Source: Acidobacteriota bacterium
GTDB taxonomy: Bacteria; Acidobacteriota; Holophagae; Holophagales; Holophagaceae
Assembly: GCA_016195985.1 (NCBI GenBank)
Contig: JACPYP010000004.1
Coordinates: 1-64,000 of the forward strand
Reading direction: 5' to 3'
DNA length: 64,000 bases
Part shown: positions 1 to 64,000 of the stretch, one piece after another
Numbering within the stretch: position 1 is the stretch's first letter
Layout of the letters: each line of letters starts with the position of its first letter
Notes under the pieces: generated by a model
What the model was told of the DNA's origin: nothing
What the model saw: the letters and a program-made list of their open reading frames with translations, nothing else
Databases searched by the model: none
Position numbers and translations under genes: made by a program

Positions 1-2023
1 CGCGGGTGTTGTTGCTTTCCACCTCGTTGTAGGTGGTTCCGCCGGTGGTGTTGCTGACGGAGAAGCTGACGGCGGTGGAGGATCCGACATTGCCGGCGGC
101 GTCGTAGGCCTTGGCCACGAGGCTGTGGGTGCCGTTGGCCAAGTTGGCGGAGTTGTAGGTGACGCTGTAGGGCGAGGTGGTGTCGGTGCCGACCAGGGCG
201 CCGTCGATGTAGAACTCGACCTTGGTGACGCCGACGTTGTCGGAGGCGGTGGCGGAGAGGGTGATGGTGCCCGTGGTTCCGGATTCCGAGGCGGTGGCGG
301 TGGGAGGCGTGGTGTCGGTGGACCCGCTCCAGGCCGCGCCCACGTTGATGCCGTGGAAGGCGTTCCAAACGGCCTGCTCTTCGGCGCTGCCGGCGCCGTA
401 GAGATCTTTGGCGGCGCTGATGGCCGCGGCCCGGGCGCCGGCGTAGTTGGTGCTGGACGTCATGTACGTGCTGAGGGCCCGGAACCAAATGCGGGCGGCG
501 TGGTCGTTGCCGATGCCGGTCATGCCGTTGGGCAGGTACGTGGTGCTGGTGTTGCCCGTAGTCGTGGCGCCCTGGCTCAGGAAGTAGAACATGCGGTTGT
601 TGGGGCCGCTGCTGTAGTGCACGTTGAGGTTGCCGATGCTGGAGGACCAGGCGTCGGGGCTGGTGCCGTCCAGGCTGGGCTTGTACATGTAGCGCAGGGG
701 AGTGCTGGCCAGCTGCTCGCCGATGGTCCAGTTGCCGCCGGTGCTGCCGATGGTGGTGCCGCCGCCGCTGCGGGTGTAGAACTCCACCATGGTGCCGAAG
801 ATGTCGGAGTTCGACTCGTTCAAGCCGCCGGACTCGCCGGAATAAGTGAGGTTGGCGGTGGTGGCGCAGACGCCGTGGCTAAGCTCGTGGCCGGCCACGT
901 CGAGGGCCGTGAGCACCTTGAAGGAGCTGCCGTCGCCGTAGGACATGCAGAAGCACTGGTCCAGCCAGAAGGCGTTGTCGAAGCTGGTGGAGAAGTGCAC
1001 GCGGCTGAAGGTGGCCTTGCCGGTGCCGTCGATGCCGTTGCGGCCGAGGACGTTCTTGTACATGTCCCAGGTCTGGGCCACGCCGTAGGCGGCATCCACG
1101 GCGGCGGTCTCGCCGTTCGCGTTGGTGGTGCTGCCGCCGGAGACGTAGTTGGTGCCGTCGCCCCAGGTGTTGTCGGCGTCTGTGTAGAGGGTGCCGACGA
1201 GGGTGGGCGATCCGGTGTTCTGATCGCCGGTGTGGTTCATGTTGGTCACGGCATTGGCGCCGAACTGGCCGCCGGTGCCCCGGGTCATGTCCCGCAGCTC
1301 ATAGGTGGACCCGGTGCTGTTGGTCTGGATGGTGACGGTGCCGCTGTACTGAGAATTGCCGGTGCCGTTGGAGGCAGCGGTCTCGAGGCTGTCCCACTGT
1401 TTGAGGATGGCGCCGGTGTGGGCATCCACGATGAAATCGTACTTGGAGAAACTGTCGGCCTTGTTCAGCAGCACGGTCTGCACGTGGTAGGCCAGCTGGT
1501 AGCGGAGCACATCCTCGACGACCATCGTGGCGTCGAGTTCCGTGTTGGGACGGCCGTGGGGGCGCACGATGCGGGGGGCGGTGATGGGGAAGATCACCAG
1601 CTCGGCCGTGGGTTCGTAGGTGTAGGAGCCCTGAGGGTTCAGGTGCTGGTGGATGATGGCCAGGGCCTCGGCTCCGGGGATGGAGGGGGCCACGTTGAGG
1701 TTGATCCCCTTGTGCAGGGCATTGGTCAGAGGCAGTTCCGTGCCGCTGGGGCTGGTGTGGGTGATGGCGTCGCCGCCGAAGACACGGATGCCCTTGTAGC
1801 GCTGGGCGAAGTGGACGTGGGACTGGCCGAGGTGATCCGAGTGCGAACTGCGGAGCTTGAAGTCATGGTCGGCGTCCAGGCCGAGTCCGGCGCGCTGCGC
1901 GAGCAGCTGGTTGGTGGAGGCCTGAACCCGCAAGCCCTCCTGGGGCGCGTTGGCGAGGAGAGAACCGGCGGCCAGGGCCACAGTGAGGAGAGGGAGGGCC
2001 ATACGGCCCTTGAAAGTCGCCAT
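1..2023 (-). CDS. secreted thermolysin-like (M4) zinc metalloprotease, C-terminus cut by window
   Basis: Extracellular zinc endopeptidase of family M4. Reading from 2023 down, a signal peptide (ending near SLLANA) is followed by an FTP/PepSY-type propeptide and the catalytic domain. The zinc motif HELSH is at residues 379-383 and the third ligand, in GGLNESNSD, is E403; the 24-residue spacing from H379 equals the H142-E166 spacing of thermolysin. A VHYSSG segment matches the catalytic His region. After the M4 domain comes an Ig-like domain (TATASESGTTGTITLSATASD), and the frame is still open at base 1, so a further C-terminal domain such as PPC may follow outside. Start at 2023 is preceded by AGGAG with 6-base spacing. 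Family assignment is certain; the substrate is unknown. Confidence 0.95.
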   Translation of the reverse strand, partial: MATFKGRMALPLLTVALAAGSLLANAPQEGLRVQASTNQLLAQRAGLGLDADHDFKLRSSHSDHLGQSHVHFAQRYKGIRVFGGDAITHTSPSGTELPLTNALHKGINLNVAPSIPGAEALAIIHQHLNPQGSYTYEPTAELVIFPITAPRIVRPHGRPNTELDATMVVEDVLRYQLAYHVQTVLLNKADSFSKYDFIVDAHTGAILKQWDSLETAASNGTGNSQYSGTVTIQTNSTGSTYELRDMTRGTGGQFGANAVTNMNHTGDQNTGSPTLVGTLYTDADNTWGDGTNYVSGGSTTNANGETAAVDAAYGVAQTWDMYKNVLGRNGIDGTGKATFSRVHFSTSFDNAFWLDQCFCMSYGDGSSFKVLTALDVAGHELSHGVCATTANLTYSGESGGLNESNSDIFGTMVEFYTRSGGGTTIGSTGGNWTIGEQLASTPLRYMYKPSLDGTSPDAWSSSIGNLNVHYSSGPNNRMFYFLSQGATTTGNTSTTYLPNGMTGIGNDHAARIWFRALSTYMTSSTNYAGARAAAISAAKDLYGAGSAEEQAVWNAFHGINVGAAWSGSTDTTPPTATASESGTTGTITLSATASDNVGVTKVEFYIDGALVGTDTTSPYSVTYNSANLANGTHSLVAKAYDAAGNVGSSTAVSFSVSNTTGGTTYNEVESNNTR

Positions 2024-2452
2024 GGGCAACTCCTGATGGGAGGGGGAAGATGGTTTGCCGCCGCCCAGGTTCTTCCTGCCTGGCCGGCTCCAGGGCCATG
2101 CGGAGTCACCGCGGCAACCTGGGTGGTATAGGAAAAGAACGGGGGTGAGGGAGTCAGGTTCTGTCCAGGGTGCGGTTCCCTCAAGTTAATGCTTGTTAAT
2201 TTTTATGAGAATCATTTCTATTTAATTTTTTGTTATACAAATTAATGGTAATAAATGACTTAATAGACAACTAAAAAGCCATTAATGCCTCATTTGTAGG
2301 CCGAATTCAAAGCAATTAAATGCCTCGCATGAAGCCTATATCGCCATCTGATGCACACCCTTGAGGTTATGGATAGAGACAAGGGCGGATCCGTTCATGA
2401 ACGAAAACTGGCCTTTATATTCTCCACCAGAAAGTCGAATGCCCGCGGGGCG
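2024..2452. other. AT-rich intergenic region, no gene seen
   Basis: About 430 bp between the protease start and the der stop. From about 2180 to 2440 the base composition falls sharply to AT-rich, unlike the neighbours. It probably holds the protease promoter and the der 3' end. No convincing coding frame or RNA gene was found. Confidence 0.6.
2206..2220. promoter_or_regulatory. candidate Fur-type box upstream of the M4 protease
   Basis: TGAGAATCATTTCTA resembles the 7-1-7 Fur motif (TGATAAT-N-ATTATCA and its TGAGAAT variants); the left half is a perfect variant and the right half matches at 4 of 7 positions. It lies in AT-rich DNA about 180 bp upstream of the protease start. This is motif reading only. 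Confidence 0.35.
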
Positions 2453-4033
2453 TCAGGGCCGCTTGGTGGATTTCTGGCGCACCCGCTTGGGCGGGCCGCC
2501 GGACCCTTTGCGCGGAGCCTGCTTGTCCGCGGGCCTCGGGCCTTCCTTTTTCTTGGGGCGGGGCCGGGGTTTGACCTTGTCCACCCGCTGGGCCTTCAGG
2601 GCTTCGTTGCTGCGGGAAGGCTTGAGCCCTTCGCCGGGATCGAGGATGCGCCGCACGGGGGCCACCTCGGCCTCTTCACCTTCGCCCTTCTGCTTCTTCT
2701 GGACGCTGATGCGCAGGGGCACGCCCGCGAGGCCGAACTGCTCCCGAAGCCGGTTTTCCAGGTAGCGCACGTAGCTGAAATGCAGGCCGCGGTCCGTGTT
2801 GGCCTTGATGATGAAGCTGGGGGGGCGAACGCCGACCTGGGTCATGAAGTAGAGCTTGGGCAGTTTGCCGTCCACCACGTGGGGGCTCATGGCGCCCACG
2901 GCCTCGCGCAGGAAGCGGTTCATTTCGCCGGTGGGAACGCGGCGGGCATGGGCCTCGGCCAGTTCGTCGATCATGCCGAACAGCTTGGACACGCGCTGTC
3001 CTGTGAGAGCCGAGAGGAAGATCATGGGCGCGTGGTGCAGGAAGCCCAAGCTGCGGCGGAGATCCTCCTCGGCGTTGTAGATGGTGTAGGTGTCCTTCTC
3101 CACCAGATCCCACTTGTTCACCACGAGGATCACGGCGGCGCCGGCCTCCTGGGCGTAGCCCGCGATGACCGCGTCCTGGTGCGTGGCGCCTTCCACGGCA
3201 TCGAGCAGCAGCAGGCTCACGTCGGCCCGGGCCATGGCCTGCTTGGCCTTCAGGATGCTGAGTTTCTCGGCGCCTTCATGGGTCTTGCCCTTCTTGCGGA
3301 TGCCGGCGGTGTCGATGAGCCGGTAGATCTTGTCCTTCACGTGGAGGATGGTGTCCACGGTGTCCCGGGTGGTGCCGGCGACATCGCTCACCAGGCTGCG
3401 CTCGTAGCCCAGCAGGCGGTTGGCCAGGGAGGACTTGCCGACGTTGGGCCGGCCGATGAGGGCGAAGCGGCGCTCGTCGCCCAGTTCGTGGGTTTCCGCT
3501 TCTTCGGGCGTGCGGTGGAAGGGCAGGCGCGACCGGAGGGCTTCCAGCAGCTCGGGCACCCCGGCGCCGTGGGCGGCGGAAATGGAAAGCACTTCGTCGA
3601 AGCCCAGGCCGTAGAATCCGGCGTCGGGGGCGCCGCCCTTCATGCCGTCCAGCTTGTTGATCACAAGCAGGATGGGCTTGCCCTGGCGGCGCAGCCGCGA
3701 AGCGATCTCCTCATCCCCGGCCGTGAGGCCGTCGTGCCCGTCCACCAGCAGGATGGCCACATGGGCCTCGGCCAGGGCCGCCTCGGCCATGCGGGTGATG
3801 CCCTGGGTGATGACGTCGTCGCCCTCGAAATCCAGGCCGCCGGTATCCACCAAGTCGAAGACTTCCTCGGGCCCGCCGTCTTCGCCCAAGCAGGTGACGC
3901 GGCCGTAGCTGCGGTCGCGGGTCATGCCCGGCAGATCGTGGACCAGGGCCGCGCGGGTGCGGGTGAGCCGGTTGAAGAGGGTGGACTTCCCCACATTGGG
4001 GCGTCCGCAGAGGGCGACGAGGGGCAGTTTCAT
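2453..4033 (-). CDS. der: ribosome-assembly GTPase Der (EngA)
   Basis: Tandem-domain GTPase that binds the 50S subunit during maturation. The first G domain starts at residue 9 (GRPNVGKSTLFNR), with DLPGMTRDR and DTGG switch regions and NKLD as G4. The second G domain starts with GRPNVGKSSLANR, then DVAGTTRDT, DTAGIRKK and NKWD. A KH-like domain follows. The 526-residue length exceeds the roughly 440-490 usual in the family because of a basic, Pro/Lys/Arg-rich tail of about 75 residues (ending RVRQKSTKRP). The start ATG at 4033 places MKLPLVALCGRPNVG directly before the P-loop, as is normal. Confidence 0.97.
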   Translation of the reverse strand: MKLPLVALCGRPNVGKSTLFNRLTRTRAALVHDLPGMTRDRSYGRVTCLGEDGGPEEVFDLVDTGGLDFEGDDVITQGITRMAEAALAEAHVAILLVDGHDGLTAGDEEIASRLRRQGKPILLVINKLDGMKGGAPDAGFYGLGFDEVLSISAAHGAGVPELLEALRSRLPFHRTPEEAETHELGDERRFALIGRPNVGKSSLANRLLGYERSLVSDVAGTTRDTVDTILHVKDKIYRLIDTAGIRKKGKTHEGAEKLSILKAKQAMARADVSLLLLDAVEGATHQDAVIAGYAQEAGAAVILVVNKWDLVEKDTYTIYNAEEDLRRSLGFLHHAPMIFLSALTGQRVSKLFGMIDELAEAHARRVPTGEMNRFLREAVGAMSPHVVDGKLPKLYFMTQVGVRPPSFIIKANTDRGLHFSYVRYLENRLREQFGLAGVPLRISVQKKQKGEGEEAEVAPVRRILDPGEGLKPSRSNEALKAQRVDKVKPRPRPKKKEGPRPADKQAPRKGSGGPPKRVRQKSTKRP

Positions 4034-4132
4034 ATGAGTTCCAAGCCTTTCAGTCTATCGGGCGGAGGCCGAAAGGGCACGGACGGATTTCCGCGGGGCC
4101 GGTAGAGTGATGCTCTCATCCCGGGGGCGCCC

Positions 4133-4531
4133 ATGATTCGAGTTTCCTTGCTGCTGGTTTCCACCCTGGCGGTGGCGGCTCCTGCGCCGAAGACCCAGAG
4201 CCCCGCGGGCGTGGTGGGGCGGCAGATCGAGCTGTTCAACGCCCACGATCTGGAGGGCTTCCTGGCGCTCTTCGCAGAGGAACTGGAAGCGGGCGAGCTG
4301 CCCGCCGGGACGGTGCCCACGGGCAAGGCCCGGCTGCGGGAGCTCTACGCGGAGCGGTTCAAGGCCAATCCGGATCTTCACGCCTCCGCCGAGGCGCAGA
4401 TGGTGTCCGGCGAATTCGTGATCCAGAAGGAGCGAATCAAGGGGCGGACGGGCAAACCTCCCCTGGAGGCCGTGGTGATCTACCAGGTGAAGGCCGGGAA
4501 GATCGTGCGGATGTGGTCGTTGAAAGACTAG
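4133..4531 (+). CDS. secreted NTF2/SnoaL-like small protein
   Basis: A 132-residue protein with an N-terminal signal sequence (MIRVSLLLVSTLAVAAPAP) and an NTF2-like fold: helix with IELFNAHDLEGFLALFAE, then alternating strands ending in VVIYQVKAGKIVRMW, which is typical of SnoaL-like/ketosteroid-isomerase-like proteins. Such domains bind small molecules or act as isomerases or hydrolases; the substrate here cannot be read. It lies alone between der (divergent) and the ArsR gene (convergent). Confidence 0.7.
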   Translation: MIRVSLLLVSTLAVAAPAPKTQSPAGVVGRQIELFNAHDLEGFLALFAEELEAGELPAGTVPTGKARLRELYAERFKANPDLHASAEAQMVSGEFVIQKERIKGRTGKPPLEAVVIYQVKAGKIVRMWSLKD

Positions 4532-4540
4532 GTGCGCCCT

Positions 4541-4885
4541 TCAGCCTTCGACGAAGGTTTTGAGGCGGGAAAGGGCGTCGTCCCAGTGGAGGGATATGCG
4601 CTCGAGGTAGGCGTGGGCGTCTTTGAGGCGTCGGGGCTCCAGTTCCCAGATGCGCTCCCGCCCCTGGCGGCTGCTGCGCACCAGCCCGGCCTCGGCCAGC
4701 ACATCGAGGTGCTTGGCGAGGGCCTGCCGGGACACCGTGAACCTGACGCTCAGGCGCGCGACGGAGAGGGGGCCGCTGGCACAGAGGGAGACCAGCAGGC
4801 CCAACCGGGTCGCATCGCCGAGGGCGGCGAAAAGCGGCGCGGCGTCCTTCAGCCGGGCCGGAGAGATGGCCTCAGCTCGCGACAT
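4541..4885 (-). CDS. ArsR-family winged-helix transcriptional repressor
   Basis: About 114 residues from the ATG at 4885 (MSRAEAISPARLKDAAPLF). The core LFAALGDATRLGLLVSLCASGPLSVARLSVRFTVSRQALAKHLDVLAEAGLV is an ArsR winged helix with VSRQALAKHLDVL as recognition helix. It lacks the CxC metal ligands of ArsR/SmtB sensors, so it is likely a non-metal member of the group paired with SRPBCC proteins. The start overlaps the end of the upstream SRPBCC gene by 14 bases, indicating translational coupling. Likely autoregulates through the palindromes at 5330-5385. Confidence 0.85.
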   Translation of the reverse strand: MSRAEAISPARLKDAAPLFAALGDATRLGLLVSLCASGPLSVARLSVRFTVSRQALAKHLDVLAEAGLVRSSRQGRERIWELEPRRLKDAHAYLERISLHWDDALSRLKTFVEG

Positions 4886-5327
4886 GGCGCTCGATGTTCT
4901 GCATCTGTTGCGTCCAGCCACCGTCATTCATGCGGAAGGCCTCCTCGCGGCGGTGGGGCGGCAACTGGTCGAAGCCGGATTCCACCAGCCGGAGCAGGGT
5001 TCCCCCCTCGGCTGGTTCGAGCCTGAATTCCACGAGGGTGCTGGGTTCGCCGGAGTAGTCCACCGTGGGATCGATGGCACAGGGATGCCAGCGGAAGGAG
5101 AAGAGGCGCTCGGCTTCTATCCGCTCGACTTCGACTTCCATGACGATGTGCTCGTAACCGGGATAGGTGATCGGGCCGCGGATCCGCTGGCCCACGGCGA
5201 ACGCCCCTTCCAGTTTCACCCGGAACCAGGCGCCGAACTCCCCGGCATCCGTGAGGGCCCGCCAGACCCGGGATTGCGGAGCGCGGAGCAGGATCTGCTT
5301 TTCGATTCGGTCGGTGCTGGGTGTCAT
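4872..5327 (-). CDS. SRPBCC (AHSA1/START-like) domain protein
   Basis: A 151-residue single-domain protein: MTPSTDRIEKQILLRAPQSRVWRALTDAGEFGAWF is the typical AHSA1/SRPBCC N-terminus, and the C-terminal helix GWTQQMQNIERHV is also characteristic. The fold forms a hydrophobic cavity; the ligand is unknown. The ATG at 5327 has GGAGG 6 bases upstream, so the in-frame TTG at 5333, which abuts that site, is not used. ArsR-SRPBCC gene pairs are common and usually encode a repressor with its co-regulated ligand-binding partner. Confidence 0.85.
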   Translation of the reverse strand: MTPSTDRIEKQILLRAPQSRVWRALTDAGEFGAWFRVKLEGAFAVGQRIRGPITYPGYEHIVMEVEVERIEAERLFSFRWHPCAIDPTVDYSGEPSTLVEFRLEPAEGGTLLRLVESGFDQLPPHRREEAFRMNDGGWTQQMQNIERHVAS

Positions 5328-5329
5328 GG

Positions 5330-5385
5330 GCAACCTCCAGGTTGCATGTTAGGGCAGAGCGGGAATAGCGCAACCCCTTGGTTGC
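5330..5385. promoter_or_regulatory. paired palindromic operator for the ArsR/SRPBCC operon
   Basis: Two copies of GCAACC-N4-GGTTGC lie at 5330-5345 and 5370-5385. Their centres are 40 bp apart, close to four helical turns. The second extends to CGCAACC...GGTTGCG. The first covers the ribosome-binding site of the SRPBCC gene. Perfect symmetry, identical half-sites and phased spacing fit a dimeric winged-helix repressor, most simply the ArsR encoded downstream. Confidence 0.65.
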
Positions 5386-5654
5386 GTTTTGGAGAAATGG
5401 ACCGGTGTTTGGCCGTTCTCCGCCTTTTCCGCCGTCCCACTCAACCGGGGGCTCGACCATTCGACTGCAGCGCAGCGAAAGGAGAATAGGACGGCATGAC
5501 CGCAGGTCATGGCCGCCCGAAGGGCGAGGGCGGAGCCCGAGTCAGCGCAGCTGCGGCGCCCTGGGGGCTTGCGTCTGCCAGTCTCGTTCGGCGCCACATC
5601 AAGTGGCGCCTCGGCCAGCCCACTCGCGGGTCCGAGCCCCGGCAGCCCCAAACG
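5386..5654. other. intergenic DNA with small hairpins, no gene seen
   Basis: About 270 bp between the operator region and the tRNA terminator. It contains short dyads such as GGCGCCAC...GTGGCGCC near 5591-5611 and CATGACC...GGTCATG near 5497-5512, but no frame with coding character or start signals. Confidence 0.5.
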
Positions 5655-5684
5655 CCAAAAAGCGCCCGATTGGGCGCTTTTTGG
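5655..5684 (-). terminator. intrinsic terminator after the tRNA pair
   Basis: A perfect 13-bp stem (CCAAAAAGCGCCC / GGGCGCTTTTTGG) with a 4-base loop. It gives a T run on the minus strand directly after tRNA-Asp and touches the encoded CCA. The symmetric A/T flanks could also terminate plus-strand transcripts. Confidence 0.85.
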
Positions 5685-5758
5685 CGGGGCTGACGGGGCT
5701 CGAACCCGCGACTTCCAGCGTGACAGGCTGGCACTCTAACCGACTGAGCTACAACCCC
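5682..5758 (-). tRNA. tRNA-Asp (GTC)
   Basis: On the minus strand the acceptor GGGGTTG pairs with CAGCCCC. The anticodon stem CCAGC/GCTGG encloses the loop CTGTCAC, giving anticodon GTC. The T arm GCGGG-TTCGAGC-CCCGT is present and the 3' CCA is encoded (5682-5684). Confidence 0.97.
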
Positions 5759-5786
5759 GGGGTTTTACTGCATTTCACCAGGTGAC

Positions 5787-5862
5787 TGGTGGGCGATGAC
5801 GGGCTCGAACCGCCGACGTGCTGCGTGTAAGGCAGCTGCTCTACCGACTGAGCTAATCGCCC
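5787..5862 (-). tRNA. tRNA-Val (TAC)
   Basis: Minus strand: acceptor GGGCGAT pairs with ATCGCCC. The anticodon stem GCTGC/GCAGC encloses the loop CTTACAC, giving anticodon TAC. The T loop TTCGAGC is normal and CCA is encoded at 5787-5789. It lies 28 bases upstream of tRNA-Asp, probably in the same transcript. Confidence 0.97.
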
Positions 5863-5922
5863 GAATCGCCGAACCCTGATGCTCACACAGGCTGCGCCTC
5901 GGGTCAAGTCCAAAGCTCTGCG

Positions 5923-5951
5923 TTGAGGGAACCAGACCGGTCTGGTAAGGT
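5923..5951 (+). promoter_or_regulatory. candidate atp promoter with a 16-bp palindrome in the spacer
   Basis: TTGAGG (5923-5928) and TAAGGT (5946-5951) are 17 bp apart; the -10 is weak. The perfect palindrome ACCAGACCGGTCTGGT at 5931-5946 fills the spacer, as expected of an operator. It lies about 105-135 bp upstream of the first atp gene. Promoter strength and the binding protein are inferred. Confidence 0.35.
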
Positions 5952-6009
5952 TTAAAGACTTCCGTCCCAGAGGTTCCCGCGGACCAATCGCTGGTGTCGG
6001 TATGACCCT

Positions 6010-6025
6010 GGCCGACTAGTCGGCC
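6010..6025 (+). promoter_or_regulatory. second perfect 16-bp palindrome in the atp leader
   Basis: GGCCGACTAGTCGGCC is perfectly self-complementary and lies 31 bp before the GTG start of the b' gene. It may be an operator or a leader-RNA structure near the ribosome-binding site. It shares only general symmetry with the palindrome at 5931. Confidence 0.3.
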
Positions 6026-6056
6026 TCGGCCTTGGGATGTTTCTGGAGGGTGGCCT

Positions 6057-6569
6057 GTGGCGCTGCTGGAACTGGCGAATCTGACGCTCCGATCACCGGA
6101 AGGGGAGGGACCTGTCGGGCGGATCCTGGCCCAGATGCCGGACCCCATGCGCCCGGACCTGCCCGCCATCCTGTTCGTGATCGTGCTGCTGGTGGTGCTC
6201 TACCTCTACCTCCGAGTGGTGTTCTTCAAACCCATCACCAAGGTGATGGAGGATCGTGACCGCGACCTGAACGCCGGCGGCGACGCCAAGGCCCAGGCGG
6301 CGGCGCTGCTGGAGGCCCGCCAGAAGGACTACCAATCCCGGTTGAAGGAGCTTCGCGCCCAGGCCTTCGAGGCCCGGAAGAAGCTCGCGGATGCGGCAGG
6401 CAAGGAAAAGCAGTGCCTGCTGGATGAGGCCCGCGCCAAGGCCCTGGCCGAGCGCCAGGCCGCGGTCGAATCCCTGCAGGCCCAGCAGACTGCCGCCAAG
6501 CAGAGCCTCTTGTCCCAGGTGGACGCCCTGGCCGAATCCATGGTCCAGACCCTTCTGAAGCAGGCCTGA
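6057..6569 (+). CDS. atpF': ATP synthase F0 subunit b' (peripheral stalk)
   Basis: 170 residues: a short N-terminus, one membrane helix (LPAILFVIVLLVVLYLYLRVVFF, about residues 34-56) and the F0-b signature KPITKVMEDRDRDLNAG. A long Ala/Lys/Glu/Gln-rich coiled coil runs to the end. It forms the peripheral stalk with the next gene product. The GTG at 6057 follows GGAGG by about 7 bases, whereas the internal ATG at 6135 has no such site. It is the first gene of the atp operon and follows tRNA genes on the other strand; no a or c subunit gene precedes it. Confidence 0.88.
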   Translation: MALLELANLTLRSPEGEGPVGRILAQMPDPMRPDLPAILFVIVLLVVLYLYLRVVFFKPITKVMEDRDRDLNAGGDAKAQAAALLEARQKDYQSRLKELRAQAFEARKKLADAAGKEKQCLLDEARAKALAERQAAVESLQAQQTAAKQSLLSQVDALAESMVQTLLKQA

Positions 6570-6571
6570 GC

Positions 6572-7320
6572 ATGACCAAGCTGATCCGAATTTCTCTCAC
6601 AGCCCTGCTGTGCCTCTGCCCCCTGGCGCTGAGGGCCCAGTCCCACGAGCCGGCCCCCGCGGCTGAGAAGACGGCCGAGAAGCATGTAGCCCCCGCTGCC
6701 GAAGGCCATGGCGCCGAGGCAGGCCATGAGGCCCAGCATGAGGCTCACGGCGAAACGGCCCATGCTGCGGCCGGCCATGAAGCCGGGAACGCCCACCATG
6801 GCCCCGCCATGACGCTGTTCGGCAAGACCTATGGGAACGGCGGCGCCTTCCTGGTGCAACTGCTGAACTTCGCCATCTACGGCGCGGGCCTCTTCTTCAT
6901 GCTCAAGGGCGCCCTGTCCGCCATGTTCAAGACCCGCAGGGAAGAGCTGGTTACGATGCTGGCCCAGGCGGAGAAGGACAAGGCCGAAGGCGAGGCCCAG
7001 ATGAAGGACATGGAAGCCAAGATGTCCGGGCTCGAGACCGAGCTGGCGGGCATTCTGGCCAAGGCCGAGTCCGATTCCGAGGCCGAGAAGCAGCGGGTGC
7101 TGGAGGCCGCCAAGGCCGAGGCCGCCCAGATCCTGGCCCAGGCCCAGGCGGAGATCGGCTTCCAGAAACGCCAGGCCGAGCAGGAACTGCGCGCCCTGGT
7201 GGCCGAGCTGGCCGTCGAAGGCGCCGCCAAGCGTCTGGAGGCCAAACTGCACGGGCCCGATTCGGCCAAGGCCGCCAACAGCGTGATTGACCGAGCCATT
7301 CAGCAGATTGGAGGCGTCCA

Positions 7321-7324
<4 letters not shown>
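6572..7324 (+). CDS. atpF: ATP synthase F0 subunit b with signal peptide and His-rich linker
   Basis: 250 residues, long for subunit b (usually about 160). Residues 1-23 look like a cleavable signal peptide (MTKLIRISLTALLCLCPLALRAQ). Residues 24 to about 77 form an Ala/Glu/His-rich segment with ten histidines. The usual membrane helix follows (FLVQLLNFAIYGAGLFFMLKGAL), then the coiled coil and a C-terminal ELAVEGAAKRLEAKL segment that contacts delta. The start lies 2 bases after the b' stop; the end overlaps atpH by four bases (GTGA). Confidence 0.88.
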
Positions 7325-9475
<2,151 letters not shown>

Positions 9476-9479
9476 TCCC

Positions 9480-10361
9480 ATGGCCGGTCTCCAGGATATT
9501 CGCCGCCGCATCCGGTCGGTGAAGAACACCCAGCAGGTCACCAAGGCGATGAAGATGATCTCCGCAGTCAAGCTGCGGAAGTCTCAGGAACGCCTGGTGG
9601 CCCTGCGTCCCTACGCCAGCAAGATGATGGAAGTCGTCCGGCGCGTGGTGGGCCGCATCAAGGGTGATTCCGAGATCCAGCCGGGTCCCGCCGCTCAGGC
9701 CTTCCTGACGCCCCGGGAGGAGAAGCGCATCCGCGTGGTCCTCGTGGCCTCCGACAAGGGCCTCTGCGGCGGCTTCAACGCCAACGTGCTCAAGGCCGCC
9801 AACGCCTTCGTGGCCGAGTGCCCCTCTGAGATCGTCCATCTGGACGTGGTGGGCAAGCGGGCCACCGAGTGGGCGAAGAAACACAAGATCACGCCAGCCG
9901 GGGAGTACCTCAACATCCCCCTCACCGGGTTCCAGCGGGTGGTCACCGAGATCTCGAATGGTGCCGCCGCCCAGTATCACGCGGGTGAGATCGATGCGCT
10001 CTACGTGATCTACAACTACTTCGAAAGCGCCGTGGCCCAAACCCCCACGGTGTTCCGGGTCTTCCCCATGGACCTGGACCGTCGCGCCGAAGGTCGGGAT
10101 GCCGTCGAGGTGTCCCATCTGCTCGAGCCTGATCCCAACGCGGTGCTGGAGACCCTGCTGCCCCGCTTTGTGGAGACGGAACTGCTCCGCAACCTCCTGG
10201 AGAGCAGCGCCTCCGAGCACGGCGCCCGCATGGCCGCCATGGACAAGGCCAGCAGCAATGCCGGCGAGATGATCGCCAAGCTGACCCTCACCATGAACAA
10301 GATCCGCCAAGCCAGCATCACCAACCAGATCATCGAGATCGTTTCCGGCGCCAACGCCTAA
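9480..10361 (+). CDS. atpG: ATP synthase F1 subunit gamma
   Basis: 293 residues. N-terminal helix MAGLQDIRRRIRSVKNTQQVTKAMKMISAVKLRK and C-terminal MDKASSNAGEMIAKLTLTMNKIRQASITNQIIEIVSGANA match the two long rotor helices; SDKGLCGGFN is the conserved central motif. Rotor shaft coupling the c-ring to F1 catalysis. It is followed by a 130-bp gap holding a palindromic repeat before atpD. Confidence 0.98.
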   Translation: MAGLQDIRRRIRSVKNTQQVTKAMKMISAVKLRKSQERLVALRPYASKMMEVVRRVVGRIKGDSEIQPGPAAQAFLTPREEKRIRVVLVASDKGLCGGFNANVLKAANAFVAECPSEIVHLDVVGKRATEWAKKHKITPAGEYLNIPLTGFQRVVTEISNGAAAQYHAGEIDALYVIYNYFESAVAQTPTVFRVFPMDLDRRAEGRDAVEVSHLLEPDPNAVLETLLPRFVETELLRNLLESSASEHGARMAAMDKASSNAGEMIAKLTLTMNKIRQASITNQIIEIVSGANA

Positions 10362-10364
10362 CTT

Positions 10365-11913
<1,549 letters not shown>

Positions 11914-11975
11914 TTCCGCCTTTCTCCAACCCGGAATCCGCGAAGGCGGGTTCCGGGCCTTGAAAAGAGCTCCCC

Positions 11976-12398
11976 ATGTCTCAATCGATCAAACTGGAAG
12001 TCGTCACCCCGGAACGGCCGGTGTTTTCGGCCGAGGTGGCCGAAGTGCAGTTCCCCACGGCTTCCCGCGGCTACTACGGCATCCTCCCGGGCCACACCCC
12101 CCTGATGACGGAAGTGGGCGATGGCCTGCTGTATTACATCCAGGACGGCCAAAAGCACTGGTTGACGGTTTTCGGCGGCTTCGCGGAAGTGGGGCCTGAT
12201 CGCGTCACCATCCTGGCCCGTGAAAGCGAGACCGTGGACATGATCGACCTGGAGCGGGCCGAAGCCTCGCGCCAGCGGGCCCTGCAGCTTCTGAAGGAAG
12301 CCCACACCGAAAGCGACCTCGCTGTGGCCCAGGCCAAGCTGGACGCCAGCCTCATTCGTCTCCAGGCGGCGGGGCACCCCGCCGGCCACGGCTTCTGA
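11976..12398 (+). CDS. atpC: ATP synthase F1 subunit epsilon
   Basis: 140 residues: beta-sandwich domain (IKLEVVTPERPVFSAEVAEVQFPTASRGYYGILPGHTPLMTEVG) with the GILPGH signature, then a helical hairpin (ERAEASRQRALQLLKEA...). Couples rotor and c-ring and can inhibit hydrolysis. Last gene of the atp operon; 62 bases separate it from atpD. Confidence 0.96.
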   Translation: MSQSIKLEVVTPERPVFSAEVAEVQFPTASRGYYGILPGHTPLMTEVGDGLLYYIQDGQKHWLTVFGGFAEVGPDRVTILARESETVDMIDLERAEASRQRALQLLKEAHTESDLAVAQAKLDASLIRLQAAGHPAGHGF

Positions 12399-12489
12399 CC
12401 CCGCCGCACGCGGCTGCTGATCCGTCGGCCGTCTTTAAGTCACGGACAGCTTTGCCGATGTGAGGAGTGATTCCTTCGTCGGAGCTCCT

Positions 12490-12846
12490 GTGAGCGGATT
12501 GCCCATTCTTGACGCCCAGCCCTTGCGCGACCTGCTGGAACTGGGGGCCGAGGGTGGCCTGGTGCAGGAGCTCATCGCCCTCTACCAGGAGGACGTGCCG
12601 CCGCGCATGTCGTCTCTGCGGGAGGCCATGGCCACCGGGGACCTGCCGAGAATGCTCATGGAGGCCCATCAACTGAAGGGCGCCCTGGGCAACCTCGGAT
12701 TGATGCGCTTCGCGGACATGGCCGCCCGCATCGAGGCCGAGGCCCGGGGCGGGGGGCTGGTGGAGGGGCCCGCCCTCATCGAGGCCCTGCCCGCGGCCTA
12801 CGATGAAGGCCTGGCGGCCTTCCGCGAGGCTTTTCCGGGGGCTTAG
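12490..12846 (+). CDS. Hpt (histidine phosphotransfer) domain protein
   Basis: About 118 residues made of a single Hpt four-helix bundle. The phospho-acceptor motif is EAHQLKGALGNLG, with His in the expected AHxLKGxxxNLG context. It would relay phosphate between a hybrid sensor kinase and a response regulator encoded elsewhere. The GTG at 12490 has GGAG with 5-base spacing; an earlier GTG at 12460 is in frame but lacks a site. It lies 91 bases after atpC in the same direction. Confidence 0.85.
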   Translation: MSGLPILDAQPLRDLLELGAEGGLVQELIALYQEDVPPRMSSLREAMATGDLPRMLMEAHQLKGALGNLGLMRFADMAARIEAEARGGGLVEGPALIEALPAAYDEGLAAFREAFPGA

Positions 12847-12867
12847 GGGCCCACGGATGGCGGCGGG

Positions 12868-13629
12868 CTACCAGCTCAGGCGCTCGTCCTGGGCCAGGAG
12901 GCTGAGGCGGGGGTCTCCCAGTTCCTGCAGTTGGGGCAGCATGATGGCCTTGTCACCGGGGGTCAGGTGGTAGATCCGCACGGGCACCTGGCCCTTGAGC
13001 TTTTTCAGTTCCGCGCCCAGCTTCGCGGGGGTGAGGTGCTTGGAGGCCTCGGCCAGCCAGGCCTGGTCGTTGGGGAAGCTGGCTTCGGCGATGACCAGCC
13101 TTAGGTTGGGAGTGGCGTTGGCCACCTCCCAGATGCGGTCCGTTTCCGCGGTATCGCTGGTGAAGATGAAGGCATCCTTGCCATCGTCGACCTTGTAGCC
13201 CACGCAGGGCACCAGATGGTTCACGCGGACCGGTGTGATGCGCAGGCCGCAGACTTCATAGGTCCGCTCAGGCTCCACCTCGGTATAGCGGATGGTGGGA
13301 TCGTTGGGGCTGGGGATCACGCTGAAATCGGGCCACAGTTCGTCGTTGAAGAGATGCCGGCGCAGCACGTCCAGGGTTTCCGGCAGGGCGTGGATCTCCA
13401 CGGCCTCGCGGGTGTGCCCGAAGATGTTCTTGGTGAAGAAGGGCAGGGTGCAGATGTGGTCCAAGTGCGAGTGGCTGATGAAGACATGCCGGATCTTCAC
13501 TTGTTCTTCCACCGTGAGCGCAGCCGTGATGGAACCGGCGTCGATGGCCACGCAGCTGTTGACGAGCAAGCCCGTCAGGCGTTCTCCGTCAGCTTCTCCG
13601 CCGCTGCAGCCCAGGATCCGGAGTTCCAT
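12868..13629 (-). CDS. metallo-beta-lactamase-fold phosphodiesterase-like hydrolase
   Basis: 253 residues. MELRILGCSGGE... begins the fold; HSHLDH (FISHSHLDHICTLPFF) is the HxHxDH metal motif, followed by downstream ligands near HLV, TSDTAETDRIWE and the final YHLTPGDK. The arrangement resembles class II 3',5'-cyclic-nucleotide phosphodiesterases and RNase Z-like enzymes; the substrate is not settled. Stands alone, convergent with the Hpt gene. Confidence 0.75.
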   Translation of the reverse strand: MELRILGCSGGEADGERLTGLLVNSCVAIDAGSITAALTVEEQVKIRHVFISHSHLDHICTLPFFTKNIFGHTREAVEIHALPETLDVLRRHLFNDELWPDFSVIPSPNDPTIRYTEVEPERTYEVCGLRITPVRVNHLVPCVGYKVDDGKDAFIFTSDTAETDRIWEVANATPNLRLVIAEASFPNDQAWLAEASKHLTPAKLGAELKKLKGQVPVRIYHLTPGDKAIMLPQLQELGDPRLSLLAQDERLSW

Positions 13630-13662
13630 TTCCCCTCTGTGAATCTGCCTTCATCATACGGA

Positions 13663-13688
13663 AAAGGGGCGCCTTGGGGCGCCCCTTT
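13663..13688 (-). terminator. hairpin terminator after the outer-membrane protein gene
   Basis: An 11-bp stem (AAAGGGGCGCC / GGCGCCCCTTT, 4-base loop) between two minus-strand genes. On the minus strand the stem ends in TTTT, fitting an intrinsic terminator for the gene at 13707-14285. Confidence 0.75.
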
Positions 13689-13706
13689 CGCATGGATGTG
13701 CAGAGA

Positions 13707-14285
13707 TCAGAACCGGATGCCTCCGTAGATGCCCACCTGCACCTGGGGAGCCAAGGCGTCGGTGAGATCCTTGGTGTTGCCGGGGTTTTCCTTCTTGGAG
13801 AGGGGCGCAGCCACCTCGAAGAGGAAGAAGGGGCTGACCACGGGGGTGGGCACGCTGAAGCCCACGTTCACGCGGGCCCAGGGACGGCCCTGGGTGCTGT
13901 CGGTGGCGGCGCCGGAGGTGGGCCGGAAGCTGAGCTTCTCGGAGCGGTATTCCACGCCTGCGCCCACGTTGACCAGGAGCTTCCAATTCACCATGGCGCC
14001 CGCGGCGATGTACTGGTTGTCCAGCTCACCGGCCTTGGTGCCGCCGTAGGTCAGATCGCCGGTGGTCTTGCTGTGCCACGTGGCGTTCAACTGCAGGGCG
14101 GCGATTTTCAAATCCAGCACGTCGAAGCCCGCACGGATGCCCAAGCCGGTGGGGCTCACGGCGTCGTATTTCTGGGCGCCGAGGGCTTGGGCCTTGCCCA
14201 CCTGCTTGTCAAGGAGGAGGCCCACCTCACCGGCGGTGGCAGGCAACACGGAAAGCAGCGTCATCAGCAGAAGGGGCCTGCGCAT
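13707..14285 (-). CDS. predicted outer-membrane beta-barrel protein
   Basis: 192 residues with a signal peptide (MRRPLLLMTLLSVLPATAGE). Alternating amphipathic strands with aromatic residues (KIAALQLNATWHSK, WKLLVNVGAGVEYRSEKL, PWARVNVGFSVPTP, SPFFLFEVAAPL) lead to a C-terminal VQVGIYGGIRF that ends in Phe, the usual signal for barrel assembly. No specific family was recognised. Monocistronic between two hairpins. Confidence 0.65.
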   Translation of the reverse strand: MRRPLLLMTLLSVLPATAGEVGLLLDKQVGKAQALGAQKYDAVSPTGLGIRAGFDVLDLKIAALQLNATWHSKTTGDLTYGGTKAGELDNQYIAAGAMVNWKLLVNVGAGVEYRSEKLSFRPTSGAATDSTQGRPWARVNVGFSVPTPVVSPFFLFEVAAPLSKKENPGNTKDLTDALAPQVQVGIYGGIRF

Positions 14286-14448
14286 TGCGAACCTCCAGAA
14301 TCGTCGAATAGTGCATGATCGGCCCTGGCTGGCGGCCGGTCAACCTCCTTTGGATCTAATTCTTGTTATTCTCCATCGGGCACTCATAACACCACTTGGC
14401 GAACGGGTGGTTCGCACCCCGGGACTTCCCTTTTCCCGCTGGAGGAGA

Positions 14449-15234
14449 TCAGGAAGCCGCCGCAGGAAGGGTCTCGAGGAGGCCTTCGAGCAGGATGTGA
14501 TTGAGGCGGTCCGCCAAAGCCCCCTTGATCGAGCCGTTGATGCGCCAGGCCACCCTTCCATGGCGGTCGAGGATCAGGGTGGTGGGGGTTCCATAGAGTT
14601 CGCCGAACACGCTGGCCCCGGTCCCGGGCTGGAAGCCGGGGCGGTAGAGGGGGAAATCCACGGGGAGGATGCTCATGTTGAGCTGCCGCCACCGAGCCAG
14701 GCCGCTCCAGCCCTCGCTGCCAATGGAGACGGGCACCACCTCGTAGGCTTTGCCTTTCTGCATTCCCTGCAGACGAATGATCTCCCCCATGAGATCCGGA
14801 GTGTATTTGCAGTCGGGCTTGAAGAGGAAGACCACCAGAACCTTCCCCGCCAGCGCGGCCACTTTCTGGCCTTGGCCAGCCTGATTCAGGAAGATGAATT
14901 CGCTCGCAGAAGGGCGCTTGTCCTCCGCATAGTAGCGAGGCGGCCGTTCCGGGGCGGGAATCGGGTTCGCATCCAGAACCGGGCTTTGGATCTGGGGATT
15001 CACCGAGACTGCATGGATGCCTCTCGCCGCCGTGGTGAAATCGTTGGTTTTGGCGCCTTCATCGTCGGGCCGGCAGCCGAAGGTGGTCCGGCCCAGCGCG
15101 GCCAGGCTCGCAGGATCGAGAACTTTCGCTTTGATCTGGTCGTGCATGGTCTTGATTCGAGCCGGGTCGGGGCCGGTCTGGGCATGGAGGCAGGGCACGA
15201 AAAGCAGGGGGAAGGCCAGGAGAATGGCGCGCAC
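14449..15234 (-). CDS. secreted thioredoxin-fold (TlpA/AhpC-like) protein with one active-site Cys
   Basis: 261 residues from the GTG at 15234, which is preceded by AAAGGAGG with 6-base spacing. Signal peptide RAILLAFPLLFVPCLHAQ. The C-terminal half has the redoxin core: LAGKVLVVFLFKPDCKYTPDLMGEI, VVPVSIGSEG, then YGTPTTLILDRHGRVAWRING with the cis-Pro GTPT. The active site reads DCKYT, so only the first Cys of CxxC is present, as in peroxiredoxin-like members. The partner and substrate are unknown. Confidence 0.7.
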   Translation of the reverse strand: MRAILLAFPLLFVPCLHAQTGPDPARIKTMHDQIKAKVLDPASLAALGRTTFGCRPDDEGAKTNDFTTAARGIHAVSVNPQIQSPVLDANPIPAPERPPRYYAEDKRPSASEFIFLNQAGQGQKVAALAGKVLVVFLFKPDCKYTPDLMGEIIRLQGMQKGKAYEVVPVSIGSEGWSGLARWRQLNMSILPVDFPLYRPGFQPGTGASVFGELYGTPTTLILDRHGRVAWRINGSIKGALADRLNHILLEGLLETLPAAAS

Positions 15235-15292
15235 CGAAAGCCTCCTTTGGGATCGTCTGCTGGTTTCAGCGCAACCAAGGGGTGAAGCCGAG

Positions 15293-15320
15293 CGGCAAGG
15301 CCCCAAACGGGGCCTTGCCG
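15293..15320 (-). terminator. strong hairpin after the TonB receptor gene
   Basis: CGGCAAGGCCCC-AAAC-GGGGCCTTGCCG, a perfect 12-bp GC-rich stem starting 13 bases after the receptor stop. There is no T tract, so it may act as a processing or stability element rather than a classical terminator. Confidence 0.6.
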
Positions 15321-15332
15321 CCGAAGCAGGAT

Positions 15333-18300
15333 CTAGAAGCTGAAGCGGGCGCCCAGCTGAAGGCTGCGGGGCGCCTGGAAACTGGTTGGCTGCAGGAACC
15401 TGGGGTTCGGCAGGGAAACGTAGCCTGTTGTCGTCTCGCCACCGGGCACGATGGCGCCCGTGATCGTGGATTCGGCACCAACCACCTGGGCCTGGCTCTC
15501 TTTGGCCTGGTTGACGGTCAGGGCCATCTGCTGGTTGAAGACGTTGAAGACATCCACGAATAGGGTCACCTTCGACTTGCGAGCGAGGGGCAGCGCGGAA
15601 ACCCACTCGAGATGGAAGTCCAGGCGCGACACATCTGGAGTGGTGCCGCGGGAACCGCGGGGTTCAAGCAGCGCCTCGTTGTTGCCGTAGTTGCCCTCAT
15701 GCAAAAATTGCCCTTCGTAGGTGTAATAAGGGCTGGCAGGGGAGGACAACGGCCCATAGATGGCACCAAGATCCGGCCCCAGGGCGCTAATGGCCGTTCC
15801 TGCGCGGTAGGAATAACGGGCCGAGGTGGAGAAACCATGGCCGAGGTCGTATGAACCGTTTAGCTGGAAGTTGTAGCGCGGACTGTTGGGCAGGATGCCG
15901 TAGGTGTTCCGCATGAGTACCGGAAGGTCATAGGTGCTGCTGATGTTTGGGTCGGACTGGCCGTTCAGGGGGCTGTCAAGGCCAGCGAAGTTGCCTTCGT
16001 TGATGGCGAAGGTCAGGGTCGCTGACAAAGTCCAGGCATCTCCTCCCCTCGCCTTGTCCACGGAAAGAACCAGTTCCCGGTAATCCCGGCGGGGCTTGGG
16101 GAAACTGACGTATTCATCCTGGCCCGGGAAGTCGTAATCCTGGACACGAGCGGGTTCGAGGCCCTTGCCGCGCTGGCCAGGGTTTCCGATCACATAGTTG
16201 CTTCCAAAATCGAAGCTGAAATCTTCGATCACATTCTTGTAATAACGGTACTTCCACTTGGCCCCCACCTTGACGAGGGGCGAGACCTGACGCTCGACGC
16301 CGAAGGCGATTTCCTCGATGCTCTGGGGCTTGATGGCAGGATCGATGTCTGTTTTGCTTCCGCCGATGTTTCGTGAAAGGGCATAACCGGGTTGAAGGTG
16401 GTGGTTGCTGTCGAAGATGTTGTTGACGGATGGAACGGTATAGAAATTGGCCGGGTCCTGGGCGAAGGCAGTCGTAGAGCGGGGGCTGGTGAAGGTCGCG
16501 AAACCTTCCACCGAACCCGCCCGCTGGTTGAGGTCCATGGGGACGGTTTCATAGAACCGGCCAAAGCTCGCGAGGAGCTTGGTCTTGCCGTCGCCCCAGG
16601 GATCATAGGTCAGGCCGAGGCGGGGTGCCGTCATGTCCTTGGTTTTGAACGTGAGGTATTCCTGTCCGTCGCCCCCATAAAGCTTCTGGGAATCGAACCG
16701 GAGGCCGGCGATGACCAGGAGGCGCGGATGAATCTGCCAGCTGTCTTGGATGAAGTAGGCGAGGTTCTTGGATTTGGAATCGAGGGTCAGAAGGGACCCG
16801 TTGATCAGGACGTTTGAGGCCACCACGGCCGTCCCGGCCGCGTTCATGATGTCGACGCCGCCCGTGCCCCGCCGGAACCGATATGTGTCGCCAAAATAGT
16901 TGGGAGCACCGGTTAGGCCATTTATACGAATGGTTCGCGTTACTGTGAAGTCACCGGTGTAGCCAGAGGTGCTCTTAAAACGCGTTTCGTCATAGTCGGC
17001 ACCATACTTTATGGTGTGATCGCCAATAAAGTTGGTGCCCTTGATGGACAACTGTTTGCGGCCCAGTTCGTTTTGACCGGCTCCACCGTTGCCGCCCATG
17101 GAAAAGCCGGGATTGGCGCGGCTGGTGGCGATGTTGCCGGGAAACAGGGGCGTGGCGCCGTCGGGCTGCATTTGTCCCGAAAGAGAGAAGGGAGCTGAAG
17201 AGACACCGACAAAAGGCAGGTTGTACTGGGCAGTGATATCCGAGAAGCCTTTGCGGTTGTAGGTGCCCGCCCGCACGTCGACGAGCCAAGAGGGTGTGAT
17301 GACACTGCGCCAATTCAGGCTGTAGATGTCCAAATCCTGATGGTTCTTGTAGGTGCTTTCATACTCTTTGGCGGTGAGTCCCAGGATGTTGTTGTCAGTG
17401 GTGAGGCGGTTCCGGTTGAAGCTGAATTCCAAAGTGTTGCTGCTGTTGATGGAGTAGGTGATCTTGCCTGTCAGATCCAGGCTGTTGGTCTTCAGGTCGT
17501 AGGAAGTGCCCGAATTGGTCAGGCCGCCCAGTTCGGCTGAGGTGGAGGGCCGGGCCAAGGGATTGTTGAAGGCCTGATCCGGATCGAGGAGGTAGGATTG
17601 GCCATAGGACGTGGTGTTGGCGGATTGGTTGAGGGCGATGCCCAGGGAGTACCAAAGAGCGTCTTTGATGATCGGGCCCCCGAGCCAGAAAGCGGTGGTG
17701 GACTGATCGCCCGCTGCGGTCCTGGCCGAGGAGAAAGGCAACTTGGTCTGGGCGGATGCCTTGGCGATCCCGCTTTTGGGCCTGAACGTGAATTCAGCAT
17801 CCGCATGGAAATCGTTGGAACCGGACTTCGTGACGACCGAGATCACGCCCCCGGTGGCACGGCCGTACTCGGGCTCATATCCGCCAGTCTGGATTTGGAC
17901 CGATTCGATCGCGAGCGCGTTCACGCGGGTGTTGTTGGTTCCCAAGAAAGGATCGGTGACATTCAGGCCGTCCACGATGTAGTTGTTCTCATAGGCGGTG
18001 GCGCCACTGATGTTTGGATTGGTGGTTCCACGGCCGCCATCGACCACGCTGGGGGCGAGGAAGGCTGCGGCCGACCAGTCCCGGCTGGCCAGGGGCACGG
18101 ACTGCAGGGTTTCACCCGAGTAGGTCTTGGCATCCGTGGTCGTGGTGTTGTCGATGCTGATGGCCGTCGCGGTGGCGAGGACTTCGACCACCGTGCCCGC
18201 GGCCGCGGCGCCCTTGATGGTGAAGTCCCTGCTGTTGGTCTTCCAAGGCTCCAAACCGAGACCCGTGGCCTCGGCGCCCCCATCCTGGGCCACAACTCTG

Positions 18301-18551
18301 ATGGTGTAGTTGCTGCCTGCGGGGGTCAGGGGAAATCGGTAGACGCCATCTGTCCCCGTTACGACCGTGCGGGCTCCCTGAAGGTTGGGGCCGGATAGGG
18401 TGACCTTGGCGCCCGGGAGGAGTTTCCCCGTCGCGTCTGTCACCTTGCCTGAGAAGATTCCGGTGGAACTGCTCTGCGCTCGAGCGACAAATGCGCTCCC
18501 AGCGACCAGAACGGCCGCGGTAAAGCCAAGCCGGGTGAAGGTTCGGTTCAT
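15333..18551 (-). CDS. Oar-like TonB-dependent receptor with carboxypeptidase-regulatory domain
   Basis: 1072 residues. A signal peptide (to VARAQ) is followed by a carboxypeptidase regulatory-like domain (TGIFSGKVTDATGKLLPGAKVTLSG...). A plug domain follows (IDNTTTTDAKTYSGETLQSVPLASRDWSAAAFLAPSVVDGG and NNYIVDGLNVTDP), then a large beta-barrel ending in LQLGARFSF with terminal Phe. Such Oar/OmpA-like receptors are expanded in acidobacteria and import large or unknown ligands using TonB energy. Start at 18551 is preceded by AGGAG. An 11-G tract lies 26-36 bases upstream. Confidence 0.92.
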   Translation of the reverse strand: MNRTFTRLGFTAAVLVAGSAFVARAQSSSTGIFSGKVTDATGKLLPGAKVTLSGPNLQGARTVVTGTDGVYRFPLTPAGSNYTIRVVAQDGGAEATGLGLEPWKTNSRDFTIKGAAAAGTVVEVLATATAISIDNTTTTDAKTYSGETLQSVPLASRDWSAAAFLAPSVVDGGRGTTNPNISGATAYENNYIVDGLNVTDPFLGTNNTRVNALAIESVQIQTGGYEPEYGRATGGVISVVTKSGSNDFHADAEFTFRPKSGIAKASAQTKLPFSSARTAAGDQSTTAFWLGGPIIKDALWYSLGIALNQSANTTSYGQSYLLDPDQAFNNPLARPSTSAELGGLTNSGTSYDLKTNSLDLTGKITYSINSSNTLEFSFNRNRLTTDNNILGLTAKEYESTYKNHQDLDIYSLNWRSVITPSWLVDVRAGTYNRKGFSDITAQYNLPFVGVSSAPFSLSGQMQPDGATPLFPGNIATSRANPGFSMGGNGGAGQNELGRKQLSIKGTNFIGDHTIKYGADYDETRFKSTSGYTGDFTVTRTIRINGLTGAPNYFGDTYRFRRGTGGVDIMNAAGTAVVASNVLINGSLLTLDSKSKNLAYFIQDSWQIHPRLLVIAGLRFDSQKLYGGDGQEYLTFKTKDMTAPRLGLTYDPWGDGKTKLLASFGRFYETVPMDLNQRAGSVEGFATFTSPRSTTAFAQDPANFYTVPSVNNIFDSNHHLQPGYALSRNIGGSKTDIDPAIKPQSIEEIAFGVERQVSPLVKVGAKWKYRYYKNVIEDFSFDFGSNYVIGNPGQRGKGLEPARVQDYDFPGQDEYVSFPKPRRDYRELVLSVDKARGGDAWTLSATLTFAINEGNFAGLDSPLNGQSDPNISSTYDLPVLMRNTYGILPNSPRYNFQLNGSYDLGHGFSTSARYSYRAGTAISALGPDLGAIYGPLSSPASPYYTYEGQFLHEGNYGNNEALLEPRGSRGTTPDVSRLDFHLEWVSALPLARKSKVTLFVDVFNVFNQQMALTVNQAKESQAQVVGAESTITGAIVPGGETTTGYVSLPNPRFLQPTSFQAPRSLQLGARFSF

Positions 18552-18576
18552 AGACACTCCTATGGAGGGAAGCTGC

Positions 18577-18587
18577 GGGGGGGGGGG
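18577..18587. repeat. 11-base poly-G tract in the TonB receptor leader
   Basis: Eleven consecutive G residues (C on the coding strand), bracketed by CTGC and CCGCAG, located 26-36 bases before the receptor ATG. Homopolymers of this length slip during replication. The position between promoter and start could alter expression. Confidence 0.6.
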
Positions 18588-19137
18588 CCGCAGAAAAGCG
18601 TTATGGAGGCTGGTCATCCAGGTGCACGACCGCCCGCCGCACATGCGTGCAGAGGCCAGTGGCAGACATGAATGACCAAGGATCTGGGGTAGGGGATAAC
18701 GAAAGGATAAGGCAGCTTTTCGAGATATGTGGTTTTTTTTATGGGCGAACGGCAGTGGTCATAAAAAACAGCTCATAGTTATAAATAAATCGTCTTTAAA
18801 GTTTGTCTTATGATGATTTTTGAGTCGTCTTTTTAAAATTGAATAAAAAGACCTTGCATGTGTTTGGCAGCCGCCGATTCGTGGGTGAGGTGGCGCAATG
18901 GGGCCCTGCCTGCGCAGAAGGTGGCATGCACCATGTGAGGGGAGCATTCGCCCGATCAGGCGAACCTCCTCCGCCCAGTCCGCCCCTCGGCGCAAGGAGA
19001 TCCACTGGCCTTGCCTTCGGGCGAGAGCTTGCCGCATCTTCTGTGGCGCGCCGTACCTGCTACGCTTTGACTCGCCTTCCTCGCCCCGCACGCACGGCAT
19101 ACCGGCCGCGCGGCGATGTGAATTTTGTCATGAGCTT
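18588..19137. other. divergent intergenic region between TonB receptor and TPR protein
   Basis: About 550 bp. The part from 18690 to 18870 is AT-rich (with T8 and A6 tracts) and probably contains promoters for the receptor on the minus strand. From 18890 on it is GC-rich; an open frame continues upstream of 19138 but its residues lack protein character. No RNA gene recognised. Confidence 0.5.
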
Positions 19138-20181
19138 ATGCGGGCCCATCTGCGTTTCCTGATCCTGGATGATTTCGACCCCGACACCGGGGAGTTGGCC
19201 CTTCGTGTGGCCTTCCAGCCCGGGCCGGAGCCGGGCCTGGAGCTGTTGCGCCTGCGGCTGCACCTGGGGCGGGCCGGGAATCCGCTGGACCCCCTCAGCC
19301 GGGAACTGCGCACCCACGTGCAGATGCCCTTGCCGCCCCTTTGGGAGCACGGCCTCAAGACCATCATTCACGCCATTGAGGAGGAACTGGCCGGGCCCGA
19401 TGGGCGCAATGCCCTGCGGTACCTTTGGGTGCGCACCCAGCTTTTGCACCCGGCCGACCCGGCCCGATCCACTCCCAACCATGCGGTTCCCCGCCAGGTG
19501 GAGGTGCTGCGGGACTGGGCCCATCGCCTGGATCAGGAGGGGCAGTCCCTCCGGGCCGCGGAAATCCTGGACCGCTTGCTGCTTCTGGCGCCCAAGGACG
19601 TGACCACCCTGGCTTACCTGGCAGGCTTCTTCCGGGCCCAGGGCATGGCCGAGGAGATGGCTGCCGTGGCGGAGCGCTGGATCAAGGCCGAGCCGGACCG
19701 TCTGGAAGCCAAGCTGCGCCTCGGGGAGGCCCTGGTGCGGCTGGGCCGTGCCCAGGAGGCCCGGGCCGCCTTCGAGGCCGTGCTGAAGGTCCATCCGGTG
19801 CACCTGTTGGCCCATCTGGGCATGGCCCAAGCCTTGGGCCTGCTGGGAGGGAATCCCTTCCCTCACTTGGATGCCGCCCAGGAACTGGATCCGGCGGCCA
19901 CCGCCTCGGTGCTGAGGGAATCCTTCGACTACCACTTGCTGGTCCCTCCGGCCGGGGACCGGAACCACCACCTGGATGATCTGCCGGCCCTGCTGGGCGT
20001 TTCGGGAGCCGAGGTCCAGGACTACGTCCACTATCTGGGCCTGCCTGTGGTGGAGTCCGATGGCGCGGTGCGCGAAGCGGAACTGGCCCGCTGGGTGGGC
20101 ATCATGAACCGCTACGCCCTCCTGCCCGGCGGCCTGCACTGGTCCGCCCCCACGCCCCGGCGTCTGCCCGAGCTGACGTAG
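19138..20181 (+). CDS. TPR-repeat protein
   Basis: About 347 residues from the ATG at 19138 (MRAHLRFLILDDFDPDTG). The N-terminal 120 residues form an unrecognised domain. Residues about 120-270 contain TPR-like helical pairs (LRAAEILDRLLLLAPKDVTTLAYLAGFFRAQG; RLEAKLRLGEALVRLGRAQEARAAFEAVLKVHPVHLLAHLGMAQALGLLGG). The C-terminal part (DLPALLGVSGAEVQDYVHYLGLPVVESDG) is unassigned. There is no clear ribosome-binding site, so the start is uncertain; the frame is open upstream. Confidence 0.65.
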   Translation: MRAHLRFLILDDFDPDTGELALRVAFQPGPEPGLELLRLRLHLGRAGNPLDPLSRELRTHVQMPLPPLWEHGLKTIIHAIEEELAGPDGRNALRYLWVRTQLLHPADPARSTPNHAVPRQVEVLRDWAHRLDQEGQSLRAAEILDRLLLLAPKDVTTLAYLAGFFRAQGMAEEMAAVAERWIKAEPDRLEAKLRLGEALVRLGRAQEARAAFEAVLKVHPVHLLAHLGMAQALGLLGGNPFPHLDAAQELDPAATASVLRESFDYHLLVPPAGDRNHHLDDLPALLGVSGAEVQDYVHYLGLPVVESDGAVREAELARWVGIMNRYALLPGGLHWSAPTPRRLPELT

Positions 20182-20295
20182 CTGACGTAGAGGGGACTGT
20201 CCTCGGCGAGGCGGGAGGCCGCTGAGGTCCGAAGACTGAAGACCGACAAACACCCTCGTCTCTGCGATGATGGCTGTTTGAACCTGGAGCGATCC

Positions 20296-21174
20296 ATGTC
20301 CGTCCTGCTGAGCACCGACCTCCCCTTTCCGGTCTTCCGCCGGGGCAAAGTGCGGGATGTCTACGACCTTGGCAAGCAGTTGCTGATCATCGCGTCGGAC
20401 CGCATCAGCGCCTTCGATTGCGTGATGCCGGAAGGCATTCCCGACAAGGGCCGGATCCTCACCGCTGTGGCCAACTTCTGGTTCTGCGCCACGGAAGATC
20501 TGGTGCCCAACCATTTCCGCGGCAACGCTGGCTGGCCCGCCGCCCTCGAACCCTACCGGCTGTCCCTGGAAGGCCGGGCCGTGGTGGTGGAGAAGACGCG
20601 GCCCATGCCCGTGGAATGCGTGGTGCGAGGCTACATCGCGGGCAGCGGCTGGAAGGAATACCAGACCACCGGCAAGATCTGCGGCGTATCGCTGCCAGCG
20701 GGGCTGCGTCTCGCGGACCGGCTGCCGGAGCCCATCTTCACACCCGCCACCAAGGAAGAAGAAGGGCACGACGAGAACATCTCCTTCGAGCGCATGGCAG
20801 AGATCGTGGGGCATGATCTGGCCGTGCGGCTCCGCGACCTGAGCCTGGCCCTCTACCGCCGTGGCGCCGAGCTGGCGGCCCAGCGGGGCATCCTGTTGGC
20901 GGACACCAAATTCGAGTTCGGCCTCAGCGACGAAGGCGAGCTCATCCTCATCGACGAGGCGCTCACGCCCGACAGCAGCCGCTACTGGCTGGCGGACAGC
21001 TGGGCGCCCGGCAGCAACCCCCCCAGCCTCGACAAGCAGTTCCTCCGCGACTACCTGGAAACCCTCTCCAGCTGGAACAAGCAGCCACCTGCGCCCTCCC
21101 TGCCGGTGGAGATCATCGAAGGCATCCGGGCCCGGTACCTGGATCTGGCTTCGAGATTCGGCGTGCAAGTCTAG
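20296..21174 (+). CDS. purC: phosphoribosylaminoimidazole-succinocarboxamide synthase
   Basis: SAICAR synthase of purine biosynthesis: joins CAIR and aspartate using ATP. 292 residues of the long eukaryote/Gram-negative type. Signatures: RGKVRDVYDLG, IIASDRISAFDCVMPEGIPDKG, MPVECVVRGYIAGSGWKEY, GHDENISFE and LADTKFEFGLSDEGELILIDEALTPDSSRYW. The ATG at 20296 follows GGAG by 6 bases; an upstream in-frame TTG is ignored. Its 3' end overlaps the convergent M16-like gene by four bases. Confidence 0.97.
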   Translation: MSVLLSTDLPFPVFRRGKVRDVYDLGKQLLIIASDRISAFDCVMPEGIPDKGRILTAVANFWFCATEDLVPNHFRGNAGWPAALEPYRLSLEGRAVVVEKTRPMPVECVVRGYIAGSGWKEYQTTGKICGVSLPAGLRLADRLPEPIFTPATKEEEGHDENISFERMAEIVGHDLAVRLRDLSLALYRRGAELAAQRGILLADTKFEFGLSDEGELILIDEALTPDSSRYWLADSWAPGSNPPSLDKQFLRDYLETLSSWNKQPPAPSLPVEIIEGIRARYLDLASRFGVQV

Positions 21175-22424
21175 GGAACCGGAGGGCCTTCGGCGGAGCC
21201 GGCCTTCCGCAAGCCGCCCGTGCGCAGGTTGGCGGGTTCCAGCCAGAGCCGGAGATCCGCGTTCAACCGCTCGAGGCTAAGGGTCTTCATCCGTTCCGGA
21301 GTGACGCCGCGGCCCAGGGCCTCCTGAAGCGTGTGGTCCATCCGGGCTTCGGGGTGCAGGGTCTCCAGGCTGCGGCCGGCGTTCCAGGCGGCGCGGGCGC
21401 GGTCGAGATCGGCCTGGGCGAAGCCCCGCAGACGCATGGCCTCCAGCCGTGCCAGCAACCGTGACAGGGCCGGATCGGAACCCGCCCGGGCATCCTCAGT
21501 GGCCACGAGGCACCCCGGCTCCGCCGCGGCCCGGGCTGGGAAGAGGGAGGGTTCCCCGGGCACCAGCAGGTCCAGCAGGGCGGCCGATTCCGGCAGGACT
21601 GCCGCCGGACGGGGCGCCACGGCCTGCACGCGGCCTCCGGCTCCGGCCTCGGTGGTGATCCATAGGGGCCAGGGCTTGGCAGGCGCGGGCTGAGGCTGAG
21701 GCCGCGCCGGGGATTCGAGGGTGGAGGCTCCCGATCGGGATTCCTGCGGCGTCCAGCTGCCGAGGCTCAGCAGCACCAGGCGCTTGGCCTGTTCCAGGCC
21801 CAGGTCTCCGTGAAGCACCAGCAGCGCCCGGTCGGGACGGAACACCCGGGCGCGGAAACCGAGCAGTTCTTCCCAGGTGATGGCGCCCAGGCTGGCGAAG
21901 GTGGGTCTCGCCTCCGGAGCCTGGTTCAGGCCCTGGCGGAGCCGGAGGAGGGCATCGTCTCCGCGTCGTTCCTCCTCCTGCCAGCAGGCCTCGCGCTGTT
22001 CTTCCAGCATGCCCGGGTCGAAGAGGGAGCGGAGGATCCGGTCCGCGAGCAGCCCCAGGGCCCGATCCTGGTCGCGGCTGCGGACCGACAGCCGCCAATC
22101 GAGGCCGCCAGGGGCCGCCCAGGATTCCAGCTGGATGCCTGCGTCCTCCTGGAAGCGCTCCAGCTCTTCGGCCTTGAGGCTCCCCGCATCCGAGCAGGCG
22201 AACATGCGCAGCGCCAGCTGCGGCAGGCCCTGGCGTCCGGCGGGCACATCCTGTGCTTCGATCTCCAGGTGCAACCGCGCGCGAACCAGCGGATGCTCGT
22301 GATCCTCCAGCAACAGCACCCGCAACCCGTTCGGCAGGGTGAAGACCTGGGTTTTCGGCTGAGGCTGGACTTGGGCCTGCAGCGAGACCGCCGCCATTGC
22401 TCCTAGCAGCAGGTAGGTCCTCAT
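21171..22424 (-). CDS. M16-like (insulinase fold) protein lacking the zinc motif, second of pair
   Basis: 417 residues: signal peptide (MRTYLLLGAMAAVSLQAQ), then the M16 fold beginning VFTLPNGLRVLLLEDHEHPLVRARLHLEI. The helix that should carry HxxEH reads QGLPQLALRMFACS, so it is non-catalytic. The second half keeps the M16 pattern (ITWEELLGFRARVFRPDRALLVLHGDL). Non-catalytic M16 subunits normally pair with an active one; here the upstream partner also lacks the motif. The start overlaps the upstream stop by four bases (ATGA). Confidence 0.8.
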   Translation of the reverse strand: MRTYLLLGAMAAVSLQAQVQPQPKTQVFTLPNGLRVLLLEDHEHPLVRARLHLEIEAQDVPAGRQGLPQLALRMFACSDAGSLKAEELERFQEDAGIQLESWAAPGGLDWRLSVRSRDQDRALGLLADRILRSLFDPGMLEEQREACWQEEERRGDDALLRLRQGLNQAPEARPTFASLGAITWEELLGFRARVFRPDRALLVLHGDLGLEQAKRLVLLSLGSWTPQESRSGASTLESPARPQPQPAPAKPWPLWITTEAGAGGRVQAVAPRPAAVLPESAALLDLLVPGEPSLFPARAAAEPGCLVATEDARAGSDPALSRLLARLEAMRLRGFAQADLDRARAAWNAGRSLETLHPEARMDHTLQEALGRGVTPERMKTLSLERLNADLRLWLEPANLRTGGLRKAGSAEGPPVP

Positions 22425-24082
22425 CGCTTTTCCGGAGGCAGCTGGGCGGCGAGCAATTTGAGCGTGCGGCGGCGCTCTTCGGAATTCAGCATGCGCAGCT
22501 GCCGGATCGCTTCAGCCACCAGATGTTCCCGTTGGGCCGGATCCTGGATGCGGCTGGCCGCCAGGGCCTGAAGGACCCGGGAGAGCTCCGCGTCGAGGGG
22601 ATCCAGGCTGGTTCCAGGCGTGGGCTCCAGGAGCACCGTGGCGCGATGAGTGGGCTTCAGCCAGGCGCGTGCCGCGGCCTGCACGGCTTCAGGGGCCAGG
22701 GCGCGAAGCCGCTGCGGCTCCAGCTCGGCCAGCCGCCAGTCCCCGCCTTCCGCGCAGGCCAGGCCTAGGCTGTCCGCCAAGGTTCCAGGCACGTCCTGGT
22801 CGCGGAGTTGTTCGGATTCCAGCTGGGCCAGGGCCCGCTGCCACTCCTCCTGGGGGATGGGATCCTGCTGCAGGCGGAGGATTTCTCCCTGCAGGGCGCC
22901 TTCCACTTCGGCGAGGCTGTGGCCCGGCGCGGGTTCCAGGTCCGCCACCAGCAGGCCGGGCAGACGGCCCCCGGGGAGGTCCAGGCCCAGCGCCACCTTC
23001 GTCACGAGGCCCTTTTGGCGCTGCAGCCGGGACTGGAGGCGGCTGCTCTGCCCGCCTCCCAGAAGTTGCGCCGCCATGCGCAGGGCCAGGTGGTCCGGAT
23101 GGGAGCGGGCGCAGATGCGCCAGCCCATGAGAAGGCGCGCGGACTCTCCGGCCGCGGCCTGCACCCTCCGGTCGCCGAGATCCGCGGGGATCTCCGGCAG
23201 CACGGCCGTCTCGCTGGCTGGAGGCGTGGGAAGCGAGCCCAGGTGCCGTTCCAGCAAAGGCAGAGCTGCCTCCATGCTGAAGCCACCCACGAGGATGATG
23301 GTAAGCCGGTCGGGCCGCAGGACGCGGCGAGCGTGGGCCCGGAGCTCGGACCAGCGGAGGGCCTCCAGGGCGGGCAGGTGATCCGCGAGATCCCGGCCGT
23401 AGGGATGCCCAGGCAGCGCCGCGCCGTAGAGCAGGGCTGGGCCCTTGTCGCCCTTGGCGCGAAGCTCGGCGGCGAAATCGGCCCGGGCCTGAGCGAAACG
23501 GCCGAGGGTCGCGTTCCGCAACCGCTGGGCCTCGGTGCGGCACCAGAATTCGAAGGCCTCCTGGGGCAGCTCCACGTGAGCGGTGAGGGCGTCGGAGCTG
23601 GCCACCGCCCACTGGCGTCCGCCCCGGGAAAGGTAGAGGTCTCCCAGCGGAGACAGAGCGGCCTGGGCGCGGAGTTGCGATTGGACGGATTCGAGGTTGG
23701 CCTCCAGGGCCGGGAGCTGGGAGGGCGCCGCGGGATCGCGCCGCAACAAAAGGCGTTCCAGGCGGACCGCTTCGAGGAGCCCCTCCTCCTGTTTCAGCAG
23801 CGCCTCAAGGGCCGCCTGGCCCTTGCCCTGGTCCAGATCTTCCGGCCGGGTGGCGCCGTAGAGGGCCCGGGCCAGCAGGTCCGTGGCGCCCGCGGCGGCG
23901 GCGGGCTCCTCCGCCCGGCCTCCCGGGAAGACCAGGGCCGCGTGGAAGGCGCTCAGGCCCCGGCGTTCCACCAGCAGCAGGCGGGCGCCATTGGCCAGGC
24001 GCCGCTCCTGCACTTCCGAGGGGCGGGGGGCCTGGGCCTGGAGGCCGAGGGTGGCAGCGAGAAAGGGAACCAGCAGACGCAT
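22421..24082 (-). CDS. M16-like protein lacking the zinc motif, first of pair
   Basis: 553 residues from the ATG at 24082. Signal peptide MRLLVPFLAATLGLQAQ, then RRLANGARLLLVERRGLSAFHAALVFPGGRAEEP as in M16 N-domains. The zinc-motif position reads GATDLLARALYGATRPEDLDQG: HxxEH has become TDLLA while the flanking GAT...GT pattern remains. The second domain has LLGGGQSSRLQSRLQRQKGLVTKV, a typical M16 substrate-contact region. Likely a structural or chaperone-like periplasmic protein. Couples to the downstream gene. Confidence 0.8.
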   Translation of the reverse strand: MRLLVPFLAATLGLQAQAPRPSEVQERRLANGARLLLVERRGLSAFHAALVFPGGRAEEPAAAAGATDLLARALYGATRPEDLDQGKGQAALEALLKQEEGLLEAVRLERLLLRRDPAAPSQLPALEANLESVQSQLRAQAALSPLGDLYLSRGGRQWAVASSDALTAHVELPQEAFEFWCRTEAQRLRNATLGRFAQARADFAAELRAKGDKGPALLYGAALPGHPYGRDLADHLPALEALRWSELRAHARRVLRPDRLTIILVGGFSMEAALPLLERHLGSLPTPPASETAVLPEIPADLGDRRVQAAAGESARLLMGWRICARSHPDHLALRMAAQLLGGGQSSRLQSRLQRQKGLVTKVALGLDLPGGRLPGLLVADLEPAPGHSLAEVEGALQGEILRLQQDPIPQEEWQRALAQLESEQLRDQDVPGTLADSLGLACAEGGDWRLAELEPQRLRALAPEAVQAAARAWLKPTHRATVLLEPTPGTSLDPLDAELSRVLQALAASRIQDPAQREHLVAEAIRQLRMLNSEERRRTLKLLAAQLPPEKR

Positions 24083-24095
24083 GCTTCCCAGAGTA

Positions 24096-24305
24096 CTAGG
24101 AGCCCGTCCAAAGTAATCGATAGGGGCTGCATTGACGGCAAAGGGCCTCCAGGCACGGAGGCGGGCGCAGGGCGGTGCGGGCACACCGTTCAAGCCCGCC
24201 GACCCAGCATGGGGGCCCTTTGCCGCCAACCCTACGGGCTGGGGCGGCAACCGTCGGGATGCTGCGTCAGTGCAGCCTCCATCCATGACTTGGACGGGCT
24301 CCTAG
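24096..24305. mobile_element. 210-bp foldback (MITE-like) element
   Basis: The ends CTAGGAGCCCGTCCAA (24096-24111) and its exact reverse complement (24290-24305) form a 16-bp perfect terminal inverted repeat; imperfect pairing continues to about 44 bp. A second nested inverted pair, CGGCAAAGGGCC and GGCCCTTTGCCG, lies inside. There is no coding frame. Size and symmetry fit a non-autonomous transposable element; a structured RNA is the alternative. It ends one base from the stop codon of the next gene. Confidence 0.6.
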
Positions 24306-24306
24306 C

Positions 24307-25227
24307 TCACTTCACCCGGATGCTGCCGTTGGTGGTTTCCAGGCGGATGGTCTGGCTGCGTCCGGGGACCTTCACCCGCGCGCTGTGCTTGGTCATTTCG
24401 ATGACCTGAGCGCCGGCGATCTTGATGTCCATGGAGCCGTTGCTGTTCTCGGCCACCAGGTCGCCGGAGGCCTTGCCCAGCTCGCATTCGATGCTGCCGT
24501 TGGTGGATTCCAGGTGGATGCCCTCGCCCCAGCCGTCCAGGTTGCGGGCGCGCACTGAGCCGTTGGTGGTCTCCAGGTTTACGCCGCCCTCCACGTCCTC
24601 GAGGATGATGCGGCCGTTGGTCGTGCTGCCCTTGATGCGGGCGGCGAGGTTGCGGGCCTCGATGGGCCCGTTGGTGGTGTCGACGTGCACCTCGCCGCGG
24701 ATGCGGCTCACGAGGATGCTGCCGTTGGTGGCTTCGCAACGGGCGTAGCCTTCCAGGTTCTCGGCGGCCACGGTGCCGTTGGTGGTGCGGAAGTAGCCGA
24801 GGATCTTGCGCGGCACCTGCAGGGTCATCTCGCAGCGGGGGCTGACGTAGACGCCGAAGCTCCAGGAAGGCTGCTGGAAGACCGCCTCGATGTCGAGATC
24901 CTGGCCCTTGCGCAACAGCACCAGCTCGACGCGGCGCTTCTCGCTGTCGCGGATCTGGGCCGTGAGGGCCACTTCATCCTTCTCCCATCCGGTCACCCGG
25001 ATGCCGCCGTTGCGGTTCTTCACCCACAGTTTGGAGCCCTGGGCCAGCTTCTCCGTGCGCTGCTCCACCCGGGAACCGGAAGGCATGTCCACCCCGATCA
25101 TGGGTGCGGGCGGCGCGGGAGGGGCCGGGGGGGGAGGAGGCGGCGGGGCCTGGGCCAACAACCGGCCTCCGGTCAGCAGCGCTGTCCCGACAAGCAACAT
25201 GGGGATCCATCGGCTGGAAACGGTCAT
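24307..25227 (-). CDS. secreted DUF4097 (adhesin-like) beta-helix protein
   Basis: 306 residues from the ATG at 25227 (GGGAG upstream). Signal peptide to LLAQA, then a Pro-rich linker ([15 protein letters not shown]). The DUF4097 fold follows: the core repeats TTNG or a variant every 17-24 residues ([101 protein letters not shown]), one per coil of a right-handed beta-helix. Function in the envelope is unknown. A paralogue is at 62667-63479. Confidence 0.8.
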
Positions 25228-25336
25228 GGCAACTCCCGTAGGAGAAAGATACAGGGCTAGCCTGGTGATGGAGTTCACGGTCCGGACCCGGAGGCGTTTA
25301 GTCACGATACCCTGGAAGAGTCTTTCTGGAGCCTGC

Positions 25337-26509
25337 ATGTCTGCCTACATCCTGTCCGCCACCCGCACCGCCGTCGCCTCCTTCGGAGGAGCCCTCAAGC
25401 CCATGATCGCGGTGGACCTGGGGGCCCTGGCCATTCGTGAAGCGCTGGTCCGGAGCGGGGTGGAAAGTTCCGAGGTGGGCGACGTGGTGATGGGCAACGT
25501 GCTGCAGGCCGGCAGCGGCCAGAACGTGGCGCGGCTGGCGGCCCTGAAGGCCGGCCTGCCCCACAGCACCCCCGCCCACACCCCCAACCAGGTTTGCGGC
25601 TCCGGTCTCAAGGCCGTGGCGCTGGGCGCCCAGACCATCCTCATGGAAGACGCCGCCTTCGTGGTGGCCGGGGGCACCGAAAGCATGTCCAACGCCCCTT
25701 ATCTGTTGCCCGCGGCCCGCTGGGGCGCCCGCATGGGCAATGCCGCCCTCATCGACAGCATGATCCAGGACGGCCTCTGGTGCGGACACGGCGATACCCA
25801 CATGGGCATCACCGCCGAAGCCGTCGCCGCCAAGCACGGCATCACGCGGGAAGCCCAGGACGCCTTCTCCCTGGCCAGCCAGCAGAAGGCCGCCGCGGCC
25901 CAGGCCGCCGGCGCCTTCGACCGGGAAATCTTCACCGTGACCCTGTCGGGCAAGAAGGGCGACGTCCAGTTCAACCGCGATGAATACATCAAGACCGACG
26001 CCAGCGCCGAGGGCCTGGCCAAGCTCAAGCCTGCCTTCAGGAAGGACGGCACGGTCACCGCCGGCAACGCCAGCGGCATCAACGACGGCGCCGCGGCCCT
26101 GGTGCTGGCCTCCGAATCCGCCGCCAAGGCCCACAAGCCCATCGCCCGCATCCTCGGCTTCGCCCAGGCGGGCGTGGATCCGGCCCTCATGGGACTGGGT
26201 CCCGTGCCCGCCATCCAGAAGCTGCTGAAGAAGACCGGCGTGAAGCTGCAGGACATCGACCTCTTCGAGCTGAACGAGGCCTTCGCCGCCCAGAGCCTGG
26301 GCGTGCTGAAGGAACTGCCCGAACTGGACCCCGCCAAGGTGAACCTCCGCGGCGGTGCCATCGCCATCGGCCACCCCATCGGCGCCAGCGGCACCCGCAT
26401 CCTCGTGACCCTGCTGCACCTTCTCCAGGACCAGAACAAGAAACTGGGCGTCGCCGCCCTCTGCGTCGGCGGCGGCCAGGGCGTGGCCATGCTGGTGGAA
26501 AGGCTGTAG
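25337..26509 (+). CDS. acetyl-CoA acetyltransferase (thiolase)
   Basis: 390 residues. Acyl-enzyme Cys87 in [35 protein letters not shown], the His motif [10 protein letters not shown] and the second Cys in CVGGGQG are all present, so this is an active biosynthetic-type thiolase interconverting two acetyl-CoA and acetoacetyl-CoA. The ATG at 25337 follows GGAG. In a lysine fermenter it could cleave the acetoacetyl-CoA made by AtoDA (9-19 kb downstream), though it is not in that operon. It is divergent from the DUF4097 gene. Confidence 0.95.
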
Positions 26510-26514
26510 TCCAC

Positions 26515-26585
26515 AAATTCCACGGATTCGCACAGAGAACCACGCCTCGAAATCTGTGAAAATCGGTGCAATCTGCGGATCAAAG
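26515..26585. repeat. imperfect intergenic palindrome (thiolase-ftsE gap)
   Basis: The left arm AATTCCACGGATTCGCACAGA is roughly complementary to the right arm TCTGTGAAAATCGGTGCAATCTGCGGATC. It fills the gap between two codirectional genes and includes the region just upstream of the ftsE start. Confidence 0.6.
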
Positions 26586-26592
26586 GATTGTT

Positions 26593-27279
<687 letters not shown>

Positions 27280-27423
27280 GCCAAGGCACCAGGCTCCGCG
27301 GGTTCTGGGCGGATCCGCCGGGCAGTCCCAAACCGCGTCCAAACCGATGGGCCGCCCGCCCAAATCCCAGATACTTGCTTGGGATGCGGAGAGCCGCGTC
27401 TCAGACGTTGAGATGGCCTCCCC

Positions 27424-27800
27424 TCAAGGCAGCTTCCGGAGGGCCTCGAGGTAAGACGGCGTGTAGCCCTCCCATTCCCAGGGAATCATCGTGGCCCCGA
27501 GGATCGTTTCCAGTAGGGGCCGGAAGGCCCGTTCGCCGTTGTCGCTGTTGGTCAGGAGGATCATGCAGATCTTGGGTTTCTGGAAACAGACCATGTAGTT
27601 CTGGGCTCCATCCCCGTGGCCTTCCTTGAAGAAGGCTGGGCCATGGATTGTTTTCGTCAGCAGCCCCCACCCCATGCCATAGGCTCTTGCTCCAGGTGGG
27701 TGAGGCGCTCCGGAGGAGAAAAGCCAGGGAGAAGGACTAAACCCCCCGCGGGTGGCCTGGTAGCCCTGACGTTCTTTCCAACAAGCAGGTGGTCGCCAGT
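27424..27800 (-). pseudogene. C-terminal remnant of a beta-lactamase-family serine hydrolase
   Basis: The minus-strand frame encodes RAYGMGWGLLTKTIHGPAFFKEGHGDGAQ, then NYMVCFQKPKICMILLTNSD and ETILGATMIPWEWEGYTPSY. The yGxGW, (H/E)GHGDG and LLTNSDNGE segments are typical of the C-terminal part of class C beta-lactamase-like hydrolases. The N-terminal SxxK domain is missing; further upstream the frame only runs antisense to the lipoprotein gene. Read as a truncated relic; the exact upstream border is uncertain. Confidence 0.55.
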
Positions 27801-27841
27801 TTCCTCCCATGGGGGTGGATGTTGAACAAGTCGGAGGGGCC

Positions 27842-28819
27842 ATGATCCCGGCAAGGTGGCTTGGACTGAAGTGGCTGGGGCTGGTGCTGTTGAGCCTTGG
27901 CTTGGGCTGCGCCCGGACACCTGTGACAACGCTCCGCGCCTTTCCGGAGATGCGAGAGGCCGTGGCAGAGCTGCCCATTACCTGGGTTTCCCTGCCGCGC
28001 CCGGCCCCATTGCCACCGTTGGACCATGCGGCCCTTCTGGTGCCAGTCAGCTTCGACGGGGTGACGGGCAAGCCGCTCTACATGCAGGTTGATCTGGGCC
28101 ATCCCGCTACGGTGTTCTATGGCCATAAATGGGCCCACCTCGCCCCTCGCCTGAGGGCGACAGGGCAGGGGCTGAGTGAATCCAAGGGGGCTGTTCAGAA
28201 CCTCCGCTTCAAGGTGGGAAACCTGGCCATCGCCGCGAGCCAGGTGGCCATCCTGCCCACCCAAGGGGCGGGCATTCGCTGGGATACCGAGGATCAGGAG
28301 ATCATCGGAACCCTGGGCGCCGATGCAGTGCTGGGTCGCACGGTGGTGATGGATTTCAAGGCGGACCGCATTCAGGTGGCCACCCATCGCGCGCTGGTGG
28401 CCCGACCCGGCGACCGCTTCCTGCCCTTCCGGATCCGGTGGCGCCGCATCCTCCTGCCCGCCCAACTGGAGGCCCAAGAACTGCCCCTGCTCTACGATTC
28501 CGGCTCCAGCGCCTTCGCCTTCATCACCGATGAACCGTCCTGGAATCGTCTGAAACGCCCCGGGGCGGTGGAAGAATCCTTCCCGGTGAAATCCTGGAAG
28601 CGCACGCTCATGGCGCATGTGGTCGCCACGGATGCCAAGGTGACCGTGGCCGGGGTCGCCCTCCCGGTGGGACAGGTTGCGCACATGGAGGGCACCAGTT
28701 GGTGGCAACGCACCGCCATGCGGATCTTCGGCATGGGTGCCATGGCGGGCAACCGCCTCTTCCTGGGGCACCGGGTGGTGCTGGATACCGCCACGCGGGA
28801 ATGCTGCGTGAGCGACTGA
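27842..28819 (+). CDS. lipoprotein with aspartyl-protease-like fold
   Basis: 325 residues. Signal peptide with lipobox LGLGC (MIPARWLGLKWLGLVLLSLGLGC). Two regions resemble aspartyl-protease active-site loops: LYMQVDLGHPATVFYG (DLG in place of DTG) and LPLLYDSGSSAFAFIT (DSGSS), with IGTLGADAVLGRTVVMDF between them like pepsin-fold ILGxDxL segments. The altered first loop makes catalysis doubtful. The ATG at 27842 has GGAGG 4 bases upstream. The esterase gene follows after 42 bases. Confidence 0.55.
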   Translation: MIPARWLGLKWLGLVLLSLGLGCARTPVTTLRAFPEMREAVAELPITWVSLPRPAPLPPLDHAALLVPVSFDGVTGKPLYMQVDLGHPATVFYGHKWAHLAPRLRATGQGLSESKGAVQNLRFKVGNLAIAASQVAILPTQGAGIRWDTEDQEIIGTLGADAVLGRTVVMDFKADRIQVATHRALVARPGDRFLPFRIRWRRILLPAQLEAQELPLLYDSGSSAFAFITDEPSWNRLKRPGAVEESFPVKSWKRTLMAHVVATDAKVTVAGVALPVGQVAHMEGTSWWQRTAMRIFGMGAMAGNRLFLGHRVVLDTATRECCVSD

Positions 28820-28861
28820 GCTCCGGTCTGGGCAAGGTTGAACGGCGTGAAGGGAAGAACG

Positions 28862-30088
28862 ATGGGTGTGCGGCGTTGGGTGGCAATGGTCCTGGTGGCC
28901 CTGGGCGGATGGATGGCGGCTGCGGAGCCCGTTTCCGAGCCCCGCCGCATGCCCTACAAGTCGGTGGCCGGGGCTCCTCTGTGGGCCCATGTGTTCCTCC
29001 CGCCGTCCGATACCCCGCAGCCCCGGCCGGCGGTGGTGCTCTTCCACGGGGGCGGTTGGAACAGTGGCGATGCCACGTGGGTCTATCCCGCCGCCCAGCG
29101 GTTCGCCCGGTTGGGGCTGGTGGCGGTGGCCATCGACTACCGCCTGGCCGACGAGAAGGCTGTGACCCCCCTCGAAGCCATGGAGGACGCGAGGGATGCC
29201 ATCCGCTGGACCCGGAGCCAGGCCAAGAGCTTCCACCTCGACCCCGCCCGGGTGGTGGCGTATGGCGTGTCCGCGGGCGGCCAGTTGGCGGCCGCTGCGG
29301 CACTCCAGGGCCGCAAACCGGGCGTGGCGCCTGCGGCCCAGGACCGTCCGGATGCGCTGGTGCTGTACTCCCCGGCGGTGGCCATCGCGCAGAGTGGATG
29401 GGTGCGGAGGCTGCTGCTGGGCCGGGCCATGCCGGAGTCCATTTCTCCAGATGCCTTCGTGGCTCCGGGGGCCCCACCCACCTACATCAGCCAGGGGGTG
29501 GACGACACGGTGACGCCCTTCCTGCCGGCCCTGCTGTTCTCCCGCCGCATGAAGGCGGCTGGCAATGTGTGTGAGCTCAAACCCTACAGCAGCCTCGGGC
29601 ACCTGCTGACGCGGAAGCTGGATGAACAGGAGTGGGGGTTCGACCCGGATCCGGTGGCGCGGCTGGATGCCTGGGGTTCCGAAGAAGCTTTTCTGGCCCG
29701 GCTGGGCTACGTGCCGCCTCAACCCCCGGTGGTCGCCACGCCCGAGGGGGTGGTGCGGAGCCTCGCGGAGGCGCTCAATGCCCAGAAGCGGGGGGACGCG
29801 GAGCGGTGGCTGGCCCGCGAGGTGGTCTGGCAGGAGGTGGATGGACCTGCTGCCGGCGCGTCCGTGACCGGCACGGAGGCGGTGTTGGCGCGGCTTCGCG
29901 GCGGGGCGAAGGAGGCCGGTGCCCAGCGGGAGCTGCACGCGCTGGTGACCAATGGCAGCCTGGTTTCCGTGCGTGAGCGCATCGTCTGGCCTGGCGCTGA
30001 ACCGGCTCGCCGAACCACGGCCCTGGTGGTCTACCGGGTGGAGGGCGGCCAGGTGCGCCACATCTGGCGATACCCCACCCAGGATTGA
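28862..30088 (+). CDS. secreted alpha/beta-hydrolase (esterase) fused to an NTF2-like domain
   Basis: 408 residues. Signal peptide MGVRRWVAMVLVALGGWMAAAEP. The hydrolase domain has the oxyanion motif HGGGW, nucleophile GVSAGG (GxSxG), an Asp in QGVDDTVTP and a His in SLGHLL, as in BD-FAE/acetyl-esterase-like enzymes. From about residue 295 a second domain begins (VVRSLAEALNAQKRGDAERWLAREVVWQEVDGP ... VVYRVEGGQVRHIWRY), an NTF2/SnoaL-like fold. The fusion is unusual; the substrate is unknown. Probably cotranscribed with the preceding lipoprotein. Confidence 0.75.
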   Translation: MGVRRWVAMVLVALGGWMAAAEPVSEPRRMPYKSVAGAPLWAHVFLPPSDTPQPRPAVVLFHGGGWNSGDATWVYPAAQRFARLGLVAVAIDYRLADEKAVTPLEAMEDARDAIRWTRSQAKSFHLDPARVVAYGVSAGGQLAAAAALQGRKPGVAPAAQDRPDALVLYSPAVAIAQSGWVRRLLLGRAMPESISPDAFVAPGAPPTYISQGVDDTVTPFLPALLFSRRMKAAGNVCELKPYSSLGHLLTRKLDEQEWGFDPDPVARLDAWGSEEAFLARLGYVPPQPPVVATPEGVVRSLAEALNAQKRGDAERWLAREVVWQEVDGPAAGASVTGTEAVLARLRGGAKEAGAQRELHALVTNGSLVSVRERIVWPGAEPARRTTALVVYRVEGGQVRHIWRYPTQD

Positions 30089-30274
30089 GGGAAGCATCGG
30101 TGCCCCACAGGGGCGAGGTGTTGGGGCCAACGTGTCCAGTAACAGAGCCCGCCCTGCCCAGGGCGGTCGGTCAAAAGCACCCAAATCTCGATGAGGCGGG
30201 GCGGGCGAGCTCCGCAGACGCCGTGCCTGAAGCCGAACGCCGGAGTTCGAGCCGGAAGCCTGTAGACTGGCCCC

Positions 30275-30865
30275 ATGGCCCAGCCCCTAACCGATGCCAA
30301 GTTCGTCACCTCCGCCGCCGATGCGCGCAAGCTCGGCGTCTGCCATGCGGAGGTGGCCTTTGTGGGTCGCAGCAACGTGGGCAAGTCCTCGCTGCTGAAC
30401 GCTCTCGCCAACCAGAAGCAGCTGGCCCGCGTCTCCAAGACGCCGGGCCGCACGCGGCTCATCAATGTCTTCCTCACGGGGCCTGATCGCTGGATCGTGG
30501 ACCTGCCGGGCTACGGCTTCGCCACCGGGCCTGCTTCCGAGCGGGCCACCTGGCAAGCCATGGTGGAGGGTTACCTCACGGGCCGCAGCACCCTGCGCAT
30601 GGTCTTCGTGCTGGTGGATGCGGAGGTGGGCCCCACCAAGCTGGATCACCAGATGATCGAATGGCTGCGCGTCGAGGGGCTGCCTCACCGCATCGTGGCC
30701 ACCAAGGCCGACCAGGTGAAGCCCAGCAAGGCCCTCAAGCAGCGCAAGGACGTGGCCGCCGCCCTGAACCTGCAGCCCGGCGACATCGCCTGGGTGAGCG
30801 CGGACAAAGGCACCGGCATCGCCGAGCTGCGCCGCGAAGTGGCGGATCTGCTGGATCTGAAATAA
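30275..30865 (+). CDS. engB: ribosome-biogenesis GTP-binding protein EngB/YsxC
   Basis: 196 residues. G1 GRSNVGKSSLLNAL, G2 KTPGRTRLIN, G3 DLPGYGFA, G4 TKAD and the late WVSADKGTGI. This is the typical single-domain TrmE/EngB GTPase needed for 50S assembly. The start MAQPLTDAKFVTSAAD has the normal short N-terminus. It stands alone, followed by a palindromic repeat. Confidence 0.96.
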   Translation: MAQPLTDAKFVTSAADARKLGVCHAEVAFVGRSNVGKSSLLNALANQKQLARVSKTPGRTRLINVFLTGPDRWIVDLPGYGFATGPASERATWQAMVEGYLTGRSTLRMVFVLVDAEVGPTKLDHQMIEWLRVEGLPHRIVATKADQVKPSKALKQRKDVAAALNLQPGDIAWVSADKGTGIAELRREVADLLDLK

Positions 30866-31003
30866 GTCTGGAGTCTGGGAGTCCGGAGACCGGAGGTTGG
30901 CGCTGCGGGTGCGAGCGCTCCCCCCGGCTTAGAACGGCCCAAAGGCAAACAGGGTGCCGCCCTCAGGGCCGCATCAGGAATCAGTGCCTCCAGACTCCAG
31001 ACT
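30865..31003. repeat. long intergenic palindrome (engB 3' side)
   Basis: The left arm AGTCTGGAGTCTGGGAGTCC and right arm GCCTCCAGACTCCAGACTAA form an inverted repeat about 140 bp end to end. It lies between convergent genes and may act as a bidirectional terminator or be a member of the window's palindrome family. Confidence 0.65.
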
Positions 31004-31009
31004 AAACGC

Positions 31010-32080
31010 CTACAGCTCCTCCACCTTCCCGCCGCGCCACACCATGAAGCGCCCCTCGTGGGCCCAGGGCAGGGCGATGCCGTTGGCCTCTTCTTCGTGG
31101 GTGTGGAAGTGGCCCGTGAGGAAGGTGGCTTCCGGATGGGTCTGGGCCGCGGCCCGGAAGGCTTCGCGGGGGAAGGCCAGTTTGTAGCTGGCGTTGGTGG
31201 TGCGGAGCTTCCGTTCCATCCAGGCGGACACCCGGCGGGCCGTGCCTCCGGGCATGAGCCGGAAGGGCAGCCAGAGCAGGCCCGAACGCGATAGGAGGTT
31301 CCACAGGCGGTACTGGCGGTCGGCGCCGTTGATGAGGTCGCCGTGTTCCCAGGCGAGGCGCTCGCCCTCCAGGCTGCCGCCGATGCCTTCGCCCAAGAGG
31401 TCGAAGGCGGGCGCGTGGCGATCCAGGAAATACTCCCGGTTGCCCATCCAGAGGCCCATCCAGCGCCCGGCGCGGCGGCGTTCCTTTACCCAATCGAGGA
31501 AAGCCCGCTGGGCATCGGTTTCCATGCCCGGGAGGCCCACCCACACATCGAAGACATCGCCCAAGAAGAGCCAGTCCGCCTTGGGGAACCGCGCGGTGGC
31601 TTCTTCCAGTCCCCTGAGTTCCGTTCCCCAATGGGGATCGGCCACCAGGATGAGATCCCGGGCCGGGTCGAAGCGCCGGCGGGTGCCGCGGCTCCAGGAA
31701 AGGGCATCGAGGCGCCGGCTGAACACCAGGTGGATCGAGGTGGCGAACAGGCCGAGGCTGCCTCCGATGACATCCGCCACCCAGTCCAGGACATCGCAGC
31801 TGCGCTCGGGGACGAAGCTCTGGTGCCACTCGTCCGTGGCGCCGAAGAAGGCCACCAGGGCGATGACGAACAGGTGGCGGCGGTAGAGGGGCAGGTCCCG
31901 GCGGTTGAATCGCAGGGCCAGGTCCAGGGCCCAGGCCAGCGCCGCATAGGCCGAGGCGTGGGCGAATTTGTCCAGGGGTGAGGGCAGGTCGATGCCCGCG
32001 GGCAGGCGGGACTGAGCGCTCAGCCAGACGATGGCCACGGCCAAGGCCAGAGGAAGGGTCCAGAGCCATCGCATGCGCAT
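31010..32080 (-). CDS. VanZ-like membrane domain fused to LpxH-like metallophosphoesterase
   Basis: 356 residues. Residues 1 to about 130 form a VanZ-like domain: first helix LWTLPLALAVAIVWLSAQ, then DKFAHASAYAALAWAL and the signature ATDEWHQSFVPERSCDVLDWVADVIGG. After about residue 150 comes a calcineurin-like phosphoesterase: LVADPHWG, FLGDVFDVW, GNREYF, EHGD and GHFHTHEEE, the order seen in LpxH (UDP-2,3-diacylglucosamine hydrolase) and relatives. GNHD is altered to GNRE. The continuous frame and lack of internal start signals support a true fusion. Confidence 0.8.
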   Translation of the reverse strand: MRMRWLWTLPLALAVAIVWLSAQSRLPAGIDLPSPLDKFAHASAYAALAWALDLALRFNRRDLPLYRRHLFVIALVAFFGATDEWHQSFVPERSCDVLDWVADVIGGSLGLFATSIHLVFSRRLDALSWSRGTRRRFDPARDLILVADPHWGTELRGLEEATARFPKADWLFLGDVFDVWVGLPGMETDAQRAFLDWVKERRRAGRWMGLWMGNREYFLDRHAPAFDLLGEGIGGSLEGERLAWEHGDLINGADRQYRLWNLLSRSGLLWLPFRLMPGGTARRVSAWMERKLRTTNASYKLAFPREAFRAAAQTHPEATFLTGHFHTHEEEANGIALPWAHEGRFMVWRGGKVEEL

Positions 32081-32153
32081 GATCCATCCAAACACAGCCG
32101 GAGCCTGGATGCGAATCCGTGCCGAGGGCTGTCGCTTCCGACACAATGGAGCC

Positions 32154-32903
32154 ATGATCGCCCTGACCAAGCTGTTCGGAATGCTGCTCATGCCCCTCGG
32201 CCTGGTCTGGCTGGGGCTGTGGGGAGCCGCCCTCTGGGCCTTCCGGCGCCGGGCGCGGGGACTGGGACTCGCCCTGGTGGGGTTGGCATTGGCGCTTGCT
32301 GTGGCCGGCAACGTCCAGGCCGGGCATGCGCTCATGGCTCGCCTGGAATCGGGGATACAACCCTACTCGCCGGAAGATGCGCCCTTGGAAGCCCTCTTCG
32401 TGCTTGGAGGAGGATCCCAGGTGGACGACCAGGGACGGCCTGCCCTCGGAGACTCGGGCGACCGCATCGTGGAGGCCGCCCGCCTCTGGCATGCGGGACG
32501 GGTGCGCTGGCTGGTGGCCAGCGGCGCTTCCCATGGAGCGGGCCCGGGCAGTCGAAACCTCGGTGAGGAAACCCGGGTCCTTTGGAAGGGCCTGGGCATT
32601 CCCGAAAGCGCCATCCGCGTGATCGAGGAGCCCTGCATCATCACCCGGGAGGAGGTGCAGGCCTACCGGCGCCTGAAGGCCAAGGAGGGCTGGAAGCGGG
32701 TGGGGCTGCTGAGCTCGGCCTCCCACTTGCCTAGAGCCATGGCCCTGGCGCGGCGGGAAGGCCTGGATGCGGTGCCCGTGGCAAGCGACCGCAGAAGCCG
32801 CGTGCCCAAGTTCCAACTCTGGCACCTGGTGCCCCAGTCCGACGGGTTGAGCGAGACGCAGCGCGCCTGCTGGGAATGGCTGGGCCGGCGCATGGGCCGC
32901 TGA
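32154..32903 (+). CDS. YdcF/ElyC-like (DUF218) membrane protein
   Basis: 249 residues: two N-terminal membrane helices (LTKLFGMLLMPLGLVWLGLWGAALWAF and LGLALVGLALALAVAG), then the DUF218 domain starting LEALFVLGGGSQVDDQG, with GRVRWLVASGAS, LGIPESAIRVIEEP and VGLLSSASHLPRAMALARREGL. ElyC and SanA relatives act in envelope integrity. Divergent from the VanZ fusion with a 73-bp gap. Confidence 0.85.
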   Translation: MIALTKLFGMLLMPLGLVWLGLWGAALWAFRRRARGLGLALVGLALALAVAGNVQAGHALMARLESGIQPYSPEDAPLEALFVLGGGSQVDDQGRPALGDSGDRIVEAARLWHAGRVRWLVASGASHGAGPGSRNLGEETRVLWKGLGIPESAIRVIEEPCIITREEVQAYRRLKAKEGWKRVGLLSSASHLPRAMALARREGLDAVPVASDRRSRVPKFQLWHLVPQSDGLSETQRACWEWLGRRMGR

Positions 32904-32912
32904 GGGGCTGTT

Positions 32913-33812
32913 TCAACCTTCGCGGCGCGGCCGGGTGGCAGCGTAAAGCAGAACGGCTGCCACCACCACGCCGAAGGCCAGCGCCATGGGCGGGCTCAGG
33001 TGTTCGCCCATGAAGAAGAGGCCGAGGCCCAGCTGCAGGGTGGGGCTGAAGTACTGGATGAAGCCCAGGCGCTGAAGGGGGATCCGCACCGCCGCGTAGG
33101 CGAAGGTCAGCAGGGGCAGGGCCGTCACCGGACCCGCCAGCACCAGCAGGGCGGTGGCCTTGGGTTCCCCACGGAGAATCGCGCCCCCGCCGGTCCAGCC
33201 GAGGTAGGCCAGGGCCAGGGGCATGGCGATGAGCGTTTCGGCCGCGAGGCCGGACAACGCATCCAGGCCGGCCTTCTTCTTCAGGGCGCCGTAGAGGGCG
33301 AAGCTGGTGGAGAGCACCACGGCCACCCAGGGCAGGCTGCCCAGGCGCCAGGTGGCCACGGCCACGCCCAGCAGCGCGAGGCCCACGGACACCTTCGCCC
33401 ATCGGTCCAGCCGTTCATGGAAGAAAAAGGCGCCCAGTGCCACGGAAAGCAGGGGCGTGATGTAGTAGCCCAGGCTCGATTCCGTCACCCGGCCCGCCTG
33501 CACGGCCCAGATGTAGATGCCCCAGTTCACGGTGATGAGAAGCGAGCAGGCCAGCACCGCCAGCGCGCTGGCGCGTTGGCGCCAGATGTGGAGCACCTCG
33601 TCCAGCCGGCCTTTGGCCAGCAGCACCGCCACCAGGAACAGCCCCGACCAGATGACGCGATGGCAGAGCACCTCCACCGCGCCCACGCCCGAAAGCTGCT
33701 TCCAGTAGAGGGGGAGGATCCCCCACATCCCGTAGGCGGCGAAGGCCGCCAGGGTGCCCCGCCGAAGGCTCCGGGCCTGGGGCGAGGGGGCTCCGTCAGG
33801 CGTCCCGGACAC
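32913..33812 (-). CDS. rarD: EamA-family transporter RarD
   Basis: 299 residues with about ten membrane helices. The start RRGTLAAFAAYGMWGILPLYWKQL...VEVLCHRVIWS is the RarD signature. It is a DMT-superfamily permease of uncertain substrate. Its start is next to, and in the same direction as, kal, whose stop is four bases away from the rarD start on the minus strand, so kal and rarD may form one transcript. Confidence 0.88.
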   Translation of the reverse strand: MSGTPDGAPSPQARSLRRGTLAAFAAYGMWGILPLYWKQLSGVGAVEVLCHRVIWSGLFLVAVLLAKGRLDEVLHIWRQRASALAVLACSLLITVNWGIYIWAVQAGRVTESSLGYYITPLLSVALGAFFFHERLDRWAKVSVGLALLGVAVATWRLGSLPWVAVVLSTSFALYGALKKKAGLDALSGLAAETLIAMPLALAYLGWTGGGAILRGEPKATALLVLAGPVTALPLLTFAYAAVRIPLQRLGFIQYFSPTLQLGLGLFFMGEHLSPPMALAFGVVVAAVLLYAATRPRREG

Positions 33813-33815
33813 GCG

Positions 33816-34229
33816 CTAGCGCTTGAACCGCTGGCAGTTGGCGGGAACCACGCAGGTGCCCGACGCCTTGCACACCACGATGGGTTCGGCCAGCACGTCG
33901 GCGGCGGAGACCTGTCCCGCGATGCCCGCGGGCACGATCACCTTGCGCGCCTCGAACGCCATTTTGCGGGAGGTGCGGCCCATGGACACGATGCGGCCCG
34001 TGGCCTCGATGTAGTCGCCGGCGTTCACGGGAGCGAGGAACTGGACATTGTCGTAGGCCACGAAGAGGCCTTCGTCGCCATCGCTGCGGATGAGCAGCTC
34101 CGTGGCCACGTCCCCGAAGAGCTGCAGCATCTTGGCGCCGTCCACCAGGTTGCCGGCGTAGTGGGCATCGTGCGCGGCGATGCGGAGGCGGATGAGGCTC
34201 GTGAAGCTTTCCAGATTAATGTCGCCCAT
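33816..34229 (-). CDS. kal: 3-aminobutyryl-CoA ammonia-lyase
   Basis: 137 residues of hot-dog fold: [68 protein letters not shown]. This is the short thioesterase-like family to which Kal belongs. In lysine fermentation Kal removes ammonia from 3-aminobutyryl-CoA to give crotonyl-CoA. The position next to kdd-kce-kam supports the call. It is transcribed divergently from the rest of the cluster across a 480-bp gap. The ATG at 34229 has AAGG about 8 bases upstream. Confidence 0.88.
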
Positions 34230-34709
34230 GGGGTCGCCTTTCAAAGGGTCCAGTCGCGGATGGCAAATGATGCCACAGCTCCTGGCGCTGGCCGTCCTGG
34301 CCCTGACATCGGCCGCTCCTGCGCCGCGGGTATCTGGTTCAATCGGGCCCGATCCTTCCAGGTGTGGGGCGAAAGTTGACACACTGTAAATCAAAATCGG
34401 CCAAATTTCGCTCCAGGGTGGCATTTGGGTCACTTTATTTAGAGCGGGCCTCCATGCCCGCGAAGGGGATTTCCGGCTCCGGAACCGGGCTTCGGGGAGT
34501 CTCTCTTTTGCGCGGAAGATCGCGGTCCGGCGGGCCTCGAACAGGGGCTCCCGAAGAGGGGCCGGATGGCCATGGATCCCCGCCGGGAAAGGCTCCGCCC
34601 CGAATGGGATGCGACCCCGGTTGTGACGTGGTTTCCCAAAGGCTGCGTGCTAGCTTCAAAACGATGTCGAGGGTGTTTATCTCGCGGCACCGCATTGAAG
34701 GAGAAGGCC
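34230..34709. other. divergent control region between kal and kdd
   Basis: 480 bp without a gene. A TTGACA hexamer sits at 34376-34381 but has no matching -10 at 16-18 bp. The stretch 34390-34440 is AT-richer than its surroundings. I looked for cobalamin and lysine riboswitch cores and found none. It should hold the promoters of both arms of the lysine cluster. Confidence 0.5.
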
Positions 34710-35747
34710 ATGGCGATGGGCTGCAAATACGGATCCCACCGCGTGCTGGAGCCCAGGGGCGTCCTGCCCCAGCCCGCCGCGAAAATCAGCAACGACATGT
34801 CGACGGTCTACGACAACGAGATCCTCGTGGACGTGATCGCCCTCAACATCGACAGCGCCAGCTTCACCCAGATCGAGGAGGAGGCGGGCCACGACCTGGC
34901 CAAGATCGAAGCCAAGATCCTCGCCATCGTGGGCGAGAAGGGCAAGATGCAGAACCCCGTCACCGGCTCCGGCGGCATGTTCATCGGCCGTGTGGCGAAG
35001 GTGGGCAGCGCCTTGGCGGACCGCGGCCTCAAGGCCGGTGACAAGATCGCCTCGCTGGTCTCCCTCAGCCTCACGCCCCTCAAGATCGAGAAGATCCTCA
35101 AGATCCATGCAGACATCGACCGGGTGGAAATCCAGGGCCAGGCCATCCTGTTCGAATCGGGCCTCTACGCGAAGCTGCCTGAGGATATGACCGAAAGCCT
35201 CGCCCTGGCGGCCCTGGACGTGGCGGGCGCCCCGGCCCAGGCTGCCAAGCTGGTGAAGCCCGGCCAGAGCGTGCTGATCCTGGGCGCCGGTGGCAAGTCC
35301 GGCATGCTGGTGGCCTATGAGGCCATGAAGCGGGTGGGCCCCACGGGCCGCGTGGTGGGCAACGTCTATCTGGCCGACGACAAAAAGATCCTCGACGGGC
35401 TGGGCGTCTGCCACGAGGTGGTGGTGGCCGACGCGACCCGCCCCGTCGACTTCCTGAATGCCGTGCTGCAGGCCAACGGCGGCCGCGAGTACGACATCGT
35501 CGTGAACTGCGTGAACGTGCAGAACACCGAGATGTCGAGCATCCTGCCTTGCCGCCAGGAGGGCATCGTCTACTTCTTCAGCATGGCCACCCACTTCGGC
35601 AAGGCCGCCCTGGGTGCCGAGGGCGTGGGCAAGGACGTGACCATGATCGTGGGCAACGGCTACACCAGGGATCACGCCGAGATCACCCTCTGGGAACTGC
35701 GCGAGAACCCCAAGCTCCGGAAACTCTTCGAAGAGCGCTACGTCTAA
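34710..35747 (+). CDS. kdd: L-erythro-3,5-diaminohexanoate dehydrogenase
   Basis: 345 residues. Kdd oxidatively deaminates 3,5-diaminohexanoate to 5-amino-3-oxohexanoate with NAD(P)+. The N-terminal domain (KYGSHRVLEPRGVLPQPAAKISND) resembles the catalytic fold of alcohol-dehydrogenase-like enzymes. A Rossmann segment is at SVLILGAGGKSGMLVAYEAMKRVG, and NCVNVQNTEMSSIL and GNGYTRDHAEITLWELREN follow as in characterised Kdd. The ATG at 34710 follows AAGGAG by 6 bases. First gene of the plus-strand lysine operon; kce follows after 24 bases. Confidence 0.92.
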   Translation: MAMGCKYGSHRVLEPRGVLPQPAAKISNDMSTVYDNEILVDVIALNIDSASFTQIEEEAGHDLAKIEAKILAIVGEKGKMQNPVTGSGGMFIGRVAKVGSALADRGLKAGDKIASLVSLSLTPLKIEKILKIHADIDRVEIQGQAILFESGLYAKLPEDMTESLALAALDVAGAPAQAAKLVKPGQSVLILGAGGKSGMLVAYEAMKRVGPTGRVVGNVYLADDKKILDGLGVCHEVVVADATRPVDFLNAVLQANGGREYDIVVNCVNVQNTEMSSILPCRQEGIVYFFSMATHFGKAALGAEGVGKDVTMIVGNGYTRDHAEITLWELRENPKLRKLFEERYV

Positions 35748-35771
35748 ACCGTCTAAACGCGGAGGCAAGCC

Positions 35772-36596
35772 ATGGACAACAAGCTGATCATCACCTGCGC
35801 CATCACCGGCGCCGAGACCACCAAAGAGATGAATCCGGCCCTGCCCGTCACGCCGGAGGAGATCGCCCAGGGGGCCTTCGAGGCCTGGGAGGCCGGGGCC
35901 TCCATCCTGCATCTCCATGTGCGCCAGGACGACGGCACCCCCACCCAGGACGTGGCCGTCTTCAAGAAGGCCATAGACCTCATCCGTGCCAAGTGCGACA
36001 TCGTCATCGAGACAACCACGGGCGGCGCCGCCTGGATGACGCCCGAGGAGCGCCTGCAGCCCGTCACCCTCAACCCCGAGATGGCCAGCCTGGACTGCGG
36101 CACCGTGAATTTCGGCGACGAGTACATCGTCAACACCCTGCCCATCATGCGCCAGTTCGCCCAGGCCATGCTGGACCACGGCGTGCGGCCCACCCTGGAA
36201 TGCTTCGATCTGGGCCACGTCTACGCCAGCCACATCCTCATCAAGGAGGGCCTCCTGCAGGAGCCCTACCACTACGGCCTGGTGCTCAACGTCCCCGGCG
36301 CCGCCAAGTACGAGCCCGACGTCATGGAGTTCCTCGTCCGGAAGCTGCCCAAGGGCGCCTTCTTCACCGCCTTCGGCATCGGCGGCAAGGCGAACGTGGA
36401 TTCCATCTACGCCACCATCGCGCTGGGCGGACACGTCCGTGTGGGCTTTGAGGACAACATCTACTACAGCAAGGGCCGCCTGGTGGCCTCGAACGCAGAG
36501 CTGGTGGCCCGCGCCGCGCGCATCGCCAAGGACTGCGGCCGCGAGCTGGCCCGGCCCGGCGACGTGCGCCAGATACTTCAGCTCCGCAGGGCCTGA
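35772..36596 (+). CDS. kce: 3-keto-5-aminohexanoate cleavage enzyme
   Basis: 274 residues of the BKACE (DUF849) family. Kce condenses 5-amino-3-oxohexanoate with acetyl-CoA to give 3-aminobutyryl-CoA and acetoacetate. Conserved features: [17 protein letters not shown] (metal-binding His pair), [16 protein letters not shown] and [22 protein letters not shown] lies 6 bases before the ATG. The position between kdd and kamA identifies the substrate within the family. Confidence 0.95.
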
Positions 36597-36628
36597 TCCC
36601 GAACCCGACTTTTCTAAGCGAGATTCCC

Positions 36629-37897
36629 ATGAACTACAAAAAAGTGGATTGGCGAACCATCGATCTCTTCAAGGACGTCACGGAAGAGCAGTGGAACGAC
36701 TGGCGCTGGCAGATGCGCAACGGCATCCATGACGTGGCGACCCTGGAAAAGGTCATCACCCTCACGGAGCAGGAGCGCGAGCATCTTCGGGAGTGCCTGA
36801 AGAAATTCACCATGGAGATCACGCCCTACTATGCGGCGCTCATGGACCGGGAGGATCCCAACTGCCCCGTGCGCATGCAGTCCGTTCCGCGCCTTGCCGA
36901 GCTGCACGACGATCCCTCGGACCTGGCCGACCCGCTCCACGAGGACGTGGACAGCCCCGTCCCGGGCCTCACGCACCGCTACCCGGACCGCGTGCTGCTG
37001 CTGGTGACCAACATCTGCTCCATGAACTGCCGGCACTGCACCCGGCGACGTCTGGTGGGCGACAACGACATCGACATGCCGGACGACAACGTGGCCAAGG
37101 CCATCGAGTACATCCGGAACACCAAGACGGTGCGCGACGTGCTGATTTCCGGAGGCGATCCCTTCGTGCTGAGCGACGAGCGCCTGGAGTCCATCATCCG
37201 CCGCCTCCGCGACATCGAGCACGTGGAGATCATCCGCATCGGCACCCGAACCCCGGTGGTGATGCCCCAGCGCGTGACGGATTCGCTGGTCAACATGCTC
37301 AAGAAGTACCACCCCATCTACGTGAACACCCACTTCAACCACGCCAAGGAGATCACCGCCGAAGCCCGGGCGGCCTGCGCCAAGCTGGCGGACGCGGGCA
37401 TCCAGCTCGGCAACCAGAGCGTGCTGCTGCGCGGCATCAACGATCAGACCGAAGTGATGAAGCAGCTCCTCCACAAGCTGCTCACCATCCGCGTGCGGCC
37501 CTACTACATCTACCAGTGCGACCTCTCCCTGGGCATCTCCCACTTCCGCACCACCGTGCGCAAGGGCATCGAGATCATCGAGGGCCTCCGCGGGCACACC
37601 ACGGGCCTGGCCGTGCCCACCTTCGTGGTGGACGCCCCCGGCGGCGGCGGCAAGATCCCCGTCATGCCCAGCTACCTCATCACCCAGGGCGAGAACAAGG
37701 TGGTGCTCCGCAACTACGAGGGCGTCATCACCACCTACACCGAACCGGTCCACACCACCCCGGTGCCCGACGCCAGGATCGAGCCCACCTCCAAGGCCTA
37801 CAAGGCCAAGGACGGCGTGGCCACCCTGCTTTCCGGCGAGAAGCTCTGCCTCGAGCCGGCCGGCCTCTCCCGCAAGCAGCGGAACGGCAAGCACTGA
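36629..37897 (+). CDS. kamA: L-lysine 2,3-aminomutase (radical SAM)
   Basis: 422 residues. Converts L-lysine to L-beta-lysine using a [4Fe-4S] cluster, S-adenosylmethionine and PLP. The radical-SAM motif CSMNCRHC is at residues 130-137 (Cys 130, 134, 137); it is followed by TRRRLVGD and [32 protein letters not shown] near residue 335 includes the PLP-lysine region of the family. Full length compared with the clostridial enzyme (about 416). A 175-bp gap with a large palindrome separates it from kamB. Confidence 0.96.
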
Positions 37898-37903
37898 CAT
37901 GGG

Positions 37904-38031
37904 AAGGCGGAACAGAGGGGGCGCAGAATCCCGACAGAGACGCACAGAGAAAAACGGAAGGCCCGTCCAGGTATCATTCGTCGGTTTCTGTGTGTCTTCT
38001 GTGTGACCTCTGCGTCCTCTGTGTTCCGCTT
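37904..38031. repeat. long intergenic palindrome (kamA-kamB gap)
   Basis: The left arm (from AGGCGGAACAGAGGGGGCGC at 37904) pairs imperfectly with the right arm ending CTCTGCGTCCTCTGTGTTCC plus GCTTT at 38031; the two arms span nearly the full gap. Same general type as the repeats at 10365, 26515 and 42147. Confidence 0.7.
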
Positions 38032-38072
38032 TGAAACAGCCCTACGGAATCTCTCTCAAGAAGGATCGAAGC

Positions 38073-38930
38073 ATGGCGTGGTTCGAAGGCGCCGCCGGAA
38101 CGGTGACCGCGATAACCGGCCTCGAAAAGGGGTCGGGGAAGACCACGTTCCTGAATCACGTGTTGCCCCTGGCCCGCCGGTCCGGCCCCGTGGCCGTGTT
38201 CAGCATCGGCGTGGACGGAGCGCAGAAGGCCCGGAACGGGGGCGCCTCCTCGCCGGAGATCCGCGTGGAGGCGGGCGACCTCGTGATGACCACCGAGGGC
38301 TTCGCCCGCAGCTCCGGCGCCCGTTTCGAGATTCTCGAGGCCCTTCCGGGCCGTGGCTCCCTGGGCCATCTCCTGCTGGGCCGCGCCCAGCGGGGCGGAG
38401 CCGTGACCCTGGTGGGCAGCGAGCACCTGAGCCAGCTGGCGGAGGTCGTCGCCCAGGTGCGGCGCGAAGGCTGGGCCGCTTCGGTGCTGGTGGACGGCGC
38501 GGTCAATCGCCTCACCCAGGTGGCCGCCCTGGGGGACCTGGACTTCGTCTTCACGGCCCGCATCGACCAGGGGAATCTGGCCAAGGCCGCGGACCGCATC
38601 CGGCATTTGGCCCAGCTGGCGGCCCTGCCCGTGGATCCCGCGCCACCGGCCGGCATCCTGCGCCTGGAAGGCCCCCTCGGTCCGGCTCAGGCCGATGAAC
38701 TGTCGGAAGGCGCCATGGGGCTGTCTCTGGAAGACTTCACCAAGGTCTTTCTGGAGCCCGCCGCCTTCTCCCGGCTGCGTCAGCGCGTGCCGGTCAGCGT
38801 GCGCCGCGAATTCCGGCTGCTCTGTTTCGCCGTCACCCTGCGGAATGTCGGACGCCCGGAATTCCTCCAGGCCGTGGGCGAATCCCTGGGTCCATCCATC
38901 CTCTTCAATCCCTACGAGGCGGCTTCCTGA
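38073..38930 (+). CDS. kamB: KamB-like P-loop protein of the lysine cluster
   Basis: 285 residues with an N-terminal nucleotide-binding loop GLEKGSGKTTF (residues 16-26), which fits the deviant Walker A of SIMIBI NTPases better than the classic form. The rest has no domain I can name. Lysine-fermenting bacteria carry kamB-kamC between kamA and kamD; the order here is identical. I infer a role with KamC in loading, repair or reactivation of the B12-dependent mutase, since ATP-dependent activation of that enzyme is known. Start: AAGGA 7 bases before the ATG. Confidence 0.75.
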   Translation: MAWFEGAAGTVTAITGLEKGSGKTTFLNHVLPLARRSGPVAVFSIGVDGAQKARNGGASSPEIRVEAGDLVMTTEGFARSSGARFEILEALPGRGSLGHLLLGRAQRGGAVTLVGSEHLSQLAEVVAQVRREGWAASVLVDGAVNRLTQVAALGDLDFVFTARIDQGNLAKAADRIRHLAQLAALPVDPAPPAGILRLEGPLGPAQADELSEGAMGLSLEDFTKVFLEPAAFSRLRQRVPVSVRREFRLLCFAVTLRNVGRPEFLQAVGESLGPSILFNPYEAAS

Positions 38931-40579
38931 TGCGCGCCCTGGCCGCCTACGCCCAGTTCGGCCTGATCTGGGACCGCTTTCTGCCGGAAACGCCCTTCGG
39001 CCGGGCAGCGAAGGAAGCGCTGGGTCCGCTGAGCGAGGCCCGCGAGCTGGAGCGCATCTGGAACGAGACCGACGCGGCCATCGCGCTGCTGCGGGAGCTG
39101 GAAAGCGATGCGGCCCGCCAGAGCAGGGTGCAGCACCACCTCAAGCGCCTGCCGCGCACCTGCGTGGAGGCCAGGCCTTGCTACGACGAAGTGGAGATCT
39201 TCCAGTTCAAGAAATTCCTTCACAACTTCAAGAGCCTGGCGGAACTGCTGGACCCGGCCACCCGCGTCCTCTTCGGTGTGGAATACGCCTCGGCGGCTCT
39301 GGAGAAGCAGCTCGATCAGGGGCGCCAGAGCGCCGAATCCTTCTACGTGGCCGACGCCTACTCCGAGGCCCTCGCTGAGGTTCGGCGGGAGATCCGCGAG
39401 GCCGATGCGGCCATCCAAGCCCTGCAGGCGCGGCGGGCGGAGGAGATCCAGGCGCGCTGGGGCTTCGAATTCGGCGCCAAGGCCTTCCTGCTGGTTTCCC
39501 GCGAAGCGCTGGGCCGGCCCGAGGAAGCCAGCGACCTGCTGCGCGTCGAGCCCTTCGACGAAACCAAGGTGGCCATCCGGGTGCAGGGCTCCGCCGAGGA
39601 ATTCCTCTGGCAGGAGCGGCGCTCGGCGCTGCTGACCCGGGAACGAGCCGCCGAGGACGCCGTGCTGGAAGGTCTCTCCGAGGCCCTGCGCCGGGAGCTT
39701 CCCCGCTTCGAGCGGTACCAGGCGGCCGTCACCCGTTTTGACCTGGCCTTCGCCCGGGCCCGCCTGGCGCGGGAGCACGGCCTGATACGGCCCATTCTGG
39801 CCTCCGGCGCCATCACCGTGACCGGCGGACGCTTCCTGCCTTGCGAAGAGGCCTGCCGCGGCCTGGGCACCGAGTACGTGGCGCTGGACGCCACCTTCGA
39901 TCAGCGGGCCACCGTGATCTTCGGATCCAACATGGGCGGCAAGACCGTGGTGCTGAAGACCCTGGCCTTCCTGCAGCTCTGCGTCCAGATGGGGCTTTAC
40001 ACGCCGGCCACGGCCTTCAGCACGACCCTCTTCCAGCACTTCCACTACCTGGGCGAAGGGCAAGCCGCCCCGGCGGCCCAGGGCCAGTCCAGCCAGGCGG
40101 CCCAGGGGCTTTCGGGCTTCGGGTTCGAGATCCGCTCCTTCGTGGAGGCCGCTGGGGATTTCGGCGCCCCGACCCTGGTGCTCTTCGACGAATTCGCCCG
40201 CACCACCAACTCGCAGGAGGCCGAGGCCATCCTGTCCGCGGTGGTGGAGTGGGTTGCCGCCCGGCCCGGCGTGGTAGCCCTCTTCAGCACGCATTTCCGG
40301 GGCATCCAGCGCCTGCCCGGCGTGCGCTACCTGCGCATGAAGGGCCTGAACCGGGAGGGGCTGGATCTGAACCTGGCCTCGGGCGAGGACCTGGCCACGC
40401 GGATCCGGCTCATCGACCAGCGCATGGAGTACCACCTCGTGCCCGACGGCGACAGCGAGGGTGGTGGCCCCGGCGCTTCCGATGCCATCGCCGTGGCCGG
40501 TCTGCTGGGGCTGGACGACGCCATCACCCGGCGAGCCACGGAATTCTTCACCCACGGACCTCGCGCCATTCAGGAGTAG
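38930..40579 (+). CDS. kamC: KamC, MutS-like ATPase of the lysine cluster
   Basis: 549 residues, related to the core and ATPase domains of MutS but lacking the mismatch-recognition domain. Walker A GSNMGGKT at residues 332-339 matches MutS GPNMGGKS; Walker B VLFDEFARTTNSQEA and STHFRGIQRL follow. The N-terminal 300 residues are helical and lever/clamp-like. Start codon overlaps the kamB stop (TGATG). Conserved position between kamB and kamD argues for a function in aminomutase maintenance rather than DNA repair. Confidence 0.82.
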   Translation: MRALAAYAQFGLIWDRFLPETPFGRAAKEALGPLSEARELERIWNETDAAIALLRELESDAARQSRVQHHLKRLPRTCVEARPCYDEVEIFQFKKFLHNFKSLAELLDPATRVLFGVEYASAALEKQLDQGRQSAESFYVADAYSEALAEVRREIREADAAIQALQARRAEEIQARWGFEFGAKAFLLVSREALGRPEEASDLLRVEPFDETKVAIRVQGSAEEFLWQERRSALLTRERAAEDAVLEGLSEALRRELPRFERYQAAVTRFDLAFARARLAREHGLIRPILASGAITVTGGRFLPCEEACRGLGTEYVALDATFDQRATVIFGSNMGGKTVVLKTLAFLQLCVQMGLYTPATAFSTTLFQHFHYLGEGQAAPAAQGQSSQAAQGLSGFGFEIRSFVEAAGDFGAPTLVLFDEFARTTNSQEAEAILSAVVEWVAARPGVVALFSTHFRGIQRLPGVRYLRMKGLNREGLDLNLASGEDLATRIRLIDQRMEYHLVPDGDSEGGGPGASDAIAVAGLLGLDDAITRRATEFFTHGPRAIQE

Positions 40580-40581
40580 TT

Positions 40582-42141
40582 ATGGAAACCAAGCTGGCCC
40601 TTTCAGAAGCCAAGATCACCCGGGCCCGCGAGCTGGCCGCCCGCATCGTGGAGCCCGTGGGCGCCTTCGTGGACGCGCACACCACCGTCACCGTGGAGCG
40701 CGCCACGCTTCGGCTGGCGGGGGCCGACGGCGCGGACGCCGACGGCGTGCCCGTGCCGAACCTCATCGTGGACCAGCTGAAGGGGCGCCTGGAGGAGGGC
40801 GCGCTGCTGGCCTACGTGAACGCCCTGGTGAAAACGGGCGAGACCGTGGCCGGCCTCAATCAGAAGATCGCCGCAGGCTTCAACATTGCCGGCCTGCCCC
40901 TGGGCGACCGCGCGGCCCTGGAGGCCAAGGCCCAGGAATTGGTGCGGACTTTCTCCGCGCGAGTGAAGGGCAACCGGGCCCACCGGGAAGCGAAGCTCAA
41001 GCAGTACGAGGGCCGCAATCATTCGCCCATGCTCTACCTGATCGTGGCCACGGGGAACATCTTCGAGGATGTGAAGCAGGCCCAGGCGGCGGCGGAGCAG
41101 GGCGCCGACGTGGTGGCGGTGATCCGCACCACGGCCCAGTCGCTGCTCGACTATGTGCCCTATGGCGCCACCACGGAAGGCTTCGGCGGCACCTACGCCA
41201 CCCAGGAGAACTTCCGCATCATGCGTTCGGCCCTCGATGAAGCCGTGGACAAGCAGGGCCGCTACATCTACCTCACCAACTACGCCTCGGGCCTCTGCAT
41301 GCCCGAGATCGCGGCCATGGGCGCCCTGGAGCGCCTGGACATGATGCTGAACGATTCGATGTACGGCATCCTCTTCCGCGACATCAACATGTACCGCACC
41401 TTCGTGGATCAGAAGTTCAGCCGCATGATCAACGCCTTCGCGGGCGTGATCATCAACACCGGCGAAGACAACTACCTCACCACATCGGATGCGGTGGAGA
41501 AGGCCTACACGGTGCTGGCCAGCCAGTTCCTCAACGAGCGCTTCGCCCAGGTGGCGGGCCTGGAGCCCTGGCAGATGGGCCTGGGCCACGCCTTCGAGAT
41601 CGACCCTACCCTCAAGAACGGCTTCTTGATGGAGCTGGCCCAGGCCCAGATGGCGCGGGAGATTTTCCCCGAGGCGCCGCTGAAGTACATGCCGCCCACG
41701 AAATTCATGACCGGCGACATCTTCAAGGGCGTGGTGCAGAACGCCCTCTTCAACTTCGTGAGCCAGGCCACGGGCCAGGGCATCCACCTGCTGGGCATGC
41801 TCACCGAAGCCATCCACACGCCCTACATGCAGGACCGCTCCCTGGCCCTGGAGAACGCCAAGTACGTCATGAACACCATGGCGGATCTGGGCGGCGAGAT
41901 CGAGTTCAAGGAGGGCGGCCTCATCAAGACCCGCGCCCGCCAAGTGCTGGACGAGGCCGTGGCCTTCCTCGAAAAGATCGATCAGGTGGGCCTCATGGAC
42001 GCCATGGAGCGGGGCGAATTCGCCGACATCAAGCGCCCCCGCGACATGGGCAAGGGCCTGGATGGCCTGGTGAAGAAGGCCCCCGAGTACTTCAACCCCT
42101 TCGAGGCCTACCTGAAAGCCGAGCTGGGACTGGAAAACTGA
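40582..42141 (+). CDS. kamD: lysine 5,6-aminomutase alpha subunit
   Basis: 519 residues, the PLP-binding TIM-barrel subunit of adenosylcobalamin-dependent (beta-)lysine 5,6-aminomutase. It moves the terminal amino group of beta-lysine to give 3,5-diaminohexanoate. Family features: YGATTEGFGGTYATQENFRIMR, YASGLCMPEIAAMGALERLDMMLNDSMYGILFRDINMYRTFVDQ, INTGEDNYLTT. AGGAG lies 5 bases before the ATG, two bases after the kamC stop. Length matches known alpha subunits (about 515). Confidence 0.95.
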   Translation: METKLALSEAKITRARELAARIVEPVGAFVDAHTTVTVERATLRLAGADGADADGVPVPNLIVDQLKGRLEEGALLAYVNALVKTGETVAGLNQKIAAGFNIAGLPLGDRAALEAKAQELVRTFSARVKGNRAHREAKLKQYEGRNHSPMLYLIVATGNIFEDVKQAQAAAEQGADVVAVIRTTAQSLLDYVPYGATTEGFGGTYATQENFRIMRSALDEAVDKQGRYIYLTNYASGLCMPEIAAMGALERLDMMLNDSMYGILFRDINMYRTFVDQKFSRMINAFAGVIINTGEDNYLTTSDAVEKAYTVLASQFLNERFAQVAGLEPWQMGLGHAFEIDPTLKNGFLMELAQAQMAREIFPEAPLKYMPPTKFMTGDIFKGVVQNALFNFVSQATGQGIHLLGMLTEAIHTPYMQDRSLALENAKYVMNTMADLGGEIEFKEGGLIKTRARQVLDEAVAFLEKIDQVGLMDAMERGEFADIKRPRDMGKGLDGLVKKAPEYFNPFEAYLKAELGLEN

Positions 42142-42146
42142 ATGTG

Positions 42147-42217
42147 AAGCCACGGATGAACACGGATAAGACAAATCAGCTTTTCATCTGGGTCCATCCG
42201 TGTTGATTCGTGGCCAA
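42147..42217. repeat. intergenic palindrome (kamD-kamE gap)
   Basis: The left arm AAGCCACGGATGAACACGGA and right arm TCCGTGTTGATTCGTGGCCA (ending near 42217) are near complements. It occupies the 103-bp gap between the two subunit genes of one enzyme. Confidence 0.7.
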
Positions 42218-42244
42218 TTCCTTTTTGAATGTTGAGGTGATGAC

Positions 42245-42982
42245 ATGATCGTTCGACCCTATGGCGACACCCTGGATGACGGCGCGGTGCAGCTTTCCTT
42301 CACGCTGCCTGTGGCTGATGGCCCAAAAGGGAGAGAGGCTGCGCGCCTCTTCGTGGAGAAGCTGGGCTTCAAGCACGCGGAGATCGTCCATTCCCACGCC
42401 ATGGCTGAAGGTTTCTCCTTCTACGTGGCCTACGGCCGCACGGAGACCTCCGTGGATTTCGACGCCATCCACATCGAGGAGGCCACCGGCGAGAAGATCT
42501 ACACCATGGCGGAATCCTGCGAAGTCATCCGCGAGCGGCTGGGACGGAAGATCGTCATCGTGGGCGCCTGCACGGGCTTCGACGCGCACACGGTGGGCAT
42601 CGACGCCATCATGAACATGAAGGGCTACAACCACCACTACGGCCTGGAGCGGTACCAGGAGATCGAGGCGCACAACCTGGGCGCCCAGGTGCCGAACGAC
42701 AAGCTCATCGACTACGCGGTGAAGGTGAACGCCGACGCCATCCTGGTGAGCCAGATCGTCACCCAGAAGGACGTGCACATCCAGAACATGACCGAGTTCA
42801 TCGAGCTGCTGCAGGCCCGCGGGTTGCGCGAACGCTTCATCGCCGTGGCGGGGGGCACCCGCATCGGCAACAAGCTGGCGGTGGAACTGGGCTATGACGG
42901 CGGCTTCGGCAAGGGCAGCTACGCGGACCACGTGGCCACTTTCATCATCGATCGCCTCATCGAGCGGAAGCATTTGGCCTAG
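42245..42982 (+). CDS. kamE: lysine 5,6-aminomutase beta subunit
   Basis: 245 residues, the cobalamin-binding Rossmann subunit. The B12 ligand motif DxHxxG is at residues 113-118 (DAHTVG). A lysine in IMNMKGYNHHYGLERY (K126) lies in the segment that forms the PLP imine in the open state of the clostridial enzyme. The later SQIVTQKDVHIQNMTEFIELL and AVAGGTRIGNKLAVELGYDGGFGKGSYADHVATF complete the B12 domain. GAGG about 8 bases before the ATG. Forms the heterotetramer with KamD. Confidence 0.95.
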   Translation: MIVRPYGDTLDDGAVQLSFTLPVADGPKGREAARLFVEKLGFKHAEIVHSHAMAEGFSFYVAYGRTETSVDFDAIHIEEATGEKIYTMAESCEVIRERLGRKIVIVGACTGFDAHTVGIDAIMNMKGYNHHYGLERYQEIEAHNLGAQVPNDKLIDYAVKVNADAILVSQIVTQKDVHIQNMTEFIELLQARGLRERFIAVAGGTRIGNKLAVELGYDGGFGKGSYADHVATFIIDRLIERKHLA

Positions 42983-43082
42983 CTGCTTCCCTGGACGGAT
43001 TCCGTTGCGGCGGAAATGGTTCAAATTGATGACCTAAATATCGCTTGTTTGCTCCATCGATTTCGAAAACAGGAGGACTTCC

Positions 43083-43769
43083 ATGATCCAAAAACCGGTG
43101 ATTACGGCGGCGGAGGCCGCGGCCAAGGTGCGGGATGGAGATGTCCTGATGGTGGGAGGCTTCATGGCCTGCGGCTCTCCCCACACCATCATTGAGGCGC
43201 TGGTGGAAAGAGGCGCCCGTGACATGACGCTGGTTTGCAACGACACGGCCACCCACGATCTGAAATCGGGCAAGGTCAACGGTGTGGGCCGCATGGTGCA
43301 AAAGCGCCAGTTCAAGAAGATCATCGCCAGCCACATCGGGCTCAACCAGGAGACGCAGCGCCAGATGAACGCCGGCGAAACCGAGGTGGCGCTGGTGCCC
43401 CAGGGCACGCTGGCCGAGCGAGTGCGGGCCGGAGGTGTGGGCCTGGGCGGCGTGCTGACGCCCACGGGGCTGGGCACGGAAGTGGAGGAGGGCAAGCAGG
43501 TCATCACCGTCGGCGACCGCCGGTTCCTCCTGGAACTGCCGCTCAAGGGGGATGTGGCCGTCATCAAGGCGAAGAAGGCTGACCGCGCCGGCAACCTGGT
43601 CTACGCGGCCACGGCCCAGAATTTCAATCCGCTGATGGCCATGGCGGCCTCCACCGTCATCGCGGAAGCCGAGGAGATCGTGGAGGTGGGGGAGATCGAT
43701 CCCAACGCCGTCCACACGGCTTCGATCTTCGTGGATTTCCTGGTCAAGTCCGAACGGCTGGAAGGGTGA
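43083..43769 (+). CDS. atoD: butyrate/acetoacetate CoA-transferase subunit A
   Basis: 228 residues of family I CoA-transferase alpha type: ITAAEAAAKVRDGDVLMVGGFMACGSPHTIIEALVERG and the late GDVAVIKAKKADRAGNLVYAATAQNFNPLMAMAA. With subunit B it moves CoA from butyryl-CoA (or acetyl-CoA) to the acetoacetate released by Kce. AGGAGG precedes the ATG at 43083. It ends just before subunit B. Confidence 0.93.
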   Translation: MIQKPVITAAEAAAKVRDGDVLMVGGFMACGSPHTIIEALVERGARDMTLVCNDTATHDLKSGKVNGVGRMVQKRQFKKIIASHIGLNQETQRQMNAGETEVALVPQGTLAERVRAGGVGLGGVLTPTGLGTEVEEGKQVITVGDRRFLLELPLKGDVAVIKAKKADRAGNLVYAATAQNFNPLMAMAASTVIAEAEEIVEVGEIDPNAVHTASIFVDFLVKSERLEG

Positions 43770-43774
43770 CAGAC

Positions 43775-44461
43775 ATGGAATACGTTCCGAACAAGGACAA
43801 CATCGCCAAGCGCATCGCCCGGATCTTCAAGTCCGGCAACGTGGTCAACCTCGGCATCGGCCTGCCCACCCTGGTGGGCAACTACGTGCCCGAAGACGTC
43901 ACGCTGATCCTGCAGTCCGAGAACGGCATGCTGGGTCTGGGCTCCGCGCCGCCCAAGGGCGAGGAGAACCGGGATCTCACCAACGCCGGCGGCGCGCCGG
44001 TGACCATCCAGCCCGGGGGCTGCTGCTTCGACAGCGCCACCAGCTTCGGCATCATCCGGGGCGGCCATGTGGACTACACGGTTCTGGGCGTGCTGGAGGT
44101 GGATCAGGAAGGCAACCTCGCCAACTACAAAATCCCCGGCAAGATGGTGCCCGGCATGGGCGGCGCCATGGATCTCACCACGGGTTCCCGGGTGGTCATC
44201 GCCGCCACGCTGCATTTCGAGCCCACGGGCGCCTCGCGCCTGAAGCGCCGCTGCACCCTGCCGCTCACCGCCGTCCATGAAGTGGATCTGGTGGTGACCG
44301 ACCTGGGCCTCTTCGAGGTGAGGGACGGCCGCTTCATCCTGAGGGAGTGTTTCGAGCCCTACACGCCGGAATGGATCCAGGCCCGCACCGATGCGGACGT
44401 GGTGATCCCCGAGGATTGCCGCTCCGTGGCCCTCGAAGATACCTGTCTGGCGGGCGTCTAG
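43775..44461 (+). CDS. atoA: butyrate/acetoacetate CoA-transferase subunit B
   Basis: 228 residues from the ATG at 43775, which has GGAAGG 8 bases upstream; a GTG at 43766 overlapping the atoD stop is the alternative. The catalytic Glu lies in SENGMLGLG, with VNLGIGLPTLV upstream and GGAMDLTTGSRVVIA and HEVDLVVTDLGLFEV downstream. Last gene of the lysine operon; its end is next to a convergent small gene. Confidence 0.94.
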   Translation: MEYVPNKDNIAKRIARIFKSGNVVNLGIGLPTLVGNYVPEDVTLILQSENGMLGLGSAPPKGEENRDLTNAGGAPVTIQPGGCCFDSATSFGIIRGGHVDYTVLGVLEVDQEGNLANYKIPGKMVPGMGGAMDLTTGSRVVIAATLHFEPTGASRLKRRCTLPLTAVHEVDLVVTDLGLFEVRDGRFILRECFEPYTPEWIQARTDADVVIPEDCRSVALEDTCLAGV

Positions 44462-44467
44462 CAGCCC

Positions 44468-44773
44468 TCAGCCTTCTTTGGCCCGCCGGAAGGGCACCAC
44501 GTTGGTGGGGCCCCCGGTCTCGGGCTCCCCGCCGTCGGGCAGGCTTTCCAGATCCTCCACCCGGTAGCTGTTCTCCATGCCGTTGTCCCAGTGGACGTAG
44601 TAGGGGCGCGGCGCGGCCCCGGGCTTGTGGGGGCGGTCCCCGGCGAACAGCAGGGTGCCCGGCGCCCCGCCTCCCTGCGCCTCGGGCACGAAGTGCGGCC
44701 AGGCCCCTCCGTAGAAGGCCACGCCCAGGCGGGTGAGGCGCACGCGGTCGCCGGCTTTGAGTTCATAGGTCAT
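44468..44773 (-). CDS. small unknown protein, SH3-like beta fold suspected
   Basis: 101 residues: MTYELKAGDRVRLTRLGVAFYGG..., PYYVHWDNGMENSYRVEDLESLP. The pattern of short strands around GDRVRLT and YYVHWDNG suggests an SH3-like barrel, but no family is recognised. It starts three bases after the kinase stop at 44777, so the two are probably cotranscribed. Confidence 0.6.
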   Translation of the reverse strand: MTYELKAGDRVRLTRLGVAFYGGAWPHFVPEAQGGGAPGTLLFAGDRPHKPGAAPRPYYVHWDNGMENSYRVEDLESLPDGGEPETGGPTNVVPFRRAKEG

Positions 44774-44776
44774 GGA

Positions 44777-47407
44777 TCACTCTTTCGCGGAGAGGCCCTG
44801 GACCCCTTCAACGGAGTAGAGGATTCCACGGAAGGCCGAATCCATCATGAAGGTTCCGTGGCTCATGTCGATGTAGGGCAGCTTGGTGGCGAAGAAGGGC
44901 ATGTCGCCTTTGAGCGCGCGGTCGAGGCGGATCCGGTGGTCGCGGATGGACGTGCGCCACAGGCGCACCTCGCGGCGGCGCAGCCAGGCGTTCAACTCTG
45001 AGAGGGTTTGAGGGCCTTCCAGGAGGATCAGCTCCTGCCGCTGCGCATCCCAGCCCACGGGGAAATGAGCCGGGCGGAGCCAGGACATCTCCTGGCGCTG
45101 GCCATCCGGAGTGAGCAGGGCCGGGACTTTGCCGAAGGCTTGGACGGCCACGCCTGACTCCCCCAGCACGGCGAAAAGGCGCTCGTCCGGCAACACACCC
45201 GGCAAATAGGCCGGTGGCTGGTCCGTGCCCACCAACAGGGGACGGTAGGCGTTCTCGGGGCCTGTTCCCACCAGCACGCGCGCATGGCCCGGCAGAAAGC
45301 GGGCCTGGCGCACTTCGCGCAGGCCCTCCGTGCGCAGCGGGATCTCGCGGCCAGGGCCTGTGGGGATCAGCACCAGCTGCGTGGGGCGGCCGCGGTCCAG
45401 GCGCATGTGCTGGCGTTGGACCAGCACCCATGCATTGTCCGGCGAGATGGCCAGGGCGAGGCCGCCCGCCCCCAGGCGGGTGGGCGCTGAGCCATCCGTG
45501 CGGCGGAGGTAGATGGCATCCCGCCCATCGGCCTCCCGCACGGCGTAGGCCAGGCGGGTGCCATCGGGGCTGATGGCGCCTCTGTCGATCACACGGGCGC
45601 CCATGTCCAGGGGTTCCAGGCGGCCCTTCCGCTCCAGGTAGGCCCGGTGGCCGCCCACGTCCCATTCGCTGGCGAAGACCAGCAGGCGGCCGTCGGGGGC
45701 CACGTCCATCAGGAGCAGGCTTTGGGGGCCGCTCAGCAGAAGGGTCTCCCGTCCGTCCAGATCCAGCCGCGAAATGCGGAAGGGCGTGCCCGGTTCTGGG
45801 TTCCAGGAGTACAGCAACCCGCCGCCGTCCGGAGCCCAGGCCAGGGTGAGGATGGAGTCCAGATGGCGGGAAACGAAACGCTCCTTGCCCTCCAGATCCA
45901 TCACCACGATTTCGCCCGGAAGGTCATCGACCTGGCCCCGGCGGATGTAGGCGATCCGCTTCCCGTCCGGGCTCAACCGGAGCTCCCCGCTGCCCAGGTG
46001 CCCGGTGGCCAGGGTCCGTCCTGCGGGATATTCGATGACGGTGGACGGGAGGATCTTGTCGCCCCGGTCCACTTGGCGGAGCAAGGCCACCTGCTGGCCG
46101 CTGGCGTTCAGATCCGCCTCCTGGACTTCCTCGAGCCAGGGCCTTGGAGCCTCCCCGCGGCCCTTGCGGCGGTACAGCGTGCCCGTGCTCGCCGCCCCGG
46201 GGTACTGGGCTTTTTCTTCATCCGTGAAATACAGCTCGCCGCCGGGTCCGAGGGCCACCACCTTCCCGATCAGGGGCAGTTCCTGGGGCGCCGGGTCGCC
46301 TTCGGTAAAGGTGCAGATGTGCTGCATCCAGTCGGCCCCCTGCATGGAATAGGCGAGGCTCCTCCCGTCCTTGCTGAACCGGGCGGAGGCCACCCACACG
46401 GGACTGGGGGTGATGGGCCGGAAGACGGGGCCGTGCAGGTTCCGGGCCGGCGCTTTTCCGACGCGTCCCCACAGGACCGCCGCGGCCGCGATTCCGACCG
46501 CGGCCAGACCTGCCGCAGCCCAGAGGACGGGGCGTCCCAGCGCGGGAAGGGCGGGCCGCTTCAGAGCCGGCGAAGCCACAGAAGGGCCCTGTTCGAGCGT
46601 TTCCAGCGCGAAGGCCAGATCGGAAGCGGACTGGAAGCGCAGATCCGGGTCCTTCTCCAGGCACCGGCTGATCAGCCGGCGCAGGGGGGCAGGGACTTGG
46701 TCGAGCGAGCCGCAGGGCGCCTCCTTGAGCGCCGCGTGCACCGATTCGATGGCCGTTTCCCTCTGGAAGGCCGCCTGGCCCGTGACCATCTCGTGCAGCA
46801 GGATTCCCAGGTTGAAGAGGTCGCTCCGCCCGTCCACCGGTTCGCCGGCGGCCTGTTCGGGGCTGAGGTAGCCGACGGTTCCCACCAGGGCACCGGACAG
46901 CGACTGTCCATTCGGCCAGGCTTCCAGGGCGAGATCCTTGGCCAGGCCGAAATCCAGGAGCTTCACCAGGCCCGTGCGGAGAAGCATCACATTGGAGGGC
47001 TTCAAGTCCCGGTGGACGATGCCGCGCGCATGGGCGGCGGCGAGGCCCAGGGCGACATGCCTGGCGATGGCGATGGCCCGTTCCGGGGCAAGGGGTCCCT
47101 GCGCCATGGAGGCGGACAGAGGCTCCCCATCCAGGAACTCGGTCACGAGATAGAGATGGCCCTCAAGGTGGCCCACGTCGTAGATGGCCAGCAGGTTCGG
47201 ATGGCTGAGATCGGCCAGGAGCCTGGCTTCCCGCTCGAACCTGGCCCGGGCTTCCGCATCTTCCATCCGGCCGGAGCCGAGGGTCTTGATGGCCACGAGG
47301 CGCCCCAGCCGGAGATCCCTGGCCTTGAACACATCTCCCATGCCGCCGCTTCCGATGCGGGCCAGCACGGTGTAGGCGCCAAGTTGTGATCCGGGCTCAA
47401 TCTCCAT
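44777..47407 (-). CDS. membrane Ser/Thr protein kinase with C-terminal beta-propeller
   Basis: 876 residues. Kinase domain at about 10-270: glycine loop RIGSGGMGDVFKARD, catalytic Lys in VAIKTLG, HRDLKPSN, DFGLAKD, GTVGYLSPEQAAG. One membrane helix follows near residues 300-325 (PVLWAAAGLAAVGIAAAAVLWG). The remaining 550 residues contain TolB/WD40-type repeats (SPDGKRIAYIR, APDGGGLLYSW, SPDGTRLAYAV, SPDNAWVLVQ), predicted periplasmic. It is a Hanks-type PknB-like sensor kinase. Start at 47407 gives MEIEPGSQLGAYTVLARIG. Confidence 0.93.
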   Translation of the reverse strand: MEIEPGSQLGAYTVLARIGSGGMGDVFKARDLRLGRLVAIKTLGSGRMEDAEARARFEREARLLADLSHPNLLAIYDVGHLEGHLYLVTEFLDGEPLSASMAQGPLAPERAIAIARHVALGLAAAHARGIVHRDLKPSNVMLLRTGLVKLLDFGLAKDLALEAWPNGQSLSGALVGTVGYLSPEQAAGEPVDGRSDLFNLGILLHEMVTGQAAFQRETAIESVHAALKEAPCGSLDQVPAPLRRLISRCLEKDPDLRFQSASDLAFALETLEQGPSVASPALKRPALPALGRPVLWAAAGLAAVGIAAAAVLWGRVGKAPARNLHGPVFRPITPSPVWVASARFSKDGRSLAYSMQGADWMQHICTFTEGDPAPQELPLIGKVVALGPGGELYFTDEEKAQYPGAASTGTLYRRKGRGEAPRPWLEEVQEADLNASGQQVALLRQVDRGDKILPSTVIEYPAGRTLATGHLGSGELRLSPDGKRIAYIRRGQVDDLPGEIVVMDLEGKERFVSRHLDSILTLAWAPDGGGLLYSWNPEPGTPFRISRLDLDGRETLLLSGPQSLLLMDVAPDGRLLVFASEWDVGGHRAYLERKGRLEPLDMGARVIDRGAISPDGTRLAYAVREADGRDAIYLRRTDGSAPTRLGAGGLALAISPDNAWVLVQRQHMRLDRGRPTQLVLIPTGPGREIPLRTEGLREVRQARFLPGHARVLVGTGPENAYRPLLVGTDQPPAYLPGVLPDERLFAVLGESGVAVQAFGKVPALLTPDGQRQEMSWLRPAHFPVGWDAQRQELILLEGPQTLSELNAWLRRREVRLWRTSIRDHRIRLDRALKGDMPFFATKLPYIDMSHGTFMMDSAFRGILYSVEGVQGLSAKE

Positions 47408-47467
47408 GTCGCAAGGCCGCCTCAGGGCTCGATCGGGCCAATCTAGCACGCATCCCGGTCATGCTGG

Positions 47468-48961
47468 ATGCACGTCATGCGACAGCGCGATTTCCTTCTC
47501 CACATCAGCCCCGAGGTCCGGGTGCCGCTCTTCCGGCGGCTGGCGCAGGCCATCGCGCAATCCATTCGTGAAGGGCGGCTGCGGCCTGGCGACGCGCTTC
47601 CGGGTTCGCGGCAGCTGGCCGGGCAGACCGGGGCCAACCGCAAGACGGTGGTCGAAGCCATCCGGGAATTGGAAGCCGAGGGCTGGGTGCTCAGCGAGCC
47701 CAACCGCGGCACCTACGTCGCGCCGGTCCTGCCTGAACGGGCCCTCCCGGATGCGCCCGGCGGCATCGAATCCCCGCGCTCCGAGGTCGCCGGGTTTGAG
47801 GTTCCGGGCCACCTGGATCCGCTCTCGGCCCAGGTCCCCGGCGCCCTCTATCTGGCGGAGGGCTTTCCGGACCCCAGGCTGGCGCCTGCGGCGGCGCTGG
47901 CGAAGGGGTACCAGCGCGCCCTCCACCGGCACGGCAACCGGTTGCTGGACTTCGGCGAACCCATGGGCAGTTCGCACCTGCGCGAAGGCCTGGCCGGGTG
48001 GCTGAGCGCGCGGGGAGGATATCCGGTCCAGGCGGATGAAGTCCTCGTCACCCGCGGAGGCACGGCGGCCATCGCGCTGCTGGGCCTGGCGCTGCTGGAG
48101 CCCGGAGATTCGGTGGCGGTGGAAGAGCCAGGGAACAGGCAGGCCTGGGATGCCCTGGCCCAGCGCGGGAACATCCGGCTCGTGCCGGTCCGGGTGGATC
48201 AGGAGGGTCTCGATCCGGAGGACCTGGAGCGGGTCCTGACGCGCCAGCGCATCCGCGCCCTGTACCTGACTCCGCGCCGGCAGTACCCCACCACCGTGCC
48301 TCTTTCCCCAGCCCGCCGCCGGCGCATCCTCGCCCTCAGCGAACACCATGGGTTCGCAATTCTGGAGGATGACCTCGACGCCGAGCATGGTTTTCAGGAG
48401 ACGCTGGATCCGCCCTTGGCCATGGAGGATCTGGGACGCCGTGCCATCCGGGTGGTCAGCTTCTCCCACCTGATCGCGCCAGGTCTCCACCTTGGGTGTG
48501 TGGTGGCTCCGGCCCACTTGGTGGACCGGCTCGCCAGGCTTCAGCGCAACCTCGGATGGCAAGGCGACCGGGTGTTGGGATGGGCGGTGGCTGAGCTCAT
48601 CCGCGATGGCGACCTGGCCAGGCAGCTCCGCCGGGCCCGTCTGGTCTACGGCGACCGGATGGTGCGCCTGATGAACCGGTTGCGGGGATGTTTCGGCTCC
48701 GCGCTCGCCTGGGATCCTCCGCGAGGAGGATTGGCCCTTTGGATCCGCCCCGGCCTTCCCGTTTCCACGGCCGCGTGGGTCATGGCGGCGCGCGTGCGCG
48801 GCCTGGTGCTTCACAGCCCTTCGCACTTCTTCCTGAATGGCGAGGGGGCTGGGCTGCGCCTCGGCTTCGCCCAGCACGATCTCCCCACGCTCGATGAGGC
48901 CGTGCTTCGTCTGGAGGCCGCGCTGGAGGACGCCGCCGCCATCGCCTCCCGGGGCCGCTGA
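47468..48961 (+). CDS. MocR/PdxR-family transcriptional regulator
   Basis: 497 residues. The N-terminal GntR winged helix is RRLAQAIAQSIREGRLRPGDALPGSRQLAGQTGANRKTVVEAIRELEAEGWV. The C-terminal half is an aminotransferase-like fold type I domain (DEVLVTRGGTAAIALLG, RQYPTTVPLSPARRRRIL, EDDLDAEHGF). The expected PLP lysine region reads VVSFSHLIAPGLHLG, where the Lys of SFSK appears to be His. ATG at 47468 or 47477. Divergent from the kinase; the MFS gene follows in the same direction and may be its target. Confidence 0.88.
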   Translation: MHVMRQRDFLLHISPEVRVPLFRRLAQAIAQSIREGRLRPGDALPGSRQLAGQTGANRKTVVEAIRELEAEGWVLSEPNRGTYVAPVLPERALPDAPGGIESPRSEVAGFEVPGHLDPLSAQVPGALYLAEGFPDPRLAPAAALAKGYQRALHRHGNRLLDFGEPMGSSHLREGLAGWLSARGGYPVQADEVLVTRGGTAAIALLGLALLEPGDSVAVEEPGNRQAWDALAQRGNIRLVPVRVDQEGLDPEDLERVLTRQRIRALYLTPRRQYPTTVPLSPARRRRILALSEHHGFAILEDDLDAEHGFQETLDPPLAMEDLGRRAIRVVSFSHLIAPGLHLGCVVAPAHLVDRLARLQRNLGWQGDRVLGWAVAELIRDGDLARQLRRARLVYGDRMVRLMNRLRGCFGSALAWDPPRGGLALWIRPGLPVSTAAWVMAARVRGLVLHSPSHFFLNGEGAGLRLGFAQHDLPTLDEAVLRLEAALEDAAAIASRGR

Positions 48962-49052
48962 GTCCCGCTGGCCGGACCAGGCGAAAGATGAATAACCGGC
49001 CCAGGTGGCCTGCCGGCGCGCCGCGAATACTGGCCGGAGCAAGGGAGCCACC

Positions 49053-50444
49053 ATGCGCGCCGACAATCCCGCCCTGCCAAGGATGCCGCAATCCGCCCGC
49101 TGGAGCGCGCTCGCCCTCGTCTCTTTGACGATGATGTGCGCCTATTACTTCGACAAAGTCATGGCGCCGCTCAAGCCCCTCCTGGAATCGCAACTGGGAT
49201 GGAGCAGCACTGATTACGGCTTCATGTGCAGCGGCCTGGGATGGCTCAACGTGTTCTGCTTCGGACTGGTCTTTTCGGGCGTGATTCTGGACCGGAAGGG
49301 TGTGCGTTTCACGGGGCTCATGGCGGCCCTCGCCATGATTGTGGGGGCCTCCATGCAGGCGGCGGCGCTGACGCCCGGTCTGCTTCCGGCGAGCCCCTGG
49401 CTTGGGCTGAAACCCCCGGTGCTGCTTGCGGCATCGGGCCTGGCGGTGTTCTGTTTCGGCCTTGAAAGCGCGGGGATCACCGTCTCGAAGGCCATCGTCC
49501 AGTGGTTCCAAGGCCGAGAGCTGGCCTAGGCCATGGGGCTTCAGGTGTCCATCGCCCGGCTGGGAACCGGCGTAGCGATGCTGGTGGCCGCGCCCCTGGC
49601 CACGAGCTACCGGCTGGTGACCCCCGTGGCTTTCGGGGTGTTCCTCCTCGGCGGCGGTCTGGCGGCTTTCATTCTGTTTTCGCGCATGGATGCGCGAGCC
49701 GGGTCGCAGGCATCCGGACCCGTGCGGGAAGAAGAGCGGTTCAACCTGAAAGACATTGGCGCCATCCTCAGGAATTCGGGCTTCTGGCTCATCGCGGCCC
49801 TCTGCGTGCTGTTCTACAGCGCCGTCTTTCCCTTCCTCGGCAATGCCAGCGATCTGATGGTCCAGAAATACGGCATCTCTCCCCGGTTTTCCGGTAGCAT
49901 CCCCAGCCTGCTGCCCATCGGAACCATCCTGCTGACGCCGGTGTTCGGCCGCATCTACGACCGGAAAGGGCGGGGTGTCTCGATCATGATGCTCGGGGCG
50001 GTTCTCCTGGTGGTGGCCCACGGCATCTTCTCCCTGCCCTTTCTCACCCATTGGGGATTCGCGGTGGCGGCCATCCTGCTGCTGGGAGTCGCCTTCAGCC
50101 TGGTGCCTTCCGCGATGTGGCCGGCCTTGTCCCGGATCGTGCCCCAGCGCCAGTTGGGCACCGCCTACGCCTTGACCTTCTACATCCAGAACATCGGCCT
50201 CATGGGCGTGCCCTTCCTGGTGAACCGGCTGCTCGACAAGTGCTGTCGGACGCCCGGGGCGGACGGGCGCGGCGGCTACGACTACACGCTGCCCATGCTG
50301 GTGTTCACAGCCTTCGGCGTCGCAGCCTTCTTGGTGGGAGTCGTGCTCCTCCGCGAGGATGCCAGGAAGGGCTATGGGCTCGAGCGGTCCAGCGGGGCTT
50401 CTCCGGCGCAGAACCTGAAGGAGGCGGCGCTGGCGGAGACCTGA
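49053..50444 (+). pseudogene. MFS transporter interrupted by one in-frame amber codon
   Basis: Bases 49053-49526 encode six membrane helices ending IVQWFQGRELA; a TAG follows at 49527-49529. The same frame continues without a break as AMGLQVSIARLGTGVAMLVAAPLA and on through six more helices to 50444. Intact relatives of this major-facilitator group read FKGRELA-x-AMGL at this point, so a single base change explains the stop. The ATG at 49533 could start the second half but has no good ribosome-binding site. Options: recent nonsense mutation, sequencing error, or suppression. Confidence 0.8.
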
Positions 50445-50545
50445 GGCCTGCGGCCTGAGGCTGGTGGGCACCGGGTTTCCTTCTCTGGACGTCCTTTGAC
50501 TGGAACGCGCTGGCCAAGCATGCTGGCCCGAAAGGAGACGAGGCT

Positions 50546-50971
50546 GTGAGCATCAGCGCCTTTCCCCATGTCTCGCCGCCTCCCAGCGCGGATTCCGTGC
50601 GGGAGACGCTTCGGCAGGCCGCATCCCTGTGGGATCGGCTCGTCCAGGCCCTCGAAGCGCAGAGCGGCCAGCCCGGGATGTGGAAATCCTACGGGCCCCG
50701 CTACGGATGGAGGCTCGCCTTCGCCCGGGGAAAGGGACCTCTGGCCGCCCTCTACCCGCAGGCGGGCGCTGTCGTGGTGGTGGTGAATCTGGTGCGGGAG
50801 GAGCCCCGTCTGGCCGAGGCCCTGAAGCTCGGGCCCGTGGCGAAGGCGGCCTTCGAGGCCGCGCCGCGCCTGCGCGATGGACAATGCCTGGTCATTCCGG
50901 TGAAGAGCAAGGCGGCCTTGGAGGATGCCCTGAGCCTGGTTCGGCTCAAGGGAGACGCCAGGCCGTCGTGA
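50546..50971 (+). CDS. DUF3788-like small protein
   Basis: 141 residues: VRETLRQAASLWDRLVQALEAQ, then WKSYGPRYGWRLAFARGKGPLAALYP and AVVVVVNLVREEPRLAEALKLG. The pattern resembles DUF3788 proteins, whose role is unknown. The GTG at 50546 follows AAAGGAG by 8 bases. The next gene begins 19 bases downstream, so the two may be cotranscribed. Confidence 0.6.
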   Translation: MSISAFPHVSPPPSADSVRETLRQAASLWDRLVQALEAQSGQPGMWKSYGPRYGWRLAFARGKGPLAALYPQAGAVVVVVNLVREEPRLAEALKLGPVAKAAFEAAPRLRDGQCLVIPVKSKAALEDALSLVRLKGDARPS

Positions 50972-50990
50972 GCCCAGTGGAGAGGGAAAC

Positions 50991-52136
50991 ATGAGAAGGG
51001 CCGGATTCGTGCTGGGATTGGCGCTCCTGACCGGGATATCCATCGGCGCTGAAACCCGCAAGGGGCCGATCACCGCGCCGCTGGAGGAAAACGAGGACGG
51101 CTACCTGATCCTGCGGGTGCGGCTGCACGACCGCGCGGGCCGGGCGAGGACATTCCGGTTCCTCCTGGATACCGGGGCCGCCACCACCATGATCGACACC
51201 TCCGTGCCCAGCCGGTTTTTCTGGGACGTACGGGGCGTCCAGGCCAAGACGGTGGACGGCACCGCCCAGGAAGCCGCCGCCCAGGCCGTCACGTTGAAGC
51301 GGGTGGACGTCTCAGGCCTGGTGCGCGACGAAGTCCCCGCGATGCGCGCGGATCTCAAGCACAGCATGATGGGGCGCATGCAGGATGAACCCGTGGACGG
51401 CATCCTGGGCATGTCCTTTCTCCGCAACACGCGCTTCCTTCTCGACGCGGCCCGGAAGCAGGTGCTTTGGGGCGCGGACTTTCCCGATGGGCCTTGCCAC
51501 CGCATTCAGATCGGTCCGGATGACCACGCCTATCTGGATCTGACGGTGGGGGGAAGTGTGGTCCGCGCGGTTCTGGATACGGGCAATGGCGGCGGCTTCA
51601 TCCTGCCCAAGCGCCTCGCACCGGAGGCGGGCGGCGCTCCTTCTGGTGTCGGCACGGGGATGCACGGCGGCTTCATTCCCACCTACCGGGCCCGACTCGA
51701 CATCTCCACCGGCGGCCGGAGCTGGTCCTCGGCGCCCGTGCGGCTGGAGGATTCCGAAGAATCCGCGAACCTCGGGCTGCGCATCTTCAAGGCCGGGCCC
51801 ACCTTCTTCGACTTCACCTTCAAGCTGGTGGTGCTGCCTGCCGCGGGCGAGGACCACTGGGCCATCCTTCCGGAGGAACCAGCCCGAAACCTCACCCTGG
51901 CCTGGCATCGCGAAGGGAGAAAGGCCTGGCTGGAAGTGCTCCACCTGGTGCCGGGCAGCGCCTTCGATCGCGCAGGCCTGCGCGCAGGCGACCGCCTGGA
52001 GCGGGTGGGACCCTACGAAGGGCGCGCCCTGACCCTGCGGACCGCGGACCTCATCATCGCCTCCCCCAAGCCACAGGCCTGGATCATCCAACGCGAAGGG
52101 GGGACGCTGCGGCTGGAGGTCGCGCCTTCGAGGTGA
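50991..52136 (+). CDS. secreted retropepsin-like aspartyl protease with PDZ domain
   Basis: 381 residues. Signal peptide MRRAGFVLGLALLTGISIGA. Two aspartyl-protease half-sites are present: FRFLLDTGAATTMID and VRAVLDTGNGGGFILP, each with DTG; GILGMSFLRNTRFLLD is the intervening LGxxFL segment. From about residue 300 a PDZ-like domain follows (LEVLHLVPGSAFDRAGLRAGDRLERVGPYEG). Clan AA proteases with PDZ domains are common in this phylum. The region after it is a tRNA-associated island. Confidence 0.85.
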   Translation: MRRAGFVLGLALLTGISIGAETRKGPITAPLEENEDGYLILRVRLHDRAGRARTFRFLLDTGAATTMIDTSVPSRFFWDVRGVQAKTVDGTAQEAAAQAVTLKRVDVSGLVRDEVPAMRADLKHSMMGRMQDEPVDGILGMSFLRNTRFLLDAARKQVLWGADFPDGPCHRIQIGPDDHAYLDLTVGGSVVRAVLDTGNGGGFILPKRLAPEAGGAPSGVGTGMHGGFIPTYRARLDISTGGRSWSSAPVRLEDSEESANLGLRIFKAGPTFFDFTFKLVVLPAAGEDHWAILPEEPARNLTLAWHREGRKAWLEVLHLVPGSAFDRAGLRAGDRLERVGPYEGRALTLRTADLIIASPKPQAWIIQREGGTLRLEVAPSR

Positions 52137-52175
52137 CGTACCATCCGTGACTTCGATTCCCTCGGGACATGAGAA

Positions 52176-52195
52176 GGCCCGGCGCAAGCCGGGCC
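52176..52195 (+). terminator. GC hairpin at the left island border
   Basis: GGCCCGGC-GCAA-GCCGGGCC, an 8-bp stem directly before the left 47-bp repeat. It may terminate the protease transcript and, before insertion, the original tRNA-Glu transcript. No T run on the plus strand. Confidence 0.55.
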
Positions 52196-52196
52196 G

Positions 52197-52243
52197 TGTT
52201 GGTAGTCCCAAGGGGAATCGAACCCCTGTTCCCGCCGTGAGAG
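52197..52243. repeat. left attachment repeat (tRNA-Glu 3' half)
   Basis: 47 bases identical to 55031-55077. It contains the anticodon loop, T arm, acceptor 3' strand and encoded CCA of tRNA-Glu, but not the 5' half. This is the displaced 3' end left when an element inserted into the tRNA gene. Confidence 0.9.
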
Positions 52244-52380
52244 AAAAAAGGCAGAGTCTATCTAAAACGAAGACAAACGATCATAAACCTTAATAAACAA
52301 AAGTTTGGATTGTTGCAGGTCCGATGGGTCCGCCCTAATCTGGGAACATCCGTTACCGATGGATTACCGACGGAGGAACC

Positions 52381-52506
52381 ATGGTGAGTGACGTCACTTG
52401 GGCTAGCTTCAATCTTCGTTCGGGCGAGGAGGCTCAGGACTGCCACTTTGCAATGACCGCTGCCAGTGCATCCGTGGGTGTGAGGCACACGATTGAGCGA
52501 GTCTGA
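52381..52506 (+). CDS. possible 41-residue protein in the island
   Basis: The ATG at 52381 follows GGAGG with 4-base spacing and opens a 41-codon frame (MVSDVTWASFNLRSGEE..., ending HTIERV). No family is recognised. The strong ribosome-binding site is the only support; it might be the start of a truncated older gene. The stretch from 52507 to 52740 shows no better frame. Confidence 0.3.
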   Translation: MVSDVTWASFNLRSGEEAQDCHFAMTAASASVGVRHTIERV

Positions 52507-52740
52507 AGCGTTGATTTGACCACAGAGAACACCAAGCCGACCAGAGTGCTAAAACCTCTCATAAAAAGCCTAACCGCCAAACTCAGCAGTGGCGTGGTAC
52601 AGGTGAGCTTGGAACCCCGGAAACGAATCATGCCCCGCCGTTTGCTTCAGCGCCTGGTTCGGCGCTCAGTGGCCATCCTATTGGCTCTTGGAGATGGCGA
52701 ACAAGCCGGTCATCTGGTTTGTTCGCTGGTGGTGGTGAGT

Positions 52741-52766
52741 GACTCATAGTCCGTGGACCCATTGTC
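52741..52766 (+). promoter_or_regulatory. double C box operator of the restriction-modification system
   Basis: GACTCATAGTC (52741-52751), a CGTG spacer, then GACCCATTGTC (52756-52766). This is the tandem arrangement known for controller-protein operators, where the left box activates and the right box represses the C-R promoter. It ends 22 bp before the C gene ATG. TCTAGGT near 52771 is a possible -10. Confidence 0.85.
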
Positions 52767-52788
52767 CATGTCTAGGTAGTTTCCTCTC

Positions 52789-53010
52789 ATGGCTCGAAGT
52801 GCCCACATTTTGGTTCGGTTCGGTCAGCGCATTCGGGAGAAGCGAATCGAACTCGGTTTGTCGCAAGAAGCATTTGCAGACAAGTGCGGTCTTGACAGGA
52901 CTTACATCAGTGGCATCGAGAGGGGCAAACGCAACGTCTCACTCTTGAACATCGAGGTGATTGCGAAAGCCCTCGGCACTTCGGTTTCCGAACTCACGCA
53001 AGAGGTATAA
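52789..53010 (+). CDS. restriction-modification controller (C) protein
   Basis: 73 residues, a single Xre/HTH_3 domain: [59 protein letters not shown]. Size and sequence fit C proteins of type II systems, which delay nuclease synthesis after entry to a new host. There is no ribosome-binding site before the ATG, and the promoter elements lie so close that the mRNA is probably leaderless, as in several known C genes. The endonuclease gene follows after 8 bases. Confidence 0.88.
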
Positions 53011-53018
53011 CCCCGACT

Positions 53019-53837
53019 ATGATGTCCCGTTCGATCCTCGATTACTTCGATGTGTCCTTAGACTTCTTCACGCAAGTTGTGCTGAACAACCCCAGCCTTA
53101 GGGGCATGATCTTGGGTTACATTGCCGAAGCGAAGCTGAAGGAAGCCTTGATGGGGCACGGGCGAGGTTCGGCATTCCGCAAGGATGATGACCACGACCG
53201 CAAGAAGAAGGGCGATCTTGTCGTTACTTACGAAGGGTTTGAGTTCAAGATTGAAGTCAAGTCCCTTCAAACCAACACGGTCGAAATGCTCCCCCCTGGA
53301 GGGGAATGGGTCCGGAAGGTCATCAAGCAGAAAGGACCGGGGCAGCCCAACCCGCCTTACCTCCCTTTGTGGGAAAAGCATCGGTTCGACGCCAAATTCC
53401 GGGGCCAGTTTCAGTGCGATGCGAGCGACAGGCGGAAGGTGAACTTCCCCGATGGGAGTTCGGTGGAGACGACTAACCTTCTCTTCGGCGAGTTTCACAT
53501 CCTGGCAGCCGGTATCTTCACTTTCCGAGAGAAGTGGGATTTTGGATTCGCCCTGAACCGTGACCTGCCCGCCAGTACCAATTCCGACTACACGGAGTAC
53601 CAACGGCAACGCCTGATTACCAGCATGATCCCCATTACTTGGCCTCTTCAGTCCCCGTTCGTCAGCGACATCTACGTCTTGCTTGACAAACTCGTCACTG
53701 AAGAGAAGGCGAAGAAAGAGGATAGGCTGGCCGGGAGAGAAACTGTGGTCGTCGAACAGCCGCCCGCGAAAACCTCGGATGTTGTCGAAGAACCGCAGGT
53801 CAAGGTTGTCGAAAGGAAACGGAAGAAGAAATCTTGA
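53019..53837 (+). CDS. type II restriction endonuclease, PD-(D/E)XK type
   Basis: 272 residues, no close named family recognised. The catalytic pattern is visible: E37 in [13 protein letters not shown]66 in [15 protein letters not shown] and E79-V-K81 in KIEVKSLQ, i.e. D-(X)12-ExK. The C-terminus is charged ([10 protein letters not shown]). The link to C and M genes supports restriction function; the recognition site cannot be read from sequence. Its 3' end overlaps the convergent methyltransferase by 38 bases. Confidence 0.8.
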
Positions 53838-54678
53838 ACTTCCGTTTCAGGAATACGACGAAGTACGAATGGTTCTTCCGGGCGTGTTCCTGCTTCTTCA
53901 ACCGGCTCACGCCCGCTTTGTTCGACCTAACGACGACGAATAGGTCTTTGGTGTAGAAACCTAGGGATTCGCAGCCGGTGATTATTTCGACGTGCGTAAG
54001 CCGCTGCCTGTTGGCGCTCACTTCATCCTGGCATTTCACGATGAACACGCCGTTCGGCTTCAAAACACGGTATGCGTCTCGGCTCGCTCGTGCGTACAGG
54101 TCTACAACGGCGTCGTGCCACTTTGGGGCGGTCTCTCCTTCCTTGATCGCTTCGCCCGACCCGTTTGCCTTCCCGTTGGAGTACGCCTTACGGAAGCTAG
54201 CGTGCGTGCCCGACCCGGCCATGTGGTCTTCGCTCTTCCTGAACAACCCTTCCATGTACGGCGGGTCCAGGACGAGACAATCAAGCGACTCGTCTTCGTA
54301 AGGCAGTTTCCGACAGTCCACGCCTGTCCGCACCTTGCCGGCCATGTGCGCCGGTATGCCTTCCGTCTTGGCGTCGATGTCCGATGCCAGGAGTCTGTAT
54401 GCGTCCGGCTCGACATCCCGCCAGAACGCCCCCTGCCCGTAGGTCACGTCAGCGACCGTCGCCCCCTTCGGAACGTGCAGGTCCAGAATTTGGGCGAACA
54501 GTTCGGAGTTATTACCGACGTGCACGGAGAACACTAGGTTCGTGGTCGGCTCACCCCCGGCGACCCGCTTTCCGATGCCGCCCGGTTGTTCCTGGTCATC
54601 GTCGAATAGCCCGTGTTGACTGTCGCGCATGATCACATTGTTTCCCGGTCGGGTACCCATTCGTCGTCCGTCCCACAT
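53800..54678 (-). CDS. DNA methyltransferase (DPPY, N6-adenine or N4-cytosine)
   Basis: 292 residues. Motif [15 protein letters not shown] (residues 73-86, DxxxGxGxF), SDID after it, motif [12 protein letters not shown] (DPPY at 138-141), and [17 protein letters not shown] later. The DPPY tetrad shows exocyclic-amino methylation; it protects host DNA from the linked nuclease. Possible starts are the ATGs at 54678 (GGTGAG upstream), 54660 and 54630. The first fits the promoter at 54707-54735. Confidence 0.88.
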
Positions 54679-54703
54679 TCACTCACCACTGCGGCGCGAT
54701 TTG

Positions 54704-54735
54704 GTGACTATAAGTCACATGCTGATCCAAGTCAA
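54704..54735 (-). promoter_or_regulatory. methyltransferase promoter overlapped by a single C box
   Basis: Read on the minus strand: TTGACT (54735-54730), 17-bp spacer, TATAGT (54712-54707). The -10 lies inside the palindrome GACTTATAGTC (54716-54706), which matches the C-box consensus and is flanked by GT/AC symmetry. Bound C protein would block RNA polymerase, repressing the methyltransferase once protection is established. Confidence 0.8.
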
Positions 54736-55004
54736 GTCCAGTTGCTCCGCCGCCGAACGAAGAAGCTAAACGGCCCCGCCTGCACCGAGGCGCTGAGCGG
54801 ATCGGTGGCGAACCTGATTAGGCAGACCGGCGGTCCACGGATTAGGGGTCACACCGTGCAAGCGGGTTGAGGTGAAGGGCTCGGAACTCCCGGGGCGCCT
54901 CCTGGTGACGGGTGGGCTGTGGCCCGTGAGAGGACCTGGCCTGCTACTCCTGGTCCCGAGGGACACCCGTTACCGATGGTCCCGTTTCGGCCCCCTGAAA
55001 AGCA

Positions 55005-55029
55005 GAAACCCACGCTGGGCGTGGGTTTC
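55005..55029 (-). terminator. intrinsic terminator after tRNA-Glu
   Basis: GAAACCCACGC-TGG-GCGTGGGTTTC, an 11-bp stem, followed on the minus strand by a TTTT run (54998-55001). It lies inside the island and terminates the restored tRNA-Gln-tRNA-Glu transcript. Confidence 0.85.
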
Positions 55030-55030
55030 C

Positions 55031-55077
55031 TGTTGGTAGTCCCAAGGGGAATCGAACCCCTGTTCCCGCCGTGAGAG
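55031..55077. repeat. right attachment repeat within intact tRNA-Glu
   Basis: The second copy of the 47-bp repeat at 52197-52243. Here it is the 3' part of the complete tRNA gene, so the element supplied a replacement 3' end on insertion. The crossover lies between the anticodon loop and the CCA end. Confidence 0.9.
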
Positions 55078-55108
55078 GGCGGTGTACTAACCGCTATACG
55101 ATGGGACC
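55034..55108 (-). tRNA. tRNA-Glu (CTC)
   Basis: Minus strand: acceptor GGTCCCA pairs with TGGGACT (one G-U pair). The anticodon stem CCGCC/GGCGG encloses the loop CTCTCAC, anticodon CTC. T arm AGGGG-TTCGATT-CCCCT; CCA is encoded at 55034-55036. Insertion target of the island. Confidence 0.96.
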
Positions 55109-55137
55109 ACTGTGTTGCACTGCGGAAGAAGCTTGAG

Positions 55138-55212
55138 TGGTTGGGGAGGAAGGATTTGAACCCTCACCTGACGGTACCAGAAACCGTTGTCCTACCATTA
55201 GACCACTCCCCA
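55138..55212 (-). tRNA. tRNA-Gln (CTG)
   Basis: Minus strand: acceptor TGGGGAG pairs with CTCCCCA. The anticodon stem ACGGT/ACCGT encloses the loop TTCTGGT, anticodon CTG. CCA is encoded at 55138-55140. It lies 29 bases upstream of tRNA-Glu in the same direction. Confidence 0.95.
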
Positions 55213-55306
55213 ACGAGTGGAACATCCACTGTACCACGCACGGGGCAAAAGGCAAGGGGTGCTTCCACCAAGGGGGGGAGTAGCCTGTCTGGGCAGAGGT
55301 GCTTTC

Positions 55307-55855
55307 ATGGCGGATCCCATCAAGTTGGCCTATTTCATGGCGGTCAAGGAGGGCGCGAGCTACCTGGGCGGCCTGTTGGTCACGGATACCTCGGGCATCC
55401 CCACGGACTTCCGCTACACGGAGCCCATCACGCCCACGCGTTTGCAGAGCATCCTCTACGGCAAGTCATTGGAGCCGCACCTCAAGGAAGAGGTGATCCA
55501 GAAGACCCTGCTGAAAGAGCTGAAGGCGCCGCCGGACCTGTTCATCCTCAGCGCCACGGAGCTGGCGGGGGGCTGGTCCGGGGACGCGAAATACCCGGTG
55601 CTGGCGGTGCAGAAGAGCCAGGAGGCGCCCCTGGGAAAGGTGGGCGAAGCCTTCCGCGCCGGCCCCCGGGAACTGCTGCTCCAACTGGCGGACGGCGCCG
55701 CGCCGTTGCGGGTGATCTTCGCCGCCTCGGTGGATGCGATGGCCCAGGAGCAGGCCGTGGTGAAGCTGCTGGAGGCGGGCTACCACATGGATTTGACGGA
55801 ACCTCTGGAACGGGTGACGGCGGCGCTGCAGAGCCTCGTGGTGAAGGAAGCCTGA
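55307..55855 (+). CDS. unknown protein, first gene of signalling operon
   Basis: 182 residues, no recognised family: MADPIKLAYFMAVKEGASYLGGLLVTDTSGIPTDFRYTEPITPTRLQSILYG, later LRVIFAASVDAMAQEQAVVKLLEAGYHMDLTEPLERV. Mixed alpha/beta, no signal peptide or membrane segment, so cytoplasmic. GAGGTG precedes the ATG at 55307. Its stop overlaps the next start by one base; five genes follow one another without real gaps. Confidence 0.75.
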   Translation: MADPIKLAYFMAVKEGASYLGGLLVTDTSGIPTDFRYTEPITPTRLQSILYGKSLEPHLKEEVIQKTLLKELKAPPDLFILSATELAGGWSGDAKYPVLAVQKSQEAPLGKVGEAFRAGPRELLLQLADGAAPLRVIFAASVDAMAQEQAVVKLLEAGYHMDLTEPLERVTAALQSLVVKEA

Positions 55856-56640
55856 TGTTCGGCAAAGTGAAGGACGCCATGGCGGATGCCGCGGAAACGC
55901 TGCGCCAGGCGTTCTCGGGCCTGAAGGTGGTGGAGGTGGAAGCGGAACCCTTCCAGCTCCGCAGCCAAACGTCCCAGGCTCTGGCGGCGGCGGGCCGCGC
56001 GGGGCTGGAGCCTCCGGCCGCGGCCTGCCGGGAGATGTGCCCGCTCCGGGAGGCGGTGGAGGGGCGCAGCCTGGAAGCTTTCGAGGCACGCTTGCAGGCG
56101 GAATCCGGCTGGGCCCGGTGGGGCGCCGAAGCGGAGGTGATCCGCATGATGCCGCTCGAAGGCGGCTCCGCCGCGCGGATGGCCGTGCCGCCCCTGCCCA
56201 GGCAGGCGCGGGTTCTGGGCCGGCTGGAGCCCCCTGTCCGGCCCGCTTCCCGCCGCTGGCTGGAGCCGGTCGCGCGGCCGAACCTCCGCCAGCTTTCGCC
56301 GGGGCTTGGGGCCGTGGGCACCCGCTTCGGCATGCAGGCCATGCTTTCCCTGGCCGTGCCCATCCGCGGCGAGGACATCCAGAGCCTGCCCAAGGGGCTG
56401 TGGATGCGCTACAGCCTGCAGCTGGTGCGGGGCACGGGGGAGAACGTGAGAAACCTCGAGGTTCTGGGGCTGTTCCGCGTGCCTCGTAAAGGGGTGGCGG
56501 ATCTGCGCCACGATCCGGCGAGGGGGCGGCTCTTGGTGAGGCTGGAGCCCTCGGCGCTCAAGGCGCCGCGCGCGGCGTTCATCCTGGCGCGCCGGAAGGA
56601 CGATGGAGGTCTGGTGAGTTGCTTTGTGGAGGATCCGTGA
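55855..56640 (+). CDS. unknown protein, second gene of signalling operon
   Basis: 261 residues, family not recognised. The start MFGKVKDAMADAAETLRQAFSGLKVVEVEAEPFQLRSQ is followed by an Arg/Pro-rich middle and a C-terminal part with beta strands (RYSLQLVRGTGENVRNLEVLGLFRVP, GRLLVRLEPSALKAPRAAFILARR). Cysteines in PPAAACREMCPLRE may pair or bind a metal. Translationally coupled on both sides (1- and 4-base overlaps). Confidence 0.7.
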   Translation: MFGKVKDAMADAAETLRQAFSGLKVVEVEAEPFQLRSQTSQALAAAGRAGLEPPAAACREMCPLREAVEGRSLEAFEARLQAESGWARWGAEAEVIRMMPLEGGSAARMAVPPLPRQARVLGRLEPPVRPASRRWLEPVARPNLRQLSPGLGAVGTRFGMQAMLSLAVPIRGEDIQSLPKGLWMRYSLQLVRGTGENVRNLEVLGLFRVPRKGVADLRHDPARGRLLVRLEPSALKAPRAAFILARRKDDGGLVSCFVEDP

Positions 56641-57617
56641 CCCGGAAGCCATCGGCTGACGCCAAGCCCGAGGGCGAAGCCCCGCTCAAGCCCAAGCTTG
56701 GGCCGAAGCCTGTGCCCATGGAGACCCTCCCCGGGTTTCCCGAGATGGCGACCGTGGTCCGTTCAAAAGCCGAAGGAGAACTCCAGCCGGCTCCTCCAGA
56801 GTGGGCGCTGGTGGCCTATGCCGGTGCGGCTCTGGGCCGGGTGTTCCCGCTGACGGGGGGAACCGTGATCATCGGTCGGGCCCCGGATGCGGGCGTGACG
56901 CTGCTGGATGGCGAAGTGAGCCGCCATCACGCGCGGATCAGGCTGGAGGAGGGCCAGGTCCAGGTGGAGGATCTGGGATCCACCAACGGCACCCGCGTGA
57001 ACGGGGAGGCGGTTCATGGCCCCCGGAGCTTGAAGGCCGGCGACCGGCTGTCCCTGGGCGGGCACGTGCTGAAGGTGGTCTGCCTCGATTCTCTGGAACG
57101 GGCCTTCCATGAAACCCTGTTGGACCTCAGCACCAAGGATCCCCTCACGGGCCTGGCCAACCGCGGCAGTTCCCTGGCCGAATTCCAGAACCGCTTCGGC
57201 CTGAGCCTCCGCTACGGGCGCCCCCTTTCCGTGGTGGTGTGCGACCTGGACCACTTTAAGCAGGTGAACGACACCTTCGGCCACGGGGCCGGGGACGTGG
57301 TGCTCCGCATCTTCGGGGAAAGGCTGCTGACCACGCTGCGCGAAGCGGATCTGGCCGGGCGCATCGGGGGCGAAGAGTTCCTCATGGTGTTGCCGGAGAC
57401 CGATCTCGCGGGGGCGCGGCCCTTCGCCGAGCGGTTGAGGAGGACCATCGCCAGCATGCCGATTTCCCTGGCCTCGGGACCCCTGAACATCACCTGCAGC
57501 CTCGGCATCGCCGAGCGCGCGGCTTCGGATCTGGAGGCTGGGCAGCTCCTGGCCCGGGCCGACGCGGCCCTGTACCGGGCCAAGGCCGGAGGGCGGAACC
57601 TGGTCTGCGAAGGGTAG
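56637..57617 (+). CDS. FHA-GGDEF diguanylate cyclase (first)
   Basis: 326 residues from the GTG at 56637 (GGAGG 4 bases upstream; overlaps the previous stop). Residues about 60-150 are an FHA domain (IIGRAPDAGVTLLDGEVSRHHARI, DLGSTNGTRVNG), which binds phosphothreonine. Residues about 165-325 are a GGDEF domain (DPLTGLANRGSSLAEFQ, DLDHFKQVNDTFGHGAGD, active site GGEEF). READ five residues before GGEEF is the RxxD product-inhibition site. Makes c-di-GMP from GTP. Confidence 0.92.
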   Translation: MTRKPSADAKPEGEAPLKPKLGPKPVPMETLPGFPEMATVVRSKAEGELQPAPPEWALVAYAGAALGRVFPLTGGTVIIGRAPDAGVTLLDGEVSRHHARIRLEEGQVQVEDLGSTNGTRVNGEAVHGPRSLKAGDRLSLGGHVLKVVCLDSLERAFHETLLDLSTKDPLTGLANRGSSLAEFQNRFGLSLRYGRPLSVVVCDLDHFKQVNDTFGHGAGDVVLRIFGERLLTTLREADLAGRIGGEEFLMVLPETDLAGARPFAERLRRTIASMPISLASGPLNITCSLGIAERAASDLEAGQLLARADAALYRAKAGGRNLVCEG

Positions 57618-57647
57618 GGAAGTCGTTTCTCCGCTAGACTTTCCAGG

Positions 57648-58580
57648 ATGCCCCTCGACCACACGCCTCCCGACCTTCCCGCGTGGAATCTGGCCGCTCC
57701 GCCGGAAGAGGTGGAGCTCCTCGAAGATCTGGATGCCCGCCAGTGGGCGCTGATCCGCTATGTGGGCCAGCCCATGGGGCAGTACATCCCCGTGCCCGCC
57801 GAAGGCCTGACGGTGGGGCGTTCGCCCGAGAACACGCTGTGCCTGCCCGAGCCCGAGGTGAGCCGCCGCCATGCGCGGCTGGAGATCTCCCCGACGCTGG
57901 ATTCCGTCGAGCTGAGGGACCTCCATTCCACCAACGGCCTCTTCGTGAACGGGCGCAAGGTGCTCGCGGATCCAGGGCCGTACAGGCTGCGCGCCGAGGA
58001 TGTGCTGCGGGTGGCGGGCCACGCCTTCAAGTTGAAGCGCATGGATGCCCTGGAGCGCCGGTACCACCTGGACATGGCCACCCGCACCACGCAGGATCCG
58101 CTGACGCGCGTGGGCAACCGCGCCACGGTGCTGCAGCAGCTGGAATCCCACGTGGGGCTGGCCGGCCGCCATCAGCGGCCCCTGTCGGTGATTCTGGCGG
58201 ATCTGGATCACTTCAAACAGGTCAACGATTCCCATGGCCACCGGGCCGGGGATCAAGCCCTGGAGGCCTTCGGGACCCTGCTCCAGCACCGGCTGCGAGG
58301 TTCGGATTCCGTGGGCCGGCTGGGCGGCGACGAATTCCTCATCCTTTTGCCCGAATCGCCGGCCTCGGCGGCCCTCGTGGCCGCCGAGGGCCTGCGCCAC
58401 GCCTTGGCGGGGCATGTGCTGACGCTGGAGAGCGGACAAAACCTCCGGCTCACTTGCAGCCTGGGCGTGGCAGAGCTCAGGCCGGGAGACAGCGGCGGCG
58501 GGGCTCTGCTGGCCCGGGCCGATGCCGCTCTCTACGGCGCCAAGGCGGGGGGCCGCGACCGCGCGCAAGCCGCGCCATGA
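57648..58580 (+). CDS. FHA-GGDEF diguanylate cyclase (second)
   Basis: 310 residues. FHA: LTVGRSPENTLCLPEPEVSRRHARLEI, DLHSTNGLFVNG. GGDEF: DPLTRVGNRATVLQQLE, DLDHFKQVNDSHGHRAGD, active site GGDEF, inhibition site RGSD five residues upstream. Same architecture as the preceding protein but clearly diverged, so an old duplication. Its stop overlaps the kinase start (ATGA). Confidence 0.92.
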   Translation: MPLDHTPPDLPAWNLAAPPEEVELLEDLDARQWALIRYVGQPMGQYIPVPAEGLTVGRSPENTLCLPEPEVSRRHARLEISPTLDSVELRDLHSTNGLFVNGRKVLADPGPYRLRAEDVLRVAGHAFKLKRMDALERRYHLDMATRTTQDPLTRVGNRATVLQQLESHVGLAGRHQRPLSVILADLDHFKQVNDSHGHRAGDQALEAFGTLLQHRLRGSDSVGRLGGDEFLILLPESPASAALVAAEGLRHALAGHVLTLESGQNLRLTCSLGVAELRPGDSGGGALLARADAALYGAKAGGRDRAQAAP

Positions 58581-59995
58581 GCGGCCTCCGGCCGCCCACC
58601 CAGATTGGCAGCGTGCGCCTGCTCGAACCTTTGGGCGAAGGCGGCATGGCCTTGGTCTTCCGGGGCGAGGACCGCTTCCGCCCAGGCATCCAGAGTGCCG
58701 TCAAACTGCTGCGTCCCGAAGTTCATCGCGATGCAGATCTGGTGCGCCGCTTCCTCCGCGAAGGCGAGGTGCTCAGGCGCCTTTCCCACCCGAGCCTGGT
58801 GGAGATCCATGCCTTCGGCACCAGCGGCGTCTGGCCCTACCTGATCATGGAACTGCTGCCCGGCGGCAGCCTGAAAGACTGCCGGGGAGAAGCCCCCGCG
58901 GCCCTGGTGCGCCGCCTCGTGCCCGTGTGCGAGGCGCTCGCCGAGGCCCACGCCGCTGGCGTGGTGCACCGGGATCTCAAGCCTTCCAACATGCTTTTCG
59001 CGGAGGATGGCCGCCTCAAGGTGACGGACTTCGGCGTCTGTTTCTGGGAAGGGGAGGAGGGACGCACCCGCGCCACCCGCAGCCAGATGGTGGTGGGCAC
59101 CCTGGGCTACATGGCCCCGGAGCAGCACGGCGATCCCCGCAGGGTCGACGGCCGCTGCGATGTCTACGCCCTGGGCGCGATCCTCTTCGAGTTCGCCACG
59201 GGGCAGGCCTACGCCCAGGTGCAGCTACCCCCCGCCGCCGTCCGGCCGGGCTTTCCGCCACGCCTGGCGGGCATCATCATGCGCGCGCTGCAGCCCGATC
59301 CCGCCAAACGGCTGGCGGGCATGGATCTTTTTGGACAAGAACTGTCCACTTGGCTGGAGAGCGCCGAATCCGTGGGATGGGGCGAGGAGCCCCTGCCGGG
59401 TTTCGCCGCCCGGGACCGGGAGCAGGCCACGATGGCCGGCCCGCGGCGCGAAGAAGGGACCAGCGGCCGCCTCGCGCCTTACCTGGATGCCTTGGGCACA
59501 GGGCCCGTGGGGGCCCGCCGGGCTGCGGCCGAAGGGTTGGTTTCCGCCGCGCGCCCTGGCGACGGCCCTTGGCTGGAGGAAGCCTTGGCGAGGGCGCCGG
59601 AGGGGGCCCGCTTCGCCTTGGCCCGGGCCCTGGGCAAGGTGGGAGGAGCCGAATCCCTGCGGCCTCTGTTGGCGCTGCTGTCTGATCCCTTCGCCCAGCG
59701 CGAAGCCGCGGAGGCGGCGGCGGACGTGGCCCTGCGCACCGGCCAGCTGGAATCCGCCCGGGCAGCCCTTGCGGAGCCGGGCCTGGGCGCCCCTTGGCGC
59801 TGGACGGCTCGGGCGGCCCTGGGGGATGAAGCCTGGGTGCTGGCCCTGGCGGTGGAGTGGCGGCGGCTCACGCCGCCCTTCCGCCTGCAGGTTCTGGAAG
59901 CCTGCCGCAGCCTGCCCGAGGCCCTGCGGATCCGCGCCAAGAAGGTCACGGCCGACGCCAGCGGCCAGGCGCGCGCGGCCTGGGAACAGCTCTAA
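58577..59995 (+). CDS. soluble Ser/Thr protein kinase with C-terminal helical repeats
   Basis: 472 residues. Kinase domain 10 to about 265: PLGEGGMALVFRGED, Lys in SAVKLLRP, HRDLKPSN, TDFGVCFW, GTLGYMAPEQHG. Unlike the kinase at 44777 it has no membrane helix. The C-terminal 180 residues (GPVGARRAAAEGLVSAA, RFALARALGKVGGAESLRPLLALLSDPFAQREAAEAAADVAL) look like HEAT-type repeats, a protein-interaction surface. Coupled to two FHA-GGDEF genes, whose FHA domains probably read phosphothreonines it makes. Confidence 0.9.
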   Translation: MSGLRPPTQIGSVRLLEPLGEGGMALVFRGEDRFRPGIQSAVKLLRPEVHRDADLVRRFLREGEVLRRLSHPSLVEIHAFGTSGVWPYLIMELLPGGSLKDCRGEAPAALVRRLVPVCEALAEAHAAGVVHRDLKPSNMLFAEDGRLKVTDFGVCFWEGEEGRTRATRSQMVVGTLGYMAPEQHGDPRRVDGRCDVYALGAILFEFATGQAYAQVQLPPAAVRPGFPPRLAGIIMRALQPDPAKRLAGMDLFGQELSTWLESAESVGWGEEPLPGFAARDREQATMAGPRREEGTSGRLAPYLDALGTGPVGARRAAAEGLVSAARPGDGPWLEEALARAPEGARFALARALGKVGGAESLRPLLALLSDPFAQREAAEAAADVALRTGQLESARAALAEPGLGAPWRWTARAALGDEAWVLALAVEWRRLTPPFRLQVLEACRSLPEALRIRAKKVTADASGQARAAWEQL

Positions 59996-60114
59996 TCAGC
60001 ATGCCCCTTCGTGTCCTTGCCTTTCCTTTTTCGTGTCCTTCATGGGGGCTTGAAATCTCTGCATTTGACTGAGCCCCGCCGATCATCCGGTGTTCGTTCG
60101 AATGCGAACCAGGA

Positions 60115-60696
60115 TCAGTGGCGCCACCAGAGCCAGTAGGCGAGCGGCACGGCGGCTCCCAGGCCCGTCAGCCAGAGGCCTCGGCCGAAGAATCCCTTCG
60201 GTCCCCGGAGGATGAACAGCCCCGAAAGAGCCAGAAGGATGAGGGCCCCGGCGTAGAGATCGGCCACCAGCGTCCAATGCCGCTTGGGAGCGTTCAAGTG
60301 CAGCTGGTTCAGGGCGAAGAGCACCGGCCTTGGCCGGGTGGCTTCCACCAGCACCTTGCCCGTGGGCAGGTCCACGGCGTAGGTGGCGCGGTCGTAGAAC
60401 AGCTGCAGGGTGTCGTCATCGGGCTGGAAGGCGCTCTTGAACCCCCCTTCGGGCCGGAGGCCTTCCTGGGCGCGTTGGATCAGCGTTTCGACGGGCTGTT
60501 TGGGATCCAAGGGGGCGAGCTGGAGGACTTCGGTGGTCTTGGCGTAGTTCGGGTTCCAGCTGGCCACGTGGTTCACGGCCAGCCCGGAGATGGCGTAGAT
60601 CAGCGTGAGGGCCGCCGCGAGGTAGCCCACGTCGCGGTGGATGGCGGCATTCCAACGCCGCCAGGGCAGGGCCCTGCGTTCTGGACTGGAGGCCAT
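60115..60696 (-). CDS. PepSY-associated membrane protein
   Basis: 193 residues: RRWNAAIHRDVGYLAAALTLIYAISGLAVNHVASWNP is the N-terminal PepSY-TM helix with conserved His. A periplasmic PepSY-like part follows (LFYDRATYAVDLPTGKVLVEATRPRPVLFALNQLHLNAPKRHWTLVADLYAGALILLALSGLFIL), then a final helix. Such proteins are linked to iron or metal reduction and uptake. It starts 7 bases after the DUF4920 stop, forming a two-gene operon. Confidence 0.8.
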   Translation of the reverse strand: MASSPERRALPWRRWNAAIHRDVGYLAAALTLIYAISGLAVNHVASWNPNYAKTTEVLQLAPLDPKQPVETLIQRAQEGLRPEGGFKSAFQPDDDTLQLFYDRATYAVDLPTGKVLVEATRPRPVLFALNQLHLNAPKRHWTLVADLYAGALILLALSGLFILRGPKGFFGRGLWLTGLGAAVPLAYWLWWRH

Positions 60697-60703
60697 GGCA
60701 GCG

Positions 60704-61159
60704 CTACTGGATCTCGGCGCCGAGGCCTTCGATCCGGATGATGGTCTTGGGGCCGGCGACCTTGCTGTAGTCGGCCTGCTTGTTGAGGGCCTTGGCCTCC
60801 TTGTCGCACATGGCCTTCTGCTGCTCGACGCTGAGCACCCGCTTGGAGACGGTGCCCTCAGCCACCACGGAGCTGCCCTTGGCGCTCATGGGGAAGGTCA
60901 TGACGCCGTCCTCCACCTTGAACTGGATCTCCTGCTTGTCGGCGCCAATCTTGATCCAGCATCCGCGCTCCTCACAAACGCCGGTGACCAGGCCCTTCAC
61001 GCGGACCTTCTTCCCGGCGTACTGATCGGGGTGGGCGAGGATCTCTGAAACCTTCACCTCCTCCTTGAGGCTGAGGGGCTGCCCATAGCGTTTGGGCTCG
61101 GAGGCCTGGACGCAGAGCGGGGTCAGAACCAGCAACGTGAGGAGGGACCGCAGTCTCAT
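60704..61159 (-). CDS. secreted DUF4920 protein
   Basis: 151 residues with a signal peptide (MRLRSLLTLLVLTPLCVQASE). The core SEILAHPDQYAGKKVRVKGLVTGVCEERGCWIKIG is an OB-like strand set with two Cys (CEERGC) typical of DUF4920, and KVEDGVMTFPMSAKGSSVVAEGTV follows. Function unknown; the CxxxxC pair may bind metal or form a disulfide. AGGAG lies 5 bases before the ATG. Confidence 0.8.
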   Translation of the reverse strand: MRLRSLLTLLVLTPLCVQASEPKRYGQPLSLKEEVKVSEILAHPDQYAGKKVRVKGLVTGVCEERGCWIKIGADKQEIQFKVEDGVMTFPMSAKGSSVVAEGTVSKRVLSVEQQKAMCDKEAKALNKQADYSKVAGPKTIIRIEGLGAEIQ

Positions 61160-61280
61160 GAAGGCTCCTGGGAGTGATCCTCATGATAACCCCTTCATCG
61201 TGAATGATGCAGGCCCGGAAGGCGTGCCTGGGATCTCCGGCTCCGGCTACCATCATCGGCACTTGCCCCGAGGTGGATGG

Positions 61281-61748
61281 ATGGTCCCGCTCTTGCTGCT
61301 CATGGCCTTCGGCATCGGATTGATCATTCCCCTGCAGTCGGCGGTGAACAGCTCTCTGCGGGACGCCCTGGGCAGCGGCTCCCTGCTGGCGGCGCTGATT
61401 TCCTTCGGCGTGGGGACGGTCTTCCTGGCGGGTTTCAGCCTCGCCACGGGACAGCCCTTCGCCTCGCTGGCAGGCCTGCCGCGCATCGCCTGGTGGCAGT
61501 GGCTGGGAGGCGTGATGGGCGCCTTCTTTGTGTTCGGATCCACCTTTCTGGCGCCCCGCATCGGCTTGGCGGCCATGATTTCCCTCATCATCGCGGGGCA
61601 GGTGGTGTCTTCCCTGGCCTTCGACCGCTTCGGCCTGCTGGGCCTGCCCGTGCGCGAGATCTCCTGGGTGCGCCTGCTGGGAGCCCTGCTGCTGCTGGCG
61701 GGGGCCACCCTGGTCAACTTCGGCGACCGGTGGCTGGCGAGGGGCTGA
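61281..61748 (+). CDS. YdcZ-like (DMT family) membrane protein
   Basis: 155 residues with about five membrane helices: MVPLLLLMAFGIGLIIPLQSAVNSSLRDALGSGSLLAALISFGVGTVFLAG, WWQWLGGVMGAFFVFGSTFLAPRIGLAAMISLIIAGQ, and DRFGLLGLPVREISWVRLLGALLLLAGATLV. This is the half-size DMT/YdcZ pattern; these usually work as dimers. Start at 61281 has GAGGTGG upstream; an ATG at 61158 is in frame but would add a non-conserved 41-residue segment. Confidence 0.8.
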   Translation: MVPLLLLMAFGIGLIIPLQSAVNSSLRDALGSGSLLAALISFGVGTVFLAGFSLATGQPFASLAGLPRIAWWQWLGGVMGAFFVFGSTFLAPRIGLAAMISLIIAGQVVSSLAFDRFGLLGLPVREISWVRLLGALLLLAGATLVNFGDRWLARG

Positions 61749-61752
61749 ACGT

Positions 61753-62274
61753 TCAGAGCGCCGGGGCGGGGCGCCATGTGCCGGGGCCCGGAATGGCCTG
61801 GGCCGAGCGCCGGTCCCTGGTGCGGTCTGGCACAGCCCCTGCCCGCGGAGGCGGCGGCGCTTCCAGCCGCAGGTCCAGTTCAGGGAATTCCAGGGCCTCC
61901 TGGAACCAGGGCGCCATCCAGGACTGGGGGAAGACCCAAAGGCCGTCGCCGCGGAGGCCCTGGCTGCGGCGCCCCAGGAGCCGCCGCAGCTGGCCGAAAG
62001 CAGCTCCGGGGGTCTCGGTGTGCAGGTTGAGAATGGCGGTCTGGCGCAGGTCGGCCACCAGGCTGGGGCGGTCCAACAGCATGGGGACGAGGTTCTGGCC
62101 ATCCAGGGACACCACGTCGAAACCCGCGGCCCGGCCCGGCAGCCACCGGCGGAAATGCGACTCGGCCAGGCCTCCCACCAGGCCCAGCTGGTGACTGAAG
62201 AAGGCCCCGGCCCGGGGCCAGGCGGATTCGTCCTGATCCACGAACAGGATCTTCACCAGGCGATCCGGGTTCAT
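61753..62274 (-). CDS. unknown protein, weak likeness to LMW phosphatase fold
   Basis: 173 residues. The start VKILFVDQDESAWPRAGAFFSHQLG recalls the low-molecular-weight phosphatase/arsenate reductase P-loop region, but the catalytic Cys-x5-Arg is absent. DVVSLDGQNLVPMLLDRPSLVADL and WVFPQSWMAPWFQEALEFPELDLRL follow. The C-terminal 40 residues are Pro/Arg-rich and low-complexity. GGAGG lies 4 bases before the ATG. Probably cotranscribed with the small Cys protein upstream (13-base gap). Confidence 0.5.
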   Translation of the reverse strand: MNPDRLVKILFVDQDESAWPRAGAFFSHQLGLVGGLAESHFRRWLPGRAAGFDVVSLDGQNLVPMLLDRPSLVADLRQTAILNLHTETPGAAFGQLRRLLGRRSQGLRGDGLWVFPQSWMAPWFQEALEFPELDLRLEAPPPPRAGAVPDRTRDRRSAQAIPGPGTWRPAPAL

Positions 62275-62287
62275 GGGTCCTCCGGAA

Positions 62288-62563
62288 TCAGCCCTTCTTG
62301 GTCCGCGCCGCCACCTTGTCGAGCATGTCCCAGATCTGGTGGCAATCCTCGCAGGAGGAGCGGGGATCGCCGCAGGGGAAGCCCTCGACGCCGATGCCCT
62401 GGCACTTGGGATTTTGAAAAAAGTAGAGCAGCTCGTTCAACGAGGCGTGGACGCGGCTGCGCAGAACCTCGTCGGGCAGGGCCCTCAGGTTCTTGATGAA
62501 CGCCCACTCGGCGGCGCTCAGTTCAGGATGGTCGATGCTTTGGGGCGTGGGGCTCTGGGACAT
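62288..62563 (-). CDS. small Cys-containing unknown protein
   Basis: 91 residues. Helical N-terminus (LSAAEWAFIKNLRALPDEVLRSRVHASLNELLYFFQ) followed by a four-Cys segment: C-QGIGVEGFP-C-GDPRSS-C-ED-CHQIWD. The spacing suggests a metal or Fe-S site. No family named. GGAG lies 4 bases before the ATG. Confidence 0.6.
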   Translation of the reverse strand: MSQSPTPQSIDHPELSAAEWAFIKNLRALPDEVLRSRVHASLNELLYFFQNPKCQGIGVEGFPCGDPRSSCEDCHQIWDMLDKVAARTKKG

Positions 62564-62666
62564 GGGGGCTCCGGCAGGGCCAGTATACGGATTTCCGGGG
62601 CCCCTAAACGCTCCTCCGACAAGCTTCGTATCTCCCGCGTGATCTCTGACATCCCAGGAGGCTTTC

Positions 62667-63479
62667 ATGTCCCTCGCCCGTCCTCTCTCCGCGGCCGTCG
62701 CCGCCATCCTCATCTGCGGTTCGCTCGCGGCCCAGTCCCAGGTGATCCAGCCCGCCAAGGCGGAAAAGACCACGGAGACTCGCACCCTGCCCCTGGCCTC
62801 GGGATCGAACCTCAAGGTGAAGAACGTCAATGGCTTTATCAAAGTGGAGGCCTGGGACCGCGAGGAGGTGCAGTTCACAGGCGAATTCAAGCCCAGCAGC
62901 CAGGATGAGCAGGTGAAGGTGGTGGTGGAGGCCTCCAAGGGCTCCCTGGAAATCCGAGGCGAATATCCCAAGCACACGGGCTGGGGCCGGTATTCGGGGC
63001 CGCAGTGCCAGATGACCCTGAAGGTTCCACGCCGCGTGACCTCCACCCTGGAGACGGTGAACGGAGAAGTGTCCGTGAGCGGCACCCAGGGCAAGGCCGT
63101 GGTCAACACCGTCAATGGTGGCATCCACGCCTCGGGTCTGGTGGACTACCTCAAGGCTGAAACCGTGAACGGCGGCATTCAGATCGACCAGGTGAAGGGC
63201 AGCCTCGCCCTGCAGACGGTGAACGGCGCCATCAAGGGTTCCGGCTTGGACGGACAGGGCAAGGGCATCAAGGCAGAGACCGTGAACGGTTCCATCCATC
63301 TGCAGCTGGCGGGGATGAAGGGCCGCCTCCGCGCCAACACGGTGAACGGCGGCATCTCCTTCAACGCCAAGGGCGCCGAGCAGGTGGAAGTGAAGAAGCA
63401 CCGCGTGACCGCTGTGTTCCCCGGCAGCGACCAGGGCATCGAGATCGAAACGGTGAACGGGGCCATCACCCTGGATTGA
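62667..63479 (+). CDS. secreted DUF4097 (adhesin-like) beta-helix protein, second paralogue
   Basis: 270 residues. Signal peptide MSLARPLSAAVAAILICGSLAAQ. LKVKNVNGFIKVEAWDREEVQFTGEF opens the DUF4097 fold, then regular coils with TVNG: LETVNGEVSVSG, VNTVNGGIHASG, AETVNGGIQIDQ, LQTVNGAIKGSG, AETVNGSIHLQL, ANTVNGGISFNA, IETVNGAITLD. The same architecture as the protein at 24307, but with V in place of T in the turn motif. AGGAGG precedes the ATG. Monocistronic, ended by a strong terminator. Confidence 0.82.
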   Translation: MSLARPLSAAVAAILICGSLAAQSQVIQPAKAEKTTETRTLPLASGSNLKVKNVNGFIKVEAWDREEVQFTGEFKPSSQDEQVKVVVEASKGSLEIRGEYPKHTGWGRYSGPQCQMTLKVPRRVTSTLETVNGEVSVSGTQGKAVVNTVNGGIHASGLVDYLKAETVNGGIQIDQVKGSLALQTVNGAIKGSGLDGQGKGIKAETVNGSIHLQLAGMKGRLRANTVNGGISFNAKGAEQVEVKKHRVTAVFPGSDQGIEIETVNGAITLD

Positions 63480-63500
63480 CAGCGGTAGCGCAAAGATTAA

Positions 63501-63532
63501 GGGGGGCCGGCAAAGTCGGCCCCCCTTTCTTT
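63501..63532 (+). terminator. intrinsic terminator after DUF4097 gene
   Basis: GGGGGGCCG-loop-CGGCCCCCC, a 9-bp stem with a 7-base loop, followed by TTTCTTT. It begins 22 bases after the stop codon. Confidence 0.92.
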
Positions 63533-63555
63533 GCCCACAGGCGGGTCAAGTAATT

Positions 63556-63589
63556 TTAGGATTGACGAGTCCTAATTCCGATTTACGCT
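63556..63589 (+). promoter_or_regulatory. candidate nrfH promoter with an overlapping dyad
   Basis: TTGACG (63562-63567) and TACGCT (63584-63589) are 16 bp apart. The dyad TTAGGA-N8-TCCTAA (63556-63575) covers the -35, consistent with a repressor site. The regulator is not identifiable. Confidence 0.4.
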
Positions 63590-63622
63590 TTCCAGGTGCC
63601 CGGTCGATGCCGGGCTCCCCGA

Positions 63623-64000
63623 ATGGATGCCCCCGTGAGTGGAAAGCGCCGATTGGTTTTCTTCAGCCTGGCCGCCAGTGTGTTCCTGGGCGTGTTCCTG
63701 GGATCCGGGGCCTATACCTTCGTGTCGGCCCACGGCACCTCGTACCTGTCCAACGATCCCGCCGTGTGCGTGAACTGCCACATCATGCGCGAGGATTACG
63801 ACGGCTGGCGGCATGGCTCCCACCATGCGGTGGCCACCTGCAATGACTGCCACCTTCCCCACGACAGCATCGTGGGCAAGTTCTTCGTGAAGGCCAGCAA
63901 CGGCTACCACCACTCCAAGGCCTTCACCCTTCAGGATTTCGCGGAGCCCATCCGCATCAAGCCCGGCAATGCCAAGGTGCTGGAGGCCAATTGCCTGCTC
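63623..64000 (+). CDS. nrfH: NrfH/NapC-family tetraheme cytochrome c, N-terminal part
   Basis: 126 residues up to the window end, frame still open. One N-terminal membrane anchor (RRLVFFSLAASVFLGVFLGSGAYTF), then heme motifs CVNCH and CNDCH, the Met-containing CHIMREDYDGWRHGSHH segment and FFVKASNGYHHSKAFTLQDF. A further Cys is at the edge (EANCLL). This is the quinol-oxidising membrane partner of the nitrite reductase NrfA, expected just outside the window. Start ATG at 63623 or GTG at 63635. Confidence 0.9.
   Translation, partial: MDAPVSGKRRLVFFSLAASVFLGVFLGSGAYTFVSAHGTSYLSNDPAVCVNCHIMREDYDGWRHGSHHAVATCNDCHLPHDSIVGKFFVKASNGYHHSKAFTLQDFAEPIRIKPGNAKVLEANCLL

Follow-up and report, generated by a model that had tools for sequence, protein, structure and literature searches.

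The gene at positions 31013..32080 (minus strand, 356 codons, stop at 31010-31012) of the window, the 64,000-nucleotide stretch of Acidobacteriota DNA analyzed here, encodes a fusion protein in which an N-terminal four-helix VanZ membrane domain precedes an LpxH-like metallophosphoesterase, and we consider it likely that this protein is the LpxH-step enzyme of the Holophagaceae, with a cytoplasmic catalytic domain anchored to the inner membrane by an acquired VanZ domain. Holophagaceae are soil and sediment bacteria, and the VanZ-type domain is known from antibiotic resistance. In the proposed mechanism, the four-helix VanZ domain would have come from the joining of two genes that the lineage already had, a stand-alone VanZ gene and an LpxH-like gene, and would hold the enzyme at the inner membrane, at the surface of which, where lipid substrate and product reside, the two-metal catalytic domain would split UDP-2,3-diacylglucosamine from the cytoplasmic side into UMP and lipid X, from which the lipid A of the outer membrane is built. 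We infer the activity, the cytosolic orientation (from the charge rule and a structure model) and a VanZ part that serves mainly as an anchor.

The minus-strand frame runs from window position 32080 to 31010, stop included, and gives 356 amino acids; a mechanical open reading frame reaches further upstream, to 32335, and the conserved protein starts at either ATG 32080 or ATG 32074. A sequence-only reading of this DNA had proposed that a VanZ-like domain is joined to an LpxH-like phosphoesterase in a 356-residue frame, and this is borne out, both domains being matched and the frame being kept in relatives. The same domain pair, looked for in related genomes as that reading had suggested, was found in 26 of the 27 Holophagaceae (Geothrix) genomes in a search of 297 Acidobacteriota genomes, with a full-length match (start at or before residue 8, end at or after residue 353) in 23 of these 26; the remaining three matches begin within residues 37-48, and one of these starts coincides with the end of a contig. 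Identity of the window protein to its 25 Holophagaceae relatives is 46-78%. A separate scan of GTDB genomes retained 80 loci, 42 with the VanZ part alone and 38 with the LpxH part, the latter labeled Geothrix, Holophagaceae or Acidobacteria, and 34 of these 38 have full-length matches by the same measure. No fusion was seen outside Holophagaceae, with the GTDB pattern search reaching close relatives only. Sixty-four loci were inspected, and in each the matching stretch is read in a single frame; contig ends truncate a few of them. One orthologue (L070:2385-3281, plus strand) has a frame broken near its C-terminus, a matter of MAG error or decay.

That two adjacent genes have been mistaken for one, through a frame or assembly artefact, would agree with the separate VanZ and LpxH-like genes of same-class relatives from other families, but is exceedingly improbable: the frame is continuous in isolates and MAGs family-wide and is conserved through the junction, and on these grounds a two-gene artefact is rejected. 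The fusion is genuine, neither a chance frame nor a product of assembly. Orthologues encoded as two genes, which had been named as the sign of an artefact, do occur outside Holophagaceae; inside the family the orthologues form one frame. Since the two-gene orthologues are confined to the outside, they mark the origin of the fusion instead. Among six genomes from two other families of the same class, one holds VanZ only and five hold a single VanZ gene and, elsewhere, a single LpxH-like gene, which makes the fusion lineage-specific. The stand-alone VanZ proteins of family f2 closely resemble the fused VanZ, and 24 of the 27 Holophagaceae genomes have exactly one VanZ match, located at the fusion, with none in G182, G292 and G260. 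Judged from these sequence comparisons, fusion and loss of the separate copies most likely occurred within Holophagaceae.

The VanZ-type membrane domain spans residues 1-119 (31724..32080, minus strand). It matches the Pfam profile PF04892 above its cut-off (residues 35-113, 36.4 bits versus 30.1) and the model NF037970 vanZ_1 likewise (residues 30-105, 64.7 bits versus 20). Its four helices are predicted at residues 4-21, 36-59, 65-87 and 97-119 in an AlphaFold2 model; simple hydropathy recovers just three of the four in the window protein. The motifs of this part read DKxxH, DExHQ, R and DxxxD, and the VanZ active-site positions given in PMC12419801 are present as H41 in helix 2, E84 and Q87 in helix 3, and D99 and D103 in helix 4. 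In a 30-sequence alignment the motif residues are mostly at least 90% conserved. The cited work places VanZ in the Lipocone superfamily with predicted lipid head-group chemistry, and in its account VanZ proteins are predicted to be associated with cell-envelope polysaccharide genes (PMC12419801); the mechanism of VanZ in antibiotic resistance is described as not known in PMC7146870. A further motif, PxYxRH, occupies the predicted cytosolic loop 2 (residues 64-69; 31874..31891, minus strand); of 50 distinct fusions 49 have it, the fiftieth being truncated by a contig end, and the three same-class stand-alone VanZ proteins compared lack it. Helix 4 is followed by an Arg-rich linker, predicted from the charge count and the model to be cytosolic (residues 120-140; 31661..31723, minus strand). 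Over 30 sequences the mean number of Lys plus Arg residues is 1.9 at the N-terminus, 3.3 in loop 2 and 5.3 in the linker; the two outer loops average 0.2 and 1.2. With N-terminus, loop 2 and linker positive, the catalytic domain is predicted, by the charge rule and the model together, to be cytoplasmic, which would place the residues of the VanZ motif near the outer face.

The LpxH-like catalytic domain follows at residues 141-356 (31013..31660, minus strand), as delimited by profile, alignment and structure matches. Residues 164-327 score 37.4 bits with the LpxH model NF003743 (cut-off 134) and 25 bits with TIGR01854 (cut-off 190.35). The match is genuine, but as these scores are far below both NCBIfam equivalog cut-offs, we name the domain LpxH-like and do not file it as an equivalog. 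Solved LpxH chains match the catalytic part at E-values of about 1e-6. In the alignment all seven metal ligands listed for LpxH in PMC5016852 are identical (D8, H10, D41, N79, H114, H195 and H197, E. coli numbering), and W46, R80, D122, Y125 and N164 are conserved as well. These residues are common to all eight other fusions aligned and to nine of ten aligned stand-alone Acidobacteriota homologues, the exception having His at R80. LpxH K167 is shifted by one residue in the alignment, and the positions of R149, R157 and S160 differ. These differences and the low profile scores speak against the assignment as LpxH-step enzyme.

The third block reads GNRE (residues 213-216; 31433..31444, minus strand) and carries the LpxH-diagnostic arginine as Arg215; all 50 distinct fusions have GNR[DE], with E in 49 and D in one. 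This had been read as a changed GNHD. That reading is mistaken, since LpxH normally has GNR[DE] here, as set out in PMC3087551 and PMC5016852: the arginine sets LpxH apart from LpxH2 and from other metallophosphoesterases (PMC3087551; PMC5016852), and both D and E are permitted at the last position (PMC3087551). The block is GNRE and not the GNH[ED] of the LpxH2 definition, and the LpxG motifs GDxxDR and GNHD correspond to GDVFDVW and GNRE in the window protein. A degenerate GNHD with altered chemistry was considered and ruled out, Arg being usual in LpxH by the same sources.

The AlphaFold2 model, built with 30 sequences (pLDDT 81.8, pTM 0.82), shows four long N-terminal helices and then a phosphoesterase fold with a helical insert. 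This insert, at about residues 255-296 (31193..31318, minus strand), would correspond in the model to the lipid X-binding HI domain of LpxH; its three helices (255-264, 267-275 and 278-291) fall inside the range aligned to LpxH structures. All six Foldseek matches in the PDB at E-values up to 0.001 are LpxH. On structural realignment, rows 1-23 are LpxH with Z scores of 13.3-18.8, the next being SbcD at 10.6, and 203-212 residues are aligned to the LpxH structures of rows 1-22. Comparison with a viral structure library gave no informative match.

The source genome contains LpxC, LpxB and LpxK. The sequence-only reading had asked whether a canonical lpxH or lpxI exists elsewhere in it, and neither was found: the LpxI profile (LpxI_C, PF06230) has no match at E up to 1, and the LpxH profile has none besides the fusion gene at the same limit, which leaves the fusion as the sole LpxH-like gene. 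Eleven proteins match the metallophosphoesterase profile PF00149; nine of them were scanned with NCBIfam, no frame on L122 and L124 having passed the motif filter, and none of the nine matches LpxH at E up to 0.001. With no other LpxH-like gene or LpxI, with LpxC, LpxB and LpxK present and with the phylum-wide exclusion of LpxH-like genes and LpxI described below, we are fairly confident that the substrate is UDP-2,3-diacylglucosamine, and the fusion protein is probably the UDP-2,3-diacylglucosamine hydrolase of this genome. The earlier proposal of a membrane-tethered enzyme acting on a lipid-linked envelope precursor thereby gains support, as a prediction from the VanZ domain and the LpxH-like features.

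The distribution of the two enzymes across the phylum bears on the same step. Among the 297 Acidobacteriota genomes, 110 have an LpxH-like gene, 162 have LpxI, none has both and 25 have neither. A genome was called LpxH-like when the catalytic-part profile reached at least 60 bits, a threshold chosen after the scores were known; among the genomes counted G124 has the lowest score (67.8 bits) and is a borderline case in that second, weaker matches of 65-67 bits occur in genomes already counted, and the best excluded is G243 at 57.4 bits. Twelve genomes with weaker matches only were scored as negative, of which 11 have LpxI and one, G100, falls among those with neither. LpxC is present in 14 of the 25 genomes with neither and missing from the other 11, namely ten members of family f42 and G290, a genome of 65% completeness. 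The ten f42 genomes examined have no LpxC, LpxI or LpxH-like gene and may be without lipid A; another member of that family, G264, has LpxI. LpxC is found in all 27 Holophagaceae, including G260 (350 contigs), which is without both the fusion and LpxI. In family f27, four genomes carry LpxI and a fifth, G129, carries an LpxH-like gene instead. This pattern, like the exclusion itself, is expected if one enzyme replaces another at the same step, and the clean exclusion points to the distant LpxH-like genes of Acidobacteriota as real enzymes of the LpxH step. The exclusion may largely be a product of deep splits, and as the genomes are related they do not constitute independent trials. The Fisher figure for the exclusion takes no account of relatedness and is not read here as a probability.

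It is conceivable, if improbable, that the LpxH-like domain of the fusion cleaves some other nucleotide-linked or lipid pyrophosphate, and that lipid X is supplied by another protein, for instance the LpxG/YaeI-like metallophosphoesterase encoded elsewhere in the source genome (L115:1324-2511, minus strand), which has hydrophobic N-terminal stretches and a TAT-like stretch. Its match to the LpxG model (79.8 bits, E 2.2e-22) has a better E-value than that of the fusion to the LpxH models, and chlamydial LpxG is likewise membrane-anchored and of the same superfamily according to PMC4807358. The score is, however, far under the LpxG cut-off of 350 bits and nearly equaled by that for YaeI (65.9 bits), so that the protein is below both cut-offs; it has GNHD and is without the LpxH Arg, and its TAT-like stretch (22.1 bits to the TAT-target model, under the cut-off) would locate it outside. 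Nor does this assignment explain the mutual exclusion of LpxH-like genes and LpxI.

As for the VanZ part, its motif is intact in 46 of the 50 distinct fusions and lost in four (L026, L027, L069 and L070), which keep the membrane helices, PxYxRH and the LpxH domain. In a tree built from these fusions (64 loci, reduced to 63 on dropping L068, in which the domain start is missing, and then to 50 distinct rows) the four losses fall on four branches, at least two of them backed by well-supported branches; the positions of L026, L027 and L070 are unsure owing to long branches, and the basal L027 may represent an early state rather than a loss. The genomes G182 and G292 have no remaining VanZ match but retain LpxC and the LpxH domain. 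Because the motif is lost in these four of 50 while helices and PxYxRH are kept, we read the VanZ part as an anchor whose original task would be partly or wholly lost, with loop 2 facing the enzyme; most likely, it now chiefly tethers the enzyme to the inner membrane. That 46 of 50 sequences retain the motif points to some remaining role of the VanZ site in most fusions.

In a rival view, which we regard as unlikely, the protein has two functions: on the outer face the VanZ (Lipocone) domain would still act as an enzyme on lipid head groups or as a sensor, and the fusion would couple it to the inner-face LpxH step, for example to match lipid A synthesis to another lipid pool. The intact motif in most fusions and the conservation of its residues argue for it, as do the head-group action predicted for VanZ and its association with envelope polysaccharide genes in the account of PMC12419801. 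In addition, of the 23 LpxI genomes with a listed VanZ match, 11 have VanZ and lpxI on the same contig no more than about 17 kb apart (counted by eye), and in nine of the ten of these stretches that were inspected VanZ was found by tblastn beside a conserved lpxA-skp-bamA-lolDE run; this run also has lysS, nusB and ribH, for which reason the neighborhood is weak evidence. Against two functions stand the loss of the motif in four fusions that keep the LpxH domain, the absence of a VanZ match from G182 and G292, and the prediction that the VanZ and LpxH sites lie on opposite membrane faces. The more specific form, in which the outer-face VanZ enzyme or sensor would control the inner-face LpxH reaction through the near-invariant cytosolic PxYxRH loop, is slightly less probable again; if true, it would connect VanZ with lipid A synthesis directly and offer a way to approach its role.

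Around the fusion, the window holds an engB-like gene at 30275-30865, engB being close to the fusion in 34 of the 38 relatives' loci, an ftsE-like gene at 26566-27279 and, at 34566-37897, a lysine-fermentation-like run of dehydrogenase, cleavage enzyme and lysine 2,3-aminomutase (named by eye). An ElyC/DUF218-like gene lies divergent from the fusion at 32155-32903 (plus strand). VanZ-1 genes are reported in PMC12419801 to be associated with ElyC-like domains, and a functional link of the fusion to ElyC/DUF218 was considered and discarded: no match was found nearby in any of the 38 relatives' loci, many of them truncated by contig ends. In LpxI-type Acidobacteriota (L127-L136), a stand-alone VanZ gene sits in a conserved run of lpxI, fabZ-lpxA, skp, bamA, clpC, lolD, lolE, lysS, nusB and ribH.

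Compared with known systems, the fusion resembles LpxH in its metal ligands, Arg80, the helical insertion fold and the inferred pathway step. It differs from E. coli LpxH, to which it is 22% identical, in scoring below the curated cut-offs and in having an integral membrane domain in front, LpxH itself being described as a peripheral membrane protein (PMC5016852). LpxG of Chlamydia is a membrane-anchored metallophosphoesterase of the same step (PMC4807358), so that a membrane anchor at this step is not new in itself; as described there, a single helix is predicted at the N-terminus of LpxG, whose motifs are GDxxDR and GNHD, whereas the fusion has four VanZ-type helices, GDVFDVW and GNRE. With VanZ (Lipocone superfamily, VanZ-Skillet clade, PMC12419801) it shares the four-helix core, the His of helix 2, the ExxQ-like motif of helix 3 and the Asp of helix 4; unlike that family, it carries an attached cytosolic lipid A enzyme and an added, near-invariant PxYxRH loop, and has lost the motif in some members. 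LpxI, which catalyzes the same step according to PMC3087551 and replaces the LpxH-like genes in other Acidobacteriota, is an unrelated protein. A literature search returned no paper naming VanZ and LpxH together.

The LpxH step was previously known to be filled by LpxH, LpxI and LpxG, and an integral-membrane LpxH-like form is now added. The fusion links VanZ to a defined pathway, and the natural fusions without the VanZ motif offer a ready comparison of anchor versus activity. If the LpxH function is true, it would settle lipid X synthesis for the whole family Holophagaceae.

Follow-up and report, generated by a model that had tools for sequence, protein, structure and literature searches.

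A putative flagellum-linked signalling operon around an apparently dead Endonuclease V-fold protein in Holophagaceae

The stretch of DNA analysed here (the window) comprises 64,000 nt from an Acidobacteriota bacterium of the family Holophagaceae (contig JACPYP010000004.1, positions 1–64,000, forward strand), and carries the five genes g1 to g5 at 55307–59995 (Table 1). All five open reading frames were confirmed on the plus strand, and, in line with the original prediction, neighbouring genes overlap or nearly do so: g1 and g2 share one base (TGATG), the g2/g3 and g4/g5 junctions overlap by four bases (GTGA and ATGA, respectively), and a 30-base gap separates g3 from g4.

Table 1. Coordinates of the genes and features at the locus
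Feature	Coordinates	Strand	Description
tRNA-Glu and tRNA-Gln genes	55034–55212	-	Opposite strand; border the locus upstream
g1	55307–55855	+	182 aa, acidic; predicted RNase H-like fold nearest Endonuclease V/PIWI; flagellum-linked family of Holophagae and Synergistota
g2	55855–56640	+	261 aa, very basic; adjacent or close to g1 in relatives
g2 C-terminal domain	56320–56625		alpha + 5 beta
g3	56637–57617	+	326 aa from GTG; FHA-GGDEF diguanylate cyclase 1
T39 codon of the g3 N-terminal tail	56751–56753	+	Candidate site whose phosphorylated form the g3 FHA domain would bind
g3 domains	FHA 56865–57059; GGDEF 57135–57599	+	Pfam; I-site READ
g4	57648–58580	+	310 aa; FHA-GGDEF diguanylate cyclase 2
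g4 domains	FHA 57810–58013; GGDEF 58089–58562	+	Pfam; I-site RGSD
g5	58577–59995	+	472 aa; Hanks-type Ser/Thr kinase, weak HEAT-like C-terminal part
g5 kinase domain match	58622–59215		Pfam
g5 HEAT match	59507–59716		Under the curated cut-off

Both g3 and g4 encode FHA-GGDEF enzymes, as predicted, with the two domains scoring far over the Pfam cut-offs in each protein (FHA 66.3 and GGDEF 140.7 bits in g3; 63.6 and 132.3 bits in g4). The active-site and RxxD motifs, which the original prediction had described as intact, are also retained in orthologues. The g3 alignment keeps the active-site GGEEF/GGDEF, the RxxD I-site and the FHA SRxH motif in 47/47 rows, a few of which are repeats of the same genome, and GG[DE]EF is present in 36 of the 38 g4 rows, along with the RxxD I-site and the FHA SRxH motif. 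The protein kinase domain of g5 was identified by Pfam at 2.2e-33, and the kinase lysine, HRDLKPSN and DFG/DYG are retained in all 43 orthologues. The predicted "kinase with HEAT-like repeats" was thus upheld in its kinase part, while the HEAT match falls under the curated cut-off (23.7 vs 27.7 bits); Pfam gave no PASTA match in g5.

The N-terminal tail of g3 is poorly conserved overall, yet its T39 is invariant (47/47 aligned rows), within a motif of roughly E-M-x-T-x-V-R. This threonine plausibly fits phospho-gating as in DgcB, an FHA-GGDEF cyclase of Bdellovibrio bacteriovorus for which gating by a phospho-tail, with T14 as the tail threonine, has been proposed (PMC6733907). A conserved phospho-tail in g4 as well was ruled out: its tail has no invariant threonine, the best one occurring in 24/40 rows.

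The two leading proteins had been described as matching no known family, and neither g1 nor g2 matched any Pfam or NCBIfam family; g1 also matched none of the PADLOC models. The AlphaFold model of g1 (pLDDT 90.6) reached E 1.5e-7 in Foldseek, and aligned with Endonuclease V at a VIA Z of 13.0 over 171 of its 182 residues and with PIWI at a VIA Z of up to 12.6 over its whole length. At the profile level, Endonuclease V and g1 gave a weak, collinear match that takes in the C-terminal EP..R segment; its P was 0.013, a level that 0/300 and 2/300 shuffles attained. No match to PF04493 was found in g1 up to E 1, or anywhere in the window's genome, and a PDB search with the g1 profile returned only repeat-protein matches and a weak glycoside hydrolase match, which were judged to be noise. 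Strands 1 and 4 were aligned to the metal-binding aspartates of Thermotoga maritima Endonuclease V (D43 and D110). Among 48 g1 sequences, strand 1 (residues 7–12) contains no acid in any, and strand 4 contains none at residues 78–81 and an acid in 6% at residue 82. Judging from the model, g1 is most likely a dead Endonuclease V/PIWI-fold protein without the catalytic strand aspartates. The family is acidic (median pI 5.0), and a search for g1 in plasmids found none.

The g2 family has a pI of about 10.6, ranging from 9.1 to 11.7 over all three groups of relatives, and g2 consists of an N-terminal helix, a disordered middle and a C-terminal domain. The g2 model (mean pLDDT 62.7) had no notable fold match, the best reaching a VIA Z of 2.7. 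The hhalign comparisons between the g2 groups, made with small alignments, were not significant, and a shuffle test was used instead. By this test, the homology between the Holophagaceae and Acanthopleuribacteraceae proteins is good (0/200 shuffles in both directions), and that to the Synergistota proteins is only suggestive (1–3/200 shuffles).

The original prediction had proposed a search for conserved gene order, and the order g1 to g5 is indeed retained in Geothrix-like Holophagaceae; since relatives share the order, the five-gene arrangement is not due to chance. In Acanthopleuribacter, Sulfidibacter and their kin, the operon consists of g1, g2 and the kinase, without cyclases, and among the many kinases in each genome of this group the operon kinase is the best match to g5. 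The two FHA-GGDEF cyclases join the operon in Holophagaceae only. In Synergistota, g1 is often preceded by cheA-cheC-cheD-sigma factor-FapA and followed by a gene for a basic protein about 200 aa long, and many genomes have g1 at the tail end of their fla/che operon; an S1-domain RNA-binding gene, absent from the Holophagae operon, follows. Literature searches on FapA neighbours and Synergistota fla/che operons turned up no description of g1. In Geothrix, a monophyletic clade without flagella lacks g1, g2, g4 and g5 and retains g3 with its threonine. Because g3 persists alone in this clade, the kinase is not tied to g3, and in these genomes either g3 must depend on another kinase or its tail stays unphosphorylated. 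The conserved core of the operon is g1, g2 and the kinase, without the cyclases, and g1 and g2 are its oldest part rather than add-ons.

The presence of g1 follows that of flagellar genes. Among genomes of class Holophagae with a completeness of 90% or more, and with FlhA as the flagellar marker, 22 have both g1 and FlhA, 15 have neither and none is discordant, and flagellin as the marker gave the same pattern; this may reflect as few as three or so independent events of joint loss or absence. In Synergistota, both are present in 90 genomes and neither in 44, with g1 alone in three and FlhA alone in 10 (Fisher p 4e-24, although the genomes are related and p-values overstate the evidence). The two genes lie 9–11.4 kb apart on a shared contig in 46 of the Synergistota genomes, and FlhA was present in 14/14 g1-bearing genomes examined individually. 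Flagellated members with g1 on record include Geothrix limicola and Sulfidibacter corallicola. Many Synergistota carry g1 within a flagellar/chemotaxis operon, and Holophagae carry it in a separate operon, which in the window's genome lies on a different contig from the FlhA gene. The original prediction had not seen a flagellar link. Flagella do not generally depend on g1: FlhA occurs without it in the 10 Synergistota and in three flagellated Acidobacteriota outside class Holophagae. We call g1 flagellum-associated on the basis of these presence patterns, in counts that ignore phylogeny. Its near confinement to flagellated bacteria points to a means of controlling swimming that has not been described before.

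Taken together, we favour, with modest confidence, a reading in which the five genes form a signalling operon linked to flagella and centred on a dead Endonuclease V-fold protein; we infer the phospho-wiring of the operon. The operon core would be a two-protein module of the acidic g1 and the strongly basic g2, which probably bind each other, because they are oppositely charged and constantly paired. The kinase would have joined this module in class Holophagae, and g3 and g4 in Holophagaceae only. The g1–g2 module would monitor the flagellar/chemotaxis machine or act upon it. The kinase may phosphorylate a threonine in one of its partners, with T39 in the g3 tail as the probable site, and the phosphorylated tail would then dock on the g3 FHA domain and turn on c-di-GMP synthesis, as proposed for DgcB; c-di-GMP could in turn tune swimming versus attachment. 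More tentatively, g1–g2 might represent a new class of factors that assist or control the flagellum, combining a basic partner with a protein of catalytically dead Endonuclease V/PIWI fold; in Holophagae it would connect Ser/Thr phosphorylation and, via the FHA-GGDEF enzymes, c-di-GMP with the flagellar machine.

The original prediction of c-di-GMP synthesis gated by threonine phosphorylation is plausible: the intact kinase, the two intact cyclases, the conserved operon and the invariant g3 tail threonine agree with it, whereas the family in which the kinase accompanies g1–g2 with no operon cyclases, the survival of g3 without the kinase and the variable tail of g4 do not. A self-contained version of this circuit, in which the kinase writes, the FHA-GGDEF enzymes read, and g1 and g2 are incidental sensors or targets with no special flagellar tie, would draw on the same evidence and on the overlap of the genes. 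We consider it unlikely, since the kinase stays beside g1–g2 where the cyclases are missing from the operon, and since in the absence of flagella g1 and the kinase are missing while g3 is retained. It is likewise doubtful that g1–g2 is an RNA- or DNA-binding regulator, in which the dead domain and its basic partner bind flagellar transcripts or DNA to control the expression of flagellar genes, modulated by the kinase and cyclases. The fold of g1 is of a nucleic-acid-handling type, g2 is basic in all three groups, and the S1 gene follows in Synergistota; however, a fold by itself does not demonstrate binding, g1 itself is acidic, and the Holophagae operon has no S1 gene.

Flagellated relatives without g1, the phylogenetic clustering of the genomes and the separation of the operon from the FlhA gene in the window's genome would all be expected if g1–g2 had another use in motile cells and the co-occurrence reflected lifestyle or shared ancestry. 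This is rather improbable: many Synergistota have g1 inside their fla/che operon, and presence and absence agree in each of two phyla as well as among members of a single genus. Very improbable is anti-phage defence by a kinase and a PIWI/Endonuclease V-fold protein, in the manner of short-Argonaute or kinase-based systems. The fold does resemble PIWI, short-Argonaute systems included, and the PADLOC matches of g5 include PD-T4-6 and mad6, but g5 matches many such generic kinase models, and g1 matches none. Moreover, g1 lacks a MID domain and catalytic residues, co-occurs with flagella, and occupies one conserved locus with 84–96% identity across the genus, unlike a defence gene.

The flagellum-linked reading names an unannotated protein family, without a Pfam or NCBIfam model, that combines an unexpected predicted fold with a strong flagellar association in each of two phyla, and the kinase, the piece missing from DgcB-type regulation, may sit next to the cyclase in this operon. 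DgcB has the same domain order as g3 and g4, and g3 further resembles it in having a family-invariant tail threonine N-terminal to an FHA domain with SRxH, and an RxxD I-site; the DgcB tail reads L-E-K-T-S-I-V, compared with the g3 motif given above (PMC6733907). That paper did not identify the DgcB kinase, whereas g3 and g4 have a kinase in the same operon, with activation of g3 being a prediction. Endonuclease V (PF04493) shares its RNase H-like fold, as predicted, with the whole of g1, which differs in having no Pfam match, in lacking the aspartates that bind metal in strands 1 and 4, in its size of about 180 aa and in adjoining the gene for a basic partner. Argonaute PIWI has the same predicted fold, but the 182-aa g1 has no MID domain, strand aspartates or further domain, and guide binding is not indicated. 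The kinase domain of g5 resembles those of Hanks-type (PknB-like) enzymes in having all key motifs, and g5 differs from them in having no PASTA match and a weak HEAT-like C-terminal part. Finally, the fla/che operons (cheA-cheC-cheD-sigma-FapA) of many Synergistota hold g1 and a g2-like gene at their end, whereas in Holophagae these genes form a separate operon with the kinase (and the cyclases).

The five-gene operon is real and conserved. As the original prediction had it, its genes overlap or nearly overlap: the two leading genes, g1 and g2, by 1 base (TGATG), g2 and the first cyclase, g3, by 4 bases (GTGA), and the second cyclase, g4, and the kinase g5 by 4 bases (ATGA), with a gap of 30 bases between g3 and g4. 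Pfam placed FHA and GGDEF domains in both g3 and g4 and a protein kinase in g5; of the predicted kinase with HEAT-like repeats, the repeats matched only below the cut-off, at the C-terminus. Neither g1 nor g2 belongs to a Pfam family, and NCBIfam agrees, confirming their earlier description.

Features of the operon, its surroundings and loci in relatives
Feature	Position	Strand	Remarks
Five ORFs, g1-g5	55307-59995	+	ORFs present
tRNA-Glu, tRNA-Gln	upstream of operon	-	opposite strand
272-a.a. protein	within 53019-54678	+	D..ExK-like segment (FKIEVKSLQ); no Pfam family
N4/N6 DNA methylase (PF01555)	within 53019-54678	-	overlaps 272-a.a. protein gene tail to tail; candidate restriction-modification pair; lower-GC stretch (0.589) beside two tRNA genes
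PepSY-TM-like protein (PF16357), DUF4920/CcmE-like protein	within 60115-61748	-	downstream
Membrane transporter-like ORF	61092-61748	+	C-terminus resembles ORF beside g3 in flagella-less Geothrix clade
g1, 229-a.a. unknown protein, g2	L173:6001-8083		termite-gut Holophagaceae; FlhA present
Holophagaceae-type operon	L166:600-1133, L169:6001-6534		records named Bacillota and Deltaproteobacteria; cluster with Holophagaceae in g3 tree; probably misnamed assemblies
Small charged ~100-a.a. protein	L201:5640-5957		between FapA and g1; frequent in fla/che operons of Synergistota; not convincingly assigned to a family
g1-g2-S1-DUF501 block	L183:6001-8397		gut Synergistales; adjoins histidine-biosynthesis genes, not fla/che operon, although genome has FlhA

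The proposed search for conserved gene order was fruitful, since g1-g2-g3-g4-g5 recurs in the Geothrix-like Holophagaceae, where g1 is the best-conserved part within the genus (84-96% identity in 24 relatives; g2, 54-88%). The operon of Acanthopleuribacter, Sulfidibacter and their relatives consists of g1, a g2 counterpart (g2′) and a kinase, with no FHA-GGDEF protein. This kinase is the top match to g5 among each genome's many kinases, and g2′ is homologous to g2, as a column-shuffle test showed (0/200 in both directions), with corresponding coordinates. Neither kinase nor cyclase genes adjoin g1 and g2 at the termite-gut locus. Therefore, the cyclases probably joined later, with g1-g2 the most ancient part.

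The same 60 genomes were searched for FlhA, a marker of flagella. Holophagae contributed 37 genomes of 90% completeness or more, of which 22 had both g1 and FlhA, 15 had neither and none was discordant, in counts that ignore phylogeny and may reflect only about three independent events. Flagellin matched the FlhA pattern, and was found in the sole g1-bearing genome with no FlhA match (G027, 71% complete). Every flagellated but g1-negative class member was an incomplete genome: two (G010, G021) are truncated at contig edges beside the operon, and the other two have completeness values of 72% (G011) and 88% (G024). Flagella are reported in Acanthopleuribacter pedis and Sulfidibacter corallicola, and Geothrix fermentans is described as non-motile (PMC8841776).

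Scanning of genome contigs showed that many Synergistota carry g1, usually in the order cheA, cheC, cheD, flagellar-type sigma factor, FapA (DUF342), ~104-a.a. protein, g1, ~200-a.a. basic protein, S1-domain protein and DUF501. Of 147 genomes, again counted regardless of phylogeny, 90 had g1 and FlhA, 44 neither, 3 only g1 and 10 only FlhA; in 46, the two lie on one contig, 9-11.4 kb apart. FlhA was present in all 14 g1-bearing genomes tested individually. A link between g1 and flagella is very likely. The basic protein, immediately after g1 in nearly all of these loci, is suggestively homologous to g2 (1-3 of 200 shuffles reached the observed mean in the Holophagae/Synergistota comparisons), with further support from its position and pI (medians of 10.6, 9.8 and 11.2 for g2 and g2-like proteins in the three groups; g1, 5.0).

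The AlphaFold2 model of g1 (48 sequences; mean pLDDT 90.6, pTM 0.87) retrieved Endonuclease V chains first in Foldseek (E 1.5e-7), followed by PIWI/Argonaute chains, and VIA-align gave Z 13.0 over 171 residues with Endonuclease V 3ga2 and 12.6 with PIWI 1ytu. The profile-profile alignment with Endonuclease V was weak (P 0.013), though collinear over the greater part of the length, the C-terminal EP..R segment included; 0/300 and 2/300 column shuffles reached it. On this modeling, g1 very probably adopts an Endonuclease V-type fold. T. maritima Endonuclease V binds its metal via D43 and D110 (PMC4650699); despite the shared predicted fold, no acid occurs at g1 residues 7-12 (strand 1) or 78-81 (strand 4) in the 48 sequences, and we therefore rejected g1 as an Endonuclease V. 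RNase H-like superfamily members without catalytic residues are often inactive (PMC3985635), and, judging from its sequence, g1 has probably lost nuclease activity. The g2 model was confident only in the C-terminal part (a helix and five strands), less so in a short N-terminal helix, and disordered or unresolved in the middle; it gave no structural match worth quoting.

The original mechanism, in which the kinase writes phosphothreonine, FHA reads it and c-di-GMP synthesis is thereby gated, is plausible but incomplete. The leading genes g1 and g2 are the more interesting part, as a flagellum-linked module with a predicted, probably dead Endonuclease V-type fold. The likelihoods worded here for the flagellar link, fold, nuclease loss, gating and g5 kinase are our own estimates.

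In the poorly conserved tail of g3 (residues 1-52), T39 was identical in 47/47 rows, including a few repeats of one genome, and the runner-up column, R42, reached 0.89; g4 has no invariant tail Thr. The flagella-less Geothrix clade, which the tree, containing six of its seven genomes, separates at a branch with 100/99 support, keeps g3 without g1, g2, g4 or g5, and T39 with it; at the loci read, the g3 neighbors resemble those in the window. The common operon suggests that g5 could be the kinase writing on g3, a tentative assignment weakened because g3 survives without g5. Phospho-tail gating of g3 itself is somewhat favored: g3 shares its layout (tail Thr, FHA, GGDEF) with Bdellovibrio DgcB, in which Thr14 of the tail docks onto FHA and whose kinase was unknown at publication (PMC6733907); the same paper mentions a Sorangium kinase-tail-FHA-GGDEF fusion.
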